Below, piece after piece: positions 1 to 64,000 of a DNA stretch of 64,000 nt. The stretch is from positions 1-64,000 of the forward strand of contig NZ_JAGFNS010000002.1 of the NCBI RefSeq assembly GCF_017592555.1. The letters are read 5' to 3'. The position numbers were made by a program, and so were the translations under genes. The notes below the pieces were generated by a model. It worked only from the letters and a program-made list of their open reading frames with translations, ran no database searches and was not told the origin of the DNA. Source of the DNA: Actinoplanes flavus. Lineage in GTDB: Bacteria; Actinomycetota; Actinomycetes; Mycobacteriales; Micromonosporaceae. The number at the start of each line of letters is the position of its first letter. Position 1 is the stretch's first letter.

Positions 1-22
1 CGCCCCGGCTCCCGCCGGGGCG
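1..22. terminator. Hairpin at left edge, probable terminator
   Basis: A perfect 9-bp stem (CGCCCCGGC / GCCGGGGCG) with a TCCC loop opens the window. It probably terminates a gene lying to the left. There is no T-run, which is normal for actinomycete terminators. Positions 23-186 hold no gene that I can support. Confidence 0.45.
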
Positions 23-186
23 CGGCCGCTTCGATGCCTCCCGCCTTGCGTCGACGGCCCAGCGCGTGCCGGCGTGCAGCCGTCGTACCCGTTGCCGGTC
101 ACCGGACCGACCAGCGTCGGCCCGGTCAGCGCGTCGCGTTGCTGCCGCGGCCGGCCGATCGGCTCCCTGCCGGGTTCGAAGGGATC

Positions 187-3100
187 TCAGGTCAGGAGTG
201 TGTGGACGTCACGCACCACCTCCGAGACGCCGACCGGATCGAGAGCGGTCAGGTCGCCGCTGACGGCGGTCAGGCTCTGTGGCAGGTCCGGCTCCTGCCA
301 GTGGTAGCCCGGCCCGAACACCAGCTCGACCGTGACGTCGCCTGGCCAGTCACGCAGCAGCGAGCCGTGGCCGTCGCCGAACCGCCAGCCGCGGGCGGTC
401 AGCGCGTAGATCCGGCGGCTCTCGACCGTGCTGCCGACGGCGGCGTCCACATCGAGGTCGCCGAGCCTGAACAACTCCCGGCCGACCTGCGGAAACGGCT
501 GGATGATCGCGTAGTCGGCGAAGACCTCCGCCCAGCCCGCCCCGTCGGCGCCGAAGTGCCACGGATGCGCCACCCCGACGGTCGCCGCCGGATCGAGGGT
601 CCACGTCTTGTCATCGATGTCGGCGAAGGTGCGGTCCTCGGCCGCACGGAAGGTGGCCGCCACCCGGCCCTGCCCGTCGAAGGCCACCCACAGCAGGCGG
701 CGGGTGAGCTGCCAGTGCAGCGGATGGTCGACGAAGAGCCGGCGGAAGTCGGCGCCGGTCCAGCGACGGCCCATCGCCATCGCCTCCTCGAGGGCACGGG
801 CGCGCTCGCCGGCGATGGTTCTCACGTCCTTCCGCAGCTCGGTGAACCGCCGCTGGGCGACGGCGGCGAGTGCCGCATCGTCGGTGGCCGCCGGTCGTGG
901 CAGCCGGGTCAGCCGCCTGCCCTGGGCGTCGGTGACCGACGGCTGGAACTGCTCGTCGAAGCTGACGGTGAACCGGCGCGGCCCGTAGTCGAGGACGGCG
1001 CGGCCGTCCGCGTCGAGACCCAGGCCCGGCACGATCCGGTCGGCCAACTCCTCGGGCCGCAGCCCACGGGCAGCGGCCACCTCGTCGAGGTGCTCCGCGG
1101 CGAACTTGCGGAAACCCTTGCTCTTCGCCTTGCGCGCCAGCCGGCCGAGGTGGGTGAGTGCCGTGTCGGTGCCGATCGCGGCGATCACCGCCATGCCGGT
1201 GCGGACCCGCATGGTGGCGCCCGTCCACTCCGCGAAGTGCGCCACCAGCGGCGCCACGATGTCGTCGTCGCCGAGCACGGCGAGCGCCACCATCGCCATG
1301 GCGCTCCGTGACGGGTAGTGCGCGGCCTTCCACTGCTCGAAGATCGCCCACGCGAACGCCGCCAGGGTGGCGCGTTCGCACGCCAAGCGGACCTCGGCGA
1401 TCCCCGGATGCGCCGCGGCGATCTTCGACGCGGTGAGCAGCCCGCACAGATTGCGCACCGCCTCGGGGGAGAGCGCCCCACCACCGTCGCGCAGCGCAAC
1501 GATGGGCAGGGTCGGCAGAACCAGCCACTCCGGAAGGCTCGGCACCCGCATCGGCCTGCCGTCAGCGCGGCGCGGCGGCCCCACCAGCACGTGCGGTGTG
1601 GCGGTCGACCCCGCTCCCAGCGCCGCGCTGCTCGATGCTGGTCCGCCCGGCGCTGGGCCGTTCGATGCCGCTCGGCCGGTCGACGCCGGGTTGCTCGACG
1701 TCGCCGGGCCGTTTGAGGAGGCTGGACCGCCTGCCGCCGGGCCGGTCGCGGGGGTGATCGTGGCGGCCGCCGGCAGCCCTACCGGGCCGGAGATCGCCTC
1801 CACCCGGGCGCGGGCCTCGTCGTCGAGGCCGGGAAGTGCCTCCGCGACCGCCTCCGGATAGGCGAGCACATGGTTGAGCAGCAGTTCGGCGACGGTCTCG
1901 TCGGCTGCCTTGGCCGCCAGCACCCGCAGCGCCAACCGCGGATCCCGCTTGGCGGCGGTGAGCAGCGCCGGCCGGAAGTGTCTCCGCTCGACGCGATCCA
2001 CGATCCGGCCCAGGGCCTCTTCGGTCGGGATCGTGGCCAGCGTGCTGATGGTCTTCTTCAGCTCGTCGGAGCTGTCGAGGCTGGGCCGGTCCCACCGCTC
2101 GTGGTCGTCGAGCACCTCCGCCCAGGCCGCTCCGATGCCCGCGCCGCCGGTGGCCACGATCTCTTCGGCGCGGGCCCGTGCCGTGGCCGGAAGGGAACCG
2201 GCGACGGCCGGCAGCAACCGCGGCTCGGTGAGCAGGTGGAACCCGAGGATGCCGGTGAACACCGGGTGGGTGGCCTCCCCGGCCTCCAACTCGGCGAGGA
2301 CCCGCAGCGACCGGACGGGGAATCGGGTCAGCACCCTGGTCTTCAGCGCCAGGCCCGGACGTAGCTTCATGGTCACGGCTTCCCGGAAGACCATGCGGAT
2401 CGCCTCATCGGACGGCACCTCGGCGAGCAGCCGGACCGCGTCCGGGTGGAGCCGCTCCCGATTGATCCACCCGTCGTCGTGGAGACGCAGCAGTTTGCGA
2501 TAGAACGGATCGCCGAGCAGGACGACGGCGGCGGCGGGCCCGACCGCTTCCAGCACCGTGCCGACCACACCGTGGTCGTTGTAGCCGTGGAAGCGGCCGG
2601 GCAGGGCGCCGCTGAGCAGGACCAGCTGGTCGAGGGTGCCGACGGCCAGGAGCAGGAGGTCGGACAGGTACCGATGATCGCCCCAGCTGAACTCCTCGCC
2701 GCGGTCCGGTGCGCCGGGCCAGCCCGCGGCGGTCGCCGCGCAGTCCTCCTCCACCCAGGCCGTCTGCGTGGGCACCAGGTAGGACGCCACGATCCGCCCG
2801 ACCGGAGTGGTGCGGAACCCGGAGAGGAGGCGGCAGGCCTCCTCGTAGTCGCTGTCGGGCGCGGTCGCCAGCTGCGCCCGCAGGACACGTGCCACCCGTG
2901 CGAGGTCATGCAGATCGTCGCCGCGCCACAGCCGCTCGTAGTTCTTCTCCGGGGCCGGGTCGATCGTCCACAGCGCGCCGTCGGCGACCAGCCGTGTCAT
3001 CTCCCCGACGGCCCGAACCGCGAACCCGAGCCCGAACCGGGACGCCCACGCGTGCACGAGCCGCTCGCCCATCTCGTAGATGGTCGGGCGAGTGAGCAGG

Positions 3101-3402
3101 GCGGCCGCCGCGGCCGCGCGGGGGTCCGGCTCGCCACCGGGACCGCCTGAGGCGCGCCAGCCGTCCAGATGTGCCTCGCCCGCCGCGAGCAGCTCCGGAT
3201 CGTAGATCACCGTCCGGTCCCGGACCCGGCGCATCGCCTGCACCACGTCGGGGCTGGTCAGCGAGGCGCCCAACCGCTCGACCGCGTCGCCGGGAATCTC
3301 GTGACCGGGAACGGCCAGCCCGCCCCGGCGCGGGCGCAGCTCCCGGCGCCACGCCTCGGGCAGCACCCAGGCGTCCTCATCGGGCAGTACGAACCTACGC
3401 AT
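187..3402 (-). CDS. DUF4132 domain-containing protein
   Basis: A 1071-residue cytoplasmic protein of the large DUF4132 group, whose members have no established biochemical role. No signal peptide or membrane segment is visible. The C-terminal third, from about residue 840, carries the family-like core, including WTGADFRRLFVDHP and a WTLDP...HP stretch. A low-complexity Ala/Gly/Pro/Ser linker near residues 550-620 divides the protein into two halves. The ATG start has a GGGGAGGA ribosome site about 5 nt upstream. The gene stands alone, with no close same-strand partner. DUF4132 proteins often occur with WGR domains, and a WGR protein is encoded at 26.8 kb, but not adjacent. The family call is from memory of the conserved C-terminus; function is unknown. 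Confidence 0.8.
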   Translation of the reverse strand: MRRFVLPDEDAWVLPEAWRRELRPRRGGLAVPGHEIPGDAVERLGASLTSPDVVQAMRRVRDRTVIYDPELLAAGEAHLDGWRASGGPGGEPDPRAAAAAALLTRPTIYEMGERLVHAWASRFGLGFAVRAVGEMTRLVADGALWTIDPAPEKNYERLWRGDDLHDLARVARVLRAQLATAPDSDYEEACRLLSGFRTTPVGRIVASYLVPTQTAWVEEDCAATAAGWPGAPDRGEEFSWGDHRYLSDLLLLAVGTLDQLVLLSGALPGRFHGYNDHGVVGTVLEAVGPAAAVVLLGDPFYRKLLRLHDDGWINRERLHPDAVRLLAEVPSDEAIRMVFREAVTMKLRPGLALKTRVLTRFPVRSLRVLAELEAGEATHPVFTGILGFHLLTEPRLLPAVAGSLPATARARAEEIVATGGAGIGAAWAEVLDDHERWDRPSLDSSDELKKTISTLATIPTEEALGRIVDRVERRHFRPALLTAAKRDPRLALRVLAAKAADETVAELLLNHVLAYPEAVAEALPGLDDEARARVEAISGPVGLPAAATITPATGPAAGGPASSNGPATSSNPASTGRAASNGPAPGGPASSSAALGAGSTATPHVLVGPPRRADGRPMRVPSLPEWLVLPTLPIVALRDGGGALSPEAVRNLCGLLTASKIAAAHPGIAEVRLACERATLAAFAWAIFEQWKAAHYPSRSAMAMVALAVLGDDDIVAPLVAHFAEWTGATMRVRTGMAVIAAIGTDTALTHLGRLARKAKSKGFRKFAAEHLDEVAAARGLRPEELADRIVPGLGLDADGRAVLDYGPRRFTVSFDEQFQPSVTDAQGRRLTRLPRPAATDDAALAAVAQRRFTELRKDVRTIAGERARALEEAMAMGRRWTGADFRRLFVDHPLHWQLTRRLLWVAFDGQGRVAATFRAAEDRTFADIDDKTWTLDPAATVGVAHPWHFGADGAGWAEVFADYAIIQPFPQVGRELFRLGDLDVDAAVGSTVESRRIYALTARGWRFGDGHGSLLRDWPGDVTVELVFGPGYHWQEPDLPQSLTAVSGDLTALDPVGVSEVVRDVHTLLT

Positions 3403-3531
3403 CGCGAATCCTCCCCAGATCCGTCTCCGGTGCCGCGAAGATTAGCCACCCGGTACGACAGAAATCGGCGTTGTCCACAGGCGGCAAAACGGTTGGCCGC
3501 GGCGACTCGGGCCGTGCAATGATCGGCGCCT

Positions 3532-3660
3532 GGGTCGCTAGCTCAACGGGCTAGAGCATTCGGCTTTGTAGCATGCCGGCTTTCCGCTCTGTGCGGTCAT
3601 GGGCACGCTTCCTTCTCTTTCGGGACCGAAGGGTTCGGGGTTCGAGTCCCCGGCGACCCA
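3532..3660 (+). tRNA. tRNA-like gene with 55-nt insertion in the anticodon loop
   Basis: All parts of a tRNA body are present: acceptor GGGTCGC/GCGACCC with discriminator A, D arm GCTC/GAGC, anticodon stem TTCGG (3559-3563) / CCGAA (3626-3630), T arm CGGGG-TTCGAGT-CCCCG. The anticodon loop, normally 7 nt, is 62 nt (3564-3625). The extra sequence can itself fold (TGCC/GGCA around CCGC/GCGG), and the segment TTCGG is repeated at 3619-3623 directly before CCGAA. It is far too short for a self-splicing group I intron. The anticodon cannot be fixed: different excisions give TTG, TGG or CGG, and the body resembles actinobacterial tRNA-Lys. It may be a disrupted tRNA, an unusual intron-containing one, or a tRNA-derived RNA. 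No CCA is encoded. Confidence 0.5.
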
Positions 3661-3744
3661 CTGTCACGCAGTTGTAGGCCGCCGGTCTCCGGCGTCCGGT
3701 CTGCTGCCCTGTCGAGGGCCACCACCAGCGGAACGGAGGGCCGC

Positions 3745-5904
3745 ATGCTCGAGAAGCTGATCATCCAGAAGACCCTGCGCGTGCCGGCGAGCACCGGCAC
3801 GGCAGGCGACGGTTCGGGCGTCGCCCGGCAGCTGGACGCGGCACTGCTGGATGTCGGGTTCGCCGCGTCGCGCGACCTGCTCGACCACCTCACCGCCCTG
3901 GCGCCCGGCCCAGCGATGGACCTCGCCGCCACGGTCGTGTCCGCGGTCCGTGAGCTGGTCGGTGACCACGTGCGCCACAACCCCTACTTCATCGCCTTCC
4001 CGGAGGGCGTGCCGGACACGATCGAGTTCTGGGCCGAGCGACTGCGGGCCGCCGTCCTGACCGGCGGTGGCACGGCGACCGACGAGCAGCTGCGCGACGC
4101 GGTCCGCACCGGCGGGGTCAACCTGCTCGATCTCCCCGGCTACGGCACCTACCAGCACACGTGGGCGGACATGCTCGCCGTTCACGACGAGCTGATCGCC
4201 GGCGCCCGCGACCGGGTCACGCTGCTGCGGCTCGGCGACACCGTCGACGTCGAGGCGGAGCGGCTCTATCTGGCACTGGCCGGCAGCACGACCCCGCTCG
4301 GCGAGGCCGACCTGGCGATTCTCGGTGAGCTGGCATCCGCCTGCGCGGACGCCGCCCAGCCGGACGAGATCCCGGTGCGGGAGAACCGTGCGGTGCTCAA
4401 CGGGGTTCGGCTCGCCCTCGGCCGGCCACTGGTCGGCGTGGACAGCACGACCGACGTGCTGCGCCTGGCCTGTCACGTGTCCGGCGGGGACGTGTCGCTC
4501 GCGACCGTCACCCGGTTCCGGTCGTTCCGGCGCCCGGAGCGGCGGGTCCTGCTGGCCGCGCTCGACCAGGTCGTCGCCGCGAGCCCGGCCAAGCTGGGTG
4601 ACATCGCCCGCTACGCCGAGCGGTGGAAGCGGCTGGGCGAGCGACTGCACCCACACGAGTACGAGCAGTGGCCGCACGCCGGTGAGGTGTTCGCCGTCGC
4701 GCGCGGCGAGCGCAAGGTGCGCAACCTCGCCGGGCGTGCCGAGTCGGCGATCCAGGCCGGGGCCGTCGGTTCCGCGGCGTCGGTGCTGTCGTCCGCGCCG
4801 GGTCTGCTGCTGCGTTCCGCCGACCGGCTGCTGCGCCTGGCGCCGCGGGCCGAGCGTGCCGCCGTGGTCGAGGCTGTCACCGGTGCGTTCGGTTCGGCGT
4901 CGGCCCGGGTGCTGTGCTCGCTGCGCGAGCACGTCGGCAACCGGCTGTCGCCGGCGTCGGCCCGGATGTATGCGAGCCGGTCGCGCAGCGGGTGGGTCGG
5001 GCCGGACCGGCGGCCACCGCTGCCGGCCGACCTGGTGGCGGAGCTGTCGGCGCTGCTCGACGCGGAGATCGGTGCTCGGCTGCCGGTGTGGGAGCGGCCG
5101 CTCCTGGTGGACCCGGAGGTGCTCGACGTCGCGCTGCCACTGTCCGGCAAGGCGTCCGAGGGCGGCTTCGCGGTGCTGCCCCGGGGCTCGCGGGCGACGG
5201 TCTCCGGTGAGCTGCTGCGGTTCTTCATGTACTGGCGGCAGGACAGCCGGCGCACCGACTACGACCTGTCGGTGCAGTTGCTCGACGACGACTTCCAGGC
5301 CGCGGGCCAGGTCTCCTGGACGAACTACCGCCACGACGGGGTGGTCCACTCCGGCGACCTCACCGAGGCGGCGAACGGTGCCACCGAGTTCATCGACGTG
5401 CCGCTGAGCATCGCCGGGCGGTATGTGGTTCCCCAGGTCAACATCTACGCGGGGGAGTCGTTCGACGAGGTCGCCGAGTCGATGTTCGGCTACCAGAGCC
5501 GGTCGCCGGAGCAGCAGGGCGCCCCGTTCGACGCGCGGACCGTGCGATCGCGCTCGCAGATGCGCGGCAAGGGCCGGATCGCGCTGCCGGTGGTGTTCGC
5601 CAAGACCGAGCAGGGGTGGCAGGCGGTGTGGCTGCATCTCTACCTGCGGGGCTGGCCGTCGTTCAACCGCGTGGAGGAGAACACGTTCACCACGGCTCAC
5701 CGGGTGCGGGCCCTCATGGAGCGGCGTTACCTCACCATGTCCTACCTCGTCGACCGGTGGCGCGAGCGGACCGAGGTGACCCTGTGGGACGGCTCGCCAC
5801 CGGACGAGCCGGTCACCTTCATCGGCATCCACGCGCCCGACGGTTTGCCGGCGGGCTCGGAGGTGTACACCCTGGATCGGCTAGCCGAGCTGATCCCCGC
5901 CTGA
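3745..5904 (+). CDS. MXAN_6230/SCO0854 family protein with TerD-like C-terminus
   Basis: A 719-residue cytoplasmic protein without membrane segments. I recognise it as the MXAN_6230/SCO0854 family, large actinobacterial and myxobacterial proteins of unknown function. Its C-terminal part (about 450-719) reads like a TerD/TerE-type beta domain: an LLRFFMYWRQ stretch, a YDLSVQLLD strand and the late WHLYLRGWPSFNRVE segment. Such domains occur in tellurium-resistance and stress clusters. The start was chosen for its ribosome site, CGGAGGGCCGC directly before ATG. It is single-gene and convergent with the MFS gene, sharing the hairpin at 6014-6049. No other ter gene is nearby, so a tellurite role cannot be argued from context. 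Confidence 0.7.
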   Translation: MLEKLIIQKTLRVPASTGTAGDGSGVARQLDAALLDVGFAASRDLLDHLTALAPGPAMDLAATVVSAVRELVGDHVRHNPYFIAFPEGVPDTIEFWAERLRAAVLTGGGTATDEQLRDAVRTGGVNLLDLPGYGTYQHTWADMLAVHDELIAGARDRVTLLRLGDTVDVEAERLYLALAGSTTPLGEADLAILGELASACADAAQPDEIPVRENRAVLNGVRLALGRPLVGVDSTTDVLRLACHVSGGDVSLATVTRFRSFRRPERRVLLAALDQVVAASPAKLGDIARYAERWKRLGERLHPHEYEQWPHAGEVFAVARGERKVRNLAGRAESAIQAGAVGSAASVLSSAPGLLLRSADRLLRLAPRAERAAVVEAVTGAFGSASARVLCSLREHVGNRLSPASARMYASRSRSGWVGPDRRPPLPADLVAELSALLDAEIGARLPVWERPLLVDPEVLDVALPLSGKASEGGFAVLPRGSRATVSGELLRFFMYWRQDSRRTDYDLSVQLLDDDFQAAGQVSWTNYRHDGVVHSGDLTEAANGATEFIDVPLSIAGRYVVPQVNIYAGESFDEVAESMFGYQSRSPEQQGAPFDARTVRSRSQMRGKGRIALPVVFAKTEQGWQAVWLHLYLRGWPSFNRVEENTFTTAHRVRALMERRYLTMSYLVDRWRERTEVTLWDGSPPDEPVTFIGIHAPDGLPAGSEVYTLDRLAELIPA

Positions 5905-6013
5905 CGACAGCCGAGGCCATGCGAGCGCTTCCTCCCAGTTCCGTTCGATTCGGGGCCCCCGCGCAAGCGGGGATCCAGGCAGATAGCGCCCGCGCCCTCC
6001 TCGGTCCAGCCGT

Positions 6014-6049
6014 AGGGGTGCACACGCTGCCCGCAGCGTGTGCACCCCT
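6014..6049. terminator. Bidirectional terminator
   Basis: A perfect 16-bp inverted repeat (6014-6029 / 6034-6049) with a CCCG loop lies between two converging genes. The right side ends in CCCCTT. It is long enough to terminate transcription from both sides. The rest of 5905-6150 holds only GC-rich spacer. Confidence 0.75.
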
Positions 6050-6150
6050 TCTGAGCGGGAGAGGGGGTGAGGGTGAGTGGGCAGGCAGGCCGTTCTCCCC
6101 GGGAGGGGCGCAGGGTGACCAGGCAGCCAGATGGGCAAAGAGGTTGATCC

Positions 6151-7539
6151 TTATTGGCCGGTCAGGGCGGCGGCCGCGTCTCGAGGGTAGGTTCGCTGGC
6201 CGCGGAGGACGATCAGGCTGCCGATGACGAGGGGGAGCAGGACGACGGTGTAGGCCCAGCGCAGCGAGCCGCTGGCGTCGGAGGCCAGGCCGATCAGCCA
6301 CGGGCCGAGGGCGCCGCCGAGGGTGACCAGCATCTGGAGTACGGCGAAGCCGAGGCCGCGACGGTGTGCGGCTACGACGTCGGCGTTGGCGGCGGTCAGG
6401 TTGGCGATGGCGGCGGCGAAGCCGATGTTGGCGAGGGTGAAGCAGACGACTTGCGGTGCGAGGACCGGTACGGTGACGGCGCCGGCCAGGAAGGCCGTGC
6501 CGAACAGCAGCGACCAGCCGCCGATGGCGACCCGGTGCCCGTGGTGGCGGTCGCCGAGCCGGCTCCCGGTGAGGATGCCGGCGACGATGCCGACCAGCCC
6601 GGCGCCGCCGCCGATGGCCGCCGCGGAGGCTTCGGGCAGGGCGAATTCGCGGGCGTAGAACGACGGCATCCAGAAGAAGAGGCCGCCCAGGCCGAAGAAG
6701 AGGATGCTCAAGCCGGTGATCACCGACCGCAGCGTGCGGATGCGGAGCAGGGTGGCCAGTTGGGCCCGCATCGGGGCGTCCGGAGCGGAGGAAGTTGGAC
6801 TGGTCGGGTCGGGTGTGGGGTGCTTGGTGGTGCTGTCGGTGTACCAGCGGGCGAGATGGTCGCCGAGGCCGCGGACCGGCTCGCGGACGGTGAGGACGAG
6901 GGCGGCGATGAGGATGCCGGGGACGGCGATCAGGAAGAAGCCGGTGCGCCAGCCGACCGTCTGGGCGAGTGCGCCGCCGGCGATGACGCCGATGGGCAGG
7001 CCGGCGAAGTAGGCCATGCGTTCGTAGCCGTAGGCGCGGGCCCGGCCAGGTCCGGGATAGAGGTCGCCGAGCAGGCTCGACGACGGCGGGTTGTAGAGCT
7101 GGCCGGCCGCGCCGAGCAGTACCCGGACCGCGAAGAGGGTGGCGTAGGAGCCGGCCAGGCCGGTGCCGATGGTGAGCAGCGCCCAGACGGCGACGATCGC
7201 GGAGACGGTCCAGGTCCGTTTGCCGGTGTCGGCGAGTTTTCCGGCGGGCAGCAGCAGGATGATCGCGGCGATCGCGCCGGCGGTGGCGATCGCGCCGCCC
7301 GCGCTGTCGCTGAAGCCGAATTCCTTCTGGATCGTCGGGAGTGCGCCGGCCAGCAGGTTGTATTCGACGCGGTCGATGGCGGCGACGAGGGCGATGCAGA
7401 CGGCGGGCCACCAGCCGAAGGGCGCCCCGGTGCCGCGGCGCACGCTGACCGGCGGTCGCCCGGGATAGGCCGTCACCTGTCTGATCTGCTCGGATTCGTC
7501 GTTGAGGCTGGCGTTCGTCCGCCTGGCTCGGCCGATCAT
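6151..7539 (-). CDS. MFS transporter
   Basis: A 462-residue integral membrane protein with about 12 hydrophobic helices. Family marks are an acidic residue in helix 1 (AAIDRVEYNLLAGALP), the loop 2-3 motif GKLADTGKR, a similar GSRLGDRHHG in the second half, and a central loop (about 215-245) between the two six-helix bundles. The helix-1 region and the PSSSLLGDLYPGPGR segment resemble the spinster-like/organic-anion MFS branch, but the substrate cannot be read from sequence. The ATG start at 7539 is followed by a cytoplasmic N-terminus of about 40 residues. It is transcribed alone toward the hairpin at 6014-6049. Confidence 0.85.
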   Translation of the reverse strand: MIGRARRTNASLNDESEQIRQVTAYPGRPPVSVRRGTGAPFGWWPAVCIALVAAIDRVEYNLLAGALPTIQKEFGFSDSAGGAIATAGAIAAIILLLPAGKLADTGKRTWTVSAIVAVWALLTIGTGLAGSYATLFAVRVLLGAAGQLYNPPSSSLLGDLYPGPGRARAYGYERMAYFAGLPIGVIAGGALAQTVGWRTGFFLIAVPGILIAALVLTVREPVRGLGDHLARWYTDSTTKHPTPDPTSPTSSAPDAPMRAQLATLLRIRTLRSVITGLSILFFGLGGLFFWMPSFYAREFALPEASAAAIGGGAGLVGIVAGILTGSRLGDRHHGHRVAIGGWSLLFGTAFLAGAVTVPVLAPQVVCFTLANIGFAAAIANLTAANADVVAAHRRGLGFAVLQMLVTLGGALGPWLIGLASDASGSLRWAYTVVLLPLVIGSLIVLRGQRTYPRDAAAALTGQ

Positions 7540-7672
7540 GCGGGCACCATACCGTTGGGAAACGGCGTTCCGCTAGAGGACACAAGCCGGGTCAGGGGCC
7601 GCAGCTGATGGCAAGGGGCACAGCTGGAGCCGGAGGGCACGGGTGCCGCCGGAGCGGGCTGGTGAAAGCTGA

Positions 7673-8761
7673 TCAGGGGACACGGGTGGGTGTGGCGGCG
7701 AAGCGCATCTCGTAGATCGGCCGGTAGCGGTCGTCGAGCAGCGTGAGCAGGCTGAGCAGCAGGACGAAGAAGAGCGCCGCGGACGAGTCGAACGGCCGCC
7801 CGTCAGCGCTGAGCAGCCGTTCGGCGACGACCATGAAACCGGCGTTCATCAGTACGCGTACGCCGAACGCCAGCAGCGTACGCTCCACGCCGCGCGCGGA
7901 CCGGGCGACGAGGAGGCTGACGGCGACGTTGGCGAGGACGAACACGCTGGTGCCGAGGAACAGCTCGATCGGTGTGGCGGTGGTGCCGGGGAGCACCTGG
8001 GCGTAGATCACCCACAGCAGGCCGATGAGGGTGACCTTCTCCAGGGTCGCGGCGGACAGGAACCGGCCGTGCTCGGCGACCCACCGGTTGCGGTCGGCGA
8101 CGGTGACGGTCCCGGCGGGCAGCGGGTCGGCGGCGACGTGCCACTGCCAGTCCGGTCGGGGTTGGCGGGGGCGTACCGCGTACCAGTAGATGAGGCCGAG
8201 CAGGATCAGGGCCGCGACCACCGCCGGGCCGAACCAGGGCACCTCGGCGACCGTCTCGGTGAAGTCGAGTTGGGCGATGTGGATCCACCACTCCTGCGGC
8301 AGCTTCACGAAGATCCAGATCGCGGCCGCCGTGATGATCCAGCGGCGCAGCGTGACCCGCGCCGGGTTCCAGAAGAGGCGATAGGTCTCGTACGCGATGA
8401 AGAAGTACTCGAACGTGTTGGGGAAGATCAGCAGCAGCGGCCGCCATGCGGTCAGCTCGAAGGCGACGACCCCGATCAGCCGGTAGAAGTAGAGGAAGCA
8501 CGCCACCCGCACGGCCGGCGCGCTCGCCCAGTTCCGCAGCGTCGACAGGTAGGCGATCGCCAGGTAGTAGACGTCCATCGCCTTGTCGTAGCCCTGGTAG
8601 CCGGGCGGGTCGAACCCGAACGTCTGGAAGATGGTCTGGTCGATGCCGTCCAGGATCAGCGCCGCGACGATCGCCGGCAGCGGAAAGCGCGGGATCAGCA
8701 GGGGTACGAGGAAGCGCGCACCCACCACCAGCAGGAAGACCGTCGTCGCAGAGGCTGTCAC
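7673..8761 (-). CDS. Polytopic membrane protein, unknown function
   Basis: About 362 residues if the GTG at 8761 is used; the frame is open further upstream, but that extension is hydrophilic and unlike a gene start. Six or more hydrophobic segments are visible, beginning with TTVFLLVVGARFLVPLLI at the N-terminus, which fits a membrane entry right at the start. Aromatic-rich segments (LLIFPNTFEYFFIAYE, FVKLPQEWWIHIAQ) and the C-terminal helix FFVLLLSLLTLLDD suggest a compact bundle. I do not recognise a family. The ribosome site is weak (GGACCT), so the start is uncertain. The gene is divergent from the small membrane gene at 8897. Confidence 0.65.
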   Translation of the reverse strand: MTASATTVFLLVVGARFLVPLLIPRFPLPAIVAALILDGIDQTIFQTFGFDPPGYQGYDKAMDVYYLAIAYLSTLRNWASAPAVRVACFLYFYRLIGVVAFELTAWRPLLLIFPNTFEYFFIAYETYRLFWNPARVTLRRWIITAAAIWIFVKLPQEWWIHIAQLDFTETVAEVPWFGPAVVAALILLGLIYWYAVRPRQPRPDWQWHVAADPLPAGTVTVADRNRWVAEHGRFLSAATLEKVTLIGLLWVIYAQVLPGTTATPIELFLGTSVFVLANVAVSLLVARSARGVERTLLAFGVRVLMNAGFMVVAERLLSADGRPFDSSAALFFVLLLSLLTLLDDRYRPIYEMRFAATPTRVP

Positions 8762-8896
8762 AGGTCCATGACATCGGCCCGGCCCGATGCGCGGATCATC
8801 CGGACGGGGTGAACGTGTCCGGTTCTCATCCGCCGCGAATGAGGCGGGCCACCCGGCGCCGCCGCAGTCTGGGCTCCCTGAGGAAACGGAGTTCAG

Positions 8897-9202
8897 ATGG
8901 GTTGCCTGTTCGCCATCTTCGCGGGGATCTTCCCGCGGTTGGCTCTGTTCATCATCTGGCTGGTGCGGCCGAGACTGGTCGACGCCGCCTTCGAGGGGTG
9001 GATCTGGCCGCTGCTGGGCCTGATCTTCTTCCCGTTCGCGACGCTGCTCTACGTCATCTTCTACACGCCGGGCGTGGGCCTGGTCGGCTGGGAGTGGTTC
9101 TGGGTGGTGTTCGCCGGCCTGCTCGACCTGACGCATCTGGTGGCCAGCGCCTATTCGCGGACGCGGGGAGCCCGCGGCATGGGTGCGCCGCGGGCCTACT
9201 GA
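8897..9202 (+). CDS. Small membrane protein, unknown function
   Basis: A 101-residue protein with three hydrophobic stretches (about 3-22, 34-56, 60-85) and a short basic tail. A good ribosome site (GAGGAAACGGAG) precedes the ATG by about 6 nt, and the gene is compact with no overlap on its strand. It resembles the many short three-helix actinobacterial membrane proteins annotated as hypothetical. No catalytic or binding motif is visible. It converges on the GH12 gene across a short repeat. Confidence 0.65.
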   Translation: MGCLFAIFAGIFPRLALFIIWLVRPRLVDAAFEGWIWPLLGLIFFPFATLLYVIFYTPGVGLVGWEWFWVVFAGLLDLTHLVASAYSRTRGARGMGAPRAY

Positions 9203-9208
9203 TCCGCC

Positions 9209-9253
9209 GGGTCAGGTGAAGCTGGGTCAGGTGAAGCTGGGTCAGCTGAAACC
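9209..9253. repeat. 15-bp tandem repeat at the GH12 3' end
   Basis: The unit GGGTCAGGTGAAGCT occurs twice perfectly and a third time with changes (9239-9253). Read on the minus strand it repeats the end of the GH12 gene, so the stop codon is followed in frame by two more TGA triplets. It looks like a local slippage duplication of the gene end. Confidence 0.7.
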
Positions 9254-10354
9254 GAGGTTGTAGCTGTTGGTGGTGAAGGCGGCCTGTCCGGCGGTGCCGG
9301 AGATCTCGTAGCCGAACTGGAACTGGCCCAGGGTCACGTCGCCCCACCAGTTGTTGGTGCGCAGCCAGTTCAGCATGGCGAGCACGTTGAGCGTGCCGGA
9401 GTTGCTGTTGGACGTGCGCACGAACGAGTAGACCGTGTTGACGCCGTTCGACCCGCGGTAGATGTTCCAGGTCGCGCCGCCGACGTTGACGTCCCGGGCG
9501 GACGGCACCGCGCCGTTGGCGTCGTACTGTTCGGCGATCGGGCCGACGGCGCCCAGCTTGTTGGTCCAGATCATGATCTCGTACGCGTTGTTGTTCGCCC
9601 AGATGTCGTACGAGGTCACGAAGTCCCCGGCGGACGGCACCGTCACGTTGTACGAGCTGCTCAGCGTGCTCAGCGAACTCAGCGTCCGGTTGAGCGTGTA
9701 GCTCACGTTCGGGTAGGACTTGATGCCGCTGGTGCGCGGGTGGTTGGCGATCACACCCCAGTTGCTGGGCGTCCGGGCCCAGGCCGTCTGCGTGCCGGCG
9801 CCGGATCCCCAGATGTTGTTGTAGACGGTGTAGCCGTTGCTGGTCCAGTTGTCCCACTGCCCGGAGCCGGACCAGACCGCGTCGGACGGGACACCGGTGG
9901 ACGGCGTGGACGTGGACGGCGTGGGGCTGCTGGTCGGGTTGGTGACGCCGCCGGTGCAGGCGACGCCGTTGAGGGTGAACGCGGTCGGCGCCGGGTTGCT
10001 GCCGCCCGCCGAGCCGTTGAACCCGAACGACGCCGTCGCGTTGGTGCCGATGGAGCCGTTGTAGCCGGCGTTCTTGGCGGTGACAGTCGATCCGCTCTGG
10101 GTGAGGCTGGTGTTCCAGGCCTGGGTGACGGTCTGCCCGGCCGTGTAGTTCCAGACCAGCGTCCACGAGGTGAGCGGGTCGCCGAGGTTCTTGATGGTGA
10201 CGTTGGCGCCGAAGCCGCCGGGCCACGAGCTGCTCACCGTGTAGGTGACGCTGCAACCCGCGGCGGCGGAGGCGGGCAGAGCGGTGAGGATGCCCGCTCC
10301 GGTGACGAGGGATGCCGCGGCGGTCACCGCGAGCGCGATCTTTCGCCTTCTCAT
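9242..10354 (-). CDS. Secreted GH12 endoglucanase with N-terminal CBM2
   Basis: A 370-residue secreted beta-1,4-endoglucanase. A Sec signal peptide (about 1-30, MRRRK then a hydrophobic stretch ending PASAAA) precedes a CBM2 cellulose-binding domain (31-132, with the two CBM2 cysteines in AAGCSVTY and GVACTG). A Thr/Pro/Ser linker follows, then a GH12 beta-jelly-roll (about 150-370). The catalytic glutamates are visible in NAYEIMIW (nucleophile) and FGYEISG (acid/base). The ATG at 10354 was preferred over a longer frame because it places the twin-basic start of the signal peptide correctly. It is divergent from the GH9 gene, and the shared upstream region carries two operator-like palindromes. 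Confidence 0.92.
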   Translation of the reverse strand: MRRRKIALAVTAAASLVTGAGILTALPASAAAGCSVTYTVSSSWPGGFGANVTIKNLGDPLTSWTLVWNYTAGQTVTQAWNTSLTQSGSTVTAKNAGYNGSIGTNATASFGFNGSAGGSNPAPTAFTLNGVACTGGVTNPTSSPTPSTSTPSTGVPSDAVWSGSGQWDNWTSNGYTVYNNIWGSGAGTQTAWARTPSNWGVIANHPRTSGIKSYPNVSYTLNRTLSSLSTLSSSYNVTVPSAGDFVTSYDIWANNNAYEIMIWTNKLGAVGPIAEQYDANGAVPSARDVNVGGATWNIYRGSNGVNTVYSFVRTSNSNSGTLNVLAMLNWLRTNNWWGDVTLGQFQFGYEISGTAGQAAFTTNSYNLGFS

Positions 10355-10382
10355 GGTGCGTCCAATCTCTGGGGGAGGGGAC

Positions 10383-10402
10383 TCGTCGAAGCGCTTCGAC
10401 GA
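10383..10402. promoter_or_regulatory. 20-bp palindrome, LacI-type operator candidate
   Basis: TCGTCGAAGC / GCTTCGACGA is a perfect 20-bp palindrome 29 bp upstream of the GH12 start. The central AAGCGCTT has the CG-centred form used by LacI/GalR-family repressors. It differs in its half-sites from the box at 10476, suggesting two regulators or a relaxed site. Confidence 0.6.
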
Positions 10403-10475
10403 CTGCGCCGCGCGATCCACCGACGTCTATGCGGGCAGTGCGCAGATGCTAACACCGCGGACACAATCTTGTAAT

Positions 10476-10489
10476 TGGGAGCGCTCCCA
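10476..10489. promoter_or_regulatory. CelR/CebR-type operator
   Basis: TGGGAGCGCTCCCA is a perfect 14-bp palindrome identical to the operator described for the cellobiose-responsive repressor CelR of Thermobifida fusca and the related CebR sites of Streptomyces (from memory). It lies 38 bp upstream of the GH9 start, where a repressor would block transcription. No celR/cebR gene is in the window. Confidence 0.85.
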
Positions 10490-10500
10490 TGCAACGATGA

Positions 10501-12852
<2,352 letters not shown>

Positions 12853-12876
12853 CGCCTTCTCAGTCTGAAACTGATC

Positions 12877-12918
12877 AGCCCGGCGGTGGGGGCCCTTCTC
12901 GGCCCGCACCGCCGGGCT
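12877..12918 (+). terminator. Terminator after the GH9 gene
   Basis: A 12-bp stem AGCCCGGCGGTG / CACCGCCGGGCT with an 18-nt loop starts 24 bp after the GH9 stop and is followed by TTGTCTTTG. Confidence 0.75.
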
Positions 12919-12951
12919 TGTCTTTGTATCGATCAGCCTCTATCGTGCCGA

Positions 12952-12965
12952 GGAAAGCGCTTTCC
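12952..12965. promoter_or_regulatory. 14-bp palindrome, LacI-type operator candidate
   Basis: GGAAAGCGCTTTCC lies 48 bp upstream of the pectate lyase start. It has the AAGCGCTT core typical of LacI-family operators. It is a distinct half-site from the two boxes upstream of GH9/GH12, so pectate lyase may answer to a different sugar. Confidence 0.6.
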
Positions 12966-13013
12966 CCCCGCTTGAAGGCGCGGACCGAATCCCCAGATGA
13001 AGGTGGGCAACTG

Positions 13014-14231
13014 ATGAAACGTCCAGTCGTCGTACGGTGGATAGCCGTCGGAGCGACCGCGGCCGCGAGCGCCGCGATCGCCCTGGCGCTGCCGTCGGTT
13101 CAGGCGTTCGCCGCGGACAACCTCAGCCTCGGCGCGGGCGCGGACGGCTCCAGCAAGGCCAGCGGCACCAGCTACGGCAACGTCCGGGACGGCAACACCG
13201 GCACCTACTGGTCACCGGCCAGCGCGACCGGCTACGTCTCGGTCAAGTGGAGCAGCGCCACGACGGTGTCCTCGGCCGTCATCCGGCAGGCCTCCGGCGG
13301 CGGTTCGATCAGCGCCTGGCGCGTGCTCAACGCCGACACCGGAGCCTCCCTGGCCAGCGGCAGCGGGAGCCCGAGCACCATCACGTTCTCCTCGACGTCG
13401 CTGAAGAAGCTGACCTTCGAGATCACCAGCGCGTCCGCCGCTCCGCGGATCGCCGAGTTCGAGACGTACGGCAGCGGCGGCTCGAACCCGACCAGCAGCC
13501 CGACCGCGGGCCCGACCACCAGCCCCACCACGAGCCCGACCAGCAACCCGGGCACCCCGACCGGTGCGTGGCCGTCCTCGGCCGGCACGGTGTCGATCTC
13601 CAGCACGGTCAACGTCTCCGGCACCTTCGACGGCGGCATGAAGACCTACTGCTGCATCGGTGACGGGTCGCAGAGCGAGTCCCAGGACCCGATGTTCAAG
13701 ATCGCCAACGGTGGCACCCTCCAGAACGTCATCATCGGCTCGCCCGCCGGCGACGGCGTGCACTGCGAGGGCACCTGCACGATCAGGAACGTGTGGTGGA
13801 ACGACATCGGCGAGGACGCCGCGACCTTCAAGGGCACCGGCGGCGGCACCAGCTACGTCATCGGTGGCGGCGCGAAGTCGGGTAGCGACAAGACCTTCCA
13901 GCACAACGGCAACGGCACGGTCAGCATCTCCGGCTTCTACCTCAGCGGCTCCGGCAAGCTGTACCGCGGATGCGGCAACTGCACCAACTCGTACCAGCGT
14001 CACGTCAAGATCGACAACGTGCTGCTGAACAACATCGACATGGTTGCCGGCATCAACAGCAACTGGGGCGACACCGCCACCATCACCCGCGTCACGCTGA
14101 CCAACAGCTCCAGCGCGGTGGTGTGCGGCAAGTACCAGGGCGTGGCCAAGGGCAGCGAGCCGAAGTACCTCGGCGAGGGCTGGAACGACAGCAACTGCAA
14201 GGTCACCCAGAGCGACATCACCCGCAAGTAG
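13014..14231 (+). CDS. Secreted PL3 pectate lyase with discoidin-like domain
   Basis: A 405-residue secreted enzyme. A signal peptide (1-about 30, cleaved near QAFA-AD) is followed by a discoidin/F5-8-type carbohydrate-binding domain (about 32-160), a Thr-Ser-Pro linker (about 162-185), and a PL3 pectate lyase domain (about 190-405). The PL3 signature is clear: VIIGSPAGDGVHCEGTC, then NVWWNDIGEDAATFKG and the Cys-rich beta-helix turns (CGNCTNSY). PL3 enzymes cleave polygalacturonate by calcium-dependent beta-elimination. The ATG at 13014 is preceded by AGGTGGG at about 6 nt. A LacI-type palindrome sits just upstream. The gene is flanked by terminators and so is its own unit. Confidence 0.9.
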   Translation: MKRPVVVRWIAVGATAAASAAIALALPSVQAFAADNLSLGAGADGSSKASGTSYGNVRDGNTGTYWSPASATGYVSVKWSSATTVSSAVIRQASGGGSISAWRVLNADTGASLASGSGSPSTITFSSTSLKKLTFEITSASAAPRIAEFETYGSGGSNPTSSPTAGPTTSPTTSPTSNPGTPTGAWPSSAGTVSISSTVNVSGTFDGGMKTYCCIGDGSQSESQDPMFKIANGGTLQNVIIGSPAGDGVHCEGTCTIRNVWWNDIGEDAATFKGTGGGTSYVIGGGAKSGSDKTFQHNGNGTVSISGFYLSGSGKLYRGCGNCTNSYQRHVKIDNVLLNNIDMVAGINSNWGDTATITRVTLTNSSSAVVCGKYQGVAKGSEPKYLGEGWNDSNCKVTQSDITRK

Positions 14232-14242
14232 GGCAGGGTGAG

Positions 14243-14272
14243 ACGGGCGCCCACCCGGCGGTGGGCGCCCGT
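14243..14272. terminator. Bidirectional terminator
   Basis: A perfect 13-bp stem (14243-14255 / 14260-14272) with a CGGC loop fills the gap between the converging pectate lyase and GH51 genes, with TTTCAC to its right. Confidence 0.85.
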
Positions 14273-14273
14273 T

Positions 14274-15794
14274 TCACAGGGCGCCGCTCACGGTGACGAA
14301 CGAGTGCGGCGGCAGGTGCACCCGCAGCCGGCCGCCGGTCAGGGACACCCCGTCGTACGGCCGCGGCGCCACCACCGACGGCGACGCCGGCGTGTTGTGG
14401 TCCTGCAACGCCGCCGACGTCAGGATCAGGGCGGCGGCGTCGCGCACCGTGCCACCGCGCAGGTCGATCTCCACGTCGGCGGGGGCGTCCGCGTCGAGGT
14501 TCGACAGCGAGATCAGCAGCCGGCCGTCCTTGCGGCTGGCCGACAGCGAGACGGTCGTCAGCGTGGCGTCGCCGACCGGGCGGGACGGTGGCGGTCGGCG
14601 GAGGTCCACCCGCAGCGACGTGGCGTCCTGGTGGCCCCGGTTCATGTGGAAGACGTGGTAGGTCGGGGTGAGGACCAGCGACTGCGTCTCCGGGTCGGTG
14701 AGGATCATGGCCTGGAGGACGTTGACGGTCTGCGCGATGTTCGCCATCACGAGGCGATCGGCGAACCGGTGGAAGACGTCGAAGTGGACGCCGGCCACGA
14801 GCGCGTCGCGCAGCGTGTTCTGCTGGTGGAGAAAGCCGGGATCGGTGCCGGGCTCGACGTCGAACCAGGTGCCCCACTCGTCCAGGACCAGGCCCACGTT
14901 CCGGCCGGGGTCGTAGCAGTCCATCACGGCCGCGTGGCCGGCGAGCAGCTCCTCGACGCGGGCCGCCGACACCATGGTCCGGTAGTACTCCTCGGTGTCG
15001 AAGTCCGTGGCCGAGCCCTTCTCGTCCCAGCTGGGGCCGGTGATCGTGTAGTAGTGGACGGAGAGCGCGTGGAAGGCGGTACTGGTCACGCGGCGGCAGC
15101 CGAGATGCCCGACCTGCTTCATCAGCGTCTCGGTCCAGGCGTAGTCGTCGCCGTTGGCCCCCGCGGCGATCTTGTAGAGCCGGTTGCCGCCGTGGTCGCG
15201 GCAGTAGGTGCCGTAGCGGCGCGCCTCGTACGCGTACTGTTCGGCGCTCATGGCGCCGCCGCAGCCCCAAGCCTCGTTGCCCAGGCCCCAGAATCGCACC
15301 CGCCACGGCTCGTCGCGGCCGTTGGCCCGGCGCAGGCGTGCCATCGGGGAGTCACCGTCGCGGGTCAGGTACTCCACCCACTCGCTCATCTCCCGGACGG
15401 TCCCGGAGCCGACGTTGCCGCTGATGTAGGGCTCCGCGCCGAGCAGCTCGCACAGGGCCATGAATTCGTGGGTGCCGAAGTGGTTGTTCTCCTCGACCCC
15501 ACCCCAGTGCGTGTTGACCATCGTGGGGCGGGCGGCGCGCGGCCCGATGCCGTCCCGCCAGTGGTATTCGTCGGCGAAGCAGCCGCCCGGCCAGCGCAGG
15601 TTCGGAATCCCCAGCTCCCGTAACGCCGCGACGACGTCGAGCCGGATGCCGCCCTCGTTCGGGATGCCGGAGTCCTCGCCGACGTAGAACCCGCCGTAGA
15701 CGCAGCGGCCCAGGTGCTCGGCGAAGTGCCCGTACACATGCCGGCTGATGCGTGGGCCGTCGAGGTCCACGTTGATGACTGCTTCGACCGTCAT
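14274..15794 (-). CDS. abfA: Intracellular GH51 alpha-L-arabinofuranosidase
   Basis: A 506-residue cytoplasmic enzyme with no signal peptide, removing arabinose from imported arabinoxylo-oligosaccharides. Typical GH51 features are [15 protein letters not shown] near the N-terminus, [14 protein letters not shown], the acid/base glutamate in [12 protein letters not shown], and the nucleophile glutamate in [12 protein letters not shown]. Length and N-terminal start match the family. A C-terminal beta-sandwich (about 390-506) completes the fold. The gene is divergent from an ABC importer and GH120 operon, with two CGAAA-N-TTTCG boxes between them, so both directions are probably controlled by one xylan/arabinoxylan repressor. 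Import by the ABC system followed by hydrolysis by GH51 and GH120 makes a coherent pathway. Confidence 0.93.
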
Positions 15795-15849
15795 CCGGTG
15801 CCTTTCCCGAGAGTGGCTCTCAGTTTAAGGCGGTCCCTCCGAAAGTCCA

Positions 15850-15862
15850 GCGAAAGTTTCGC
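15850..15862. promoter_or_regulatory. CGAAA-N-TTTCG operator, copy 1
   Basis: GCGAAAGTTTCGC is a 13-bp palindrome with a central unpaired G, 56 bp upstream of the GH51 start. It shares its half-site CGAAA with the box at 16004. Confidence 0.7.
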
Positions 15863-16003
15863 GAACCTTCTATTTTCCGTACGGAGGGCTCGGCGTGGCA
15901 ATTGGGCGATTGACGTTACGCACGTGTGACATCGAGTCACGCTGCACGCCTTGACAGGGGCCCCCGCTCTTCCTAGCTTTGGCGGCATCTTCCGGAATCA
16001 CTC

Positions 16004-16014
16004 CGAAACTTTCG
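16004..16014. promoter_or_regulatory. CGAAA-N-TTTCG operator, copy 2
   Basis: CGAAACTTTCG lies 21 bp upstream of the solute-binding-protein start. From memory, this exact 11-mer is the palindrome recognised upstream of Streptomyces xylanase genes. It overlaps the expected transcription-start and leader region, consistent with repression. Confidence 0.75.
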
Positions 16015-16034
16015 ATATCCGAGATGAGGCTTAG

Positions 16035-17324
16035 ATGACGCATAAGAGGACTCTCGCGGTCGCGGCCGCGGTGGCGCTGGCCGCGATGGGGATGACCGCC
16101 TGCACCGGCGACGACGACGGCGGCTCGAACTCGGGCGGCTCCGTCACGATGGACTTCTGGCACAACGCCACGACCGGCCCCGGCAAGGCCTTCTGGGACA
16201 AGACGGTGGCCGACTTCCAGACCGCCCACCCGAACGTCAAGATCAAGATCCAGCAGGTGCAGAACGAGGACCTGGACGGCAAACTCCAGACCGCGCTGAA
16301 CTCCGGCTCCGCGCCCGACATCTTCCTGCAGCGCGGCGGCGGCAAGATGGCCGCCATGGTCGAGGCGGGCCAGCTCAAGGACATCACCGGCGACATCACC
16401 GCCGAGACCAAGCAGGCGGTCGGCGAGGCCGCCCTGAAGACCGGGCAGGTCGACGGCAAGGCGTACGCCGTACCGGTCTCGATCCTTCCGGGGGGTCTCT
16501 GGTACAGCAAGGACGTCTTCCAGAAGGCCGGCGTCACCACCCCGCCGACCACGCTGGACGAGCTCAACCAGGCGGTCACCAAGCTGAAGGCCAACGGCAC
16601 GCCGATCGCGCTCGGCGCCAAGGACGCCTGGCCGGCCGCCCACTGGTACTACTTCTTCGCGCTGCGGGCCTGCGCGCCGGCCGCGCTCGACGCCGCCGCC
16701 AAGGACAAGAACTTCGGCGACCCGTGCTGGACCACCGCCGGCGAGAACCTCAAGGCGTTCGCCGACACCAAGCCGTTCAACGAGGGCTTCCTGACCACCT
16801 CCGCCCAGCAGGGCGCGGGCAGCTCGGCCGGTCTGGTCGCCAACTACAAGGCCAGCATGGAGCTGATGGGCGCCTGGGACCCGGGCGTGATCGCCTCCCT
16901 CACCAAGGACGCCAAGCCGCTGCCCGACCTGGGCTACTTCCCCTTCCCGGCGGTGCCCGGCGGCCAGGGTGACCCGGCCGCGATCATGGGTGGCGCGGAC
17001 GGCTACTCGTGCGCGGCCGACGCGCCGAAGGAGTGCTCCGACTTCCTCAACTACATCCTGACCAAGGACGTGCAGGAGGGCTACTACAAGGCCTTCAACG
17101 CGCTGCCGGTCAGCAAGGAGGCCCAGGGCGCGGTCACCGAGGACTACCTCAAGGCGGTTCTCGACGCCTACAACAAGGCGCCGTACGTCTCGCAGTGGCT
17201 GGACACGATCTACGGCCAGAACGTGGGCAACGCCCTGAACGTCGGCGTCGTGAACCTGCTCGCCGGCAAGGGCGACGTCGCCGGGATCATCCAGGCCGTG
17301 AACGACGCGGCCAAGAAGGGCTAA
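16035..17324 (+). CDS. Sugar ABC transporter solute-binding lipoprotein
   Basis: A 429-residue extracellular substrate-binding protein of the CUT1 sugar importer class. The N-terminus is a lipoprotein signal with lipobox GMTAC (lipidated Cys23), followed by an acidic Gly/Asp linker. The mature domain starts with MDFWHNATTGPGKAFW and contains typical family stretches (APDIFLQRGGG, YAVPVSILPGGLWYSKDVF). Its place upstream of two permease genes and a beta-xylosidase, behind a xylanase-type operator, suggests xylo- or arabinoxylo-oligosaccharides as ligand. That is inference from context. No ATPase gene is in the operon; actinomycete CUT1 systems usually share the MsiK ATPase. Confidence 0.9.
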   Translation: MTHKRTLAVAAAVALAAMGMTACTGDDDGGSNSGGSVTMDFWHNATTGPGKAFWDKTVADFQTAHPNVKIKIQQVQNEDLDGKLQTALNSGSAPDIFLQRGGGKMAAMVEAGQLKDITGDITAETKQAVGEAALKTGQVDGKAYAVPVSILPGGLWYSKDVFQKAGVTTPPTTLDELNQAVTKLKANGTPIALGAKDAWPAAHWYYFFALRACAPAALDAAAKDKNFGDPCWTTAGENLKAFADTKPFNEGFLTTSAQQGAGSSAGLVANYKASMELMGAWDPGVIASLTKDAKPLPDLGYFPFPAVPGGQGDPAAIMGGADGYSCAADAPKECSDFLNYILTKDVQEGYYKAFNALPVSKEAQGAVTEDYLKAVLDAYNKAPYVSQWLDTIYGQNVGNALNVGVVNLLAGKGDVAGIIQAVNDAAKKG

Positions 17325-18310
17325 TGGTGGCCGGCAGCTTCACGGTCGCCGACCGGGTCCGTGACGGGGGTGCGGTACAGCCGCCCCCGGCACGGCCCCG
17401 CCGGCGCGGAAACGGTTGGGGCATGCGCCTGGAGATCGCGGTGCTGTCCGGCCCCGCGGTCCTGATGTTCGTCGGCTTCGTCATCTTCCCGGTGCTGATG
17501 GCCGCCTACTACGGCTTCTACCGGTGGAAGGGGTTCGGCCCGCCGACCGACTTCGTCGGCCTCGACAACTACCGGACCATCCTGCAGGACAGCGCGTTCC
17601 ACGAGGCGCTGTGGCACAACGGCCAGATCGTCGTGCTGTCGCTCCTGCTCCAGGGCCCGATCGCCGTCGGGCTGGCCCTGCTGCTCAACCACCGGATGCG
17701 CGGCCAGTCGATCATCCGGATCCTGATCTTCGTCCCGTACGTGATCTCCGAGGTCATCGTCGGGACGGCCTGGAGTCTCATGCTCCAGAGCAACGGCGCG
17801 GTCAACGACGTCCTGCGGTCGCTCGGTCTCGGCTGGCTGGCCGAGGACTGGCTGGCCAACCCGAACCTCGCCCTGTGGACCCTGATGGTGATCCTCACCT
17901 GGAAGTACATCGGGTTCGCGGTGATCCTGTTCCTGGCCGGCATGCAGAACATCCCGGAGGAACTGTCCGAGGCGGCCGCGGTCGACGGCGCCACCTACTG
18001 GCAGACCCAGTGGCGGGTCACCCTGCCGCTGCTCGGGCCGACCATCCGGATCTGGGCCTTCCTGTCGATCATCGGCGCGCTCCAGCTGTTCGACCTCGTC
18101 TACATCATCTGGGGCCAGTACGTCGCGTCGACCGCCGGCACCTCCACGATGGCGACCTACATGGTCACCGAGGGCCGTAACGCGGGCAACTACGGGTACG
18201 GCAACGCCGTGGCCGTGGTGCTCTTCCTCATCTCGATGCTCATCGCCCTCGTCTACCAGCGTTTCGTCCTGCGCCGGGACACCGAGGGCGCACTCACCGG
18301 AGGGCGGTAA
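17324..18310 (+). CDS. Sugar ABC transporter permease 1
   Basis: A 328-residue CUT1 inner-membrane permease (MalF type), about six helices. Its start overlaps the stop of the binding-protein gene (TAATG), which indicates translational coupling. The cytoplasmic EAA loop is visible as EAAAVDGATYWQTQWRVTLP. A basic, proline-rich N-terminal tail of about 33 residues precedes the first helix; a second ATG at 17423 is possible but lacks better spacing. It works with the downstream permease and a shared ATPase to carry sugar from the binding protein into the cell. Confidence 0.9.
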   Translation: MVAGSFTVADRVRDGGAVQPPPARPRRRGNGWGMRLEIAVLSGPAVLMFVGFVIFPVLMAAYYGFYRWKGFGPPTDFVGLDNYRTILQDSAFHEALWHNGQIVVLSLLLQGPIAVGLALLLNHRMRGQSIIRILIFVPYVISEVIVGTAWSLMLQSNGAVNDVLRSLGLGWLAEDWLANPNLALWTLMVILTWKYIGFAVILFLAGMQNIPEELSEAAAVDGATYWQTQWRVTLPLLGPTIRIWAFLSIIGALQLFDLVYIIWGQYVASTAGTSTMATYMVTEGRNAGNYGYGNAVAVVLFLISMLIALVYQRFVLRRDTEGALTGGR

Positions 18311-18312
18311 CG

Positions 18313-19137
18313 ATGGCCAACTCCCGGCGGGGCGATCCGGTCGTCTACGTAGGCGCACTGATGCTCATCGGGCTCATGCTCGGGCCCGTCCTGTACATCA
18401 TCGTCGGCGGCTTCCGCACCAACTCGCAGATCACCACCGATCCGGCGGGCCTGCCGGACCCGTGGGTGTTCAGCAACTACACCGACGTGCTGACCGGCGA
18501 TACGTTCTGGCGCCAGGTCGGCAACTCGACGATCGCCGCCGTCATCACCACCATCGGCGTCGTCGGGCTGGGGGTGATGGCCAGCTACGTCCTGGCCCGC
18601 TACCGGTTCCGCGGCCGGGGTGCGCTGTACGCGCTGTTCGCGGCCGGTCTCATGTTCCCCGCCACGGTGGCCATCACGCCGCTCTACATCCTGGTGAAGA
18701 ACCTGGGCCTGGTGAACACGCTGCCCGGCGTCATCCTTCCGCAGATCGCCTTCGGGCTGCCCACCACCATCATCATCCTGGTCCCGTTCCTGCGGGCGAT
18801 CCCCCGCGAGATCGAGGAGGCCGCCGCCATCGACCAGTGCAGCCGGCTCGGCTTCTTCTGGCGGATGGTCCTCCCGCTGTCGGTGCCGGGCCTGATCACC
18901 ACCGGCATCCTCGCGTTCGTGAACAGCTGGAACAGCTACCTGCTGCCGCTGTTCATCCTGAACGATCAGGAGACCTTCACCCTGCCTCTGGGCGTGCAGG
19001 CGTTCGCGTCGGAATATTCGGTCGACACCGCCAAGGTGCTCGCGTTCACCTCGTTGTCGATGATTCCGGCGCTGGTGTTCTTCAGCCTCTTCGAACGCCG
19101 CATCGTCGGTGGCCTCACCGGCGCGGTCAAGGGATGA
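18313..19137 (+). CDS. Sugar ABC transporter permease 2
   Basis: A 274-residue CUT1 permease (MalG type), two bases downstream of permease 1 and so in the same operon. It has six hydrophobic segments. The EAA loop is EEAAAIDQCSRLGFFWRMVLP, with the C-terminal FVNSWNSYLLPLFIL segment typical of this subunit. Length is normal for the family. It forms the heterodimeric channel with the preceding permease. Confidence 0.9.
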   Translation: MANSRRGDPVVYVGALMLIGLMLGPVLYIIVGGFRTNSQITTDPAGLPDPWVFSNYTDVLTGDTFWRQVGNSTIAAVITTIGVVGLGVMASYVLARYRFRGRGALYALFAAGLMFPATVAITPLYILVKNLGLVNTLPGVILPQIAFGLPTTIIILVPFLRAIPREIEEAAAIDQCSRLGFFWRMVLPLSVPGLITTGILAFVNSWNSYLLPLFILNDQETFTLPLGVQAFASEYSVDTAKVLAFTSLSMIPALVFFSLFERRIVGGLTGAVKG

Positions 19138-19174
19138 GGCGGCTCGACGTGACGACGACAGAAAGGCATCCGAT

Positions 19175-21139
19175 ATGACATCGCTGCATGTGGCGACCAC
19201 CGGATCCGACGACGGCGACGGCTCCCCGGAGCGGCCGTTCCGGACCATCAACCGGGCCGCCGGCCTGGCCCGGCCCGGCGACACGGTGATCGTGCACGCC
19301 GGTGAGTACCGCGAGTGGGTCACCCCCCGGCGCGGCGGGCTCAGCGACCACCGCCGCATCACCTACCAGGCCGCCGACGGCGAGCACGTCGTCATCAAGG
19401 GATCCGAGCGGATCACCGGCTGGGAGAACGACGGCGGGACGGTCTGGCGGGCGAGCGTGCCCAACACGCTCTTCGGCGACTTCAATCCGTACGCCGAGGA
19501 GCTCGCCGGCGACTGGGTCGTGCACGACGGCAAGGAGCCCCGCAAGCACCTGGGCGACGTCTACCTCAACGGCCTCAGCTTCTACGAGGCCGGCTCACGC
19601 GCCGAGGTGTCCGCCCCGGAGAAGCGCATCGACATGATCGACAACTGGACCGGGGTCACCGACCGGGTCCGCAACCCGGAGCAGACCCTGCTGGTCTGGT
19701 ACGCGGAGGTGGGCGCCGAGGCCACCACGATCTGGGCCAACTTCCAGGGCGCCGACCCGAACACCGAACTCGTCGAGATCAACGTACGCCGGTCGGTGTT
19801 CTACCCGCTCGTGCCGCACCTGGACTACATCACCGTGCGCGGCTTCGAACTCGCCCAGGCGGCCACCCCGTGGACGCCGCCCACCGCCGACCAGCCGGGG
19901 CTCATCGGCCCGAACTGGGCCAAGGGCTGGATCATCGAGGACAACGTCATCCACGACGCGAAATGCTCGGCGATCTCGATCGGCAAGGAGGCCTCCACCG
20001 GCCACAACTGGGCCACCGAACGCGGCGACAAGCCCGGCTACCAGTACCAGCTGGAGGCGGTCTTCTCGGCCCGGCAGATCGGCTGGGACCGGGAGCACAT
20101 CGGATCGCACGTGATCCGCCGCAACCACATCTACGACTGCGGGCAGAACGGCATCGTCGGTCACCTCGGCTGCGTCTTCTCCACCATCGAGGACAACCAC
20201 ATCCACCACATCGCGATCAAACGCGAGTTCTACGGATACGAGATCGGCGGTATCAAACTGCACGCCGCCATCGACGTGGAGATCCGCCACAACCGGATCC
20301 ACGACTGTTCGCTCGGCACCTGGCTGGACTGGCAGACCCAGGGCACCCGGGTCTCCCGCAACGTCTACCACGACAACAACCGGGACCTGTTCATCGAGGT
20401 CAGCCACGGGCCGTACCTGGTCGAGCACAACATCCTCGCGTCGCCCGCGTCGCTGGAGCTGTGGAGCCAGGGCGGGGCGTTCGTCAACAACCTGTTCTGC
20501 GGCACGGTGTGGGTGGAGCCGGTGATGGACCGGGCCACGCCGTACCACCGGCCGCACAGCACGCAGGTGGCCGGCTACGCGTTCATCGTCGGCGGCGACG
20601 ACCGGTGGATCGGCAACCTGTTCGTCGGCGGCGACCGGGACACGGCGTACGCGGCCATGCCCGAGGGAATGTCGCCGGCCTTCGCCGGCACCGCGGGCTA
20701 CGACGCCTACCCGGCCTCGTTCGAGGAGTACCTCCAGCGCATCGACGACCAGCCGCAAGGCGACCACCAGAGATTCCTCACCATCAAACAGGCCGTGTAC
20801 GCCCGGAGCAACGTCTACGCCGCCGGCGCCCGCCCGTTCGCCGGGGAGCGCGACCCGGTGACCCTGGACGGCGCGTCCGCCACGATCGTCACCGAGGGCG
20901 ACGAGGCCTACCTGGTGACCGACCTTCCGGCCGGTTTCGACGACGCCGGCCTCGCCCCGATCGGCGGCCGCGACCTGCCCCGGGTCCGGTTCGCCGACGC
21001 CGAGTTCGAGGAGCGCGACGGCAGCCCCGCCGTCATCGACACCGACCTGACCGGCCTCCGCAAAGAGCCGGGCCGGACGTACGCGGCCGGCCCGCTCGCC
21101 GGACTCACCGCGGGAAGCGGCCGCCTGCGCGTCTGGTGA
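19175..21139 (+). CDS. GH120 beta-xylosidase
   Basis: A 654-residue cytoplasmic enzyme without a signal peptide. The sequence is closely similar, as I remember it, to the GH120 beta-xylosidase XylC of Thermoanaerobacterium: GSERITGWEN, HLGDVYLNG, TIWANFQGADPN, LIGPNWAKGWIIEDN, KCSAISIGKEASTG, DCGQNGIVGHLG and GIKLHAAIDVEIRHNRI all match family landmarks. GH120 has a right-handed beta-helix interrupted by a jelly-roll, and these segments fall in order across the protein. It would cut xylobiose and xylo-oligosaccharides brought in by the transporter encoded just upstream (37-bp gap). ATG 19175 was chosen because of the upstream GAAAGG and agreement with family N-termini. Confidence 0.88.
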   Translation: MTSLHVATTGSDDGDGSPERPFRTINRAAGLARPGDTVIVHAGEYREWVTPRRGGLSDHRRITYQAADGEHVVIKGSERITGWENDGGTVWRASVPNTLFGDFNPYAEELAGDWVVHDGKEPRKHLGDVYLNGLSFYEAGSRAEVSAPEKRIDMIDNWTGVTDRVRNPEQTLLVWYAEVGAEATTIWANFQGADPNTELVEINVRRSVFYPLVPHLDYITVRGFELAQAATPWTPPTADQPGLIGPNWAKGWIIEDNVIHDAKCSAISIGKEASTGHNWATERGDKPGYQYQLEAVFSARQIGWDREHIGSHVIRRNHIYDCGQNGIVGHLGCVFSTIEDNHIHHIAIKREFYGYEIGGIKLHAAIDVEIRHNRIHDCSLGTWLDWQTQGTRVSRNVYHDNNRDLFIEVSHGPYLVEHNILASPASLELWSQGGAFVNNLFCGTVWVEPVMDRATPYHRPHSTQVAGYAFIVGGDDRWIGNLFVGGDRDTAYAAMPEGMSPAFAGTAGYDAYPASFEEYLQRIDDQPQGDHQRFLTIKQAVYARSNVYAAGARPFAGERDPVTLDGASATIVTEGDEAYLVTDLPAGFDDAGLAPIGGRDLPRVRFADAEFEERDGSPAVIDTDLTGLRKEPGRTYAAGPLAGLTAGSGRLRVW

Positions 21140-21730
21140 CCGTCACGCACCACCCATGCGACTGGGCCGGCACGGGCAGCTCCTCGAGCGCCTCGATGCC
21201 GGCCCAGCTCGTACCTGATCGATCACCACAAGCCGGCTCCACTGTGCATCCTCCTCCGCTGGGGTGCCGCAAGGTGCTCGCGCTCCTGGTGGTGGCGGGC
21301 GGCCCGTGTCGACCGGCCGGCTGGTCCGGTCGATCTGGGGTGACAGCCGCCCGTCCCACGCGCCATAGATGGTGCGCTCGCACATCCAGTTCCGGGCCGC
21401 GAATGTGCGTGCTCCGCATCCGTGTTAGCGATATCAGCATGATGCGAAGAATCGGTTTCCGGAAATCTGTTATGTGAACCACGCCTATCTGGTCGCAGCC
21501 TGAATGGATGCCCTATGAGCTGGCTAATCGTGCGATAGGTGAGCATCCTTTGCTGTCCATGATGGGGTCTGGAAATATCGCTCCAACAATTGGTAGCGTT
21601 CCCGGAGACGGCTTTCACTGTGGTCCTGGATGCGGCCTCACCACCCCTTTGAGGCGTGATCCCGCACGCTCTCGTGCCAGTGGCGGCCGCGCTTTCCCCG
21701 TACATCCCCGAGGTTTTTGGAGAACCGCTC
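21140..21730. other. Long intergenic region upstream of the GH62 gene
   Basis: 590 bp with no supportable gene; local base composition from about 21430 to 21600 is visibly more AT-rich than its surroundings. It contains the palindrome TTTCCGGAAA (21456-21465) followed by TGTTATG (21469-21475). A similar A-run plus TGTTATG combination occurs upstream of the GH30 gene near 24934-24940. It probably holds the GH62 promoter and regulatory sites. Confidence 0.5.
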
Positions 21731-23218
21731 ATGACATCCACCCGGGCTCGCCGCGGCAGATGGCGTGCCGCCCTGGCCGCGATGGTCCTGCTCGCCGGCG
21801 GCGGCGCCGTCGCGGTGACCGCGTCCGCCGCGTCCGCCGCGACGATCGACACCAGCGCCTCCTACGTGCTGGTCAATCGCAACAGCGGCAAGGCTCTCGA
21901 CGTCTACAACCTGTCCACGGCCGACGGTGGCCGGATCACCCAGTGGGCGCGTAACGATCAGGCGCAGCAGCAGTGGCAGTTCGTCGACTCCGGTGGTGGT
22001 TTCTACCGGCTCCGGTCGAGGCACTCCGGCAAGGTTCTGGACGTCTACAACCTGTCGACGGCCGATGGTGGCGCGATCGTGCAGTGGACGGACAACAACA
22101 CGACGAATCAACAGTTCAAGATTGAGGATGTCGACGGCTACATCCAGTTGATCAACCGCAACAGCGGCAAGGCGGTCGAGGTGCAGGGCGCGTCGACGGC
22201 TGACGGCGCGAACGTCGTGCAGTACTCCGACTGGAACGGCGCCAACCAGCAATGGCAGCTCGTCCGGATCGGCGGCTCCACGCCCACGACGACCCCGACC
22301 GGCGGCACGTGCACGCTGCCGTCGACCTACCGCTGGTCCTCGACCGGCTCGCTGGCCAACCCCAAGTCCGGATGGGTGTCGCTCAAGGACTTCACGCACG
22401 CGCCCTACAACGGCCGCCAGCTGGTCTACGCGACCACGCACGACAACGGCAGCTCGTGGGGGTCGATGAACTTCGGCCTGTTCACCAACTGGAGCGACAT
22501 GGCGTCGGCCAGTCAGAACACGATGACGTCGTTCTCCGCCGTGGCGCCGTCGCTGTTCTACTTCGCGCCGAAGAACATCTGGGTCCTCGCCTACCAGTGG
22601 GGCGGGCCGGCCTTCTCCTACCGCACCTCCAGCGACCCCACCAACCCGAACGGCTGGTCGTCGGCGCAGACGCTGTTCTCCGGCAGCATCAGCGGCTCCG
22701 GCACCGGGCCGATCGACCAGACGCTGATCGGCGACGGCACGAACATGTACCTGTTCTTCGCCGGTGACAACGGCAAGATCTACCGGGCGAGCATGCCGAT
22801 CGGGAACTTCCCCGGCAGCTTCGGCAGCACCTCGACGGTGATCATGAGCGACAGCACCAACAACCTGTTCGAGGCGCCCCAGGTCTACAAAGTCCAGGGC
22901 CAGAACCAGTACCTCATGATCGTCGAGGCGATCGGCGCCAACGGCCGCTACTTCCGGTCCTTCACGGCCACCAGCCTGGGCGGCACGTGGACACCGCAGG
23001 CCGCCTCCGAGAGCAACCCGTTCGCGGGCAAGGCCAACAGCGGCGCCACCTGGACCAACGACATCAGCCACGGTGAGCTGATCCGGACCGGCGCCGATCA
23101 GACCATGACCGTCGACCCCTGCAACCTGCGGCTGCTCTACCAGGGCCGCTCGCCCAGCTCCGGCGGCGACTACGGGCTCCTGCCGTACCGGCCGGGCCTG
23201 CTGACGCTCCAGCGCTGA
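21731..23218 (+). CDS. Secreted GH62 arabinofuranosidase with ricin-type CBM13
   Basis: A 495-residue secreted enzyme removing arabinose side chains from arabinoxylan. A signal peptide (1-about 37, with a long [16 protein letters not shown] core) is followed by a ricin-B-type CBM13 (about 40-178) with three repeats carrying QxW or related motifs (QQQWQF, NQQFKI, NQQWQL), a short Thr/Pro linker, then a GH62 catalytic domain (about 190-495). GH62 marks include [43 protein letters not shown] and [10 protein letters not shown]. The ATG has GGAG 9 nt upstream. It sits beside the sigma-AbfB gene, whose sensor domain belongs to an arabinose-binding family. Confidence 0.92.
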
Positions 23219-23224
23219 CAGTCG

Positions 23225-23256
23225 CACGGCGAGGGGCAGGCCCGCCCCTCGCCGTG
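23225..23256. terminator. Bidirectional terminator
   Basis: A perfect 13-bp stem (CACGGCGAGGGGC / GCCCCTCGCCGTG) with a 6-nt loop lies between the converging GH62 and sigma-factor genes. Confidence 0.85.
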
Positions 23257-23279
23257 TTCCGCGCCGCCTTGCGGTGTTC

Positions 23280-24698
23280 TCAGCGCTGTGCTGCCGGGCG
23301 GATCAGGAAGGAGCCGTCGGCGCGGAAGGCGGCGCTGTCGTCGGACTGGTCGACCCACAGCTCGTTGCCGCGGTGCCGCAGGAACCAGCCGGGGTAGTTC
23401 GACGACTCCAGTGCCACCGAACCCGGGATCGACCCGGCCCGGACGCAGAACGTGGCGTCCCCGTGGAACAGGTTCGTTCCCACGTCCTCGTGGACCCGCA
23501 ACCGCCAGGACTCGTGCCGCAGGTAGCGCCCGTCCGCCGTGCGGAGGGAGAGGCAGTCCGGATCGGCCAGCCCGGCGACCGCCTGGAAGGTGGCCTGGTC
23601 CCGGGCCGTGGCCAGCACGCCGGCCCCGTTGGAGACGGTGACGTATCTTCCCGCGGTGTTCGCCGACTCCAGCGCGACGGGACCGGTCGGCACCGCCGGC
23701 ACGGCCGGCGCCGGCGCCGGCGCCGTCGCCTCCGGCTCGTCGGGGGCGGTGAGCACGGCCACCGCCGCGCCGATGGCCAGGGCTCCCGCGACGACGGCGA
23801 CGACCGCCGGGCGTATTCGTGCGCCGAGCCACCGGGCCCGGTCCGCCGCCGCGCCGGAAGCGGAGACCGCCGGCCGGGCGAGGCCGGCCACCACGTTCTC
23901 CGGGGTCCAGTTGGCGAGAACCGCCGCGGTCACCGTGGCCGGCACCGGGATCAGGACGAGACCGGCCAGCAGGCGGTCGGCCGGCAGCAGATCCTCCGCC
24001 TCACGGCGGCAGGACCGGCACGACTGCAGGTGCCGGGCCAGCCGCTTGCGCCACAGCGGCCCCGGGGTCCCGTCCCAGCCCGCGGTCTCACCGGCCAGAC
24101 CGGGGCAGACCGGCCGGGCGCCGACCGCGGCCTCGATGCCCCGGGCCAGATCCAGTTGACCGCGCATCCGCTGGATCCGCACCCCGGCATGGCTCACCGT
24201 CACGCCCAGCGCCTCCGCCAGCTCCGACCGCGACAGCCGGCCGGCGACCTCCAGCCACCACAGCGCCAGCAGCGCCCGGTCACCGGCGTCGAGCCAGCGC
24301 GCCGCCTGTCGTACCTGACGGCGTTGATCGGACAGCTCCAGGCGCAGATGGGTGAGCCCCTCGAAGCCCGCGCCCGGCAGCCGTTCCGCCTCCTCGACCG
24401 CGGCCGTGCGCTGGGCGGCCTGCCTCATCCGCAACTGGTGGGTGCTGATCTGGCGTAACGCGATGGCGGTCAGCCACGGCCGGAAACTCTCCGGGGACCG
24501 CAGCGACGGCAGTTGCCGGAGAGCGCGCACCATGACGTCCTGGACCACGTCGTCGACGTCCGGGTGCCCGTCGAGCGCCTGCGCGGTGAGCGCGTAGACC
24601 ATCGGCAGGTGCGCCGCCACGAGCTCCTCGAGCGCGTCCCGGTCCCCGGCTCGCGCGGCGCGGACCAGCGTGGTGCCGTCCGTACGCGTGGCTGGCAT
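23280..24698 (-). CDS. ECF sigma factor fused to ZAS zinc motif, membrane segment and CBM42 (AbfB) sensor
   Basis: A 472-residue multidomain regulator. Sigma region 2 spans about 25-95 (VDDVVQDVMVRALRQLPSLR) and region 4 about 130-182. Next comes an anti-sigma-type zinc motif H223-x3-C227-x2-C230 inside ARHLQSCRSCRREAE, exactly the ZAS/zf-HC2 spacing. A hydrophobic, proline-containing stretch (about 243-262) and a clear helix (297-316) follow, then an Ala/Pro linker. The C-terminus (340-472) is an AbfB/CBM42-like beta-trefoil with two VALES(A/S)N repeats and CLSLRTADGRYLRHESWRL. CBM42 binds arabinose side chains of arabinoxylan. The gene lies between secreted GH62 and GH30 genes. Inference: a tethered sigma factor that carries its own inhibitor and sugar sensor. 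If both hydrophobic stretches span the membrane, the sensor would face the cytosol, so topology is a real uncertainty. Confidence 0.85.
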   Translation of the reverse strand: MPATRTDGTTLVRAARAGDRDALEELVAAHLPMVYALTAQALDGHPDVDDVVQDVMVRALRQLPSLRSPESFRPWLTAIALRQISTHQLRMRQAAQRTAAVEEAERLPGAGFEGLTHLRLELSDQRRQVRQAARWLDAGDRALLALWWLEVAGRLSRSELAEALGVTVSHAGVRIQRMRGQLDLARGIEAAVGARPVCPGLAGETAGWDGTPGPLWRKRLARHLQSCRSCRREAEDLLPADRLLAGLVLIPVPATVTAAVLANWTPENVVAGLARPAVSASGAAADRARWLGARIRPAVVAVVAGALAIGAAVAVLTAPDEPEATAPAPAPAVPAVPTGPVALESANTAGRYVTVSNGAGVLATARDQATFQAVAGLADPDCLSLRTADGRYLRHESWRLRVHEDVGTNLFHGDATFCVRAGSIPGSVALESSNYPGWFLRHRGNELWVDQSDDSAAFRADGSFLIRPAAQR

Positions 24699-24933
24699 GT
24701 GTCGTCACCGCCCGTGGGTGCGTGGCCCGGCGGCGTGTGGACGCTTCCGGGCGGGACTCTGACTTTGGACGACCCTGGTCACGGAGTCAATGTCAGGGCG
24801 CGGTCATCGGGAACCGCTTGACCGTGACCGAGCCGCCCGGCGTCCGGGATGGTCGGTTTCGGGTCGGCGGCGCCCCCGTCGTCCATCCGGGTGGAGGCCA
24901 CAACCCATTCATGAAAATAGATGTTCGAAAAAG

Positions 24934-24940
24934 TGTTATG
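24934..24940. promoter_or_regulatory. TGTTATG element shared by GH62 and GH30 upstream regions
   Basis: The sequence AAAAAGTGTTATG ends here, and GAAATCTGTTATG ends at 21475 upstream of GH62. Both consist of an A-run, two variable bases and TGTTATG. It may be part of a promoter or operator common to the two arabinoxylan genes that flank the sigma-AbfB gene. Only two copies are seen, so support is weak. Confidence 0.3.
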
Positions 24941-25011
24941 GCGGAGGCGCTCCTCTGGTCGGAGGCGTGCTGAGCTGGGCATATTGCCTGTTCAGCGATT
25001 CCTTGAATGAG

Positions 25012-25025
25012 TGGGAGCGCTCCCG
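25012..25025. promoter_or_regulatory. CelR/CebR-type operator, one mismatch
   Basis: TGGGAGCGCTCCCG matches the box upstream of GH9 at 13 of 14 positions. It lies 83 bp upstream of the GH30 start, tying this xylanase to the same cellobiose-type regulon as the cellulases. Confidence 0.75.
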
Positions 25026-25108
25026 TAGCATGCGGGAATCGGCTGCGAGAAATCCGTGACGACCGATCCCCGCGATCGTCGAGCCGTCATCCCCGTCAGG
25101 AGGGAAAC

Positions 25109-26800
25109 ATGCGCGGAGTCGAAGGTGCCCGGTGGGGCGCCGGGCTGGGTGGCATCCTGCTGGCCGGCACGGCGGCGACCGTGGTGGCGCTCCCCGCCGC
25201 GGCGGCGGCCGGCTGCTCGGTGAACTATGCGGTGTCATCGCAATGGCAGGGCGGATTCGGCGCCGCCGTGACCGTGACCAACCTCGGCGACGCGATCAAC
25301 GGATGGACCGTGACCTGGTCCTACAGCGCGGGCCAGCAGGTGACCCAGGCCTGGAACACGACGCTCACCCAGACCGGCGCCGCGGTCACCGCCAGGAACG
25401 TCGGCTACAACGGCACGATCGCCACCAACGGGAGCGTCTCGTTCGGCTTCAACGGCACCTGGACCACCGGCAACCCGGCGCCGGTGGATTTCGCCGTCAA
25501 CGGGGTGGCCTGCACCGGTGGCACCACGCCGACCTCCGCACCGGCCACGTCGCCGAGCACCCCGCCCAGCGCCACGCCGGACATCACCGTGAACACCGCC
25601 ACCAGATACCAGACGGTCGACGGTTTCGGGGCCGCGGTGTCGATCTGGGGCAGCGCCTGGTCGACGGCCGAGACACAGACCCTGGTCGGCCTGGGCGCCA
25701 ACCAGTTCGGCCTGTCGATCGTGCGGACCGGCGTCTCACCGGTGTCCAGCGAGTGGGGCACGCAGGTCAACGCCCTGAAGACCGCGAAACAGTACGGCTC
25801 GGGCGTCAAGATCCTCGCATCGCCCTGGACCGCCCCCGCCGCGTGGAAGACCAACAACAGTCGCGTCAACGGCGGCAAACTCAAGACCGACTACTACGAC
25901 GACTACGCCAACCACCTCAACAGCTACGTCCAGTACATGCGCGGCCAGGGCGTCACCGTCGACGTCACCTCGGTGCAGAACGAACCGGACTGGCACCCCG
26001 ACTACGACTCGATGGACTGGAGCGGCACCGAACTGCGCGACTTCGTCCGTGACCAGGGCGCCAAGGTCCAGAACACCCGGCTGATGGTCGCCGAGGCGGT
26101 CAACCTCAACTACGGCTACACCGACCCGACCCTCAACGACGCGGCCGCCCGCGACAACATCGGTTACATCGGCGGCCACCTCTACGGCACCGAGGCGTCC
26201 GGCCGCCTGAAGGACTACCCGCTCGCCGCGCAGAACGGCAAGCCGGTGTGGATGACCGAATGGAACCTCCACGCGGCCGACGGCAGTGGCTCCGGCATTT
26301 GGGGGGACCCCGCCAACCCGACCGTCTGGAACGAGACCCTCGACGACATCATGCGTACGGTCCACAGGTCTATGGAAGCCAACTGGAGCGCCTACATCTG
26401 GTGGTACGGCAAGCGCTTCTACTCGTTCATCGGTGACGGTGAGGCCGCCTACGGCACCACCGCCGGCGCCCCGCTCAAACGCGGTTACGCGTTCTCCCAG
26501 TTCGCCAAATACGTCCGCCCCGGCTACCAGCGTGTCGGCCTGGCCAAGAGCACCAAGGCGTCACCGCTGGAGGTCACCGCCTACCAGGGCGGCGGCAAGA
26601 TCACCCTGGTCGTCCTCAACCGCTCGGCCGGCACCGTGAACAACGCCGTGGTGCAGGCCCCGCAGAACATCAGCCGTGCCGACTACTACGTGACCTCGCT
26701 CAACGCGAACGCGGCGAGCGAGCCGGCCACCGTCGACGGGGGACAGGTCACCGTCACCGTCCCCGCCCGGAGCATCTCGACCATCGTTCTGACCCCCTGA
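25109..26800 (+). CDS. Secreted GH30 xylanase with N-terminal CBM2
   Basis: A 563-residue secreted enzyme. A signal peptide (1-about 34) precedes a CBM2 (about 35-136, cysteines in AAGCSVNY and GVACTG). A Thr/Ser/Pro linker and a GH30 beta/alpha barrel with its side beta-structure (about 155-563) follow. The acid/base glutamate is in VQNEPDWHPDYDS and the nucleophile in WMTEWNLH. The barrel end (KRGYAFSQFAKYVRPGYQRV) matches subfamily 8 glucuronoxylanases, which cut xylan at glucuronate branches; the subfamily call is from memory. The ATG is preceded by AGGAGGGAAAC. It completes a secreted set (GH62, GH30) around the sigma-AbfB gene. Confidence 0.9.
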   Translation: MRGVEGARWGAGLGGILLAGTAATVVALPAAAAAGCSVNYAVSSQWQGGFGAAVTVTNLGDAINGWTVTWSYSAGQQVTQAWNTTLTQTGAAVTARNVGYNGTIATNGSVSFGFNGTWTTGNPAPVDFAVNGVACTGGTTPTSAPATSPSTPPSATPDITVNTATRYQTVDGFGAAVSIWGSAWSTAETQTLVGLGANQFGLSIVRTGVSPVSSEWGTQVNALKTAKQYGSGVKILASPWTAPAAWKTNNSRVNGGKLKTDYYDDYANHLNSYVQYMRGQGVTVDVTSVQNEPDWHPDYDSMDWSGTELRDFVRDQGAKVQNTRLMVAEAVNLNYGYTDPTLNDAAARDNIGYIGGHLYGTEASGRLKDYPLAAQNGKPVWMTEWNLHAADGSGSGIWGDPANPTVWNETLDDIMRTVHRSMEANWSAYIWWYGKRFYSFIGDGEAAYGTTAGAPLKRGYAFSQFAKYVRPGYQRVGLAKSTKASPLEVTAYQGGGKITLVVLNRSAGTVNNAVVQAPQNISRADYYVTSLNANAASEPATVDGGQVTVTVPARSISTIVLTP

Positions 26801-26824
26801 CGACGGCCGGCCGGATCACCTCGG

Positions 26825-28249
26825 TCAGCCGAGACGGCGGATGTCGCCGTAGGCGCGGTAGAAGCCGCCGCGGGAGGCCTCCCGGATCCCGGTCACCACG
26901 TAGCGGGTGCCGCTCTCCCGGATGCCCTTGGGGAACTGGACCTGCCAGTCGTGGTGGTAACCGGCGGACACCACCCGGATGCGGAGGCGGCCGGACTCCT
27001 CCACGCATTCGACGACGACGCCGTCGGCCGGGTCGTGGACGATCTCGACGGTGGTGGAGGGCGCCACCTCGGTCATGCGCGGCGGGGCCTTGACGTCCAC
27101 GGCCACCGGGACCGTGCCGCCGACGGCCGACCGGATGGCCTGCTCGCTGGCGTCGATGCAGGCCAGCGAGCCGTCGGTGGTGACGATGTAGAGGCGCTCG
27201 TCGTGGTACTGCATGGAGTAGGCGGAGCCGCAGCCGGTGGCGAGTTTCCACAGGCGGGTGCCGGCGGCGTCGAAGCAGTAGACCGAGGACGCGCTGTCAC
27301 CGGCGAAGACGTAGCGGCCGTCCTCGGCGGCGGCGCAGGAGAACACGGCGGCGTCGCATTGGTACGTCTGGCGGTGCGTGCCGTTCTTGCCGAGCTCGGT
27401 GACCTGACGGGCGGACGTGCCGGCGTAGACGGTGTCGCGCTCCTGCCAGCCGAAGAGGACGGCGCCGCGGGTGCCGGTGTGCCACAGCTCCTGGCCGGTG
27501 CGCCAGTCGTAGCTGGTGACGCCGGTGCTGTGCCCGTGGTGGACGGCGTCGTCGTCGCAGCGGACCATCCAGGCGGACGAGCCGCGGCCGGGCCGCTGCC
27601 ACAGGAACTCGTCCTCGTGGTCGATGGCCGCGATGCCGCCGTTGGCGTCCGAGACGCCGAGAACACCGTCGTGGATGTCCAGCCAGTAGATGTCGATCTC
27701 GGGTGCGATGCGGTACGCCAGGCGGGGCACCTTGCCGGACAGGTCGTACACGTTGCCGTCGTCGCAGCCGGCGTAGATCCAGCGGTCGTCGGCGACGATG
27801 CACTTGACGCCGTCGGGAAGCCGGAACTGCCGCTGCACCTCGGCCTGGTGGTTCAGTGTGGTGATGAGGCCGGCCTCGTTGCCGACCATGCAGACGTCGT
27901 CGTCGACGAAGACACCGAACGCGGGGCTGCCGGTCCGGTAGCGCCACAGGACGGGGGCGCTCTTGGCGGTGGAGCGGGTGCTGACGATCTGCCGGCGGGT
28001 GACGGAGCGAGGTGGCCGCTGACCGATGACGGCCGGTGCGTACCCCTTACGGACCTTCTCGCCGATCTTCTTGGACGCCTCGGCCCGGGCCTTGTCCTCG
28101 GTGGCGAACGACGACTGCTTGACCTGGCCCCGGTCACCGATCCGCCCGAAGCGGACGGTGAGATCCGCGCCGTCGACGGTCACCTCGTAGAACTTGTGGG
28201 AACTCCCGTTGTCCTCGGAGAGCTCGAGGTACGTCGTTTCGGCCGGCAT
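26825..28249 (-). CDS. WGR domain plus PQQ-like beta-propeller protein
   Basis: A 474-residue cytoplasmic protein. The N-terminal 75 residues are a WGR domain (YLELSEDNGSSHKFYEV, VRFGRIGDRGQVK, the FATEDKARAEASKKI helix). A seven-bladed PQQ-like or WD-like propeller follows (about 105-380), with blades such as WIYAGCDDGNVYDLSG and YVFAGDSASSVYCFDAAG. A small beta domain ends the protein. WGR domains are thought to bind nucleic acid or ADP-ribose-related targets; a propeller fusion of this kind has no known function. The ATG at 28249 was chosen over a GTG nine bases upstream because of GGTGG spacing. It is divergent from the PH/SHOCT gene. Confidence 0.75.
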   Translation of the reverse strand: MPAETTYLELSEDNGSSHKFYEVTVDGADLTVRFGRIGDRGQVKQSSFATEDKARAEASKKIGEKVRKGYAPAVIGQRPPRSVTRRQIVSTRSTAKSAPVLWRYRTGSPAFGVFVDDDVCMVGNEAGLITTLNHQAEVQRQFRLPDGVKCIVADDRWIYAGCDDGNVYDLSGKVPRLAYRIAPEIDIYWLDIHDGVLGVSDANGGIAAIDHEDEFLWQRPGRGSSAWMVRCDDDAVHHGHSTGVTSYDWRTGQELWHTGTRGAVLFGWQERDTVYAGTSARQVTELGKNGTHRQTYQCDAAVFSCAAAEDGRYVFAGDSASSVYCFDAAGTRLWKLATGCGSAYSMQYHDERLYIVTTDGSLACIDASEQAIRSAVGGTVPVAVDVKAPPRMTEVAPSTTVEIVHDPADGVVVECVEESGRLRIRVVSAGYHHDWQVQFPKGIRESGTRYVVTGIREASRGGFYRAYGDIRRLG

Positions 28250-28329
28250 CCGGACCACCTTTCGGCAGGAGGGGGAACGCGGACGAAGATACTCAGGGGG
28301 TACGACATTCTCGGGAGGAAGAGGAAACC

Positions 28330-28941
28330 ATGGCGGGGATGACCGAAATGCATCCGGAGAGCGTCAACGTGCTGTGGTCGGGGTCCTCTCAGGACCTCAC
28401 CGCGATCGCCACCGGTGGCCGCCTGCAGACCGGCTCCTACACGGTGACCGAGGACGCGATCCGGTTCGCCTCCGGCGTCGTCTCCACCCGGGAGGAGATC
28501 ATCCCGATCTGGCTGGTCATGGACGCCGACATCACCCAGCACATCACCCAGCGGGTGCGCGGCGTCGGCGACCTCACCCTCCGCCTGGACCCGGCCCACG
28601 CCGACAGGTTCGGACAGCGCGTGCTCAAGCTCGTCTCCATCGAGAACCCCGCCGGCGTACGCGATCTGATCCTCCGGCAGGCGAACGCGGTTCGGCAGTA
28701 CTGGTCTCAGCACTACTACCAGCGTGATGTCGAACTGCGCCGGGCCGGCGCGGTCTCGACCAACGTCGTCGTCCCGGCCGTGGTCGCCGAGCCGGTCACC
28801 GCGGCGGCGCCGGCGCCGGTGCCGGCGCTGGAGGCCGGAGGCGACCTGATGGCACAGCTCGTCCGGCTGGGGGAGATGAAGACCGCCGGCCTCCTCACGG
28901 ACGAGGAGTTCACCGCCGCGAAGGCGAAACTGCTTGCGTAG
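28330..28941 (+). CDS. PH-like (bPH_2) and SHOCT domain protein
   Basis: A 203-residue protein without a signal peptide. The first 120 residues form a bacterial PH-like beta-barrel (YTVTEDAIRFASGVVSTREEIIPIWLVMDADITQ, with IENPAGVRDLILRQAN). An Ala/Pro linker is followed by a C-terminal SHOCT helix pair (about 173-203, LVRLGEMKTAGLLTDEEFTAAKAKLLA in outline). SHOCT domains are short oligomerisation elements found at the ends of many unrelated proteins. The AGGAAGAGGAAACC ribosome site before the ATG is strong. Function unknown; the divergent WGR-propeller gene may share regulation. Confidence 0.75.
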   Translation: MAGMTEMHPESVNVLWSGSSQDLTAIATGGRLQTGSYTVTEDAIRFASGVVSTREEIIPIWLVMDADITQHITQRVRGVGDLTLRLDPAHADRFGQRVLKLVSIENPAGVRDLILRQANAVRQYWSQHYYQRDVELRRAGAVSTNVVVPAVVAEPVTAAAPAPVPALEAGGDLMAQLVRLGEMKTAGLLTDEEFTAAKAKLLA

Positions 28942-28966
28942 GTGAAGTGTTCCGTCGAGGAGACGA

Positions 28967-29002
28967 ACCGGTGGCCGGACCCGCTTCGGTCCGGCCACCG
29001 GT
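28967..29002. terminator. Bidirectional terminator
   Basis: A perfect 15-bp stem (28967-28981 / 28988-29002) with loop CGCTTC lies between the converging PH/SHOCT and chemoreceptor genes. Confidence 0.85.
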
Positions 29003-29015
29003 GTGAGTTCGGCCG

Positions 29016-30647
29016 CTATGTCTGATAGGTGGAGACCAGCTGCTGCAGGCCGGTCGCCATCGCGGCCAGGCTGTTCGCCGTCGCCTGTGTCTCCGACGCG
29101 CCCGACGCCGCCGAATCCGCCGCCGTCGCCACCCCCGCGATGTTTCCGGCGATCTCCCCGGTGCCCGTTGCCGCCTGGGCCACGTTCCGTACCATCTCGC
29201 TGGTCGTCGCGGTCTGCTCCTCCACCGCCGCCGCGATCGTCGACGCGTAGTCGTTGATCCGGCCGGTCACCTCCGCGATCTCCCCGATCGCCGCGATCGC
29301 CTGCGTGGTCTCGTCCTGGATCGCCGAGATCCGCGACGCGATGTCACCGGTGGCCCGCGCCGTCTCCTGCGCCAGGTCCTTCACCTCGGTCGCCACCACC
29401 GCGAAGCCCTTGCCGTGCTCACCGGCCCGCGCCGCCTCGATGGTCGCGTTCAGCGCCAGCAGATTCGTCTGCTCCGCGATCGACGTGATCAGCTGCACCA
29501 CGCCGGAGATCTGCGCCGAGGACTGCCCCAGCTGCGTCACGATCTTGTTCGTCCGGGTGGCCGCCTGCGCCGCCTCGGTGGCCACCCGCGCCGCCTCACC
29601 CGCGTTGCCCGCGATCTCGCCGATGGAGGCCGACATCTGCTCCGCGCCGGCCGCGACCGTCTGCACGTTCCACGACACCCGGTCGGCGGCCGACGAGACC
29701 GTCCCCGCCTGTGCCGACGTCTCCTCCGACGCCGCCGACAACTGCGTCGACACCGCTGACAGCTCTTCCGCGGCCGCCGCCACCTGCGTGGCGTTGTCGG
29801 TCACCTCACGCACCATCGTCGCCGTCGACCCGGTCGACGCGTCCAGTGCCACGGCCAGCCGCGCCACCTCGTCGCGGCCGGTGATCCCGGTCCGCTGGGT
29901 CAGATCCCCGCCCTGGACCCGGGTGAGCACCTCCACGCACCGCGCCAGCCGGCCGGTGATCCCGCGGGCGATGAGCCAGCTCGCGGCGGCGGCCAGCAGC
30001 ACGCCGAGGACGACGAACACGGTCACCGTGGTGCGGGCGTGGTCGGCGGTGGCCCGCGACTCGTCGTTGCGGGCGCGGGCGGCGGCGGACTCCGTCGCGA
30101 TGAGGTCCTCCAGGCCACCGTTGAGGGCGGTCAGGATCGGCTTGGCCTCTTTGTCGCGGATGCGGGCGAACTCCTCTCGATCGTCGCTTTCGGCGGCCGG
30201 GGCGAGCTTGGTGTCACGCAGCTTCTGCACGGCGGCGACGGCCTTCTCGACCTGGGCGACCGCCTTCTCCCGGCCGGTCATGTCCGTGCTGGTGTAGGCC
30301 GCGAAGGCCGCCTGGAAGAGCGCGTCCTGGTCCCGGCTGGCCTGCAGGAACGTGCGCACCTGGGCGGGGTCGGTGGATATCGCGGCGTTGAGCAGGCGGT
30401 TCTGCATGAGGTCGGTGGCGTGCTGCACGCGTGTCAGGTCGGTGATCGGTACGAGCGTCTGGCCGTACATGTAGTCGGACTGGTTCTGCATCGTGCTCAT
30501 GTTGGTCAGCGCGATGGTGGCCACCCCGGCGGCCGCCAGTCCCATCGCCCCCACCGCCATCCCGATCTTGGTGCCGACCTTCAGGTCGCTCACCAACCGC
30601 GCCCACCGGTGGCCGTGGAACCCACGCATCTCGTCCGACCTGCTCAT
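29016..30647 (-). CDS. Methyl-accepting chemotaxis protein
   Basis: A 543-residue class I chemoreceptor. A cytoplasmic N-terminus is followed by TM1 (about 28-50), an extracellular four-helix-bundle-type sensor (about 51-205), TM2 (about 207-229), a HAMP domain (about 230-285) and a long signalling coiled coil with the hairpin tip [15 protein letters not shown]. The sensor resembles 4HB_MCP domains; no ligand can be named. It lies alone, with no che genes in the window, so its kinase partners must be elsewhere. Start at the upstream ATG gives the expected basic N-terminus. Confidence 0.9.
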
Positions 30648-31005
30648 AACACCCCCATGCTCGTCACCGGCTCAGCCGGGTGTGGCCCCCGCCACGTTGC
30701 GATACAGATCGGACGGGCGGCGGAAACGCTGAACACTTCGGCAAGGGAAATGTTTCACCGGAAGGCGACGTCCACCCGGGTCGCGACGGAGTCCACAGTG
30801 TGCGGTGCGCACGTACCTTCCGGGCCTCTTCCCGGGGTCCGGCCCGGAGGCGGTCACCCACCGGCAGCGCGGTTGATCCGCCCTTTTCCCGGACGATCTG
30901 CCGCTAATGTGAGGTAAACAGCCGGAGACGCGCCTCGCGATGTCGCGGAATCGCGAAATCGACGTGAACTGGCCTTATGTGTGACACCTCCCCAGGAGTG
31001 GAGAC
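30648..31005. other. Divergent promoter region without a gene
   Basis: 358 bp between the chemoreceptor and a histidine kinase transcribed away from each other. Both promoters must lie here. I see no open frame with a ribosome site, no strong hairpin and no recognisable operator. Confidence 0.5.
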
Positions 31006-32856
31006 ATGCAGCGGTTGCGTCGCGTTCGTGTCGGCGCGCGACTCAGCGCCACCTTCGGATCGGTCACGCTACTGCTGGTCGTCATGATCGGCGCTGCCGT
31101 CTCGAACATCGTCGCGCAGCGCAACGCGGACCAACGCGTGGCGGCGTCCGCGGGGCTGCAACGGGACGCGCTGATCGCCAAGTTCCGCGCCGCCGACCTC
31201 AACGGCTGGCAGACCGCGTACGCGTTCGACGCGATCCGGGGCGTGCCGGACGCCACCACCGACACCGTGGGTCTGCGCGCGAAGTTCCTGGCCTCCGCGG
31301 AGGCTCTGCGGCAGGACCTCGCCCGGATCGGAGCCCATGACCTCAGTACGGAGGAACGGCGGCAACTGGCCACCGCCGAGAGCGCCTTCGACCGGTTCAT
31401 GGAAGTCGACGCGCGGATCGTGGCCGGGTACCGGGACGGCACGCCGGCCATGATCGCGGCGTCCAACGATCTGGTCGCGGGTGAGGCGCTGGCCTGGTTC
31501 GACCAGGTCGCCGCCGCGGTCGATCAGCTTGCCGTGGAGGCGCAGGCGGACACCGAGACGGACGCCGCCGCGGCACGAACGACCAGCACCCGGGGGCTGA
31601 CCCTGATGGTCGTGGTCGGTGTCGCCTGCCTCGTGATCGCCACGGTGCTCACCTGGACGGCGGCGCGCAACCTGGTGAACAAGGCAAGGAACAAGGCGAT
31701 CCTGGCCGCGATCGTCGAACAGTCCGCCGACGCCACCCTGACACTCGCTCTCGACGGAACCATCACCACCTGGAACAGCGGCGCGGAGCGTCTCTACGGC
31801 TACACCGCCGACGAGGCCATCGGCCGCCGGGTGGCGATGCTCCTGCAACCCGACAGCGATGTCCGGCACGCCGAAGTGCTCCGGGGCCTGTCCGAGGGCA
31901 TCGAGTTCCGGTTCGAGGAGACGCCACGACGGCGCAAGGACGGCAGCGAGATCTTCGTGTCGACCAACGTCTGGCCGCTGCGTGACGACGACGGGGAGCT
32001 CATCGGTGGCGCGGCCACCGAACGCGACGTCACCGCCCGCCGAGAACGGGAGGCCGAGCAGCGGATCGCCGACGAACGCGCGGCGCGGGCCGCCCGGCTG
32101 GAGAGTCTCGGCCAGCTCGCCAGCGGCGTGGCACACGACTTCAACAACCTGCTCGCCATCATCCTCAACTGCGTCGACTTCATCGCCGAGGACACCGGCG
32201 ACGCGGTGGCGGACGACCTGACCCGGATCCGCAACGCCGCCCACCAGGCCCGGGAACTGACCAGCCAGCTGCTGCTGTTCGCCAAACGGGAACCGACCCA
32301 CGTCGAGATCGTCGATCTGAACACGGTCGTCACGGACGCCGCCGACCTGTTGAGCCGGGCCATCGGCGCCGGCATCACCCTGCGGTGCCACACCTGCTCC
32401 AGCGCCCTGCCGGTGTACGCCAACCGCAGCCGCCTCGACCAGATCCTGCTCAACCTCGTCATCAACGCCCGCGACGCGATGCCCGGCGGTGGATTCGTGG
32501 CCATCGCGACCAGAACCGTCGAGGTTCCCGACGATCCGGCCCAGCCCCTGCCGGCCGGGTGCTACGCCCAGTTGACGGTCAGCGACAACGGCACCGGCAT
32601 GAGCGCGGAGGTCAAGGACCGCCTCTTCGAGCCCTTCTTCACGACCAAGCCGGCCGACCAGGGCACCGGCCTGGGCCTCGCCACCGTCTACGGCATCGTC
32701 GGCGACGCCGGCGGCACCATCACCGTGGACTCCACGCCCGGCGCCGGCACCACCTTCCGGATCCTGCTGCCGCTGTCGTCGCTCGTCCGTCCGGGGCGTC
32801 CGCCGGAGCACCGCACCCGCTCGAACATCTCCTCGTCCTCCGGGCTGCCCGGATAG
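31006..32856 (+). CDS. PAS-containing hybrid-type sensor histidine kinase (kinase only)
   Basis: A 616-residue membrane sensor kinase. TM1 (about 17-38) and TM2 (about 196-218) enclose an extracellular helical sensor of about 155 residues. A PAS domain (about 235-350, [21 protein letters not shown]) and its PAC segment follow. The HisKA helix has the phosphoacceptor His377 in [17 protein letters not shown], a form typical of kinases of the NtrB-like HPK4 class. The ATPase domain has N box [14 protein letters not shown]1 DNGTGM, and [13 protein letters not shown]. No receiver domain or response-regulator gene is adjacent. The AGGAGTGGAGAC site precedes the ATG. The last 137 bp overlap the opposite-strand gene at 32720. 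Confidence 0.88.
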
Positions 32857-35746
32857 CCGGTCCGGCTACGGCGCCGCGGGCCGTGGCCGCCAGGCCGACG
32901 ACCGACAGGACGGCGCCGGTGACGATGATCCCGATCGGCAGCGCGGGCGGGATGCCGAGGAACGTCACGATGCCCAGGATCCGGTGCAGGCCCCACGGCA
33001 GCAGCGCCATCTGGTCGTTCCAGGCACTGAGCGCGCGTTCCAGGCCGGCCGCCCGGATCAGGACGCCGACCGCCAGCACCGGAACGCCCGCCGCGAGCAT
33101 GACGCCGCCGGTGACCCGCCGCCGCGACCAGCCGTAACGGCTGCGCAGCACCGAGCCGGTGGCCACGAACAGCCAGGCGAAGGCCGCGAAGGCGACGGTG
33201 ACGTACGCCGTCCGGGCGACTGGATCGGTCCAGAACTGGAACCAGTAGAGGCCCGGCCCGCGGACCGCCAGCACGGCCAGCAGCAGAACCGTGCGGAGCA
33301 GCGCCACACCGCCGATCACCGTCCACAGGGCGTACGGGTCCCGGCCGCGGACCAGCAGCCGGGCCACCAGCGCGAACAGGACCCAGGCGCCGAGCGTCAC
33401 CAGCAGGTGGGCCGGGGCCGCGAACCAGGTGTAGATCGCGCGGCTGAGCACCAGGGCGGCCGCCGGGAACAGGATCGCGACCCACCGTCCCGCCCGTGCC
33501 GGGTGCTCCGGCGCCTTCCACGGCATGATCGCCGCCCGCCAGAGGGACCGGACCGGCCGCCACGGCATCAGCATCGAGACGAGCAGCAGGCCGAGCAGGA
33601 CGCGCGCCAGGATCGCCATCGCCGGATCCCGGTCGGACCGTTCGGTGCCGAGGTCGGCCGCGGTGAAGTTGTAGGCGGGCCGGTCGACGTCGCCGCTGTA
33701 CTCGCGCACGTAGACGTCGCGGGCCTCCCGGTACGCGATCTCCGCGGCCGTCCACTGCGCGCGCGCCGTCGCCGAGCCGGTGTCCAGCCACTGCGCCCGC
33801 CGTAGGAACATCGTGCGGTAGGCGCCGAGCGTGCCGTACAGGTCCTTCTGGTACGCGAGCGAGTCCAGCAGGTGCTCCCGCAGGGCCGGGTCACGCCACG
33901 TCGCCGGGTCGGTGGCGGCCACGCCCGCGTACTGTTCGGCGGCGATCGTGACGGCCTGCTCGCCCTCGGCGATCGTTTCGTCGACGTGGCCGCGGCTGAT
34001 CGCGTAGACGCTGCTCAGCACGGCCGAGTCGCCGGTGGCGATGTCCCACTCGAAGATCCACATCATCGGCGGCGGTTCGAGGCCGAGGGCCTTCACCGCG
34101 TTGTCCGCGTACGGGGTCAGGTACAGCCCCTTGGTCACGGCCGCCCGCGAGTTCGCGAACATCCGGCAGATCGCGGCCACCGTCTCCGGGTCGGTGGAGA
34201 ACGTCTGGCGCACCCAGTCGGCGGTGATCTCGCCCGGGTCGGCGTCCGGTTGCCGGGCCAGCCGGCCCATCGCGTACACGTTCAGGTCGTAGAGCTGCCA
34301 GAACCCGGCGCGCAGATACAGCGTCATCGGCCCGGCACGCAGCGGGCCGCCCTCCTGCGTCCACAGCCAGACACCCTCGATGTGCCCGTTTCCGGCCAGC
34401 GCCTGCTTCAGGGCGGAGGCGTGCAGGGCGGTCAGGTCGTTGGGCAGCGAGCCGAAACCCTCGAACTCGCGCCGGCCCTGGAACTCGACGATGCGCCGGT
34501 GGTCACCCACGGCCAGCGTGGTGTTGAGTGGCAGGTGGCTGTAGAAGTCGCCGAGCGTGAACTTCGTCGAGACGATCAGGTGCGGGTCGTCGAGACCGCC
34601 GAGCACCTCCTCGTACGAAAGAGGGTTGGTGTGCAGGTCGCCGACGGCGCCGACGCCGACCGTCCAGGTCCGGAAGATGATGTCCCGGTCGCTTTCGGCG
34701 GCCACCGCGAGGAAGGCTTTCAGCATCGCCCGCACCTTCTCGGGCGTGGTGACGGCGATGCGGGAGAAGTAGTCCCAGCCCGGCGCGGCGTAGGCCGAGC
34801 CGCCCTCGCCGATGCGGATCATCAGGCCGGACGCGAACGGCATGCTCGCGAACAGCTCACGCAGTCCGGCCTGGTAGACCGCCCACTGGTCGGACTGCTC
34901 GGCCAGATACTCCTCGAGCGGCCCGGAGAGCGCCAGCATGTCGGTCATGAAGTAGACCCGCATGCCCATGTCCGCCGCGTACCGGAAGACCGGCTCGAAC
35001 GCGGTGACCATGGCTTGCGCGCGGGCGATGTGCGGGTCCCCGGCCGGGTAGACGGCGTGGCCGTCGCCGACGTTGGCGAAGGTCACGTACTCCAGGAAGC
35101 CGGGCACGACGACGCCGTTGTAGCCCTGCGCGGCCGAGTGGTCGATGAACTGCCGGAACTGGGCGGCGACCCGCTCCACCGCGGCCTGGTCGACCCACGG
35201 CGCCCGCGGCAGCAGCGTGCCGGTGACGATGTCGGAGTTGAGCGAGTAGTCGGTGCCCCTGCTCCAGCGCGCCGCGTCGGGTTCACGGCCGACCGAGCCC
35301 ACGTCGGTCAGGCGCAGGCCCAGCTTCGGCGTCACCGGCCCGGTGGTGACCGGCCTGCCGGACCGGATCTCGTCGGCCACCGAGTACAGGCCGTTGGCGG
35401 CGCCCGCCTCACTCGCCGCGGTCAGCGTGAGGCCGGTGGCGGTCCGGTCGATCCGGTAGTCCTCGCCGGCGCCGCCCTCGCCCACGACCACCGTGAGGAC
35501 GCCGTCGGCGTCCTGCCCCGCGACGGCGTCGGTGACGGCCCGGGCCGCGACGTCCAGCCGGTGCGTGTGGCGGTCCATCGTCACCGACCCGATCGGCGAC
35601 GCCACGGGGGTCCGCCGCGGCGCCGTGCCGGACGGCTCGGCCATCACCGTGGCCGGGGTCCAGGACAGCCGCAGGGCACCGCTCAGCCCGAACGCCGTTC
35701 CGGCGCCGAGGGCGAGCAGCACGATGATGATCATGAGGCGGCGCAT
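32720..35746 (-). CDS. Membrane-anchored GH67-like glycosidase-related protein
   Basis: A 1008-residue protein. An N-terminal signal or anchor (MRRLMIIIVLLALGAGTAFG) is followed by an extracellular part of about 680 residues: first an alpha/beta domain resembling the GH67/GH20 N-terminal accessory fold (VVVGEGGAGEDYRI, GLYSVADEI), then a barrel-like region. LIVSTKFTLGDFYSHLPLNTTLAVG with EFQGRREFEGFG recalls the GH67 alpha-glucuronidase stretch, but similarity is distant and catalytic residues cannot be assigned. About seven membrane helices (about 695-965) form the C-terminal third. The final ~45 residues are low-complexity and antisense to the kinase gene at 31006, so the true end may differ. 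It is downstream of a two-component pair on the same strand. Confidence 0.6.
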   Translation of the reverse strand: MRRLMIIIVLLALGAGTAFGLSGALRLSWTPATVMAEPSGTAPRRTPVASPIGSVTMDRHTHRLDVAARAVTDAVAGQDADGVLTVVVGEGGAGEDYRIDRTATGLTLTAASEAGAANGLYSVADEIRSGRPVTTGPVTPKLGLRLTDVGSVGREPDAARWSRGTDYSLNSDIVTGTLLPRAPWVDQAAVERVAAQFRQFIDHSAAQGYNGVVVPGFLEYVTFANVGDGHAVYPAGDPHIARAQAMVTAFEPVFRYAADMGMRVYFMTDMLALSGPLEEYLAEQSDQWAVYQAGLRELFASMPFASGLMIRIGEGGSAYAAPGWDYFSRIAVTTPEKVRAMLKAFLAVAAESDRDIIFRTWTVGVGAVGDLHTNPLSYEEVLGGLDDPHLIVSTKFTLGDFYSHLPLNTTLAVGDHRRIVEFQGRREFEGFGSLPNDLTALHASALKQALAGNGHIEGVWLWTQEGGPLRAGPMTLYLRAGFWQLYDLNVYAMGRLARQPDADPGEITADWVRQTFSTDPETVAAICRMFANSRAAVTKGLYLTPYADNAVKALGLEPPPMMWIFEWDIATGDSAVLSSVYAISRGHVDETIAEGEQAVTIAAEQYAGVAATDPATWRDPALREHLLDSLAYQKDLYGTLGAYRTMFLRRAQWLDTGSATARAQWTAAEIAYREARDVYVREYSGDVDRPAYNFTAADLGTERSDRDPAMAILARVLLGLLLVSMLMPWRPVRSLWRAAIMPWKAPEHPARAGRWVAILFPAAALVLSRAIYTWFAAPAHLLVTLGAWVLFALVARLLVRGRDPYALWTVIGGVALLRTVLLLAVLAVRGPGLYWFQFWTDPVARTAYVTVAFAAFAWLFVATGSVLRSRYGWSRRRVTGGVMLAAGVPVLAVGVLIRAAGLERALSAWNDQMALLPWGLHRILGIVTFLGIPPALPIGIIVTGAVLSVVGLAATARGAVAGPAIRAARRTRRCSSGCGAPADAPDGRATTAAAGSGRWCRRRAWSPR

Positions 35747-35783
35747 GCCTATTTGTAGAGCAAGAGGCCGCTGTTTACCAGAG

Positions 35784-36437
35784 CTAACCGAGCAGACCCG
35801 ACTGGTACGCGAACACCACCAGCTGGGCACGGTCCCGGGCGCCGAGCTTGAGCATGGCCCGGCTGACGTGGGTCCGGGCGGTGGCCGTGCTGATCGCCAG
35901 CCGCGCGGCGATCTCGTCGTTGCTCAGCCCCTCGGCGGCGAGCACCATGATCTCGCGTTCCCGGGCGGTCAGCGTGGCGAGAAGCGGGTGCGGCGACGGG
36001 GTACGCCGGTGGAGCGCCACGAACTCGCGAACCAGGGTCCGGGTGACCGACGGCGACATCAGCGCACCGCCCTCGGCGACCACCCCGATCGCGCGGACCA
36101 GTTCGGCCGGAGTGGTGTCCTTGAGCAGGAAACCGCTGGCCCCGAACCGCAGCGCGTCGAAGACGTACTGATCGTGCTCGAAGGTGGTCAGCACGATGAT
36201 CCGGGTCGCGGCCAGGGCGGGATCCGCGGCGATCCGGCGGGTCGCCTCCAACCCGTCGATGCCGGGCATGCGGATGTCCATCAGGACGATGTCCGGACGG
36301 GTACGGGCGGCCTCGGCCACCGCCGTCAGACCGTCCGCCGCCTCACCGGCGCAGGTCAGGCCGTCCTCGTTGTCGATCAGGGTGCGCAGACCGAACCGGA
36401 TCAGATCCTGGTCGTCCGCGATCAGGATGCGGATCAT
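35784..36437 (-). CDS. NarL/LuxR-family response regulator
   Basis: A 217-residue response regulator. The receiver domain (1-120) has the acidic pair DD at 8-9, phosphoacceptor Asp54 in VLMDIRMPG, Thr in IIVLTTFE, and Lys in FLLKDT. A LuxR-type helix-turn-helix (about 150-213) has LTAREREIMVLAAEGLSNDEIA. The ATG overlaps the stop of the upstream kinase gene by 4 bp (ATGA at 36434-36437), so the two are translationally coupled. It is the obvious partner of that DesK-like kinase. Target genes cannot be named; the flanking membrane genes on the same strand are candidates. Confidence 0.92.
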   Translation of the reverse strand: MIRILIADDQDLIRFGLRTLIDNEDGLTCAGEAADGLTAVAEAARTRPDIVLMDIRMPGIDGLEATRRIAADPALAATRIIVLTTFEHDQYVFDALRFGASGFLLKDTTPAELVRAIGVVAEGGALMSPSVTRTLVREFVALHRRTPSPHPLLATLTAREREIMVLAAEGLSNDEIAARLAISTATARTHVSRAMLKLGARDRAQLVVFAYQSGLLG

Positions 36438-37519
36438 GCCGCGACCTCGCACGGAAGCCGGGCCCGGACCTCGAAACGCCGCTCCACCGGACCCGCGGTG
36501 ACCTGCCCGCCGAGCGCCTCCACCCGGGCCCGCATGCCGGTGATGCCGGAGCCCGTCCCGGGACGGGAGGTGCCGGTCAGCGGGTTGACGACGGTGATCG
36601 TGACGCTGTCCGGCCGGTACCGGATGGTCAGGTCGGCCGGCCCGCCGTCGCCGTGGCGCAGGACGTTGGTCAGCGACTCCTGCACGACGCGGTACGCGGC
36701 CAGATCCACCGCGGGCGGCAGCGTCGCGTCCCGTTCGCCGTCGGTGTGCAGGCGCACGTCCACCCCCGCGTCGGCCATCCGCCGCAGCAACCGGTCGAGC
36801 CCGCCGAGCCCGGCCGGCGGGGTGCCCACGTCGGTGCCGCGGGTGGTCGCCAGCGTCGAGCGCAACTCGTCCAGGGCCTGCTGGCTGCTGCGGCTGATCG
36901 CCTCCAGCGCCGGCCGGGCATGCCCGGGACTGCGGGCCATCACGTGCAGCGCGACGTCCGCCTGCATCTTGATGGCGGCCAGGCCGTGCCCGACGATGTC
37001 GTGCACCTCCTGCGCGATCCGCAGCCGCTCGTCGTCCACACTCCGGCGGATCGCCTCGGCCCGCGCCTGCCGTGCCGCGGCGGAACGCAACCGCAGCCCG
37101 TACCCGACGGTGGCCGGCACCACCACCCAGGCGGCCACCGGGACCACACCCAGCCAGCCCAGCCGGCCCTCCGCGGTGAACAGGTGGACCAGCAGCGGCG
37201 GCACCATCGCGACGGCACACCACAGCGCGGCCGGCAGCGGGGCGTGCCGGGCCGCGCTGTAGACCGCGACCATCAGCAGGACCAGGATCGGGCCGTACGG
37301 GTTGCCCGCGGCCAGGTAACCGGCCGTGCACAGGGCCGCCACCACCAGGCTCACCAGCGGTTTCCGGCGCCGCAGCGCGAGGGCCAGGGCCGCCGTGACC
37401 ACCAGGGCGTAACCGGCCGCATCCAGTGGCACGGCCGGGTGGCTCACCTCGGCGGCGCCCCTGCTGCCCACGGCGGCCGCCACCGCGAGCACCACGGCCA
37501 GCACCAGGTCAGCCCGCAC
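36434..37519 (-). CDS. DesK-like sensor histidine kinase
   Basis: A 361-residue HisKA_3-type kinase. Four to five membrane helices fill residues 5-145 with almost no extracellular loop, suggesting that it senses the membrane or an intramembrane signal. The dimerisation helix has phosphoacceptor His173 in RIAQEVHDIVGHGLAAI. The ATPase domain (about 260-361) has LTNVLRHG as N box and GSGITGMRARVEALGG as G region. It is coupled to the response regulator by a 4-bp overlap. Twelve bases upstream ends the 248-residue membrane protein gene, so the three genes probably form an operon. Confidence 0.9.
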   Translation of the reverse strand: MRADLVLAVVLAVAAAVGSRGAAEVSHPAVPLDAAGYALVVTAALALALRRRKPLVSLVVAALCTAGYLAAGNPYGPILVLLMVAVYSAARHAPLPAALWCAVAMVPPLLVHLFTAEGRLGWLGVVPVAAWVVVPATVGYGLRLRSAAARQARAEAIRRSVDDERLRIAQEVHDIVGHGLAAIKMQADVALHVMARSPGHARPALEAISRSSQQALDELRSTLATTRGTDVGTPPAGLGGLDRLLRRMADAGVDVRLHTDGERDATLPPAVDLAAYRVVQESLTNVLRHGDGGPADLTIRYRPDSVTITVVNPLTGTSRPGTGSGITGMRARVEALGGQVTAGPVERRFEVRARLPCEVAA

Positions 37520-37531
37520 CGCCCCATCCTC

Positions 37532-38278
37532 TCAGACCAGCGAGTACGCCGCGGCTGCCGCGACGGCGGCGCCGTAGACGGCCACGGCCACGGCGACGGT
37601 ACGCGTACGCCGGGTCTCGTCCCAGCCGGTCCGGGACAGCAGCCAGGCCAGGGCGGGCAACACCAGGACACCGTGCAGGCCGAGCGCGTGTACCGGCTTC
37701 AGGAAACCGGCTACCTCGTACCCCCGCTGTTGATCGCCGCCGTTGACCGTGACCACGCCCCGGGCGATCATCGCGGCACCGGAGATCAGCCCGATCAGCA
37801 GCGACACGAAGCCGGCCCGCAACGCCAGGCGCATGCTCGGCGCCACCCGTGCCCGGAACGCCGCCCGGACGAGCAGCCCCAGCACCACCACCAGGACGCC
37901 GCCGCCGACCGCGAGCACCGTCGACACCGCCGAGTCGAAGCCGGTCTCGCGGTTCAGGTGGGACGGCACATGCCGCCACGCCTGCACGGTGATCCCGGCG
38001 ACCTCGGCGCAGCAGTCCACCGCGAAGATCCCCAGCAGCCATCCGCGCCTCCGGCGGGACAACGGCAGGTACGCCGACAGCCACACCACGGTCAGCAGGG
38101 TCATCCCGAACGACAGCCCGAACGTGATCGGCTTCCGCCACGACACCGGCCCCTGCCAGGGCCCGCCATCGACGGCGAACACCGCGAGGTGGAACAACCC
38201 GGCGCCGATCAGCACCAGACCGATGACCCGGCAGACCCGCTCGACGCCGTCCACCCGCTGCTTCGTTGTCAACCACAC
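37532..38278 (-). CDS. Polytopic membrane protein, unknown function
   Basis: A 248-residue protein starting from GTG, with six to seven hydrophobic segments (for example VIGLVLIGAGLFHLAVFAV and LAVGGGVLVVVLGLLV). Short conserved-looking polar stretches (GPVSWRKPITFGLSFGMT, QAWRHVPSHLNRETGFD) lie between helices. The second stretch is like a group of actinobacterial membrane proteins annotated as hypothetical. It directly precedes a DesK-like kinase and response regulator on the same strand with a 12-bp gap. It may be the pump, lipid enzyme or sensor partner of that pair; this is inference from position only. Confidence 0.7.
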   Translation of the reverse strand: MWLTTKQRVDGVERVCRVIGLVLIGAGLFHLAVFAVDGGPWQGPVSWRKPITFGLSFGMTLLTVVWLSAYLPLSRRRRGWLLGIFAVDCCAEVAGITVQAWRHVPSHLNRETGFDSAVSTVLAVGGGVLVVVLGLLVRAAFRARVAPSMRLALRAGFVSLLIGLISGAAMIARGVVTVNGGDQQRGYEVAGFLKPVHALGLHGVLVLPALAWLLSRTGWDETRRTRTVAVAVAVYGAAVAAAAAYSLV

Positions 38279-38330
38279 CGGGCCATCGTCCGGCGGCAGG
38301 GCCCTCGGGTCGTCCGTCGTGCGGCGGCTC

Positions 38331-38355
38331 TCCGCGTACGCAGATCCGCGTACGC
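38331..38355. promoter_or_regulatory. Tandem 11-bp repeat with palindromic core
   Basis: TCCGCGTACGC occurs twice (38331-38341, 38345-38355) separated by AGA. Each copy contains the palindrome GCGTACGC. It lies 53-77 bp upstream of the 248-residue membrane-protein gene and touches the stop of the GH5 gene. Paired half-sites at 14-bp spacing resemble a response-regulator or TetR-type binding site. Confidence 0.4.
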
Positions 38356-40850
38356 TACGACGTCACGGAGTAGGCGCCGCGGGCACAGCCGCCGATCCGC
38401 CACCCGCCGGTGACCCGCGTCGACGACAGGCCGGTGATCCCCGTCGTGGTCAGGCGGGGCACCGCGTCCCCGGGTACCCAGATGTCGATCTGGCAGTTCG
38501 CCGGTTCGCCGTCGGCGGTGGCGGTGATCCGCAGCCCACCGTCGGGGTCCGAGACGAGCGAGTCCAGACGGCCCGGCAGCGCGCGCGGGAAAGCCCTCGA
38601 CAGCGGTCGCGCGAAACCCGCCGGCGGCGGAATCGATGCACCGGTACGGCAGTCGACCGCGACCAGGTTCCCGGACGTCGTGGCGTCGGCGCCGGTCTCC
38701 GGCGAGCCGCATCCCTGCCGCCACACCCAGAACGCGCCACCGGCGCCGAGCCGGTCCTGCGCCGCCGCGAAGCGCCGCACCTTGGCGCCGTCCACCGTGG
38801 GATCGCCGAACCAGCCCCATTCGCCGAACCACAGCGCGGCCCGGTACGCCCGGGCGGCCCGCGCCGAGGTGGCGAGATTCCGCTCGATGGACGCGATCGT
38901 CAGACCCAGGCCCTGGTCCATGCTGATGGACTCGCTGTACGGATGCGGCGCGAACACCAGCTGCCGGTCGCCGGTGAAACCGGGCGCCGGGGCCGCGTCG
39001 AACCCGAGGCCGGACCACAGCACGCTCGGCTCGAAGAAGACGAGGTGGGTGTGCCCTCCGGCGGCCCGCTCGGCCTGGCGGACAGCCGTGATCGCGGCGT
39101 CGTAGTACCGGCCGAGCAGCAGCCCCGAGCTGATCGGCGGGTTCGCTCCGATCCCGGGCTCGTTGAGCAGGTCGTAACCGGCGACGGCCGGCTCACCGGC
39201 GAAGGCCTGAGCGACCCACGCCCACGTGCGCACGAGTTCACTCTGGATGCCGTCGCGGTCGGTGTAGAAGTTCCCGAACGCCGTCGCCACCGCCGGCGCC
39301 AGATCGCGGGCCAGGAACTGGCAGTGCGCCGTCCCGTCGGTGACGGTCGCCCACCCGGGCGCCCCGTCCCAGCCGGTGGCCGGCGTCGTCCCGCCACCGC
39401 ACTGCTCGGAGGGGCGGGCGATCGCGTTGCCCCACGCGTCCTCGTGCATGTCCAGGACCGTGTAGATCCCGTGGGCCTTCGCCCCGGCCACCGCCGCTTT
39501 CACCTGCTGGAGGTACGACTCGTCGAAGGTGCCGCGCTCGGGCTCCAGCCGCGACCACGACATGCCGAGACGGATGACGTTGAAGCCCATCGCCGCCATC
39601 TGTTCGAAGTCGCCGTCGGTCAGCGGCCGGGTCGCCGGAACGGCCGGATCACGCAGGTGGTAGTCGATCAGCTGGTTCACGTTGACCCCGCGGAGGATCA
39701 CCTGCCGGCCGGTGACGTCACCGATCGTGGCGAGCCCGTCCCCGGCACTCGCCGGGAGCACCCGGAGGAACTCCATGCCGCCGGACGCCGCGACCGGCCC
39801 GGGCGCCGGCGGTCCCGCGGGAGCCGGCGCTCCGATCAACGGCACGAGAACCAGCACGAGTACGCCGGTCGCCGCGACCGGCAGCACCCGCGACCGCAGC
39901 CGCCATCCCACGGCGACCAGGGCGGCGCCGAGGAGACCGGCCACCGCTCCGTAACCGGCGCCGGTCGCGACGCTGATCAGCGAGGTGGCGATCCACCACC
40001 GGTCCGGGCCGGCGCCGGCCGGCCGTGGCGTCGCGGCGAGAACGGCATCGACCACGCCGAGGCCGAGGCCCGCCACCACCGACGCGAGGCCCACGGTCGT
40101 CGACACCGCCAGCGGGCCCGTGTGCGTCAGCCGCCGCCCCGCCGACCGCGCGGCCCCGGCGAACATCGCCAGGAACAGCACCGTGCCCGCGAGGAAGCCG
40201 GGTACGCCGGCGGCCGCGCCGGGCGCGGCCAGGAATCCGTCGAACGCGTAGCCGACCGGCCCGCCACGCCACCAGTGAGCCGCCGGCCCGATCGCCGCCA
40301 GCCCGGTCACCAGCACCATGACCGCGACGGGGAAGACGATCGGCGACGACCCGGCCCCGGTGGGCGCGGGCCGCGGCCCGAACCGGGCGGCGAGCGCCGC
40401 GCCGGCCGCGACCAGCCAGCCGGCCAGGAGGAACTTGAGCGCCGCGAAGCCGCTCGTGCTGAGCGCGTACGTCAGGGCCTGGCCGGCCGACAGGTGCGGC
40501 CCCACCATCGGAAGCGCCGACGCGAACCCGCTCGCGGCGGTCGCCCAGGCGCCGGCGCCGATCACCGCGATCCAGGTGGCGGCGAACACCCACCGGGCCG
40601 CCGCATACCTCGCCACCACGTAGGTGGGGACGGCGGTGCCGGCGAGCAGGACCGGGAGACCGATCACGAGGGGCGCCCAGCGGTAGACGCCGCCCGAACC
40701 CAGCACCGGCAGCCCCCGGCCGCCGATCGGCGCGAGCAGGCCCGACGGATCCGACACGGCGGCAACGGCCAGGACGGCGACGAGGACGACGACCGCGGTC
40801 ACGGCGGCACGGATCTGCGGCGCCCGGGTGGCGGATGTGATGCTGATCAT
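38355..40850 (-). CDS. GH5 endoglycoceramidase-like glycosidase with N-terminal membrane domain
   Basis: An 831-residue protein. The N-terminal ~385 residues hold about ten hydrophobic segments, and the C-terminal ~430 residues are a GH5 barrel. The GH5 part starts VTGRQVILRGVNVNQL and has FNVIRLGMSWSRLEPERG, the acid/base glutamate in YDLLNEPGIGANPP, and the nucleophile in ALWFGEWGWFGDP. Overall it resembles the endoglycoceramidase branch of GH5 (GH5_28/29), which cuts glycolipids; that call is from memory. A beta-sandwich closes the C-terminus. Fusion of a polytopic membrane domain to this glycosidase is unusual. The ATG at 40850 begins just before the first helix. Confidence 0.75.
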   Translation of the reverse strand: MISITSATRAPQIRAAVTAVVVLVAVLAVAAVSDPSGLLAPIGGRGLPVLGSGGVYRWAPLVIGLPVLLAGTAVPTYVVARYAAARWVFAATWIAVIGAGAWATAASGFASALPMVGPHLSAGQALTYALSTSGFAALKFLLAGWLVAAGAALAARFGPRPAPTGAGSSPIVFPVAVMVLVTGLAAIGPAAHWWRGGPVGYAFDGFLAAPGAAAGVPGFLAGTVLFLAMFAGAARSAGRRLTHTGPLAVSTTVGLASVVAGLGLGVVDAVLAATPRPAGAGPDRWWIATSLISVATGAGYGAVAGLLGAALVAVGWRLRSRVLPVAATGVLVLVLVPLIGAPAPAGPPAPGPVAASGGMEFLRVLPASAGDGLATIGDVTGRQVILRGVNVNQLIDYHLRDPAVPATRPLTDGDFEQMAAMGFNVIRLGMSWSRLEPERGTFDESYLQQVKAAVAGAKAHGIYTVLDMHEDAWGNAIARPSEQCGGGTTPATGWDGAPGWATVTDGTAHCQFLARDLAPAVATAFGNFYTDRDGIQSELVRTWAWVAQAFAGEPAVAGYDLLNEPGIGANPPISSGLLLGRYYDAAITAVRQAERAAGGHTHLVFFEPSVLWSGLGFDAAPAPGFTGDRQLVFAPHPYSESISMDQGLGLTIASIERNLATSARAARAYRAALWFGEWGWFGDPTVDGAKVRRFAAAQDRLGAGGAFWVWRQGCGSPETGADATTSGNLVAVDCRTGASIPPPAGFARPLSRAFPRALPGRLDSLVSDPDGGLRITATADGEPANCQIDIWVPGDAVPRLTTTGITGLSSTRVTGGWRIGGCARGAYSVTS

Positions 40851-40905
40851 GGTGGACGCGAAGCATACTCGCGTTCCGCGTTTTGTCAGCCCGTCCGAGG
40901 GCCTC

Positions 40906-42207
40906 TCAGTAGACCCACCGCAGAGCGGCGGCCACATCCTCCGGCCCGGAGTCGCGGAACCGGGCCGCCTCGGCCCGGCGGACCGCCACGACGGCGTCGA
41001 ACAGCGTCCCCCCGAAGGCCTCCCGCAACACCGCGTCCGCCGCGAACGCGTCCACCGCCGCGTCCAGAGTCGTCGGCAACCGCGGCACACCCGGCAGATT
41101 CACCGGATCACCGGCGACCGGCTCCGGCAACGGCCGCCGCCCGGCGAGCCCGTCCAGCGCCGCCGCCACCAGCGCGCCCAGCAGCAGGTACGGGTTCGCG
41201 GTCAGGTCGAAGCACTTCACCTCCAGGTTCGCCGCCCCGGCCAGACCCGCGGTCCCCGGCACGAACCGCAGGGCCGTCTCCCGGCTCTCCACACCCCAGC
41301 AGGCGAAAACCCCCGCCCAGCGCGACGGCACCAGCCGCAGATAGCTTCCCGGGGTGGGCGCGCCCACCGCGAGCAGCGCCGGCAGGTGATCCAGGATCCC
41401 GGCCGCCGCGAACCCGCCGTCACCGGACGGGAACCCGTCGAACAGGTCGACCCCGTCCCGCCACGCCGACAGATGCACGTGCCCGCCGTTGCCGACCCGA
41501 TCCGCGACCACCACCGGCGCGAACGACGCCCGCAACCCGTGCCGGTGCGACACCGCCCGGATGGTCTGGCGCACCAGGACACTGTCGTCGGCCGCGCCGA
41601 CCGGATCGCTCGCGGCGACGGACACCTCGAACTGCCCGGCCGCATACTCCGGATGCAACTGTTCGACCTGGACACCCTGGTCCTCCAGGGCGATCAGCAC
41701 GTCCCGGGCGTAGTCGCTCAACTCGACCAGGCGCGTCATCCCGTACGCCGGACCCCGGCACGCCGCGACGAAATCGTCACCGTCGCGCCCGACCGCCCAC
41801 TCCACCTCGATCGCCATCCGGAACGACACACCCTCGGCCGCCGCCAGGCCCGCCATCCGTCGGGCGAAACCGCGCTGATCGGCGACCCACGGCTCGCCCC
41901 GCTGAGTGAACCGGTCGGCCGGCGCCCACGCCCAGCCCGGCTGCCCGGCCAGCACCACGAGCCGGCCGAGATCCGGGCGCAGGCGCAGATCCCCGTCGGG
42001 GCCGCCGAGCTGGTCGGTGCTGGTGATCGAGTCGTCGGCGAGGAAGACGTCGAACACCGGCGACATACCCACACCCCATTGGACGGCGTGCTCCAGCCGG
42101 GACAGTGGCACGGTCTTGACGCGGTTGATGCCGGCCGTGTCCACGTACGAAAGAACGACGCCGCGCACGCCCCGCTCGCGCAACTCATGCACCCCGGGCA
42201 TAGCCAT
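40906..42207 (-). CDS. Glutamine synthetase-like enzyme (FluG/PuuA-type)
   Basis: A 433-residue member of the glutamine synthetase superfamily, probably a gamma-glutamyl-amine ligase rather than true GlnA. The N-terminal beta-grasp part has VVLSYVDTAGINRVKTVPL, a form typical of GlnA-like and FluG-like proteins. The catalytic domain shows MAIEVEWAVG, AGQFEVSVAASDP, NGGHVHLSAW and SRWAGVFACWGVESRETALRFVPG. An amidohydrolase gene ends 7 bp upstream on the same strand. In fungal FluG these two domains are fused, so the pair is the split equivalent. Substrate unknown; amine or nitrogen scavenging is likely from family knowledge. Confidence 0.85.
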   Translation of the reverse strand: MAMPGVHELRERGVRGVVLSYVDTAGINRVKTVPLSRLEHAVQWGVGMSPVFDVFLADDSITSTDQLGGPDGDLRLRPDLGRLVVLAGQPGWAWAPADRFTQRGEPWVADQRGFARRMAGLAAAEGVSFRMAIEVEWAVGRDGDDFVAACRGPAYGMTRLVELSDYARDVLIALEDQGVQVEQLHPEYAAGQFEVSVAASDPVGAADDSVLVRQTIRAVSHRHGLRASFAPVVVADRVGNGGHVHLSAWRDGVDLFDGFPSGDGGFAAAGILDHLPALLAVGAPTPGSYLRLVPSRWAGVFACWGVESRETALRFVPGTAGLAGAANLEVKCFDLTANPYLLLGALVAAALDGLAGRRPLPEPVAGDPVNLPGVPRLPTTLDAAVDAFAADAVLREAFGGTLFDAVVAVRRAEAARFRDSGPEDVAAALRWVY

Positions 42208-42214
42208 CCTTCTT

Positions 42215-43297
42215 TCATAGCCGGTACACCCGCTCAGCGTTAGCGGATCCGACCAGGTCTCCCACCCGGGTGGCGCCGGACGCCGACCACCGTCCCTCGC
42301 GCACCCACGCGCCGGTCACCGTCCCGAACGCCCGCCGGAACGCCAGCGCGCCCAGATGATGCAGCTCGGCGAGCCCGAACGCGTCGGAGGAATAGAGCAC
42401 CTTGTGAAAGGGGGCCAGCTCCAGCGACTCGGCGACCACCGCCTCGGCACGGGCGCCCACATGGTTGACGGCCAGCCCGACGTCGGCGTACACGTGCGGA
42501 AACGCGTGGGCGAGGTAACCGGCCTGCCGGTGGAACGGATAGCAGTGCAACAGCATGACGCTGACCCGCCGATCGCGGGTCGCCCGCAGGAAGCCGGTCA
42601 ACAGCAGCGGATCGCAGCGCGCCAGATCGAGATCCGGGTCGCCGAAGCCGACGTGGAACTGCAGGGGCAGGCCGCGTTCCACACCGGCCCAGATCAGATG
42701 GCGCAGCAGCACCGGGTCGTCCAGCCGTGGCCGGCCGCGGCGCAGCCACCTCCCCGCGGCCCGGGCCACCTCCCGCCGGCTCGGCGGCAACGGATCGAAA
42801 TCCAGGCCGTACCGGTAGGCGACGACCGACTTGACGCCGGCCGCGCCCGCCACCGCCCGGTCGAGGGCCACCGCGAAAGCGCCTTCGAAACCCGCCGCGG
42901 TTGCCTCCGGCAGCGCTTCGGCAACCGCCTCCAGACGTACGATCTCGCGCACTTCCGCCCCGGCGGCCGCCCCCATCTCCGGCCCGTCCGACAGCTCACC
43001 GGGCCGGTACCCGGAGTCGACCAGGAACACGTCGACGCCGGCCGCCCGCAGCAGCCGCCGGTTCACCTCGTCCGCGCCCAGTTCGCGGCGCCGGGCCAGG
43101 TAGACATCCGGCTCGGCGTGCGGATCCAGGCCCAGCACCGGCGCACACCAGCGCCGTACGGCGAAACCCAGCTGCGAGTCGAACATCGAGCAGCCCGGAG
43201 GCGCCGGGCGGTCCGACTCCGTCAGCAGCGACTCGAACCCGGCCCGGTCGAGCGGCTCGGTCACCACGCCGTGACAGTGATGGTCGATCAGGCGCAC
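42215..43297 (-). CDS. Amidohydrolase (FluG N-terminal-like)
   Basis: About 360 residues from the GTG at 43297; a 27-bp longer start is possible. A TIM-barrel amidohydrolase: metal-site HHCHG lies at the very N-terminus (LIDHHCHG), with LPLQFHVGFGDPD, VMLLHCYPFHRQAGYLA and VLYSSDAFG as later metal and active-site strands. The lysine position SVVAYRYGLDF is consistent with an uncarbamylated type. It belongs with the amidohydrolase-2/FluG group. It is operonic with the glutamine-synthetase-like gene. The start is uncertain because no strong ribosome site is visible. Confidence 0.82.
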   Translation of the reverse strand: MRLIDHHCHGVVTEPLDRAGFESLLTESDRPAPPGCSMFDSQLGFAVRRWCAPVLGLDPHAEPDVYLARRRELGADEVNRRLLRAAGVDVFLVDSGYRPGELSDGPEMGAAAGAEVREIVRLEAVAEALPEATAAGFEGAFAVALDRAVAGAAGVKSVVAYRYGLDFDPLPPSRREVARAAGRWLRRGRPRLDDPVLLRHLIWAGVERGLPLQFHVGFGDPDLDLARCDPLLLTGFLRATRDRRVSVMLLHCYPFHRQAGYLAHAFPHVYADVGLAVNHVGARAEAVVAESLELAPFHKVLYSSDAFGLAELHHLGALAFRRAFGTVTGAWVREGRWSASGATRVGDLVGSANAERVYRL

Positions 43298-43337
43298 CGG
43301 TCCAGTATCGCGGCCGGCCCGCACCCGGCGGCCGGGT

Positions 43338-43871
43338 TCAGATCCCCCCGTCGAGCAGGGCGTCGGGATCGAACAGGTCGATCTCCATCCGGGCCGTCAG
43401 ATCGGCCTCGATCAGCTGCGCCACCGGCCCCGTCTGCGTCGAGTCCATCAGGTCCCGCAGGTCCTCGACGGCGGTCAGCATGATCAGCGGCAGCCCGGGC
43501 ACCGGCGCCAGGTCCGGTCCGTGCAGCACCGCGTGCGGGGCGACGACCTTGATGACACCGGCGAACGGCGGGTACACGTACCACCGGTAGCCCGACGGCA
43601 CGGCGACCACGACCGCCGACTCCGGCTCCAGCACGCGGATGTCGATGCCCGTACGCCCGCCGAGCACCCGCTCCACGGACCGGTGCAGGGCATCGATCGG
43701 CGCCGTGGCGGTGGCCACCCTCTCGGCCACCACCGAGCGGGCGCTTCCCGCACACTCGGAACAGGAGAAGATCAGGTCGGAGGCGTCGACTGCCGGCTCG
43801 ACGACGATGCCCGCGCCACAGCTGATACAGCGCTCCTGCCGGGGTGCTCCGGGGGTGTTGGCAGCCGACAT
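43338..43871 (-). CDS. Zinc-ribbon protein of unknown function
   Basis: A 177-residue cytoplasmic protein. Two CxxC pairs near the N-terminus (CISCGAG and CSECAG) form a likely zinc ribbon. The remainder is a mixed alpha/beta domain (VVVAVPSGYRWYVYPPFAG, LPLIMLTAVEDLRDLMDS). I do not recognise the family. The ATG at 43871 is preceded by GCAGGAGGTGCCG, a strong ribosome site, which decides the start against an ATG 15 bases upstream. It is divergent from the cvn conservon. Confidence 0.7.
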   Translation of the reverse strand: MSAANTPGAPRQERCISCGAGIVVEPAVDASDLIFSCSECAGSARSVVAERVATATAPIDALHRSVERVLGGRTGIDIRVLEPESAVVVAVPSGYRWYVYPPFAGVIKVVAPHAVLHGPDLAPVPGLPLIMLTAVEDLRDLMDSTQTGPVAQLIEADLTARMEIDLFDPDALLDGGI

Positions 43872-44087
43872 CGGCACCTCCTGCAACTGGTCTCAGGTCG
43901 GTTTCGTCTGGTGACGCACGCTCCGCGCCGGCCTCACCAACGGCCGCCATCGGCCGAACCTGAACCATCCGCGGGTGTGAGATACCGCGAATAGCCATCC
44001 GGACATTCGGGCGGGTACGGTACAGACTCCGTAGCCGGTGATCTTCTTCCGCCGCGGTGAGACAGAAGGCTGATTGGGGAGTAATCG

Positions 44088-45140
44088 ATGCCCGCAGCAG
44101 GTCGCTGGTGGAGCTGGTCACGCCGGCGGCGGCCCGAGCCTCCCGTCGTGCCGGCCTCGCCACCGGCGCCCGCGGTGGAGAGGCTGGACCCCTGGCGCCC
44201 GATCGCCGGCGAGTTCGCGCTCCGCCTCCTCACCCTCACCTGGGAGGCCGTTCACCACATCGGCGAAGCCGAGTTCCGCGAGCAGGACGCCGAGCGGCGC
44301 CAGGTCCTGTTCCGGATTGATCACTCCGTCACCCGCGTCCGCCGCCTCGCCGAGAACCTGCGGGTGCTCACCGGCGAGCCGCTCGACGACCCGGATCAGC
44401 AGATCACCTCGCTGCACGACCTCACGCACGCGGCCGGCGCGGCCGTCGAGCACTACGAGCGCCTGCACTTCGGCCCGATCGCCGACCTCGCGGTGGCGGC
44501 GGTCGCGGCCGACGACGTGATCCGGATCCTGACCGAACTGATCGACAACGCCGACCGCTACTCTCCGCCGACCGAGCCGGTCACCATCGCCGCGCACCTG
44601 ACCGGCGACGGTGACGTGGTGATCCGCGTCGAGGACGTCGGGATCGGGCTCAACCCGGCGCACGTGCCGTGGATCGAGCGGCTGCTGTCGGACCCGGCCG
44701 AGCCCGCCGCCGGTGAGCTGCATCCGGGGCACCTGGGCCTCACCGTGGCCGCCGTGCTCACCCATCGCCACGCGTCGCTGCGGGTGCGCCTGGTGCCCCG
44801 GCAGCCGCGGGGCACGACCGCGATGCTGCTGATCGGCGCGGACCTGCTCTGCGAGGCGCCGCGGCACGACCCGATGCCCGCGCCCGCGCCTCCGCCGGTG
44901 GGCAACCATCAGAACGACGTGACGATGGTGCTTCCGGCGCTGCAGAAGCCGATGCCCCGCCGCGTTCCGGCCAGTGTCCGTGGCGCCGGTGCGCCGCCGC
45001 CCCCGGTCGCGGCCCAGCGGCACCAGACCGCCTGGCACGACGACGCCGCCGACTTCAACGCCGGCGTGGACGCGGCCCGGGCCAGAGCCCCCCAGCAGAG
45101 TGCCGCCCCCCAGGAAGAACCGAAGGACCGCGATGACTGA
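44088..45140 (+). CDS. cvnA: Conservon kinase-like protein CvnA
   Basis: A 350-residue CvnA-like ATPase-domain protein, the sensor-kinase-like first gene of actinomycete conservons. No transmembrane sensor is present, unlike many CvnA; the N-terminus is a short basic, proline-rich tail. A helical dimerisation region (about 40-135) is followed by a HATPase_c domain: ILTELIDNADRYSPP as N box, RVEDVGIGLNPAHV as G1, and PGHLGLTVAAVLTHRH as the later nucleotide region. A proline/alanine-rich C-terminal tail (about 260-350) is normal for the family. The stop overlaps the next start by 8 bp. With CvnBCD it forms a membrane-associated, G-protein-like signalling complex. Confidence 0.88.
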   Translation: MPAAGRWWSWSRRRRPEPPVVPASPPAPAVERLDPWRPIAGEFALRLLTLTWEAVHHIGEAEFREQDAERRQVLFRIDHSVTRVRRLAENLRVLTGEPLDDPDQQITSLHDLTHAAGAAVEHYERLHFGPIADLAVAAVAADDVIRILTELIDNADRYSPPTEPVTIAAHLTGDGDVVIRVEDVGIGLNPAHVPWIERLLSDPAEPAAGELHPGHLGLTVAAVLTHRHASLRVRLVPRQPRGTTAMLLIGADLLCEAPRHDPMPAPAPPPVGNHQNDVTMVLPALQKPMPRRVPASVRGAGAPPPPVAAQRHQTAWHDDAADFNAGVDAARARAPQQSAAPQEEPKDRDD

Positions 45141-45612
45141 CTACCGTTTCCCCGCCGGTGCCAGCGAAGGGACCGACGGCGGCCAACCGGACGTCTCCTG
45201 GCTGATCGGCCAGCTCGTCCGTGAGGTGCCGACGATCACCGCGGTCGTCCTGGTCTCCGCCGACGGCCTGCAACTCGCCTCCTCCGGCCACCTGAGCCGC
45301 GAGCACACCGAGAGCGTCGCCGCGCTCGCCGCCGGATTCCTCGGGATCACCGGCCAACTCGGTGGCCTCCTGCGACTCGGCGCCCCGGAGAACCTGAGCA
45401 TCCGCTACCCGCACGGCCATCTGGCCTTCCTGCGCATCGATGACCCGGCCGGCGAGTTCGTCGCGGCGCTGCTGGTCTCCGCCCAGCCGCAGACCCAGAT
45501 CGGCCAACTGGGATACGCCATGACCACATTCAGTCAAGCCGTCGGTCACGCGCTCACCCCGGAGACCCGCCACGCGCTGCACCAGAACACCCTGCCCGCG
45601 CCGGCTCGCTGA
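45133..45612 (+). CDS. cvnB: Roadblock/LC7 protein CvnB
   Basis: A 159-residue Roadblock/LC7-domain protein. The fold is clear from ITAVVLVSADGLQLASSG, ESVAALAAGFLGITGQLG and HLAFLRIDDPAGEFVAALLVS. LC7 proteins bind or regulate small GTPases; here the partner is CvnD. The ATG lies inside the 3' end of cvnA (ATGACTGA), indicating translational coupling. Confidence 0.92.
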   Translation: MTDYRFPAGASEGTDGGQPDVSWLIGQLVREVPTITAVVLVSADGLQLASSGHLSREHTESVAALAAGFLGITGQLGGLLRLGAPENLSIRYPHGHLAFLRIDDPAGEFVAALLVSAQPQTQIGQLGYAMTTFSQAVGHALTPETRHALHQNTLPAPAR

Positions 45613-45624
45613 TCGGAGGCACCG

Positions 45625-45975
45625 ATGGCCCGAAGGCCGGGGCTGCACTGGAAGGTGCGCCCGTACATGACCGCCCGGGGTCGCACCAGCAGCCGCGACC
45701 CGCTGTTGATGCACACCCTGGTCTCCACCGGCGACCGGTACGACCCGGCCCTCGCCGCCAGCCTGGCCCCGGCCTCCCGGTCGCTCTACGAGCAGGCCCG
45801 CCGGATGTGTTCGGTCGCCGAGCTGTCGGCCACCTGCGGCCTGCCGCTCGGCCTGACCCGCCTGCTGATCAACGATCTGCTCAGAATCGGTCAGCTGGTC
45901 GTGCATGACACCCGTTCCTCGCAAGACCTAGCGCTCCTGGAGAGACTTCGTGCCGGCCTTCTCCGACTCACGTGA
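45625..45975 (+). CDS. cvnC: DUF742 protein CvnC
   Basis: A 116-residue DUF742 protein, third member of the conservon. It has the family N-terminus VRPYMTARGRT and a winged-helix-like core (SLYEQARRMCSVAELSATCGLPLGLTRLLINDL). Position, length and order fit CvnC. The start ATG lies 12 bp after cvnB with GGAGGCACC upstream; its 3' end overlaps cvnD by 26 bp. Confidence 0.92.
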   Translation: MARRPGLHWKVRPYMTARGRTSSRDPLLMHTLVSTGDRYDPALAASLAPASRSLYEQARRMCSVAELSATCGLPLGLTRLLINDLLRIGQLVVHDTRSSQDLALLERLRAGLLRLT

Positions 45976-46567
45976 GGCGAACCTGACCAGGCGGCTGACC
46001 TCGGCGAAGATCGTCATCGCCGGCGGCTTCGGCGTCGGCAAGACCACCGCCGTCGAGGCGATCTCGGAGATCCCGGCGATCCGCACCGAGTCCTGGATGA
46101 CCGCGGCGGCGGCCCAGATCGACCGGCTCGACCCGGGCATCGACAAGGTCACCACCACGGTCGCGATGGACTTCGGCCGGGTGACCATCGACGACTCCCT
46201 CGTGCTGTACCTGTTCGGCACACCGGGCCAGCCCCGGTTCTGGCCGATGTGGGACGACCTGGTCCGCGGTGCGGTCGGCGCGGTGGTCCTGGTCGACACC
46301 AACAACCTGGAGAACTCGTTCGCCGCGGTCAACTACTTCGAGAACGACGCGACAGTGCCCTGGATCGTCTGTGTCAACCCGTTCCACGGGGTGCAGACCC
46401 ACGAGCTCTCCGCGGTACGGGAGGCGCTCACCCTGCCCCCGCACATCCCACTGATCGCCGCGGACGTCCGCGACCCGCGCAACGTCGCGCGCGCGTTGCT
46501 GACCGTGGTGGACCACGCAACCGAGCGCCGGTTAGTACAGGAGACAACAACATGCGCAAGATCCTGA
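45950..46567 (+). CDS. cvnD: Small GTPase-like protein CvnD
   Basis: A 205-residue Ras-like nucleotide-binding protein. The P-loop is GGFGVGKTT, the switch region includes TVAMDFGRVTI, and the G3-like motif is YLFGTPGQPRFWPMW. GAVGAVVLVDT and ENDATVPWIVCVNPF correspond to later strands; the N of the classical NKxD appears as VNPF, usual in CvnD. The GTG start at 45950 lies within cvnC. Its last 16 bp overlap the monooxygenase gene, so all five genes are probably one transcript. Confidence 0.92.
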   Translation: MPAFSDSREANLTRRLTSAKIVIAGGFGVGKTTAVEAISEIPAIRTESWMTAAAAQIDRLDPGIDKVTTTVAMDFGRVTIDDSLVLYLFGTPGQPRFWPMWDDLVRGAVGAVVLVDTNNLENSFAAVNYFENDATVPWIVCVNPFHGVQTHELSAVREALTLPPHIPLIAADVRDPRNVARALLTVVDHATERRLVQETTTCARS

Positions 46568-47802
46568 TTGTCGGGGCCGGTCAGGCCGGCCTCCAGCTCG
46601 CTCTCGGGCTGCGGGCCGAGGGGTACGAGGTCACCCTCATGTCGGCGCGCACGCCGGAGGAGATCCGGACCGGCTGGCCCACCTCCACCCAGGCGATGTT
46701 CGACCTGTCGCTGAACACCGAGCGGGCGTACGGGCTCAACCACTGGGAGGACCAGGCGCCGCCGATCCACGGCCTGCGCCCCCAGCTCTCCGTCGAGAAA
46801 GGCCGGTTGGCGCTGGCCTTCAACGCGCCGCTGGAACGCCCGGCCCAGTCCACCGACCAGCGGATCAAGATGGCCCACTGGCTGGAGGACGCCGAGGAGC
46901 GCGGCATCGAGGTGATCTACAACGCGGTCACCACCCAGGACCTCGACGCGATCACCCAGCTCGGAAGGTACGACCTGACGGTGGTCGCGGCGGGCAAGGG
47001 CGACCTGGTCGCGATGTTCGACCGGGACCCGGCCCGCTCGCCGTACACCGAGCCGCAGCGGGGTCTCGCCGTCGCGTACGTCCACGGTCTGGAACCGGAC
47101 CCGGAGTGGCCGGAGCCGCACGTCGGCTTCCACGCCCTGCCCGGCCTCGGCGAACTGTTCGTGATCCCCGCCCTGACCCACACCGGTCCGTGCGACATCC
47201 TCTTCTGGGAGGCGATCCCGGGCGGACCGCTGGACCGCTGGGCCGGTCACACCGGCCGGATGGTGCCCGAGGAACACCTGGAGATCACCCTCGACCTGAT
47301 CCGCGAGCACCTGCCGTGGGTCGCCGCGCGGGCCGCGAACGTGCGGCTCACCGACGACAAGGCCACCCTGCACGGCCGCTACACGCCGACCGTCCGGCAC
47401 CCAGTCGGCCACCTGCCCGGCGGCGGCCGGGTGCTCGGCCTCGCCGACGTGGTCATCGCCAACGACCCGATCACCGGCCAGGGCAGCAACACGGCGGCCA
47501 AGGCCGCGAACCACTACCTGCGGGCCGTCCTGGCCCGTGGCGACCAGCCGTTCGACGAGCAGTGGATGACCGACACGTTCGAGGCGTTCTGGACCGCGCA
47601 CGGCCAGGCGGTGACCGGCTGGACCAACGCCATGCTCCAGCCGCTCCCGCCGCACGTGCAGCAGCTGCTCGGCGCGTCCACACAGAACGAGGCGATCGCC
47701 CGCCGCTTCGCGGCCGGCTTCAACGACCCGAACGACCTGCTCAACTGGTTCGTCGACCCGGAGAAGGCCGCCGCCTACCTGGCCGAGGTCAACGGCGCCT
47801 GA
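46552..47802 (+). CDS. StyA-like FAD-dependent monooxygenase
   Basis: A 416-residue flavoprotein of the styrene/indole monooxygenase class. The N-terminal FAD motif is ILIVGAGQAGLQLALGLRAEGYEV. Family-specific stretches include MSARTPEEIRTGWPTSTQAMF, VVAAGKGDLVAMF and ANDPITGQGSNTAAKAANHYL. Such enzymes take reduced FAD from a separate reductase, and no reductase gene is adjacent. A good ribosome site, CAGGAGACAACAAC, precedes the ATG. Its overlap with cvnD places an oxygenase where some Streptomyces conservons carry a cytochrome P450. Substrate cannot be told. Confidence 0.88.
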   Translation: MRKILIVGAGQAGLQLALGLRAEGYEVTLMSARTPEEIRTGWPTSTQAMFDLSLNTERAYGLNHWEDQAPPIHGLRPQLSVEKGRLALAFNAPLERPAQSTDQRIKMAHWLEDAEERGIEVIYNAVTTQDLDAITQLGRYDLTVVAAGKGDLVAMFDRDPARSPYTEPQRGLAVAYVHGLEPDPEWPEPHVGFHALPGLGELFVIPALTHTGPCDILFWEAIPGGPLDRWAGHTGRMVPEEHLEITLDLIREHLPWVAARAANVRLTDDKATLHGRYTPTVRHPVGHLPGGGRVLGLADVVIANDPITGQGSNTAAKAANHYLRAVLARGDQPFDEQWMTDTFEAFWTAHGQAVTGWTNAMLQPLPPHVQQLLGASTQNEAIARRFAAGFNDPNDLLNWFVDPEKAAAYLAEVNGA

Positions 47803-47820
47803 AACCCGATCCCCGGTACG

Positions 47821-47853
47821 ACGGTGGGCCCGCCGCGCAGGCGGGCCCACCGT
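47821..47853 (+). terminator. Terminator after the conservon/monooxygenase operon
   Basis: A perfect 14-bp stem (47821-47834 / 47840-47853) with loop GCGCA starts 19 bp after the stop codon. It separates the operon from selC. Confidence 0.85.
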
Positions 47854-47905
47854 CGACCATGTCGAGTTCATGAAGAAGGTCGTGGTCTAGGATCCATCCA
47901 TGTAT

Positions 47906-48001
47906 GGAGGCGTTTGAGTTCCTGGTGGTCTCCCCCGCCTTCAAAGCGGGTGGGCCTGGCTCAGCCTGGCCGGCGGGTTCGATTCCTGTCCGCCTCCGCC
48001 A
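47906..48001 (+). tRNA. selC: tRNA-Sec (UCA anticodon)
   Basis: A 96-nt selenocysteine tRNA including an encoded CCA. Acceptor stem GGAGGCG/CGCCTCC with discriminator G, anticodon stem CCCGC/GCGGG and loop CTTCAAA give anticodon TCA (47941-47943). The long variable arm (GGCCTGG...) and unusual length are typical of tRNA-Sec. It lies 27 bp upstream of selD, in the same direction. Confidence 0.96.
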
Positions 48002-48028
48002 TAAGACGTCTACGGGGGGAAACGTCGG

Positions 48029-49038
48029 ATGGATCTGGTCGAGGACTCGTTGCGCCTGACCCAGTTCGCTCGCGGCGGCGGCTGTGCCTGCAAGATTCCG
48101 CCGGGTGAGCTGGAGTCCGCGCTCGCCGGGGTCTTCGACGGCGGCCCGGCGCCGTCGCCGTGGGAACTGCTCGTCGGCCTGGAGTCCGGCGACGACGCGG
48201 CGGCCGTCCGGCTCGACGGTGACACCGCGATCATCGCGACCACCGACTTCTTCACACCGGTGGTCGACGACCCGTACGACTGGGGCCGCATCGCCGCCGC
48301 GAACGCCCTGTCCGACGTGTACGCGATGGGCGGCGACCCGGTCCTCGCGGTGAACCTGCTGGCCTGGCCACGTGACCTGCTGCCGATGACGGTCGCCTCC
48401 GAGGTGCTGCGCGGCGGATACGCCATCGCCCGCGAGGCCGGCTGCCATCTGGCCGGCGGGCACAGTGTCGACGACGCCGAGCCGAAGTACGGGCTGGCGG
48501 TCACCGGGATCGGCGACGCCCGCCGTCTGTTGCGAAACGACGCGGGCCGGCCCGGTGTCCCGCTGAGCCTGACCAAGCCGTTGGGTGTCGGCGTGCTCAA
48601 CTCCCGCCACAAGGCGACCGGTGAGGTGTTCCCGCAGGCCGTCGCCGCGATGACCACCTTGAACCGGGCGGCGTCCAAGGCCGCCCTGGCGGCGGGCGTG
48701 GTCTGCGCAACCGACGTGACCGGCTTCGGTCTGCTCGGGCACCTGCACAAACTCGCCCGTGCGAGCGGGGTGACGGCGGTCGTCGACGCGGCCGCGGTGC
48801 CCTGTCTCGACGGTGCCCGCGAGGCGGCGCGCGACGGTTTCGTCAGCGGCGGGTCGCGCCGCAACCTCGACTGGGTGCGGCCCCACACCAGCTTCGGCCC
48901 GCACGTCACCGAACTGGAGCGGCTGCTGCTCGCCGACGCGCAGACCTCCGGCGGCCTGCTGGTCGCCGGCGAGATCCCGGGCGGCACGGTGATCGGTGAG
49001 CTGATCGCCTTCGACGGCGAGCACACGCTGGTGGTGCG

Positions 49039-49042
<4 letters not shown>
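48029..49042 (+). CDS. selD: Selenide, water dikinase
   Basis: A 337-residue enzyme that makes selenophosphate from selenide and ATP, the selenium donor for Sec-tRNA synthesis. The N-terminal catalytic pair is Cys19 and Lys22 in GGGCACKIPPGEL; the active position is cysteine, not selenocysteine. Later motifs are TTDFFTPVVDDPYDWGRIAAANALSDVYAMGG in outline, HSVDDAEPKYGLAVTG, and TDVTGFGLLGHLHKLA. Length and ends match the AIR-synthase-type family. selA starts inside its stop codon, and tRNA-Sec is just upstream. Confidence 0.96.
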
Positions 49043-50324
<1,282 letters not shown>

Positions 50325-50334
<10 letters not shown>

Positions 50335-52106
50335 TCGCGACCGCCGGGCACGTCGACCACGGCAAGTCGACGCTGGTGCGCGCCCTCACCGGGATGGAAC
50401 CCGACCGGTGGGCAGAGGAACGCCGCCGTGGCATGACCATCGACCTCGGCTTCGCGTGGACGAGCCTCGCCGACGACGAGATGACCGCGTTCGTCGACGT
50501 GCCGGGCCATCAGCGGTTCGTGACGAACATGCTCGCCGGGGTCGGCCCGGTCACCGCCGTGATGTTCGTCGTCGCCGCCGATGAGGGCTGGCGGCAGCAG
50601 TCGGCGGAGCACCTGGCAGCGTTGCACGCGCTCGACGTACGCCACGGGGTTCTCGCCGTCACCCGCAGCGACCTGGCCGATCCCGGCCCGGCGATCGCGC
50701 AGGCCCGCGAGCAGTTAGACGGCACCGGCCTGGCCGGGATTCCGGCGGTCGCGGTCTCCGCCGTGACCGGTCAGGGCCTGGCGACGCTGCGACACACTCT
50801 GCGGGACCTCACCCGCGCCCTTCCCACACCGGCGCCGGGACCGGCGCGTCTGTGGGTGGACCGGTCGTTCAGCGTACGGGGCAGCGGCACCGTGGTGACC
50901 GGGACGCTGACGTCCGGGACCGTGGCGGTCGGCGACGACCTGCTGCTCCACCCGTCCGGCCGTGCCGTGCGGGTCCGCGGCCTGCAAAGCCTGAAAACGG
51001 ACGTCGACCGGGCGGGCGCGGTCTCCCGGCTCGCGGTCAACCTGCGCGGGCTGAGCACCGACGACGTACGCCGGGGCCACGCCCTGGTCCAGCCGGGCGC
51101 CTTCGCCCCGGTCACGTCCATGGACGTGCGCCTGGTCCGGGCCGCCGACCGGCTGCCCGCCCAGCTGACCCTGCACCTGGGGTCGGCGGCGGTGGCCGTA
51201 CGCGTGCGGATGCTCGGCCCGTCCGCCGCCCGCCTCACCTTGGCGACGCCGTTGCCGCTGCACGTCGGCGAGCGGGGCCTGCTCCGTGATCCGGGCGCCC
51301 GGCACGTCGTCGCCGGGTTCGTCGTCCTCGACACCATGCCGCCGGGACTGCACGCCCGCGGCGACGCCCGGCGGCGGGCCACCGCTCTGGCCGGGATGCG
51401 TGATCGTCCGACGGCCGCCGAGGAGGTAGGCCGCCGCGGCGCGGTTCGGCGCGAGGCGCTGGTCACGGCCGGTGTCCTCACCCCGGACGACGCCGATCTG
51501 GACGGGGTGGTCGCCGCCGGCGGGTGGCTGGTCGACCCGGTCGTGTGGAAGCAATGGGCGGCCGCACTGCACCGGGTCGCCGACGAGTGGGCGGCGGCGA
51601 ACCCGTTGTCTCCCGGCATCGCCCCCGACGCCGCGGCTCGCCGGGCCGGGATCACCGATGCGCGGTTGGTCGGAGCCCTGGCCGCCGAGGCGGGGCTGGT
51701 GCTGGACGGCAGCGGAGTACACGGCCGGGACACCGGCATCCGCTTCCCGGAGCCGGTGCGCCGCGCGCTGGACGAGATCTGTGCCGGGTTGCATGACGCC
51801 CCGTTCGCCGCGCCCGGCGCCGAGGATCTCGCCCGGCTGGGCCTGTCCCGGCAGCACCTGGCCGCCGCCGTCACCGCGGGCGTTCTGATCCGGGTCACCG
51901 ACGGCGTCTATCTGCTGCCCAGCGCGCCCGCCGAGGCGCTGCGGCGGGTCGCCGCGCTACCGCAGCCGTTCACGGTCAGTCAGGCCCGCGCGGCATGGGA
52001 CACCAGCCGACGGGTGGCGGTGCCGCTGCTGGAGTACCTCGACCGGCAGGGCGCCACCCGCCGGCTCGACACCGCCCGCCGCATTCTGACGAAGGAATCT
52101 CGATGA
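50325..52106 (+). CDS. selB: Selenocysteine-specific elongation factor
   Basis: A 593-residue SelB from a GTG start that overlaps selA by 10 bp. The G domain shows GHVDHGKST (G1), DVPGHQRF (G3) and a VTRSD variant of the guanine-specificity motif. An EF-Tu-like domain II region (about 165-245) follows, then SelB domain III and C-terminal winged-helix repeats (about 355-593). The last repeats include LLPSAPAEALRRVAALPQPFTVSQARAAW in outline and normally bind the SECIS hairpin. Presence of the full C-terminal region implies that the organism reads UGA as Sec at SECIS-bearing mRNAs. Confidence 0.95.
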
Positions 52107-52516
52107 CCAGCACCCCGGCTCGCGGCGTTCAGGCGCTTCTCGATGAGGCCCGCATGGGCGTACGACGGTTGCTGCCGCACGAGGTGCTCGCGGCGGCCGA
52201 AGCGGGCGCGTTGCTGATCGACACCCGCACCGATGTCCAACGGCGGGAGCAGGGCGACCTTCCCGGCGCCCTGGTGATCGACCGCACCGTCCTGGAGTGG
52301 CGGCTCGACCCGGCGTCCCCGCACCGGATTCCCGAGGCCACCGGCTACGACGTTGCGGTGATCGTGGTCTGCCGGCACGGTTACAGCTCCAGCCTGGCGG
52401 CGGCGAGTCTGCGCGCGATGGGCCTGCACCGGGCCACCGACATGGTCGGCGGGGTGCAGGCGTGGCGGGAGGCCGGCCTTCCGATGTGGACCGGCGCCGC
52501 CGACGTGCGCCGCTGA
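52103..52516 (+). CDS. Rhodanese-domain protein in the sel operon
   Basis: A 137-residue single-domain rhodanese. The catalytic Cys90 lies in the loop VVCRHGYSSSLAA, and LLIDTRTDVQRREQGDLPGALVIDR is the typical N-terminal half in outline. Its ATG overlaps the selB stop (ATGA), so it is translationally coupled to the Sec machinery. Rhodaneses carry sulfur or selenium as persulfide or perselenide; placement here suggests selenium delivery to SelD, which is inference. It lacks the P-loop domain of the 2-selenouridine synthase SelU, so it is not that enzyme. Confidence 0.9.
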   Translation: MTSTPARGVQALLDEARMGVRRLLPHEVLAAAEAGALLIDTRTDVQRREQGDLPGALVIDRTVLEWRLDPASPHRIPEATGYDVAVIVVCRHGYSSSLAAASLRAMGLHRATDMVGGVQAWREAGLPMWTGAADVRR

Positions 52517-52541
52517 CACCGTCCGGGAGAGAGAAGGTCGG

Positions 52542-53078
52542 ATGCGTCAGCAGATCGCCACGGCGATAGCGGTGGGTGGCGCGCTGCTGCTGGTGGCCGC
52601 CGGCGTCGGGCATCTACGCCGGCGGGTGCATCTCGCGGCGGTACTGGCGGCGCAGCGCATGGTTCCGCGGTGGACGCACCGGCCGTTGGCCGCGGTGGTC
52701 GCCGTCGTCGAGATCGGCGCCGGTGCCGGCGCCGTCGCCGGGTGGCTGACGGCAACCTGGCCGTTGATGATCCCGGCGTCGGCGGTGTACGCGGCATTCG
52801 GTGTCTACACCACGGTGCTGCGCATCCGGCGACCCGGAACACCCTGTGGCTGCTTCGACGGCGACAGCGCCGTCTCCTGGAGCGTGGTGGTGCGGGCCTG
52901 GATGTTCTGTGGCGCCGTGATCGTGGCGGCGTCAGCGCCGGATGCGGACGCCGCCGTGACGGATCGGATGGTCGTCGGATGCGCGGCGATACTGGTCGCC
53001 CTGATCGGTTGGCTCGCGCCTCAGCTTGCCGGGGTGGGCAGGCCGGTCCGGACCGGAGGCGCCGGCCCGCGCCGGTGA
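52542..53078 (+). CDS. MauE/DoxX-like membrane protein
   Basis: A 178-residue membrane protein with four to five helices. It has the MauE-type layout: GVGHLRRRVHLAAVLAAQ after helix 1, VVEIGAGAGAVAGW in helix 2, and the redox-suspect loop GTPCGCFDGDSAVSW with its CxC pair. MauE proteins take part in methylamine dehydrogenase maturation and related disulfide chemistry. It starts 25 bp after the rhodanese gene with GGGAGAGAGAAGG upstream. Together with the MauD-like thioredoxins at 55.7 and 61.3 kb it points to an extracytoplasmic redox pathway in this island. Confidence 0.78.
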   Translation: MRQQIATAIAVGGALLLVAAGVGHLRRRVHLAAVLAAQRMVPRWTHRPLAAVVAVVEIGAGAGAVAGWLTATWPLMIPASAVYAAFGVYTTVLRIRRPGTPCGCFDGDSAVSWSVVVRAWMFCGAVIVAASAPDADAAVTDRMVVGCAAILVALIGWLAPQLAGVGRPVRTGGAGPRR

Positions 53079-53079
53079 T

Positions 53080-53775
53080 TCAGCGCCCCGGGGCCGTCGC
53101 GACGGCTACCACCTCGATGAGGGCGAGCCGAGCGGTGGCGTCGGCGCCGGTCGCTGCCAGGTACCAGCGTCGGCCCGCCGGGGTGTTCATCGTCAGATAG
53201 GTCGTCTGTGCGCTGTCGTCGACCGTCAGCAGCGCCTGTGCGCCGCCGAGGGCACCGAACCAGTCCTGAGGTGCGGGGTCCCCGGGCAGGCCCGGACGCT
53301 CCTGGGAGTCGACCACGACGGTGAGCCGGGTCTCGGCGTCCTGCTTGCCCGGCACCGAGAGCAAGGCCCGGTCGCCGGTGCTGGGCAGCACGACGGCCGG
53401 CGGCTGGGCGGCGGCTCCCGCCGTGTTCAGCAACTCGGCCTCGGCGGGAAGGCCGCGCACCACGGCCTCACCGATCTGCACGCTGTCCGCCCGGATCCGC
53501 AGTGGCACCGGTGCCGGCGTTGCCGGTGCGGATGAGATCGACAGTGCGGGGCCGGCCGGCTGGAGATCCGCGGGTCCCGGACCGGAGGCGTTGAGCATGC
53601 TGAATCCCGTGGTGGCACCCAGCGCTACCGCGCAGACGGCTGCCGCGGCGGTGCCGGCGGCCCGGCGTGACCGGCGCCGACGCGCTGTCATGGTGAGCCG
53701 GCCGGCGTCGACCGGCAGGTCGTAGGGGCCGTCGCGGAACTCGGCGGCCAGCAGTTCTTCCAGTTTCTCCGTCAT
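53080..53775 (-). CDS. Membrane-anchored protein paired with an ECF sigma factor
   Basis: A 231-residue protein: a short cytosolic part (1-42, MTEKLEELLAAEFRDGP then a basic TARRRRSRR), one membrane helix (about 43-62), and an extracellular domain. Its ATG overlaps the stop of the sigma gene by 4 bp. Such one-helix partners of SigE-type ECF factors are candidate anti-sigma or signal proteins. No ZAS zinc motif is visible, so it would be a non-zinc type. The same layout is repeated at 58898-59644. It converges tail-to-tail with the MauE-like gene, one base apart. Confidence 0.7.
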   Translation of the reverse strand: MTEKLEELLAAEFRDGPYDLPVDAGRLTMTARRRRSRRAAGTAAAAVCAVALGATTGFSMLNASGPGPADLQPAGPALSISSAPATPAPVPLRIRADSVQIGEAVVRGLPAEAELLNTAGAAAQPPAVVLPSTGDRALLSVPGKQDAETRLTVVVDSQERPGLPGDPAPQDWFGALGGAQALLTVDDSAQTTYLTMNTPAGRRWYLAATGADATARLALIEVVAVATAPGR

Positions 53776-54290
53776 GGCGTCTCCTGAAGGTCCGCTGCCC
53801 GGTCGAGCGACCGCAGCTCATCGATCCGAAGGTTGCGGCGCAGACTCTGCAGAGCGCGATGCCGCAGGGAACGGATGGTGGCGGGCCGGCGGTGCAGCAG
53901 ACTGGCGATCTCCTCGTCCTCGGCCTCATCGAGGAAACCGAGAACCAGAACCGTCCGTTGCAGGGGCGGCAGCGTGGCCAGCGCCCGGCGCAGCTCATCA
54001 CGATGTTCCACCCCGGCCAGGGCCCCGTCCGTGGCGGCCAGCGTTTCACTGACCGCCACGGACGGGCGCCGCCGGCGCCACCAGCTGACATTCGTCCGGG
54101 CCATGATGGTCTTGACGTAGCCGACCGGGTTGCCGTCCCGCCTGATTCGCGACCATGCGCCCATGGCTTTCACCAGGGAGTCCTGCAGCAGGTCCTCGGC
54201 TGCGTGCCGATCGCCGGCGAGCACGTAGGCGTAGCGAGCCAGACCGGGCAGCGCCTGCCGCACGAACTCGTCGAACGTCGTGTCCGTCAT
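53772..54290 (-). CDS. SigE-family ECF sigma factor (copy 1)
   Basis: A 172-residue ECF sigma factor. Region 2 has AYVLAGDRHAAEDLLQDSLVKAMGAWSRI in outline, and region 4 has LPPLQRTVLVLGFLDEAEDEEIASLLHRRPATIRS. It belongs to the actinobacterial SigE-like group, with typical GYVKTIMARTNVSWWRRRR between the domains. The ATG at 54290 has an excellent CGGAGGTGAC site. It lies 71 bp downstream of selenoprotein module A, on the same strand, so it may be cotranscribed with it or may control it. Confidence 0.9.
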   Translation of the reverse strand: MTDTTFDEFVRQALPGLARYAYVLAGDRHAAEDLLQDSLVKAMGAWSRIRRDGNPVGYVKTIMARTNVSWWRRRRPSVAVSETLAATDGALAGVEHRDELRRALATLPPLQRTVLVLGFLDEAEDEEIASLLHRRPATIRSLRHRALQSLRRNLRIDELRSLDRAADLQETP

Positions 54291-54360
54291 GTCACCTCCG
54301 TTTTCCTCCAACTAGTACGCCGGAGCCGGAGCACCTGTTGCAGGCGCCGGAGGAAAATTC

Positions 54361-55195
54361 TCAGATCACCGCGGCGAAGAACCCCCCGGCGAACGCCATG
54401 ACCAGAATGGCCTTGATCCACCGCTCGTAGAGGGAGAACTCCAGGTCCCACGAGTTGTCGTCGCTGAACCGCAGGTTGGACGTCGTCATGAGGGAACGGC
54501 CCAGCCCGAAGCCCAGGCCCGCGACCAGTGCGGCGCCCGGTGACGCGAGCAGCGCTACGGCCGGCAGCAAAACGTACGGCAAGCCACTGGTGACGTAGGT
54601 GCGCAGGCCGGTGCCCATCTCAAGGCCGAACTGCAACGGACCGAAGAACCGTCCATGACGGAACACCGTCACGGGCACCAGACGGGCATTCTGCGGCAGC
54701 CCGAACGACAGCAGCCCGAACTCCCGCACGGTGATGACGGCGAACCAGCACACCAGCAGCACGACCCACACGCCCGACGGTGCCGCCAGACGCAGAAGGG
54801 AGCCGACCACGAGGGCACCGAGCGCGGTGACCAGCGCACCGAGCACCTGCCCCAGACAGAAGGAGAATTGTGGATGACCTCGCCCGACCGGCGAGTTCAG
54901 CACGAAGGCCGAGTTGCGGCTTCAAGTGGAGCCGCTGACGGCGAAGCCGCCTGCCGCACCCGCGACCAGCCACCCGATGAGCGCGGCCACGGAAACGGCA
55001 CCGATGTGCAGCAGAACACCACCGGTCGCCGCGGCCCCCCCCAGGGGCCCCGGGGCCCCCCGGGGGGCCCCCCCCCCCCCGGGGGGTGCGACCGCCACCG
55101 TGGTCCCCACCACCCCCCCGGGGCCCCGGGCCACCGACCTGGCCCGCGGCGACAAGCGGGTGCCACAGCACGCGCCGTGGCGTAACGACCGTCAT
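54361..55195 (-). CDS. Candidate selenoprotein: polytopic membrane protein of module A (in-frame UGA; frame disturbed by G/C tract)
   Basis: The ATG at 55195 overlaps the six-cysteine gene stop (ATGA). The frame reaches a UGA at 54922-54924 and then continues open, with no further stop, to 54361. The last residues before UGA (GGFAVSGST) and the first after it (SRNSAFVLNSPVGRG) align with the module B protein (YSTSGSV, then SHNSAALLTSSVWRG). After the UGA come four or five helices and FGLPQNARL, LQFGLEMGTGLRTYV and GFGLGRSLM, all matched in module B. A GTG at 54903 could start a shorter protein but has no ribosome site. The distance ATG to UGA is 271 nt, one too many, and 76 nt longer than in module B; the excess maps to the G/C tract at 55035-55130. 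I read it as a Sec protein with a real or sequencing-derived frameshift. Confidence 0.65.
54879..54895 (-). promoter_or_regulatory. SECIS-like hairpin, module A
   Basis: CTCGCC-GGTCG-GGCGAG forms a perfect 6-bp stem with a GGUCG loop. The loop begins 33 nt after the UGA, inside the 16-37 nt range given for bacterial SECIS elements, and GGU in the loop matches the E. coli fdhF SECIS loop. Confidence 0.6.
55035..55130. repeat. G/C homopolymer tract, possible assembly artefact
   Basis: About 96 bp made almost only of runs of C and G (up to 14 C in a row), inside the N-terminal part of the module A membrane gene. It shifts the reading frame and has no counterpart in the module B paralogue. It may be true slippage or a sequencing/assembly error. 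Confidence 0.75.
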
Positions 55196-55767
55196 CAGGC
55201 CCGAGCGCGGCAGATCGTCAGGTACGTGCGCGTCGATCCGCCGCCGGACACGCGGGTGTTGCCGTCCGAGCAACGCCACACCTTGGTGCCGGTCTTCCAC
55301 TTCCACGCGTTCTTGGTGGTGCTCGAGCCGCACGCGGTGGAGATCGGCGTGTACGTGTAGAGGATCGGGGCGTCGCGCTCGGTGCCCTTCTTGTGCCACC
55401 CCGACGAGCAGTACATGCTGCCCATGAAGTCACCGCCGAAGCAGGCCGCCGGCTCGTTCACGTACGAGCCGCCGGTGTCCTTCTCCTCGCTGTAACCGCG
55501 GGGGTAGGCATCGCTGCAGTCGGTCCGGTCCCAGCCCTTGAGCCCGTTGGGGCCGTTCTCCGCCCGGGCCGCACGCTGACCCGCCAGCGGCGACCAGCTC
55601 AGCGCGGTGGCGCCCAGGGTCAGGCTGGAGAAGGCGACACCGCGCAGGACCGTACGGCGCCGGCTGGACGCCTTGCCCAGTCCGGCCAGAGCCAGGGTCG
55701 GCTCGGTGACAGCCGAGGTCTCGGCGTCGGGGATCTGTTCCATGTCAAGCGGCATTGGCCCGCCCAT
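55195..55767 (-). CDS. Secreted six-cysteine protein, module A (MauA-like?)
   Basis: Up to 190 residues; starts at 55755 and 55743 are also possible. An N-terminal twin-arginine-like region (SSRRRTVLRGVAFSS) and a hydrophobic stretch ending near GQRAARAE indicate export. The mature part has exactly six cysteines, in order TDC, AAC, MYC, TAC, WRCSDG and TIC, matching those of the module B paralogue, so three disulfides are likely. It is rich in Trp, Tyr and Gly. Export plus dense disulfides beside MauD- and MauE-like proteins recalls the methylamine dehydrogenase light chain MauA, but that has twelve cysteines and a tryptophan-derived cofactor, so any link is distant. Its stop overlaps the Sec membrane gene. 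Confidence 0.75.
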   Translation of the reverse strand: MGGPMPLDMEQIPDAETSAVTEPTLALAGLGKASSRRRTVLRGVAFSSLTLGATALSWSPLAGQRAARAENGPNGLKGWDRTDCSDAYPRGYSEEKDTGGSYVNEPAACFGGDFMGSMYCSSGWHKKGTERDAPILYTYTPISTACGSSTTKNAWKWKTGTKVWRCSDGNTRVSGGGSTRTYLTICRARA

Positions 55768-56263
55768 TCTTCTCGGATTGACTCAACAGGCCCCACGACT
55801 GGAGGACCGGAGTGACGTCACGTTCGTTGGCCGGCAGGTGCAGACGCCGTACCCGGCCCTGCCCGTCCACCTGCAGTAGGATCGGCGTGCTCAGATGAGC
55901 GATCGCCGACCACGCGCGGTCGTCCCGTACGACCGGGAGACCACCGGTGAGTCCGTTCCACTGCTCCTCGGGCTCGAAGGTCAGCAGGACCGCTGCCGCA
56001 CTGTCCGGTCCGGACATCACGGACCCGACCCGCTGAACCACGGCGATGCACAACGGGCAGCCACTGTCGACGGCCAGGACCAGGCCTCCCCGGCCACCGG
56101 CCACGCTGGCGGGCAGCTCGATGTCGACCCGCTCGCCGGTAGCCGCCGCGGCATCGATCTGAGCCCGCAGCATCCGGACCTCGCGCAGCACCGCGCCGAG
56201 GCCGAGGAACAGAATGATCATCGCGGCCCAGGTCAGAAGCAACAGGGCCCACAACGGACTCAC
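55745..56263 (-). CDS. MauD-like thioredoxin-fold protein, module A
   Basis: A 172-residue membrane-anchored thioredoxin-like protein from a GTG start 4 bp after the upstream stop. An N-terminal helix (SPLWALLLLTWAAMIILFLGL) is followed by a coiled linker, then a thioredoxin-like domain with a CPLC active site in AVDSGCPLCIAVVQRV and later VPV-like strands (GLPVVRDDRAWSAIAHLSTPILLQVD). Its layout matches MauD, which reduces or isomerises disulfides outside the membrane. The 3' end overlaps the six-cysteine gene. The module B paralogue has CGTC in the same place. Confidence 0.8.
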   Translation of the reverse strand: MSPLWALLLLTWAAMIILFLGLGAVLREVRMLRAQIDAAAATGERVDIELPASVAGGRGGLVLAVDSGCPLCIAVVQRVGSVMSGPDSAAAVLLTFEPEEQWNGLTGGLPVVRDDRAWSAIAHLSTPILLQVDGQGRVRRLHLPANERDVTPVLQSWGLLSQSEKNGRANAA

Positions 56264-56267
56264 CGAA

Positions 56268-56981
56268 CTACCGTCCGGACCACTCGACGTTGATGCCGTC
56301 GAGCCAGCCGAGCAGTTCCGAGTCCGGCACGTCCTCCAGCGCATCGAGATGAACCTCGGCCACGGCCTTGGAGAAGCCCATGGTGAAGGCGAAGTTCTCC
56401 ACGCCGGTGGCCGTCGCCTCGACGCCCGGCAGCCGGGACCGCCAGACCTCTCCGGACGCGGTCTTGGCGCCGCGTGCCTTCGGCAGCAGGTCACGACCCC
56501 GGTCGGGGGACGGCACGTTGACCGAACCCCGGTTCTCGATCGTGGCGAGCACATGCTCGCTCGCGACGCCCAGCAGCGTCGACTTCTTCGGGACGACGCG
56601 CATGCCCTCCGGCTGGTCGTCGATGTCGAGCACGGAGAACAGACCGGTCAGATTGACGTCGGTGGGCGCGGGCCCGGAGAAGACCGTCATCAGCTCGTGG
56701 TGCTTGCCCAGCAGCGACACGATGGTGGAGCTACCGTCGTCGGCCTCCGAGATGACCACCTCCCGGTTGCCGACCACGAGCCGCTTCTTCACCGAAGCGG
56801 CCACGAAGTACGTGGTGGCGAACTCGTGGTTGCCCCGCGTGCCGATCTGGAAGCCGCGCCCGTAGTTGCCGCCGACGAACCGCACTCCGGCGATCCGATC
56901 GGCCAGACTGGACCCGTCGGCCCACTGCACACGGACCCAGGCGCCGCTCGGCGCTCGGGTGTCCAAAGTTGTTAACGCCAT
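56268..56981 (-). CDS. Conserved cytosolic protein, module A first gene
   Basis: A 237-residue protein without a signal peptide or helix, beta-rich. It is recognisably related to the first gene of module B, most clearly at the C-terminus (LLGWLDGINVEWSGR against LLATLDIRWSR, and AVAEVHLDALEDVPD against AVAMINDDLGRNPD). No catalytic motif is seen. The ATG at 56981 is preceded by a GGGGGGTTT stretch. It heads the four-gene unit, with only 4 bp before the thioredoxin-like gene. I do not recognise a family. Confidence 0.7.
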   Translation of the reverse strand: MALTTLDTRAPSGAWVRVQWADGSSLADRIAGVRFVGGNYGRGFQIGTRGNHEFATTYFVAASVKKRLVVGNREVVISEADDGSSTIVSLLGKHHELMTVFSGPAPTDVNLTGLFSVLDIDDQPEGMRVVPKKSTLLGVASEHVLATIENRGSVNVPSPDRGRDLLPKARGAKTASGEVWRSRLPGVEATATGVENFAFTMGFSKAVAEVHLDALEDVPDSELLGWLDGINVEWSGR

Positions 56982-57551
56982 TAATAAACCCCCCGGTTTT
57001 GATGGCACGGGGGCATGCCGAGCCAATGTGGAATCGACAAGCGGACCCCCCGTGACTCCGCAGCCTGCCACACTTGATCAATGGCTCGCTACCCGGCGGT
57101 ACGGGGAGATGACTGTCTGGGGGAGAGCCGGGTCATCAATGTGGAGCCGGTGCTGCGTGAAACGGCACACAGTGGAAAGGCCCGGATCGAGGGGGATGCC
57201 GTGCCATTCGCACACGAGTGAACAGGGTGAAACACGGGTGCCCACGGCCGCCCTGTCTGTGTTCGACATAGGCCTATTGGCCCTAGTTGAGGATGGTATG
57301 AGCAGGGCGGTTGCGCACCTTGCGGCCCCGCGGCCCCTCCCGTGGCAGATGGCGGCCGCCTGCCGGCGCGAGGTTGAAGCGGGATCAGATGCGATGCCTG
57401 GTGGCGCGAAGTCGGCTACAGCAATGTAGTACATCAATGGATTTCCCGGATCTCCTCGCAATCTTGTACGTCGTTTAAAATGAGCTGCGTGATTGTTCGG
57501 ACGGGATAATGTGGTCCATTTCCCGGCTCATTCTTGCAGGTCAATCAAGAA
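56982..57551. other. Intergenic region upstream of module A
   Basis: 570 bp between the cysteine desulfurase end and the module A start. It must hold the module A promoter. A palindrome ATAGGCCTAT (57268-57277) and an AT-richer part near 57440-57560 are visible. A possible 77-codon frame at 57199-57429 on the plus strand is not convincing. Confidence 0.4.
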
Positions 57552-58772
57552 CTAAACCGTGGAATTCCTGCGGCCGGTGCCGTTCGCCTGGCGGAAGCGG
57601 TCTACCGCGTCCAGGAGCGCAACGGCCGCGATGTCGATGTCCTCGTGAGTGCTCCAGCGCCCGAGCGACAGACGCAGCGCCCCGAGCGCCTGTGCGGTGG
57701 GCACGCCCATGGCGGTCAGCACCGGGGACGGGATGTGGGCGCCACTGTGGCAGGCGGAGCCGGTGGATGCGGCGATCTGCGGTGCGGCGGTGAGCACGTC
57801 ATGACCGGCGACGCCGGTGATGCTGATGTTGAGGGTGTTACCCAGCCGCTGGGTGACGGGTCCGTTGAGGTGGATCCGGTCGGGCAGCGCGCTGGTCAGT
57901 CTGTTGTGCAGATCGTCGCGCAGCGCTGCCAGCTGTTGCGGCAGGCCGTCACGCAGATCGTCGGCCGCGAGCTGGGCCGCGGCGCCGAGTGCGACGGCCA
58001 GCGCGACGTTCTCGGTGCCGGCTCGTAGGCCGTGTTCCTGGCCGCCGCCGTAGACCACCGGCTCCAGGCGTACGCCGTCGCGTACGTACAGTGCGGCGAT
58101 GCCCTTGGGGGCATACATCTTGTGCCCGACGACGGTAAGTAGGTCCACCCCCGATTCGTTGACGTCGAGGGCGATCTTTCCAGTGGCCTGTGCGGCATCG
58201 CAGTGCATCAGTGCCCCGCGTGCGTGCGCGATGGCGGCGAGTTCACTGAGCGGCTGCAGGGCGCCGGTCTCGTTGTTGGCGGCCATCACCGAGATCAGAA
58301 CGGTGTCGTCGGTGATGGCTTCGGCGAGCACCTCCGGGTCGAGGATGCCGTGGCCGTCGACCGGGAGCACCGTGACCCGGGCGCCGTGCAGCCGGTGCAG
58401 GGCCCGGCAGGTTTCCAGCACGGCCGGGTGCTCAGTGATCTGGGTGATCACGTGTGGCCGCCGACGGCCGCAGGCCAGTACCGGACCGCGCAGGGCCAAC
58501 AGGTCGGCTTCCGAGCCGGACGCGGTGAACACGATCTGCTGCGGATCCGCCCCGATGAGGTTCGCGACCTGCGCACGCGCCCGGGAAAGGGCGGCCCGCG
58601 GTCCGGCGCCGTAGGCGTGACCGCTGGACGGGTTGCCGAACACGGAGGTCAGATGGGGCAGCATCGCCTCGGTGACGCGCGGGTCGATGGGGGTGGTGGC
58701 GTTGTAGTCCAGATAGACCGGCATGCCGGCAAGTCCGGGGTGCGCGGCACGGCTGTCGGTGGTGCTTCCCAT
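57552..58772 (-). CDS. Cysteine desulfurase (NifS/IscS-like)
   Basis: A 406-residue class V aminotransferase-fold PLP enzyme. It starts VYLDYNATTPIDPRV, has ASGSEADLLAL, HCDAAQATGK, the PLP lysine Lys218 in VVGHKMYAPKG, and the catalytic Cys341 in STGSACHSGAH. The activity is sulfur release from cysteine; NifS-like enzymes also release selenium from selenocysteine and can feed SelD. No Fe-S scaffold or tRNA-thiolase gene is adjacent. It lies between the two Sec-candidate modules, so a selenium-donor role is a reasonable inference. GGAGCGAGG precedes the ATG at 58772; an ATG 48 bases later is possible. It may be transcribed with the sigma pair upstream. Confidence 0.92.
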   Translation of the reverse strand: MGSTTDSRAAHPGLAGMPVYLDYNATTPIDPRVTEAMLPHLTSVFGNPSSGHAYGAGPRAALSRARAQVANLIGADPQQIVFTASGSEADLLALRGPVLACGRRRPHVITQITEHPAVLETCRALHRLHGARVTVLPVDGHGILDPEVLAEAITDDTVLISVMAANNETGALQPLSELAAIAHARGALMHCDAAQATGKIALDVNESGVDLLTVVGHKMYAPKGIAALYVRDGVRLEPVVYGGGQEHGLRAGTENVALAVALGAAAQLAADDLRDGLPQQLAALRDDLHNRLTSALPDRIHLNGPVTQRLGNTLNISITGVAGHDVLTAAPQIAASTGSACHSGAHIPSPVLTAMGVPTAQALGALRLSLGRWSTHEDIDIAAVALLDAVDRFRQANGTGRRNSTV

Positions 58773-58897
58773 CCTCGCTCCAACGGGGTTCTGGTGGCGG
58801 CCGCCCTCTGTGCGGCTGTGGGCTTCAAGGACACCGGCGACCGGGAGGACGAGGACATCGTCGTCGCCTCCCGGTCCGGCGCTCGGCTGGTGATCGC

Positions 58898-59644
58898 CTA
58901 CTTGGGCGCGGTCCCGATCGTCGAACCCGGCGCGTTCGGGATCCGATAGCGGCGCCCGTCCGGCAACGTCGCCCAGACCTCGATCTGCTCGGGAGTGACC
59001 GTTGAGGACACCTCCACGACGGCCCCTTCGTCTGCCTGGCCCACCTTGTCGGTGTCGCTGCCGCTCGTCACGCTGATCTGCCGATCGGCGGGTGCCTGAA
59101 CGAGAACGAACTTGCCGCCGTCCGCCTGCTGCCGTACGACGTAGAAGCCGAGGCCGGTCGGCCGGACCGCGACGCACACGTCGTCGCCTTGAGTGCATCC
59201 GTAGTCGTAGGACAGATAGTCCAGTGCCCGGACGAAGGGCCCGGATCCGCTGGCGACGAAGATCTCGGCGGCTTTGCCGCCGGCTGCCGCCTCCTGCTCG
59301 TTGGGGGTTCGGCGTACGGCGACGAGCCGTTCCTCGCCGGCCTGCCCGACGGCGAGGATCTGGTTGCTGTCGATCGTCCGGCTGGAGGCGCCGCTGAGTT
59401 CGGCGGCCAGCGCGGCGGCAGCGCTGAGATCGGGGTCTGCTGGAAGCCCGTCCGATCCGGCGTTCACCTGTTGAAAGCCGATGAACCCGGCGGCTGCGAC
59501 CACCGCGGCGGCTCCGGCGGCGCCGATGGCACGCCGGCGGCGATAGGTCTGGGCGTCCTTGACGACGCGCTGGGTGAACCCGGGCGGAAGCTGACCGGTG
59601 CTGGCCGCCTGGTCGAGCAGGTCGTGCATGCCGGTGTCCGTCAT
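58898..59644 (-). CDS. Membrane-anchored protein paired with ECF sigma factor (copy 2)
   Basis: A 248-residue protein with the same plan as the copy at 53080: a short cytosolic part (1-39, ending TYRRRRAIG), one membrane helix (about 40-58) and an extracellular domain with one cysteine pair (YGCTQGDDVCVAV). Its ATG overlaps the sigma stop by 4 bp. The extracellular cysteine pair could sense redox state, which would fit an island rich in thiol proteins; this is speculative. No ZAS motif is visible. Confidence 0.7.
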   Translation of the reverse strand: MTDTGMHDLLDQAASTGQLPPGFTQRVVKDAQTYRRRRAIGAAGAAAVVAAAGFIGFQQVNAGSDGLPADPDLSAAAALAAELSGASSRTIDSNQILAVGQAGEERLVAVRRTPNEQEAAAGGKAAEIFVASGSGPFVRALDYLSYDYGCTQGDDVCVAVRPTGLGFYVVRQQADGGKFVLVQAPADRQISVTSGSDTDKVGQADEGAVVEVSSTVTPEQIEVWATLPDGRRYRIPNAPGSTIGTAPK

Positions 59645-60144
59645 CTTTTCTGGCCTTCCGCTCCCGATGCGACACAATCCTTCACCAGTTCTCGGAGGCG
59701 TTGCAGCCCTCGCGATGATTGGCTTTTCACGGATCCGACCGAGCAGTCCAGGGTCGTCGCCGTCTCCTGCTCGCTGTATCCGAGCCAATAGCGCAGGACA
59801 ATCACCGCCCGCATGCGTGGTGGCAGTTCCCGTAATGCGTCGAGGAGCATGTTCCGGTTATCTGCACGGCTCATTTCGTCACGGGTGGCGGCGGCGTCGG
59901 GAACCTCTGTCTGGCGACGTCGGACCCACGGTGACCGCTGGCGGCTGAGCAGGCGATTGAGCATCGCTCGGCGAACGTAGGCCTCGGGCTGTTGATCGCG
60001 TAGCTTCCGCCATCGCGGAAAGGAGCTCACGAGGCTGTCGTGCAGAAGGTCTTCGGCATCGCTGACGCTGCCGCAGAGCAGCACTCCGAACCGGAGAAGC
60101 CGGGGGCCACTGTGCTCCACGAATGCCGCGAAGTCATCTTTCAT
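59641..60144 (-). CDS. SigE-family ECF sigma factor (copy 2)
   Basis: A 167-residue ECF sigma factor of the SigE-like group. Region 2 has LLCGSVSDAEDLLHDSLVSSF, the linker YVRRAMLNRLLSRQRSPWVRRR, and region 4 LPPRMRAVIVLRYWLGYSEQETATTL. GGAGCAAAC precedes the ATG at 60144. It is divergent from module B, with a 407-bp region between, and is followed by its membrane partner and the cysteine desulfurase. Confidence 0.9.
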   Translation of the reverse strand: MKDDFAAFVEHSGPRLLRFGVLLCGSVSDAEDLLHDSLVSSFPRWRKLRDQQPEAYVRRAMLNRLLSRQRSPWVRRRQTEVPDAAATRDEMSRADNRNMLLDALRELPPRMRAVIVLRYWLGYSEQETATTLDCSVGSVKSQSSRGLQRLRELVKDCVASGAEGQKR

Positions 60145-60551
60145 GTTTGCTCCATGTGTACTCAACGCCCTTGGCCCGGCAAAGGTTGAGCGAGCCGTCA
60201 GCCTATCTTCGGCAGGCCTTTCCACGCAGGTGGCGTGGTCTGTCCCCACGGCATCTTCGGATCCGAAGACACCGACGCCGATCAAAATGTGAGCCAAGTC
60301 ACAAGGATAGTTAACAGTTTCCTCCGGGGCGCCCGGTGGAGCGTTTTGTGCGGTTAAGCGCTTCTCTGGCGGGCGATTTGTAGGCCTGTGAGGCATTGAG
60401 GGCGCCGCCCATCCGGTAGACGCATCGATGGACCTGTCTGTGCGGGGGCAGACGCCTGTGATCCGGGTGCCGCATGATCGCCTTTCTCGCTGACCGATGT
60501 CGATCAACGTTCGGATCGGTTCGCATGAGCTTCTTCATTGGGGGATGGTGC
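60145..60551. other. Divergent promoter region of sigma copy 2 and module B
   Basis: 407 bp with no supportable gene. A short AT-rich stretch near 60280-60330 is the likeliest promoter location. No perfect operator palindrome was found. Confidence 0.4.
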
Positions 60552-61259
60552 ATGGCAAGGACAAAGCAGACCCATCGCGCAATCGCGCCCAACGGCGATG
60601 CGGTGACGCTGTCCTGCGTCACCGAAACGATGCAGGACGATTGGTTCTGGCACGCCCGGATGACCAGCAAGACGCTCGCCATCGGTGTTTCGGTCGGCAC
60701 GCACGAATACGCCGAATACGGCATTGCGCACAACGACTACACCGTCACGCAGACCGTGCAGTACCGGGGGCGGCCACTGCTGGTCGCCGTGTCCCCGGAC
60801 CGCCTTGGATGGCAGGTCGTCTGGAACGGCCCGTACCACAGCATGATCTTCGGCGGCGCGGGGTCCGCACCGGCCCTGCGCGCCATTGTCGAACTGCTCG
60901 ACCAGATCACGCTCAAGGACAGCCCGGCCGGCCTGGAAATCAAGCCGCAGCCCGGCAGCGACATCGTCATGTGGAGCCTTTACGGCGTGAAGTTCACCGA
61001 TTCAGGGATGGTGACGATCTATCCCCGCGACGATGCCGCCGCCCTGATCCCGAAGCAGGAGGGACTCGCCGTCGCCCAGGGCACGGTCTGGAAGAAGACC
61101 GTGGACGCCGCCGATGGCAAGGCCAGTCTCGGCAAGTACCTGCACGCCGGGACGGAGGCCGTCGCGATGATCAACGACGACCTCGGGCGCAACCCCGACG
61201 TCACCGCCGACGGGCAGGAGCAACTGCTGGCCACCCTCGACATCCGATGGAGCCGCTGA
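60552..61259 (+). CDS. Conserved cytosolic protein, module B first gene
   Basis: A 235-residue protein without a signal or membrane segment, related to the first gene of module A. Segments such as GVSVGTHEYAEYGIAHNDYTV and WQVVWNGPYHSMIFGG are beta-rich, and the end LLATLDIRWSR matches the module A paralogue. The single cysteine (LSCVTE) is not conserved there. The ATG at 60552 is preceded by GGGGATGG. It heads module B, with the thioredoxin-like gene beginning two bases after the stop. Function unknown. Confidence 0.75.
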   Translation: MARTKQTHRAIAPNGDAVTLSCVTETMQDDWFWHARMTSKTLAIGVSVGTHEYAEYGIAHNDYTVTQTVQYRGRPLLVAVSPDRLGWQVVWNGPYHSMIFGGAGSAPALRAIVELLDQITLKDSPAGLEIKPQPGSDIVMWSLYGVKFTDSGMVTIYPRDDAAALIPKQEGLAVAQGTVWKKTVDAADGKASLGKYLHAGTEAVAMINDDLGRNPDVTADGQEQLLATLDIRWSR

Positions 61260-61260
61260 G

Positions 61261-61758
61261 TTGAACGCCGTCATCCTCGCAATGCTGATCATGTCGTGGG
61301 TGGCGATCGCGCTGCTCGTGCTCGGCTACGCGGGCCTGGTCGCCCAGATCAGGGATCTGCAGCGCCGGGCCGTCCCGGACGCCCCCACGACCGTGTTCCC
61401 GGAGCTCGCCGCGACCGGGCCCGGCGCCTACACCGTGGCGCTGACCTTGAGCTCCACCTGCGGCACCTGTGACGAGGCCTTCGAGATCTGGCCGCAACTG
61501 GCCAGCGAGCTGGTCGCCGGAGGCCACCGCCCGGTCCTGATCAGCATCGACAACTCGCCCGTCTGGACCGAGCGGGGCGCCGAAAACCTGCTGCTGGCCA
61601 GCGACCTGTCGGCGCCCCTGCTGCTCACGTACCAGCCGGCGCTCGTCAGGTTCGACTCCACCGGCGCACTGTTCTCCGCCGACCCGCTCGGGTCCGCAGC
61701 CGGCCTGCGCGAAGCGGTTCACGAGTTGCTGGCCCCGTCCGTTCCCTCCGCTCGCTGA
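61261..61758 (+). CDS. MauD-like thioredoxin-fold protein, module B
   Basis: A 165-residue protein from a TTG start (GGAG about 8 nt upstream). An N-terminal membrane helix (AMLIMSWVAIALLVLGYAGLV) is followed by a thioredoxin-like domain with active site CGTC in LSSTCGTCDEAFEIWP and a downstream LSAPLLLTYQPALVRF strand. It would sit on the outer face of the membrane. Paralogue of 55745-56263. The likely role is dithiol-disulfide exchange with the exported six-cysteine protein or the Sec membrane protein. Confidence 0.82.
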   Translation: MNAVILAMLIMSWVAIALLVLGYAGLVAQIRDLQRRAVPDAPTTVFPELAATGPGAYTVALTLSSTCGTCDEAFEIWPQLASELVAGGHRPVLISIDNSPVWTERGAENLLLASDLSAPLLLTYQPALVRFDSTGALFSADPLGSAAGLREAVHELLAPSVPSAR

Positions 61759-61777
61759 TTCCCTAAGGAGACACATC

Positions 61778-62335
61778 ATGTCGACGTTGCTGGATCGAAT
61801 CCCGGAGATTCGGATCGACCTGGAAGCCGGCGGTGAGGGCAGCAGTGCCCGGCCGATGGCCACCCGGCCCGCGACGACGCCGGTGCCGGACCTCAAGATC
61901 ACGGTTCCCGGAGTCGGTCGCCGGACCTTCCTGCGCGGAGCTGTCGCCGGTGGAGGCGCGCTCGCCCTGAGCATGCTCGGCTGGGTAGCCGAGCGAGTAC
62001 CGGCCTTCGCCGCCAAGGGCGACCGCACCACGTTGAGTCCCACCCACTGCATCAGCTACGACACGCCCGGAGGCGACATCCCCTGCTGGGGCCGTGACTA
62101 CATCGGCTCCAGCTACTGCGGGTCCGACGGCCGCCACCGCACCGACACGGTGAACAGCGGCAGCTACTCGACCCTGTACAGCTGGGACCCCGCCTGCGCC
62201 GGATACGCCGGCTGGTTCTGGCGGACCAGCGCCGGAACCACGAACTGCTGGGACGGCCACTACTACACGCGCACCAACGCGACCGGAAAGCTGAACGGCC
62301 CCTACACCACCATCTGCAAGAAGAAGGTCAGTTGA
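61778..62335 (+). CDS. Tat-exported six-cysteine protein, module B (MauA-like?)
   Basis: A 185-residue protein. A long N-region holds a clear twin-arginine motif in GRRTFLRGAVAGGG, then a hydrophobic core and cleavage near PAFA-AK. The mature part has six cysteines (THC, IPCW, SYC, PAC, TNCWDG, TIC), in the same order as in module A. It is rich in aromatic residues. Tat export implies folding, or cofactor loading, before export. The ATG is preceded by AAGGAGACACATC. The stop overlaps the TTG start of the Sec membrane gene. Confidence 0.82.
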   Translation: MSTLLDRIPEIRIDLEAGGEGSSARPMATRPATTPVPDLKITVPGVGRRTFLRGAVAGGGALALSMLGWVAERVPAFAAKGDRTTLSPTHCISYDTPGGDIPCWGRDYIGSSYCGSDGRHRTDTVNSGSYSTLYSWDPACAGYAGWFWRTSAGTTNCWDGHYYTRTNATGKLNGPYTTICKKKVS

Positions 62336-63111
62336 GCACGTCACCAGACCTGCTGCGACCCGCCCTGGCCCGGCTGGCCGCGTCCCCGGTCGCGGTGGCG
62401 GCAGGCGTCTCCCTAGCCTGCGCGCTGCTGGCCGGCGCCGGACTGCTCACCGCCGGAGTCGCCGGACTGGTGGTGGCGGCCTGTGCCGTCGGCACAGCCG
62501 CGGGCTACTCGACCTCCGGCTCCGTTTGAAGCCACAACTCAGCAGCGCTGCTGACCTCGTCGGTCTGGCGAGGGACCCACAACGTCTCCTATTTCAACCG
62601 GGGCCTGATCCTCGGAGGCACAGCGACCGGGATACTGCTTCTCCTGCCGGCCGCCGTGCTGCAGCTCCTTCCTCCCACAGCACGAGTCGTCGCGCTGTGC
62701 GCCGTGGTGTCGCTGGCGCTCGGATGCGACACGAAGGTCGTACCGTTCCGCCTGCCGCAGAACGGCCGACAGGTACCCAGCGACATCATCGTCCGGCAGG
62801 ACGGGACCGGAGCACTCCAGTTCGGTTTCGAGATGGGCACCGGCCTGCGTACGTTCGTGCCGACCCATCTGCCGTACGTGCTGGTCGCCGTGGCGTTGTT
62901 CGCCGCACCCTGGTGGGCGGCGCCGGTGCTGGGCGCCAGTTTCGGGCTGGGCCGCACGTTCATGGTGCACTCCGCGGTCCGCTCGGGTAACGCCACCGCA
63001 TGGGACCGCCGGTTCGCCACGAACCGGACGGTGATCGTGGCCGCATGCTGGGCCGCCACCGCAATGGGCCTGACCGTCCTCATCGGGGATTTGCTGCGTC
63101 AGAGCGGGTGA
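62332..63111 (+). CDS. Candidate selenoprotein: polytopic membrane protein of module B (Sec at codon 66)
   Basis: A 259-codon frame (TTG start overlapping the upstream stop) containing one in-frame UGA at 62527-62529, codon 66. N-terminal part: two hydrophobic segments (VAVAAGVSLACALLAGAG, VAGLVVAACAVGTAAG), then STSGSV-Sec-SHNSAALL. C-terminal part: VWRGTHNVSYFNRGL, further helices, FRLPQNGRQ, LQFGFEMGTGLRTFV and SFGLGRTFM. After the UGA the frame has no ATG, GTG or TTG for 42 codons, so an independent gene would lose the conserved segment and first helix; read-through is the simplest explanation. Homology with module A runs across the UGA on both sides. A SECIS-like hairpin lies at 62555-62573, and selA, selB, selC and selD are 10-14 kb away. 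The protein family is not recognised. Confidence 0.75.
62555..62573 (+). promoter_or_regulatory. SECIS-like hairpin, module B
   Basis: CCTCGTC-GGTCT-GGCGAGG forms a 7-bp stem (one G-U pair) with loop GGUCU. The loop starts 33 nt after the UGA, the same distance as in module A. The U of the G-U pair is C in module A, keeping the pair. GGUCU is also the core of the E. coli fdhF SECIS loop. Confidence 0.65.
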
Positions 63112-63130
63112 CGGCCCGGGGTCGGCGGGC

Positions 63131-64000
63131 GTGGCGGCATGCTGCGCCCGCCGACCGAAGCATCATGTGCCACAAGACCCGCAGCTATCCCGCGCTCGCA
63201 GCCTGATCGAACCGGCCGGCGGTGAGGTCGTCGCCGAGCTCTTCGACATCGGGCTGTCACGCGCGTTGCCGTGGAAGCGGCGGCCGGAAGCGACGCGTTC
63301 GCTCGATGCGATCAAGAGCGCGGAGCGAGACTTCGACGCCGTGGTCATCGGTGAGCCGCAACGGGCGTTCTACGGCAGCCAGTTCGGCATGACCTTCCCG
63401 GTCTTCGTGCACTACGGCGTCGGCCTGTGGGTGCCCGAAGTCGGCGGTGCCATCGACCCGGGCTCGGACGCTCACGATCTCGTCATGGCTCTGTACGGCG
63501 GCATGAGCAAAGGCGAACGCAACCGCATCAAGATCCGCGTCCACTCCGCGATGAAGGCACAGACCGAACTTGAAGGCCGCTACCTCGGCGGACGCCCGCC
63601 CTACGGCTACCGCCTCGCCGACGCCGGCCCGCACCCCAACCCCGGCAAAGCCGCCGAGGGCAAGCGCCTCCACCGGCTCGATCCGGATCCCGTCACCGCT
63701 CCGGTCGATCGGCGCATCTTTGAGGAGTACGCGGCCGGGCGCGGCATGATCACCATCGCACGCGGCCTGACTCAGGACGGCCCGCCTCTACTACCGCTGC
63801 AAGGCATCCCGCGGATTCGTCCGCCAGCATGAGATCGCCCACCCGCCCGTGCTGTACCTCCGCGAAGACACCATCACCGAACCCGTCGACCGGTTCCTGC
63901 GCGACGAACTCGCCGGCGACACGCTCACCGCCACCCTGCGCGGACTCGCCGACGCCCACTACCGCGCCGAACTCGCGCGGCACCAGGGCGCCGACCAAAG
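63131..64000 (+). pseudogene. Decayed large serine recombinase
   Basis: A remnant of an actinobacterial large serine recombinase. The part to about 63785 reads ELFDIGLSRALPWKRRPEA, VVIGEPQRAFYGSQFG, GGMSKGERNRIKIRVHSAM and RYLGGRPPYGYRLADAG, all typical of the family. The N-terminus with the catalytic serine is missing. Near 63785, where the recombinase and zinc-ribbon domains should follow, the frame jumps: a different frame continues with YYRCKASRGFVRQHEIAHPP and VYLRED-like LYLREDTITEPVDRFL, the end of the same family. So an internal deletion and a frameshift have occurred. The gene runs off the window. It marks an old integration next to the Sec island. Confidence 0.8.

Follow-up and report, generated by a model that had tools for sequence, protein, structure and literature searches.

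Predicted selenocysteine-containing membrane protein family encoded beside thioredoxin-like and Tat-type Cys-rich proteins in actinomycetes

DsbD and CcdA carry two catalytic Cys residues in kinked helices, and the roles of the mau genes encoding MauE, MauD and MauA provide a second point of comparison for membrane proteins of the kind described here. Among bacterial selenoproteins, formate dehydrogenase is the most widely distributed family, and pairs of Cys- and selenocysteine (Sec)-containing homologues are the basis of one of the two main routes to bacterial selenoproteins. Table 1 of a 2026 catalogue (PMC13188914) lists TsoB, a rhodanese/DsbD-fusion-like selenoprotein (NF045694, after Haft and Tolstoy 2025), as well as the YeeE/YedE thiosulfate transporter, a selenoprotein with domain PF04143 and motif GUxSG; section 7 of the same catalogue covers glycine reductase selenoprotein A, which acts in glycine reduction. 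According to the deep-Sep paper (PMC12013277), selenoprotein A was previously the only selenoprotein without Cys homologues, and the deep-Sep method may not correctly identify selenoproteins that lack such homologues.

The window studied here is a stretch of 64,000 nucleotides from Actinoplanes flavus. An earlier sequence-only reading of the window had described two open stretches in one frame, parted by a lone UGA at 62527-62529 and followed by 42 codons without a start, as well as a hairpin with loop GGUCU at a SECIS-compatible distance and all four sel genes in the window. These observations were borne out; a single plus-strand frame (62332-63111) is interrupted by TGA at 62527-62529, the first in-frame start past this UGA is GTG 62656 (i.e., after 42 start-free codons), the hairpin lies at 62555-62573 with 32 nt from UGA to loop, and selC, selD, selA, and selB lie at 47906-52106. 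The same reading had proposed that the product is a membrane protein with Sec, from a family not known to be described as selenoproteins, and conservation of the UGA, co-variation in the SECIS-type hairpin, and linkage to tRNA-Sec support this as the best reading; we put the probability that the gene at 62332-63111 encodes a selenoprotein, as predicted, at roughly 0.96. A diverged second copy of the gene, with its own gene cluster (module A), lies on the strand opposite to the cluster described above (module B), and the motif around the UGA in both modules is GS[V/T]-U-S-x-N-S-A. Homologues with this type of motif are referred to here as the main family, and weaker relatives with STWSP[C/U]G in place of the main motif as the sister family. 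The UGA of the second copy, the conserved gene cluster, the sister family, and a weak DsbD-type kinship go beyond what the sequence-only reading had stated. The relevant features of the window are:

47906-47997, plus strand: tRNA-Sec (selC); Rfam RF01852, 62.7 bits, and ARAGORN
48029-49042, plus strand: selD; Pfam AIRS and AIRS_C, Cys at the active-site position by eye
49039-50334, plus strand: selA; Pfam SelA, 1.9e-97
50331-52106, plus strand: selB; TIGR00475, 287 bits, above cut-off
52542-53078, plus strand: MauE-family membrane protein; Pfam MauE, 2.2e-16
54361-55195, minus strand: second copy of the Sec-type gene (module A), a diverged homologue with inferred start
54878-54896, minus strand: SECIS-type hairpin of module A, from folding and a scan with the bSECIS limits
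54922-54924, minus strand: in-frame UGA of module A, at the same column as the module B UGA
55195-55755, minus strand: A3, Tat-type Cys-rich protein (module A)
55745-56269, minus strand: A2, thioredoxin-like protein with CPLC (module A)
56268-56981, minus strand: A1 protein (module A)
60552-61259, plus strand: B1, about 235 aa, first gene of the cluster; its family is found beside 81/81 copies (best 80 of 132 relatives)
61261-61758, plus strand: B2, membrane-anchored, thioredoxin-like (fold inferred from sequence), with a CxxC invariant in 17 rows
61778-62335, plus strand: B3, Cys-rich, with Tat-type signal; invariant RR and Cys columns
62332-63111, plus strand: Sec-type membrane protein gene (module B); read-through frame, TTG start inferred
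62527-62529, plus strand: in-frame UGA, residue 66, predicted Sec; TGA kept in 81/81 homologues from named loci
62555-62573, plus strand: SECIS-type hairpin (module B); stem 62555-62561/62567-62573, loop GGUCU 62562-62566

The TTG start of the module B gene overlaps the stop codon of B3, and the sel genes are followed by a rhodanese gene and then by the MauE-family gene. An AlphaFold2 model of the module B protein (mean pLDDT 93.3, pTM 0.90) has helix breaks at residues 61-64, adjoining Sec66, and at residues 171-179, at the motif GTG; by analogy, we take the latter to be the place of CcdA's second Cys. The likeness to CcdA and DsbD (PF02683, PF13386) includes, in the model, a predicted Sec located just past a helix break and, in the sister family, an SPU that aligns with the SPC of CcdA as well as DsbD_2 matches for some proteins; the main family differs in having no conserved counterpart of the second Cys, and its Sec would replace the first. 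Among eight sister proteins, that of locus L105 passes the PF13386 cut-off (27.0 versus 24.9) and two more match below it; many of the sister proteins listed in the database bear the DsbD_2 label, which is the only contact of this family with Pfam. When compared with eight CcdA proteins from the A. flavus genome and from relatives, the sister profile gave only a weak match (2.6%, E 0.018) that places SP-U over SPC, and the main-family profile gave none. Neither PF02683 nor PF13386 scored above its gathering score in any of 65 main-family proteins, and no redox family was found among the weak Pfam matches of these proteins. NCBIfam searches with 12 main-family proteins yielded only chance-level matches (best E 0.01), and neither NF045694 nor another of its selenoprotein models was matched; in a comparison of the model with solved structures, none stood out, and no CcdA or DsbD structure was among the matches listed. 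Neither Pfam nor NCBIfam (June 2026) contains the main family, and its motif and setting are both missing from the 119 selenoprotein families in the parts of PMC13188914 (2026) used here. We thus predict from sequence comparison that the main family is an undescribed selenoprotein family, which may work like DsbD/CcdA, by analogy, without being filed as a member.

TsoB is comparable to the main family in that it is a catalogued selenoprotein that includes a DsbD-like portion, but differs by its UxxxxU motif with two Sec residues and by its rhodanese part. YeeE/YedE resembles the predicted selenoprotein in its integral membrane location and in having Sec within a Gly/Ser motif; however, PF04143 is absent from the matches listed for 65 main-family members. 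Glycine reductase selenoprotein A is a different protein, to which no relation of the main family was found. Features reminiscent of the mau cluster are a MauE-family gene, located beside the sel genes here and in three of the six sister loci that were listed gene by gene, a membrane-anchored thioredoxin-like protein, and a Tat-type Cys-rich protein; PDB profile searches with the exported proteins gave no match to methylamine dehydrogenase light chain but only weak matches, mostly over the Tat signal, or nothing relevant, and the model of B3 reaches a pLDDT of only 63.

Relatives in named genomes were located with the pattern FG[FLV]EMG[TS]GxR, which lies after the UGA, and the best 80 loci of 132 relatives were kept; as only this post-UGA pattern was used, the scan did not select for the UGA. 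TGA was found at the same column in 81/81 copies (80 named loci, best 80 of 132 relatives), and none of these 81 copies had TAA, TAG or a sense codon there; the carriers comprise at least 76 named genomes from many genera. In a sample of the class, a read-through search identified a match in 15 of 296 genomes, and all 12 strong matches (E < 1e-20; eight genomes, including that of A. flavus) had exactly one in-frame TGA. In a sample of the phylum, 3 of 396 genomes, A. flavus among them, had a match at E <= 1e-15; of the two matches from outside the class, one copy (G666) again has TGA at the column and the other (G427) is a sister-type protein, likewise with TGA. Among close relatives (21 pairs), pN/pS was 0.398 over the 24 codons before the UGA and 0.396 after it, and this equality indicates that the two sides are translated as parts of one frame. 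The SxNS residues directly after the UGA show little or no variation, and the main family also has invariant Glu, Arg, and Asn residues. The Sec column is the sole conserved Cys/Sec position in the main family, with Cys found in 10 of 65 proteins at the next best column.

Published limits for bacterial SECIS elements (PMC13188914, section 5) specify a stem of 4-16 bp, a loop of 3-9 nt with G within the first two loop places, a distance of 16-37 nt from the UGA, and a minimum free energy of at most -7.5 kcal/mol. The module B hairpin, with a 7-bp stem, a 5-nt loop that begins with G, a distance of 32 nt and -10.0 kcal/mol for the hairpin alone, satisfies all four limits. In a scan of the bSECISearch type, as the sequence-only reading had suggested, 74 of 80 distinct homologues were within these limits, compared to 165 of 1600 codon-shuffled controls; the remaining six homologues fall short of the -7.5 kcal/mol limit. 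A single hairpin proves little, since under the same rule a hairpin follows 221 of the 1377 TGAs of the window (16%). Only 2 of 200 shuffles fold at least as well as the 25-nt stretch of the hairpin (z -2.54), but the 60-nt stretch, taken as a whole, shows no advantage over shuffled versions (z -0.54). Across the 80 sequences, four of the seven stem pairs show double changes, and none of 500 shuffles reached any of five co-variation measures. Sliding the partner strand reduced paired cells from 88.8% to 30-50%; in the counts of doubly changed pairs and of further pair types, however, slides of +2 and +3 match or beat the true structure. In 62 of the 80 sequences, the outermost pair of the stem is not formed. 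Stem pair 31-45 is GC in 32 sequences, UA in 30, UG in 17, and GU in one, and is unpaired in none of the 80; one side of this pair is the first base in a codon for Ser or Ala, and the other is the synonymous third base in a codon for Arg. Among the 81 copies (best 80 of 132 relatives), all 33 with G as the partner base use CGC for this Arg, all 48 with T use CGA or CGG, and CGA accounts for 30 of 81 codons at this position versus 38 of the 938 CGN codons found elsewhere in these genes. This choice among synonymous codons is not explained by protein-level selection. The weight of the evidence rests on conservation and co-variation, not on the single hairpin.

With regard to the Sec machinery, tRNA-Sec genes were scored with a threshold of 62.7 bits, which marks a gap in the class scores (remaining genomes at or below 55.2 bits); this gap was used in preference to the Rfam cut-off (47 bits), passed by 126 of 296 class genomes. 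By this threshold, tRNA-Sec was found in 8 of 8 carriers of the class sample versus 74 of 296 class genomes overall. Most of these 74 genomes are without the Sec-type gene, which therefore accounts only partly for the use of Sec in this class. Homologues that keep the UGA in genomes consistently lacking selABCD, which the sequence-only reading had named as evidence against a selenoprotein, did not emerge as a pattern, since 74 of 76 named carriers (50/50 and 24/26; genomes behind the best 80 of 132 relatives) have tRNA-Sec at or above 62.7 bits. The two carriers without detected tRNA-Sec are metagenome bins, one of which (L083) has SelB at 273 bits; no SelB was found in the other (L043). Among the eight class-sample carriers, seven have a SelB that passes the cut-off, compared with 59 of 296 genomes overall, and the eighth scores 240.7 against a cut-off of 242.25. 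A separate SelB search at E 1e-60 identified the protein in 14 of 16 carriers, the misses being bin L043 and Streptomyces uncialis, where a SelB-like frame and tRNA-Sec are located inside the locus itself (L097). In a number of loci, sel genes lie within 10 kb of the Sec-type gene. None of 36 matches resembling formate dehydrogenase alpha (E <= 1e-60) in 14 carrier genomes, A. flavus included, had an in-frame stop, and a Sec-containing formate dehydrogenase therefore does not explain why the machinery is kept. Amycolatopsis vancoresmycina DSM 44592 was included among orphan selD organisms in 2016 (PMC5029168, Table 1); in strain NRRL B-24208 of this species (L052) we found tRNA-Sec at C1:96506, SelB at C1:97880, and the Sec-type gene. 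Two or three tRNA-Sec genes of at least 66 bits were observed in carriers G318, G313, G320, G349, G350, G335, and G380.

The sequence-only reading had also suggested a search for homologues with UGA or Cys at the Sec column; UGA was found there in all 81 copies from named loci, as detailed above, and Cys proved to be the exception in the main family and common in the sister family. The main-family profile found 400 database proteins, of which 120 were listed; a single full-length record among these 120 (P0010) has Cys at the Sec column. The main family may have escaped notice because it has almost no Cys homologues. The sister family was found at loci L102-L107, L110, and L139 as well as L100 and L101. 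Its profile aligns with that of the main family over 158 columns after the motif (98.8% probability, E 1e-16); the motif columns lie outside this alignment, and their equivalence is judged from the same position at a helix end together with a multiple alignment. In the class sample, nine genomes besides that of A. flavus have the sister family, with TGA at SP-U-G in seven and TGC in two. SelB is above cut-off in six of the seven UGA genomes, with a score of 231 in the seventh (G178), and the two Cys genomes have only SelB matches at or below the level of EF-Tu. tRNA-Sec at or above 62.7 bits was found in five of the seven UGA genomes versus neither of the two Cys genomes (47.4 and 55.2 bits); the UGA genomes without it (G150 and G022) have SelB, and their assemblies are fragmented. 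Among the sister proteins listed, all 20 that are full-length have Cys at the position, and the other 100 are shorter than 215 aa and do not include it. This distribution is the usual Sec/Cys pattern, and we predict that TWSP[U/C]G marks a second undescribed selenoprotein family.

Three other explanations of the UGA were weighed against decoding as Sec. If the UGA were a true stop, the gene would encode two proteins, the second from an internal start, and such a C-terminal piece is indeed what is deposited as a protein; 118 of the 120 records listed are shorter than 200 aa and lack the motif, which is also expected if gene calls simply begin after the UGA, and some copies have a start codon 6-7 codons past it. 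The first in-frame start, however, varies from 6 to 57 codons past the UGA among copies, and is 42 codons on in module B, yet the SxNS residues that precede it are conserved; moreover, TAA or TAG never replaces TGA in the 81 copies (best 80 of 132 relatives). The sequence-only reading had itself raised proteins with their own starts after the UGA as a contrary outcome, and the data point the other way, with the same protein-level selection before and after the UGA. We consider a true stop to be even less probable than decoding of the UGA as Trp or another ordinary amino acid, which is itself very improbable. Trp is present at the column in one full-length record (P0005), a 241-aa protein from a metagenome contig of 921 bases; either its codon is a genuine one for Trp, or UGA was translated as Trp in gene calling. 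The co-variation of the SECIS-type hairpin, the near-restriction of the gene to genomes with tRNA-Sec, and the Cys found in P0010 and in the 20 full-length sister proteins all argue against Trp. A pseudogene or sequencing error is least probable of all, with a likelihood close to nil; while the frame of module A is broken by a patch of G and C blocks, this UGA is shared by copies in 76 named genomes that span many genera, which refutes such an origin of the UGA. For the selenoprotein that we favor, it is highly probable from sequence features that the product is a Sec-containing integral membrane protein and likely a redox partner of the adjoining thioredoxin-like protein.

The genes beside the Sec-type gene bear on its function. 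In a neighbour search (E <= 1e-3, same strand, within 4 kb) with profiles partly built from the same loci, the A1 and A2 families were each found beside 81/81 copies and the A3 family beside 77/81 (best 80 of 132 relatives); the order A1-A2-A3 with the Sec-type gene last, in an operon-like arrangement, was found in 71/81 copies from the same set. The A2 family combines one predicted helix with a thioredoxin-like part that includes the invariant CxxC. The A3/B3 family has an invariant RR, a conserved NxWxW and five Cys columns that are occupied in at least 90% of 24 rows; B3 itself matches Pfam TAT_signal at E 0.035, under the Pfam cut-off, and its matches to PDB profiles are weak (best E 0.0026) and mostly over the signal stretch. 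A MauE-like gene lies within 8 kb of only 14/81 main copies (best 80 of 132 relatives). Among the six sister loci listed gene by gene, MauE was confirmed in L113, L114, and L115, and a thioredoxin-like CxxC protein was identified by eye in four. A Tat-type protein that is far richer in Cys is present in seven of the eight loci L111-L118, and LGFP repeats were found in all three Tat-type Cys-rich proteins of sister loci that were examined.

In the mechanism we propose, the hairpin 32 nt downstream of the UGA would recruit SelB carrying Sec-tRNA, whose genes lie at a distance of 10-15 kb, and ribosomes are therefore predicted to read the UGA as Sec. The predicted Sec would sit where a kinked transmembrane helix is broken and may be joined to the CxxC of membrane-anchored A2/B2 through a mixed selenide-sulfide; as its own chain has no conserved Cys partner, it would be resolved by another protein, most simply through this CxxC. 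The Sec protein and A2/B2 would then supply or remove electrons in disulfide maturation of A3/B3 outside the membrane, in a manner possibly analogous to that of DsbD/CcdA or MauD/MauE. We lean slightly towards such a redox-partner role in maturation of exported proteins. The alternative is a selenoprotein that functions without a thiol relay, e.g., in sulfur or selenium uptake (YeeE/YedE type) or as a quinone-linked oxidase (DsbB/VKOR type). The main family has no clear fold or family match, its invariant Glu, Arg, and Asn residues would be compatible with a binding site, and a Sec-containing YeeE/YedE family is catalogued in Table 1 of PMC13188914; by contrast, the neighbouring proteins match the CxxC thioredoxin-like profile in 81/81 copies and the Cys-rich Tat-type profile in 77/81 (best 80 of 132 relatives), and Pfam detects DsbD_2 in some sister proteins. 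We regard this alternative as rather unlikely. Under the favored maturation role, a broader proposal would be that the two families (GS-x-U-S-x-N-S and TWSP-U-G) represent selenium-driven maturation of Tat-exported, disulfide-rich proteins across many actinomycete genera, in some of which this would be the main reason that the Sec machinery is kept; we see the odds of this proposal as even.

The predicted selenoprotein would represent a previously unknown client for the Sec machinery of Sec-decoding actinomycetes, A. vancoresmycina being one example, and points to selenium chemistry in the actinomycete membrane and cell envelope. Annotation practice is affected as well, as the Sec-type gene is deposited as a shortened protein, mostly labeled "hypothetical," in the database records seen.

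In module A, a run of G and C blocks at approximately 55037-55130 shifts the frame in the N-terminal part of the Sec-type gene, and is probably an assembly error. Two further frames were observed near the modules. Between modules A and B, a minus-strand frame (57552-59675) appears to encode a class-V aminotransferase, possibly of the cysteine desulfurase or selenocysteine lyase type, and a resolvase/recombinase-like frame (63131-63832), which scores just below the Pfam cut-offs, directly follows module B.
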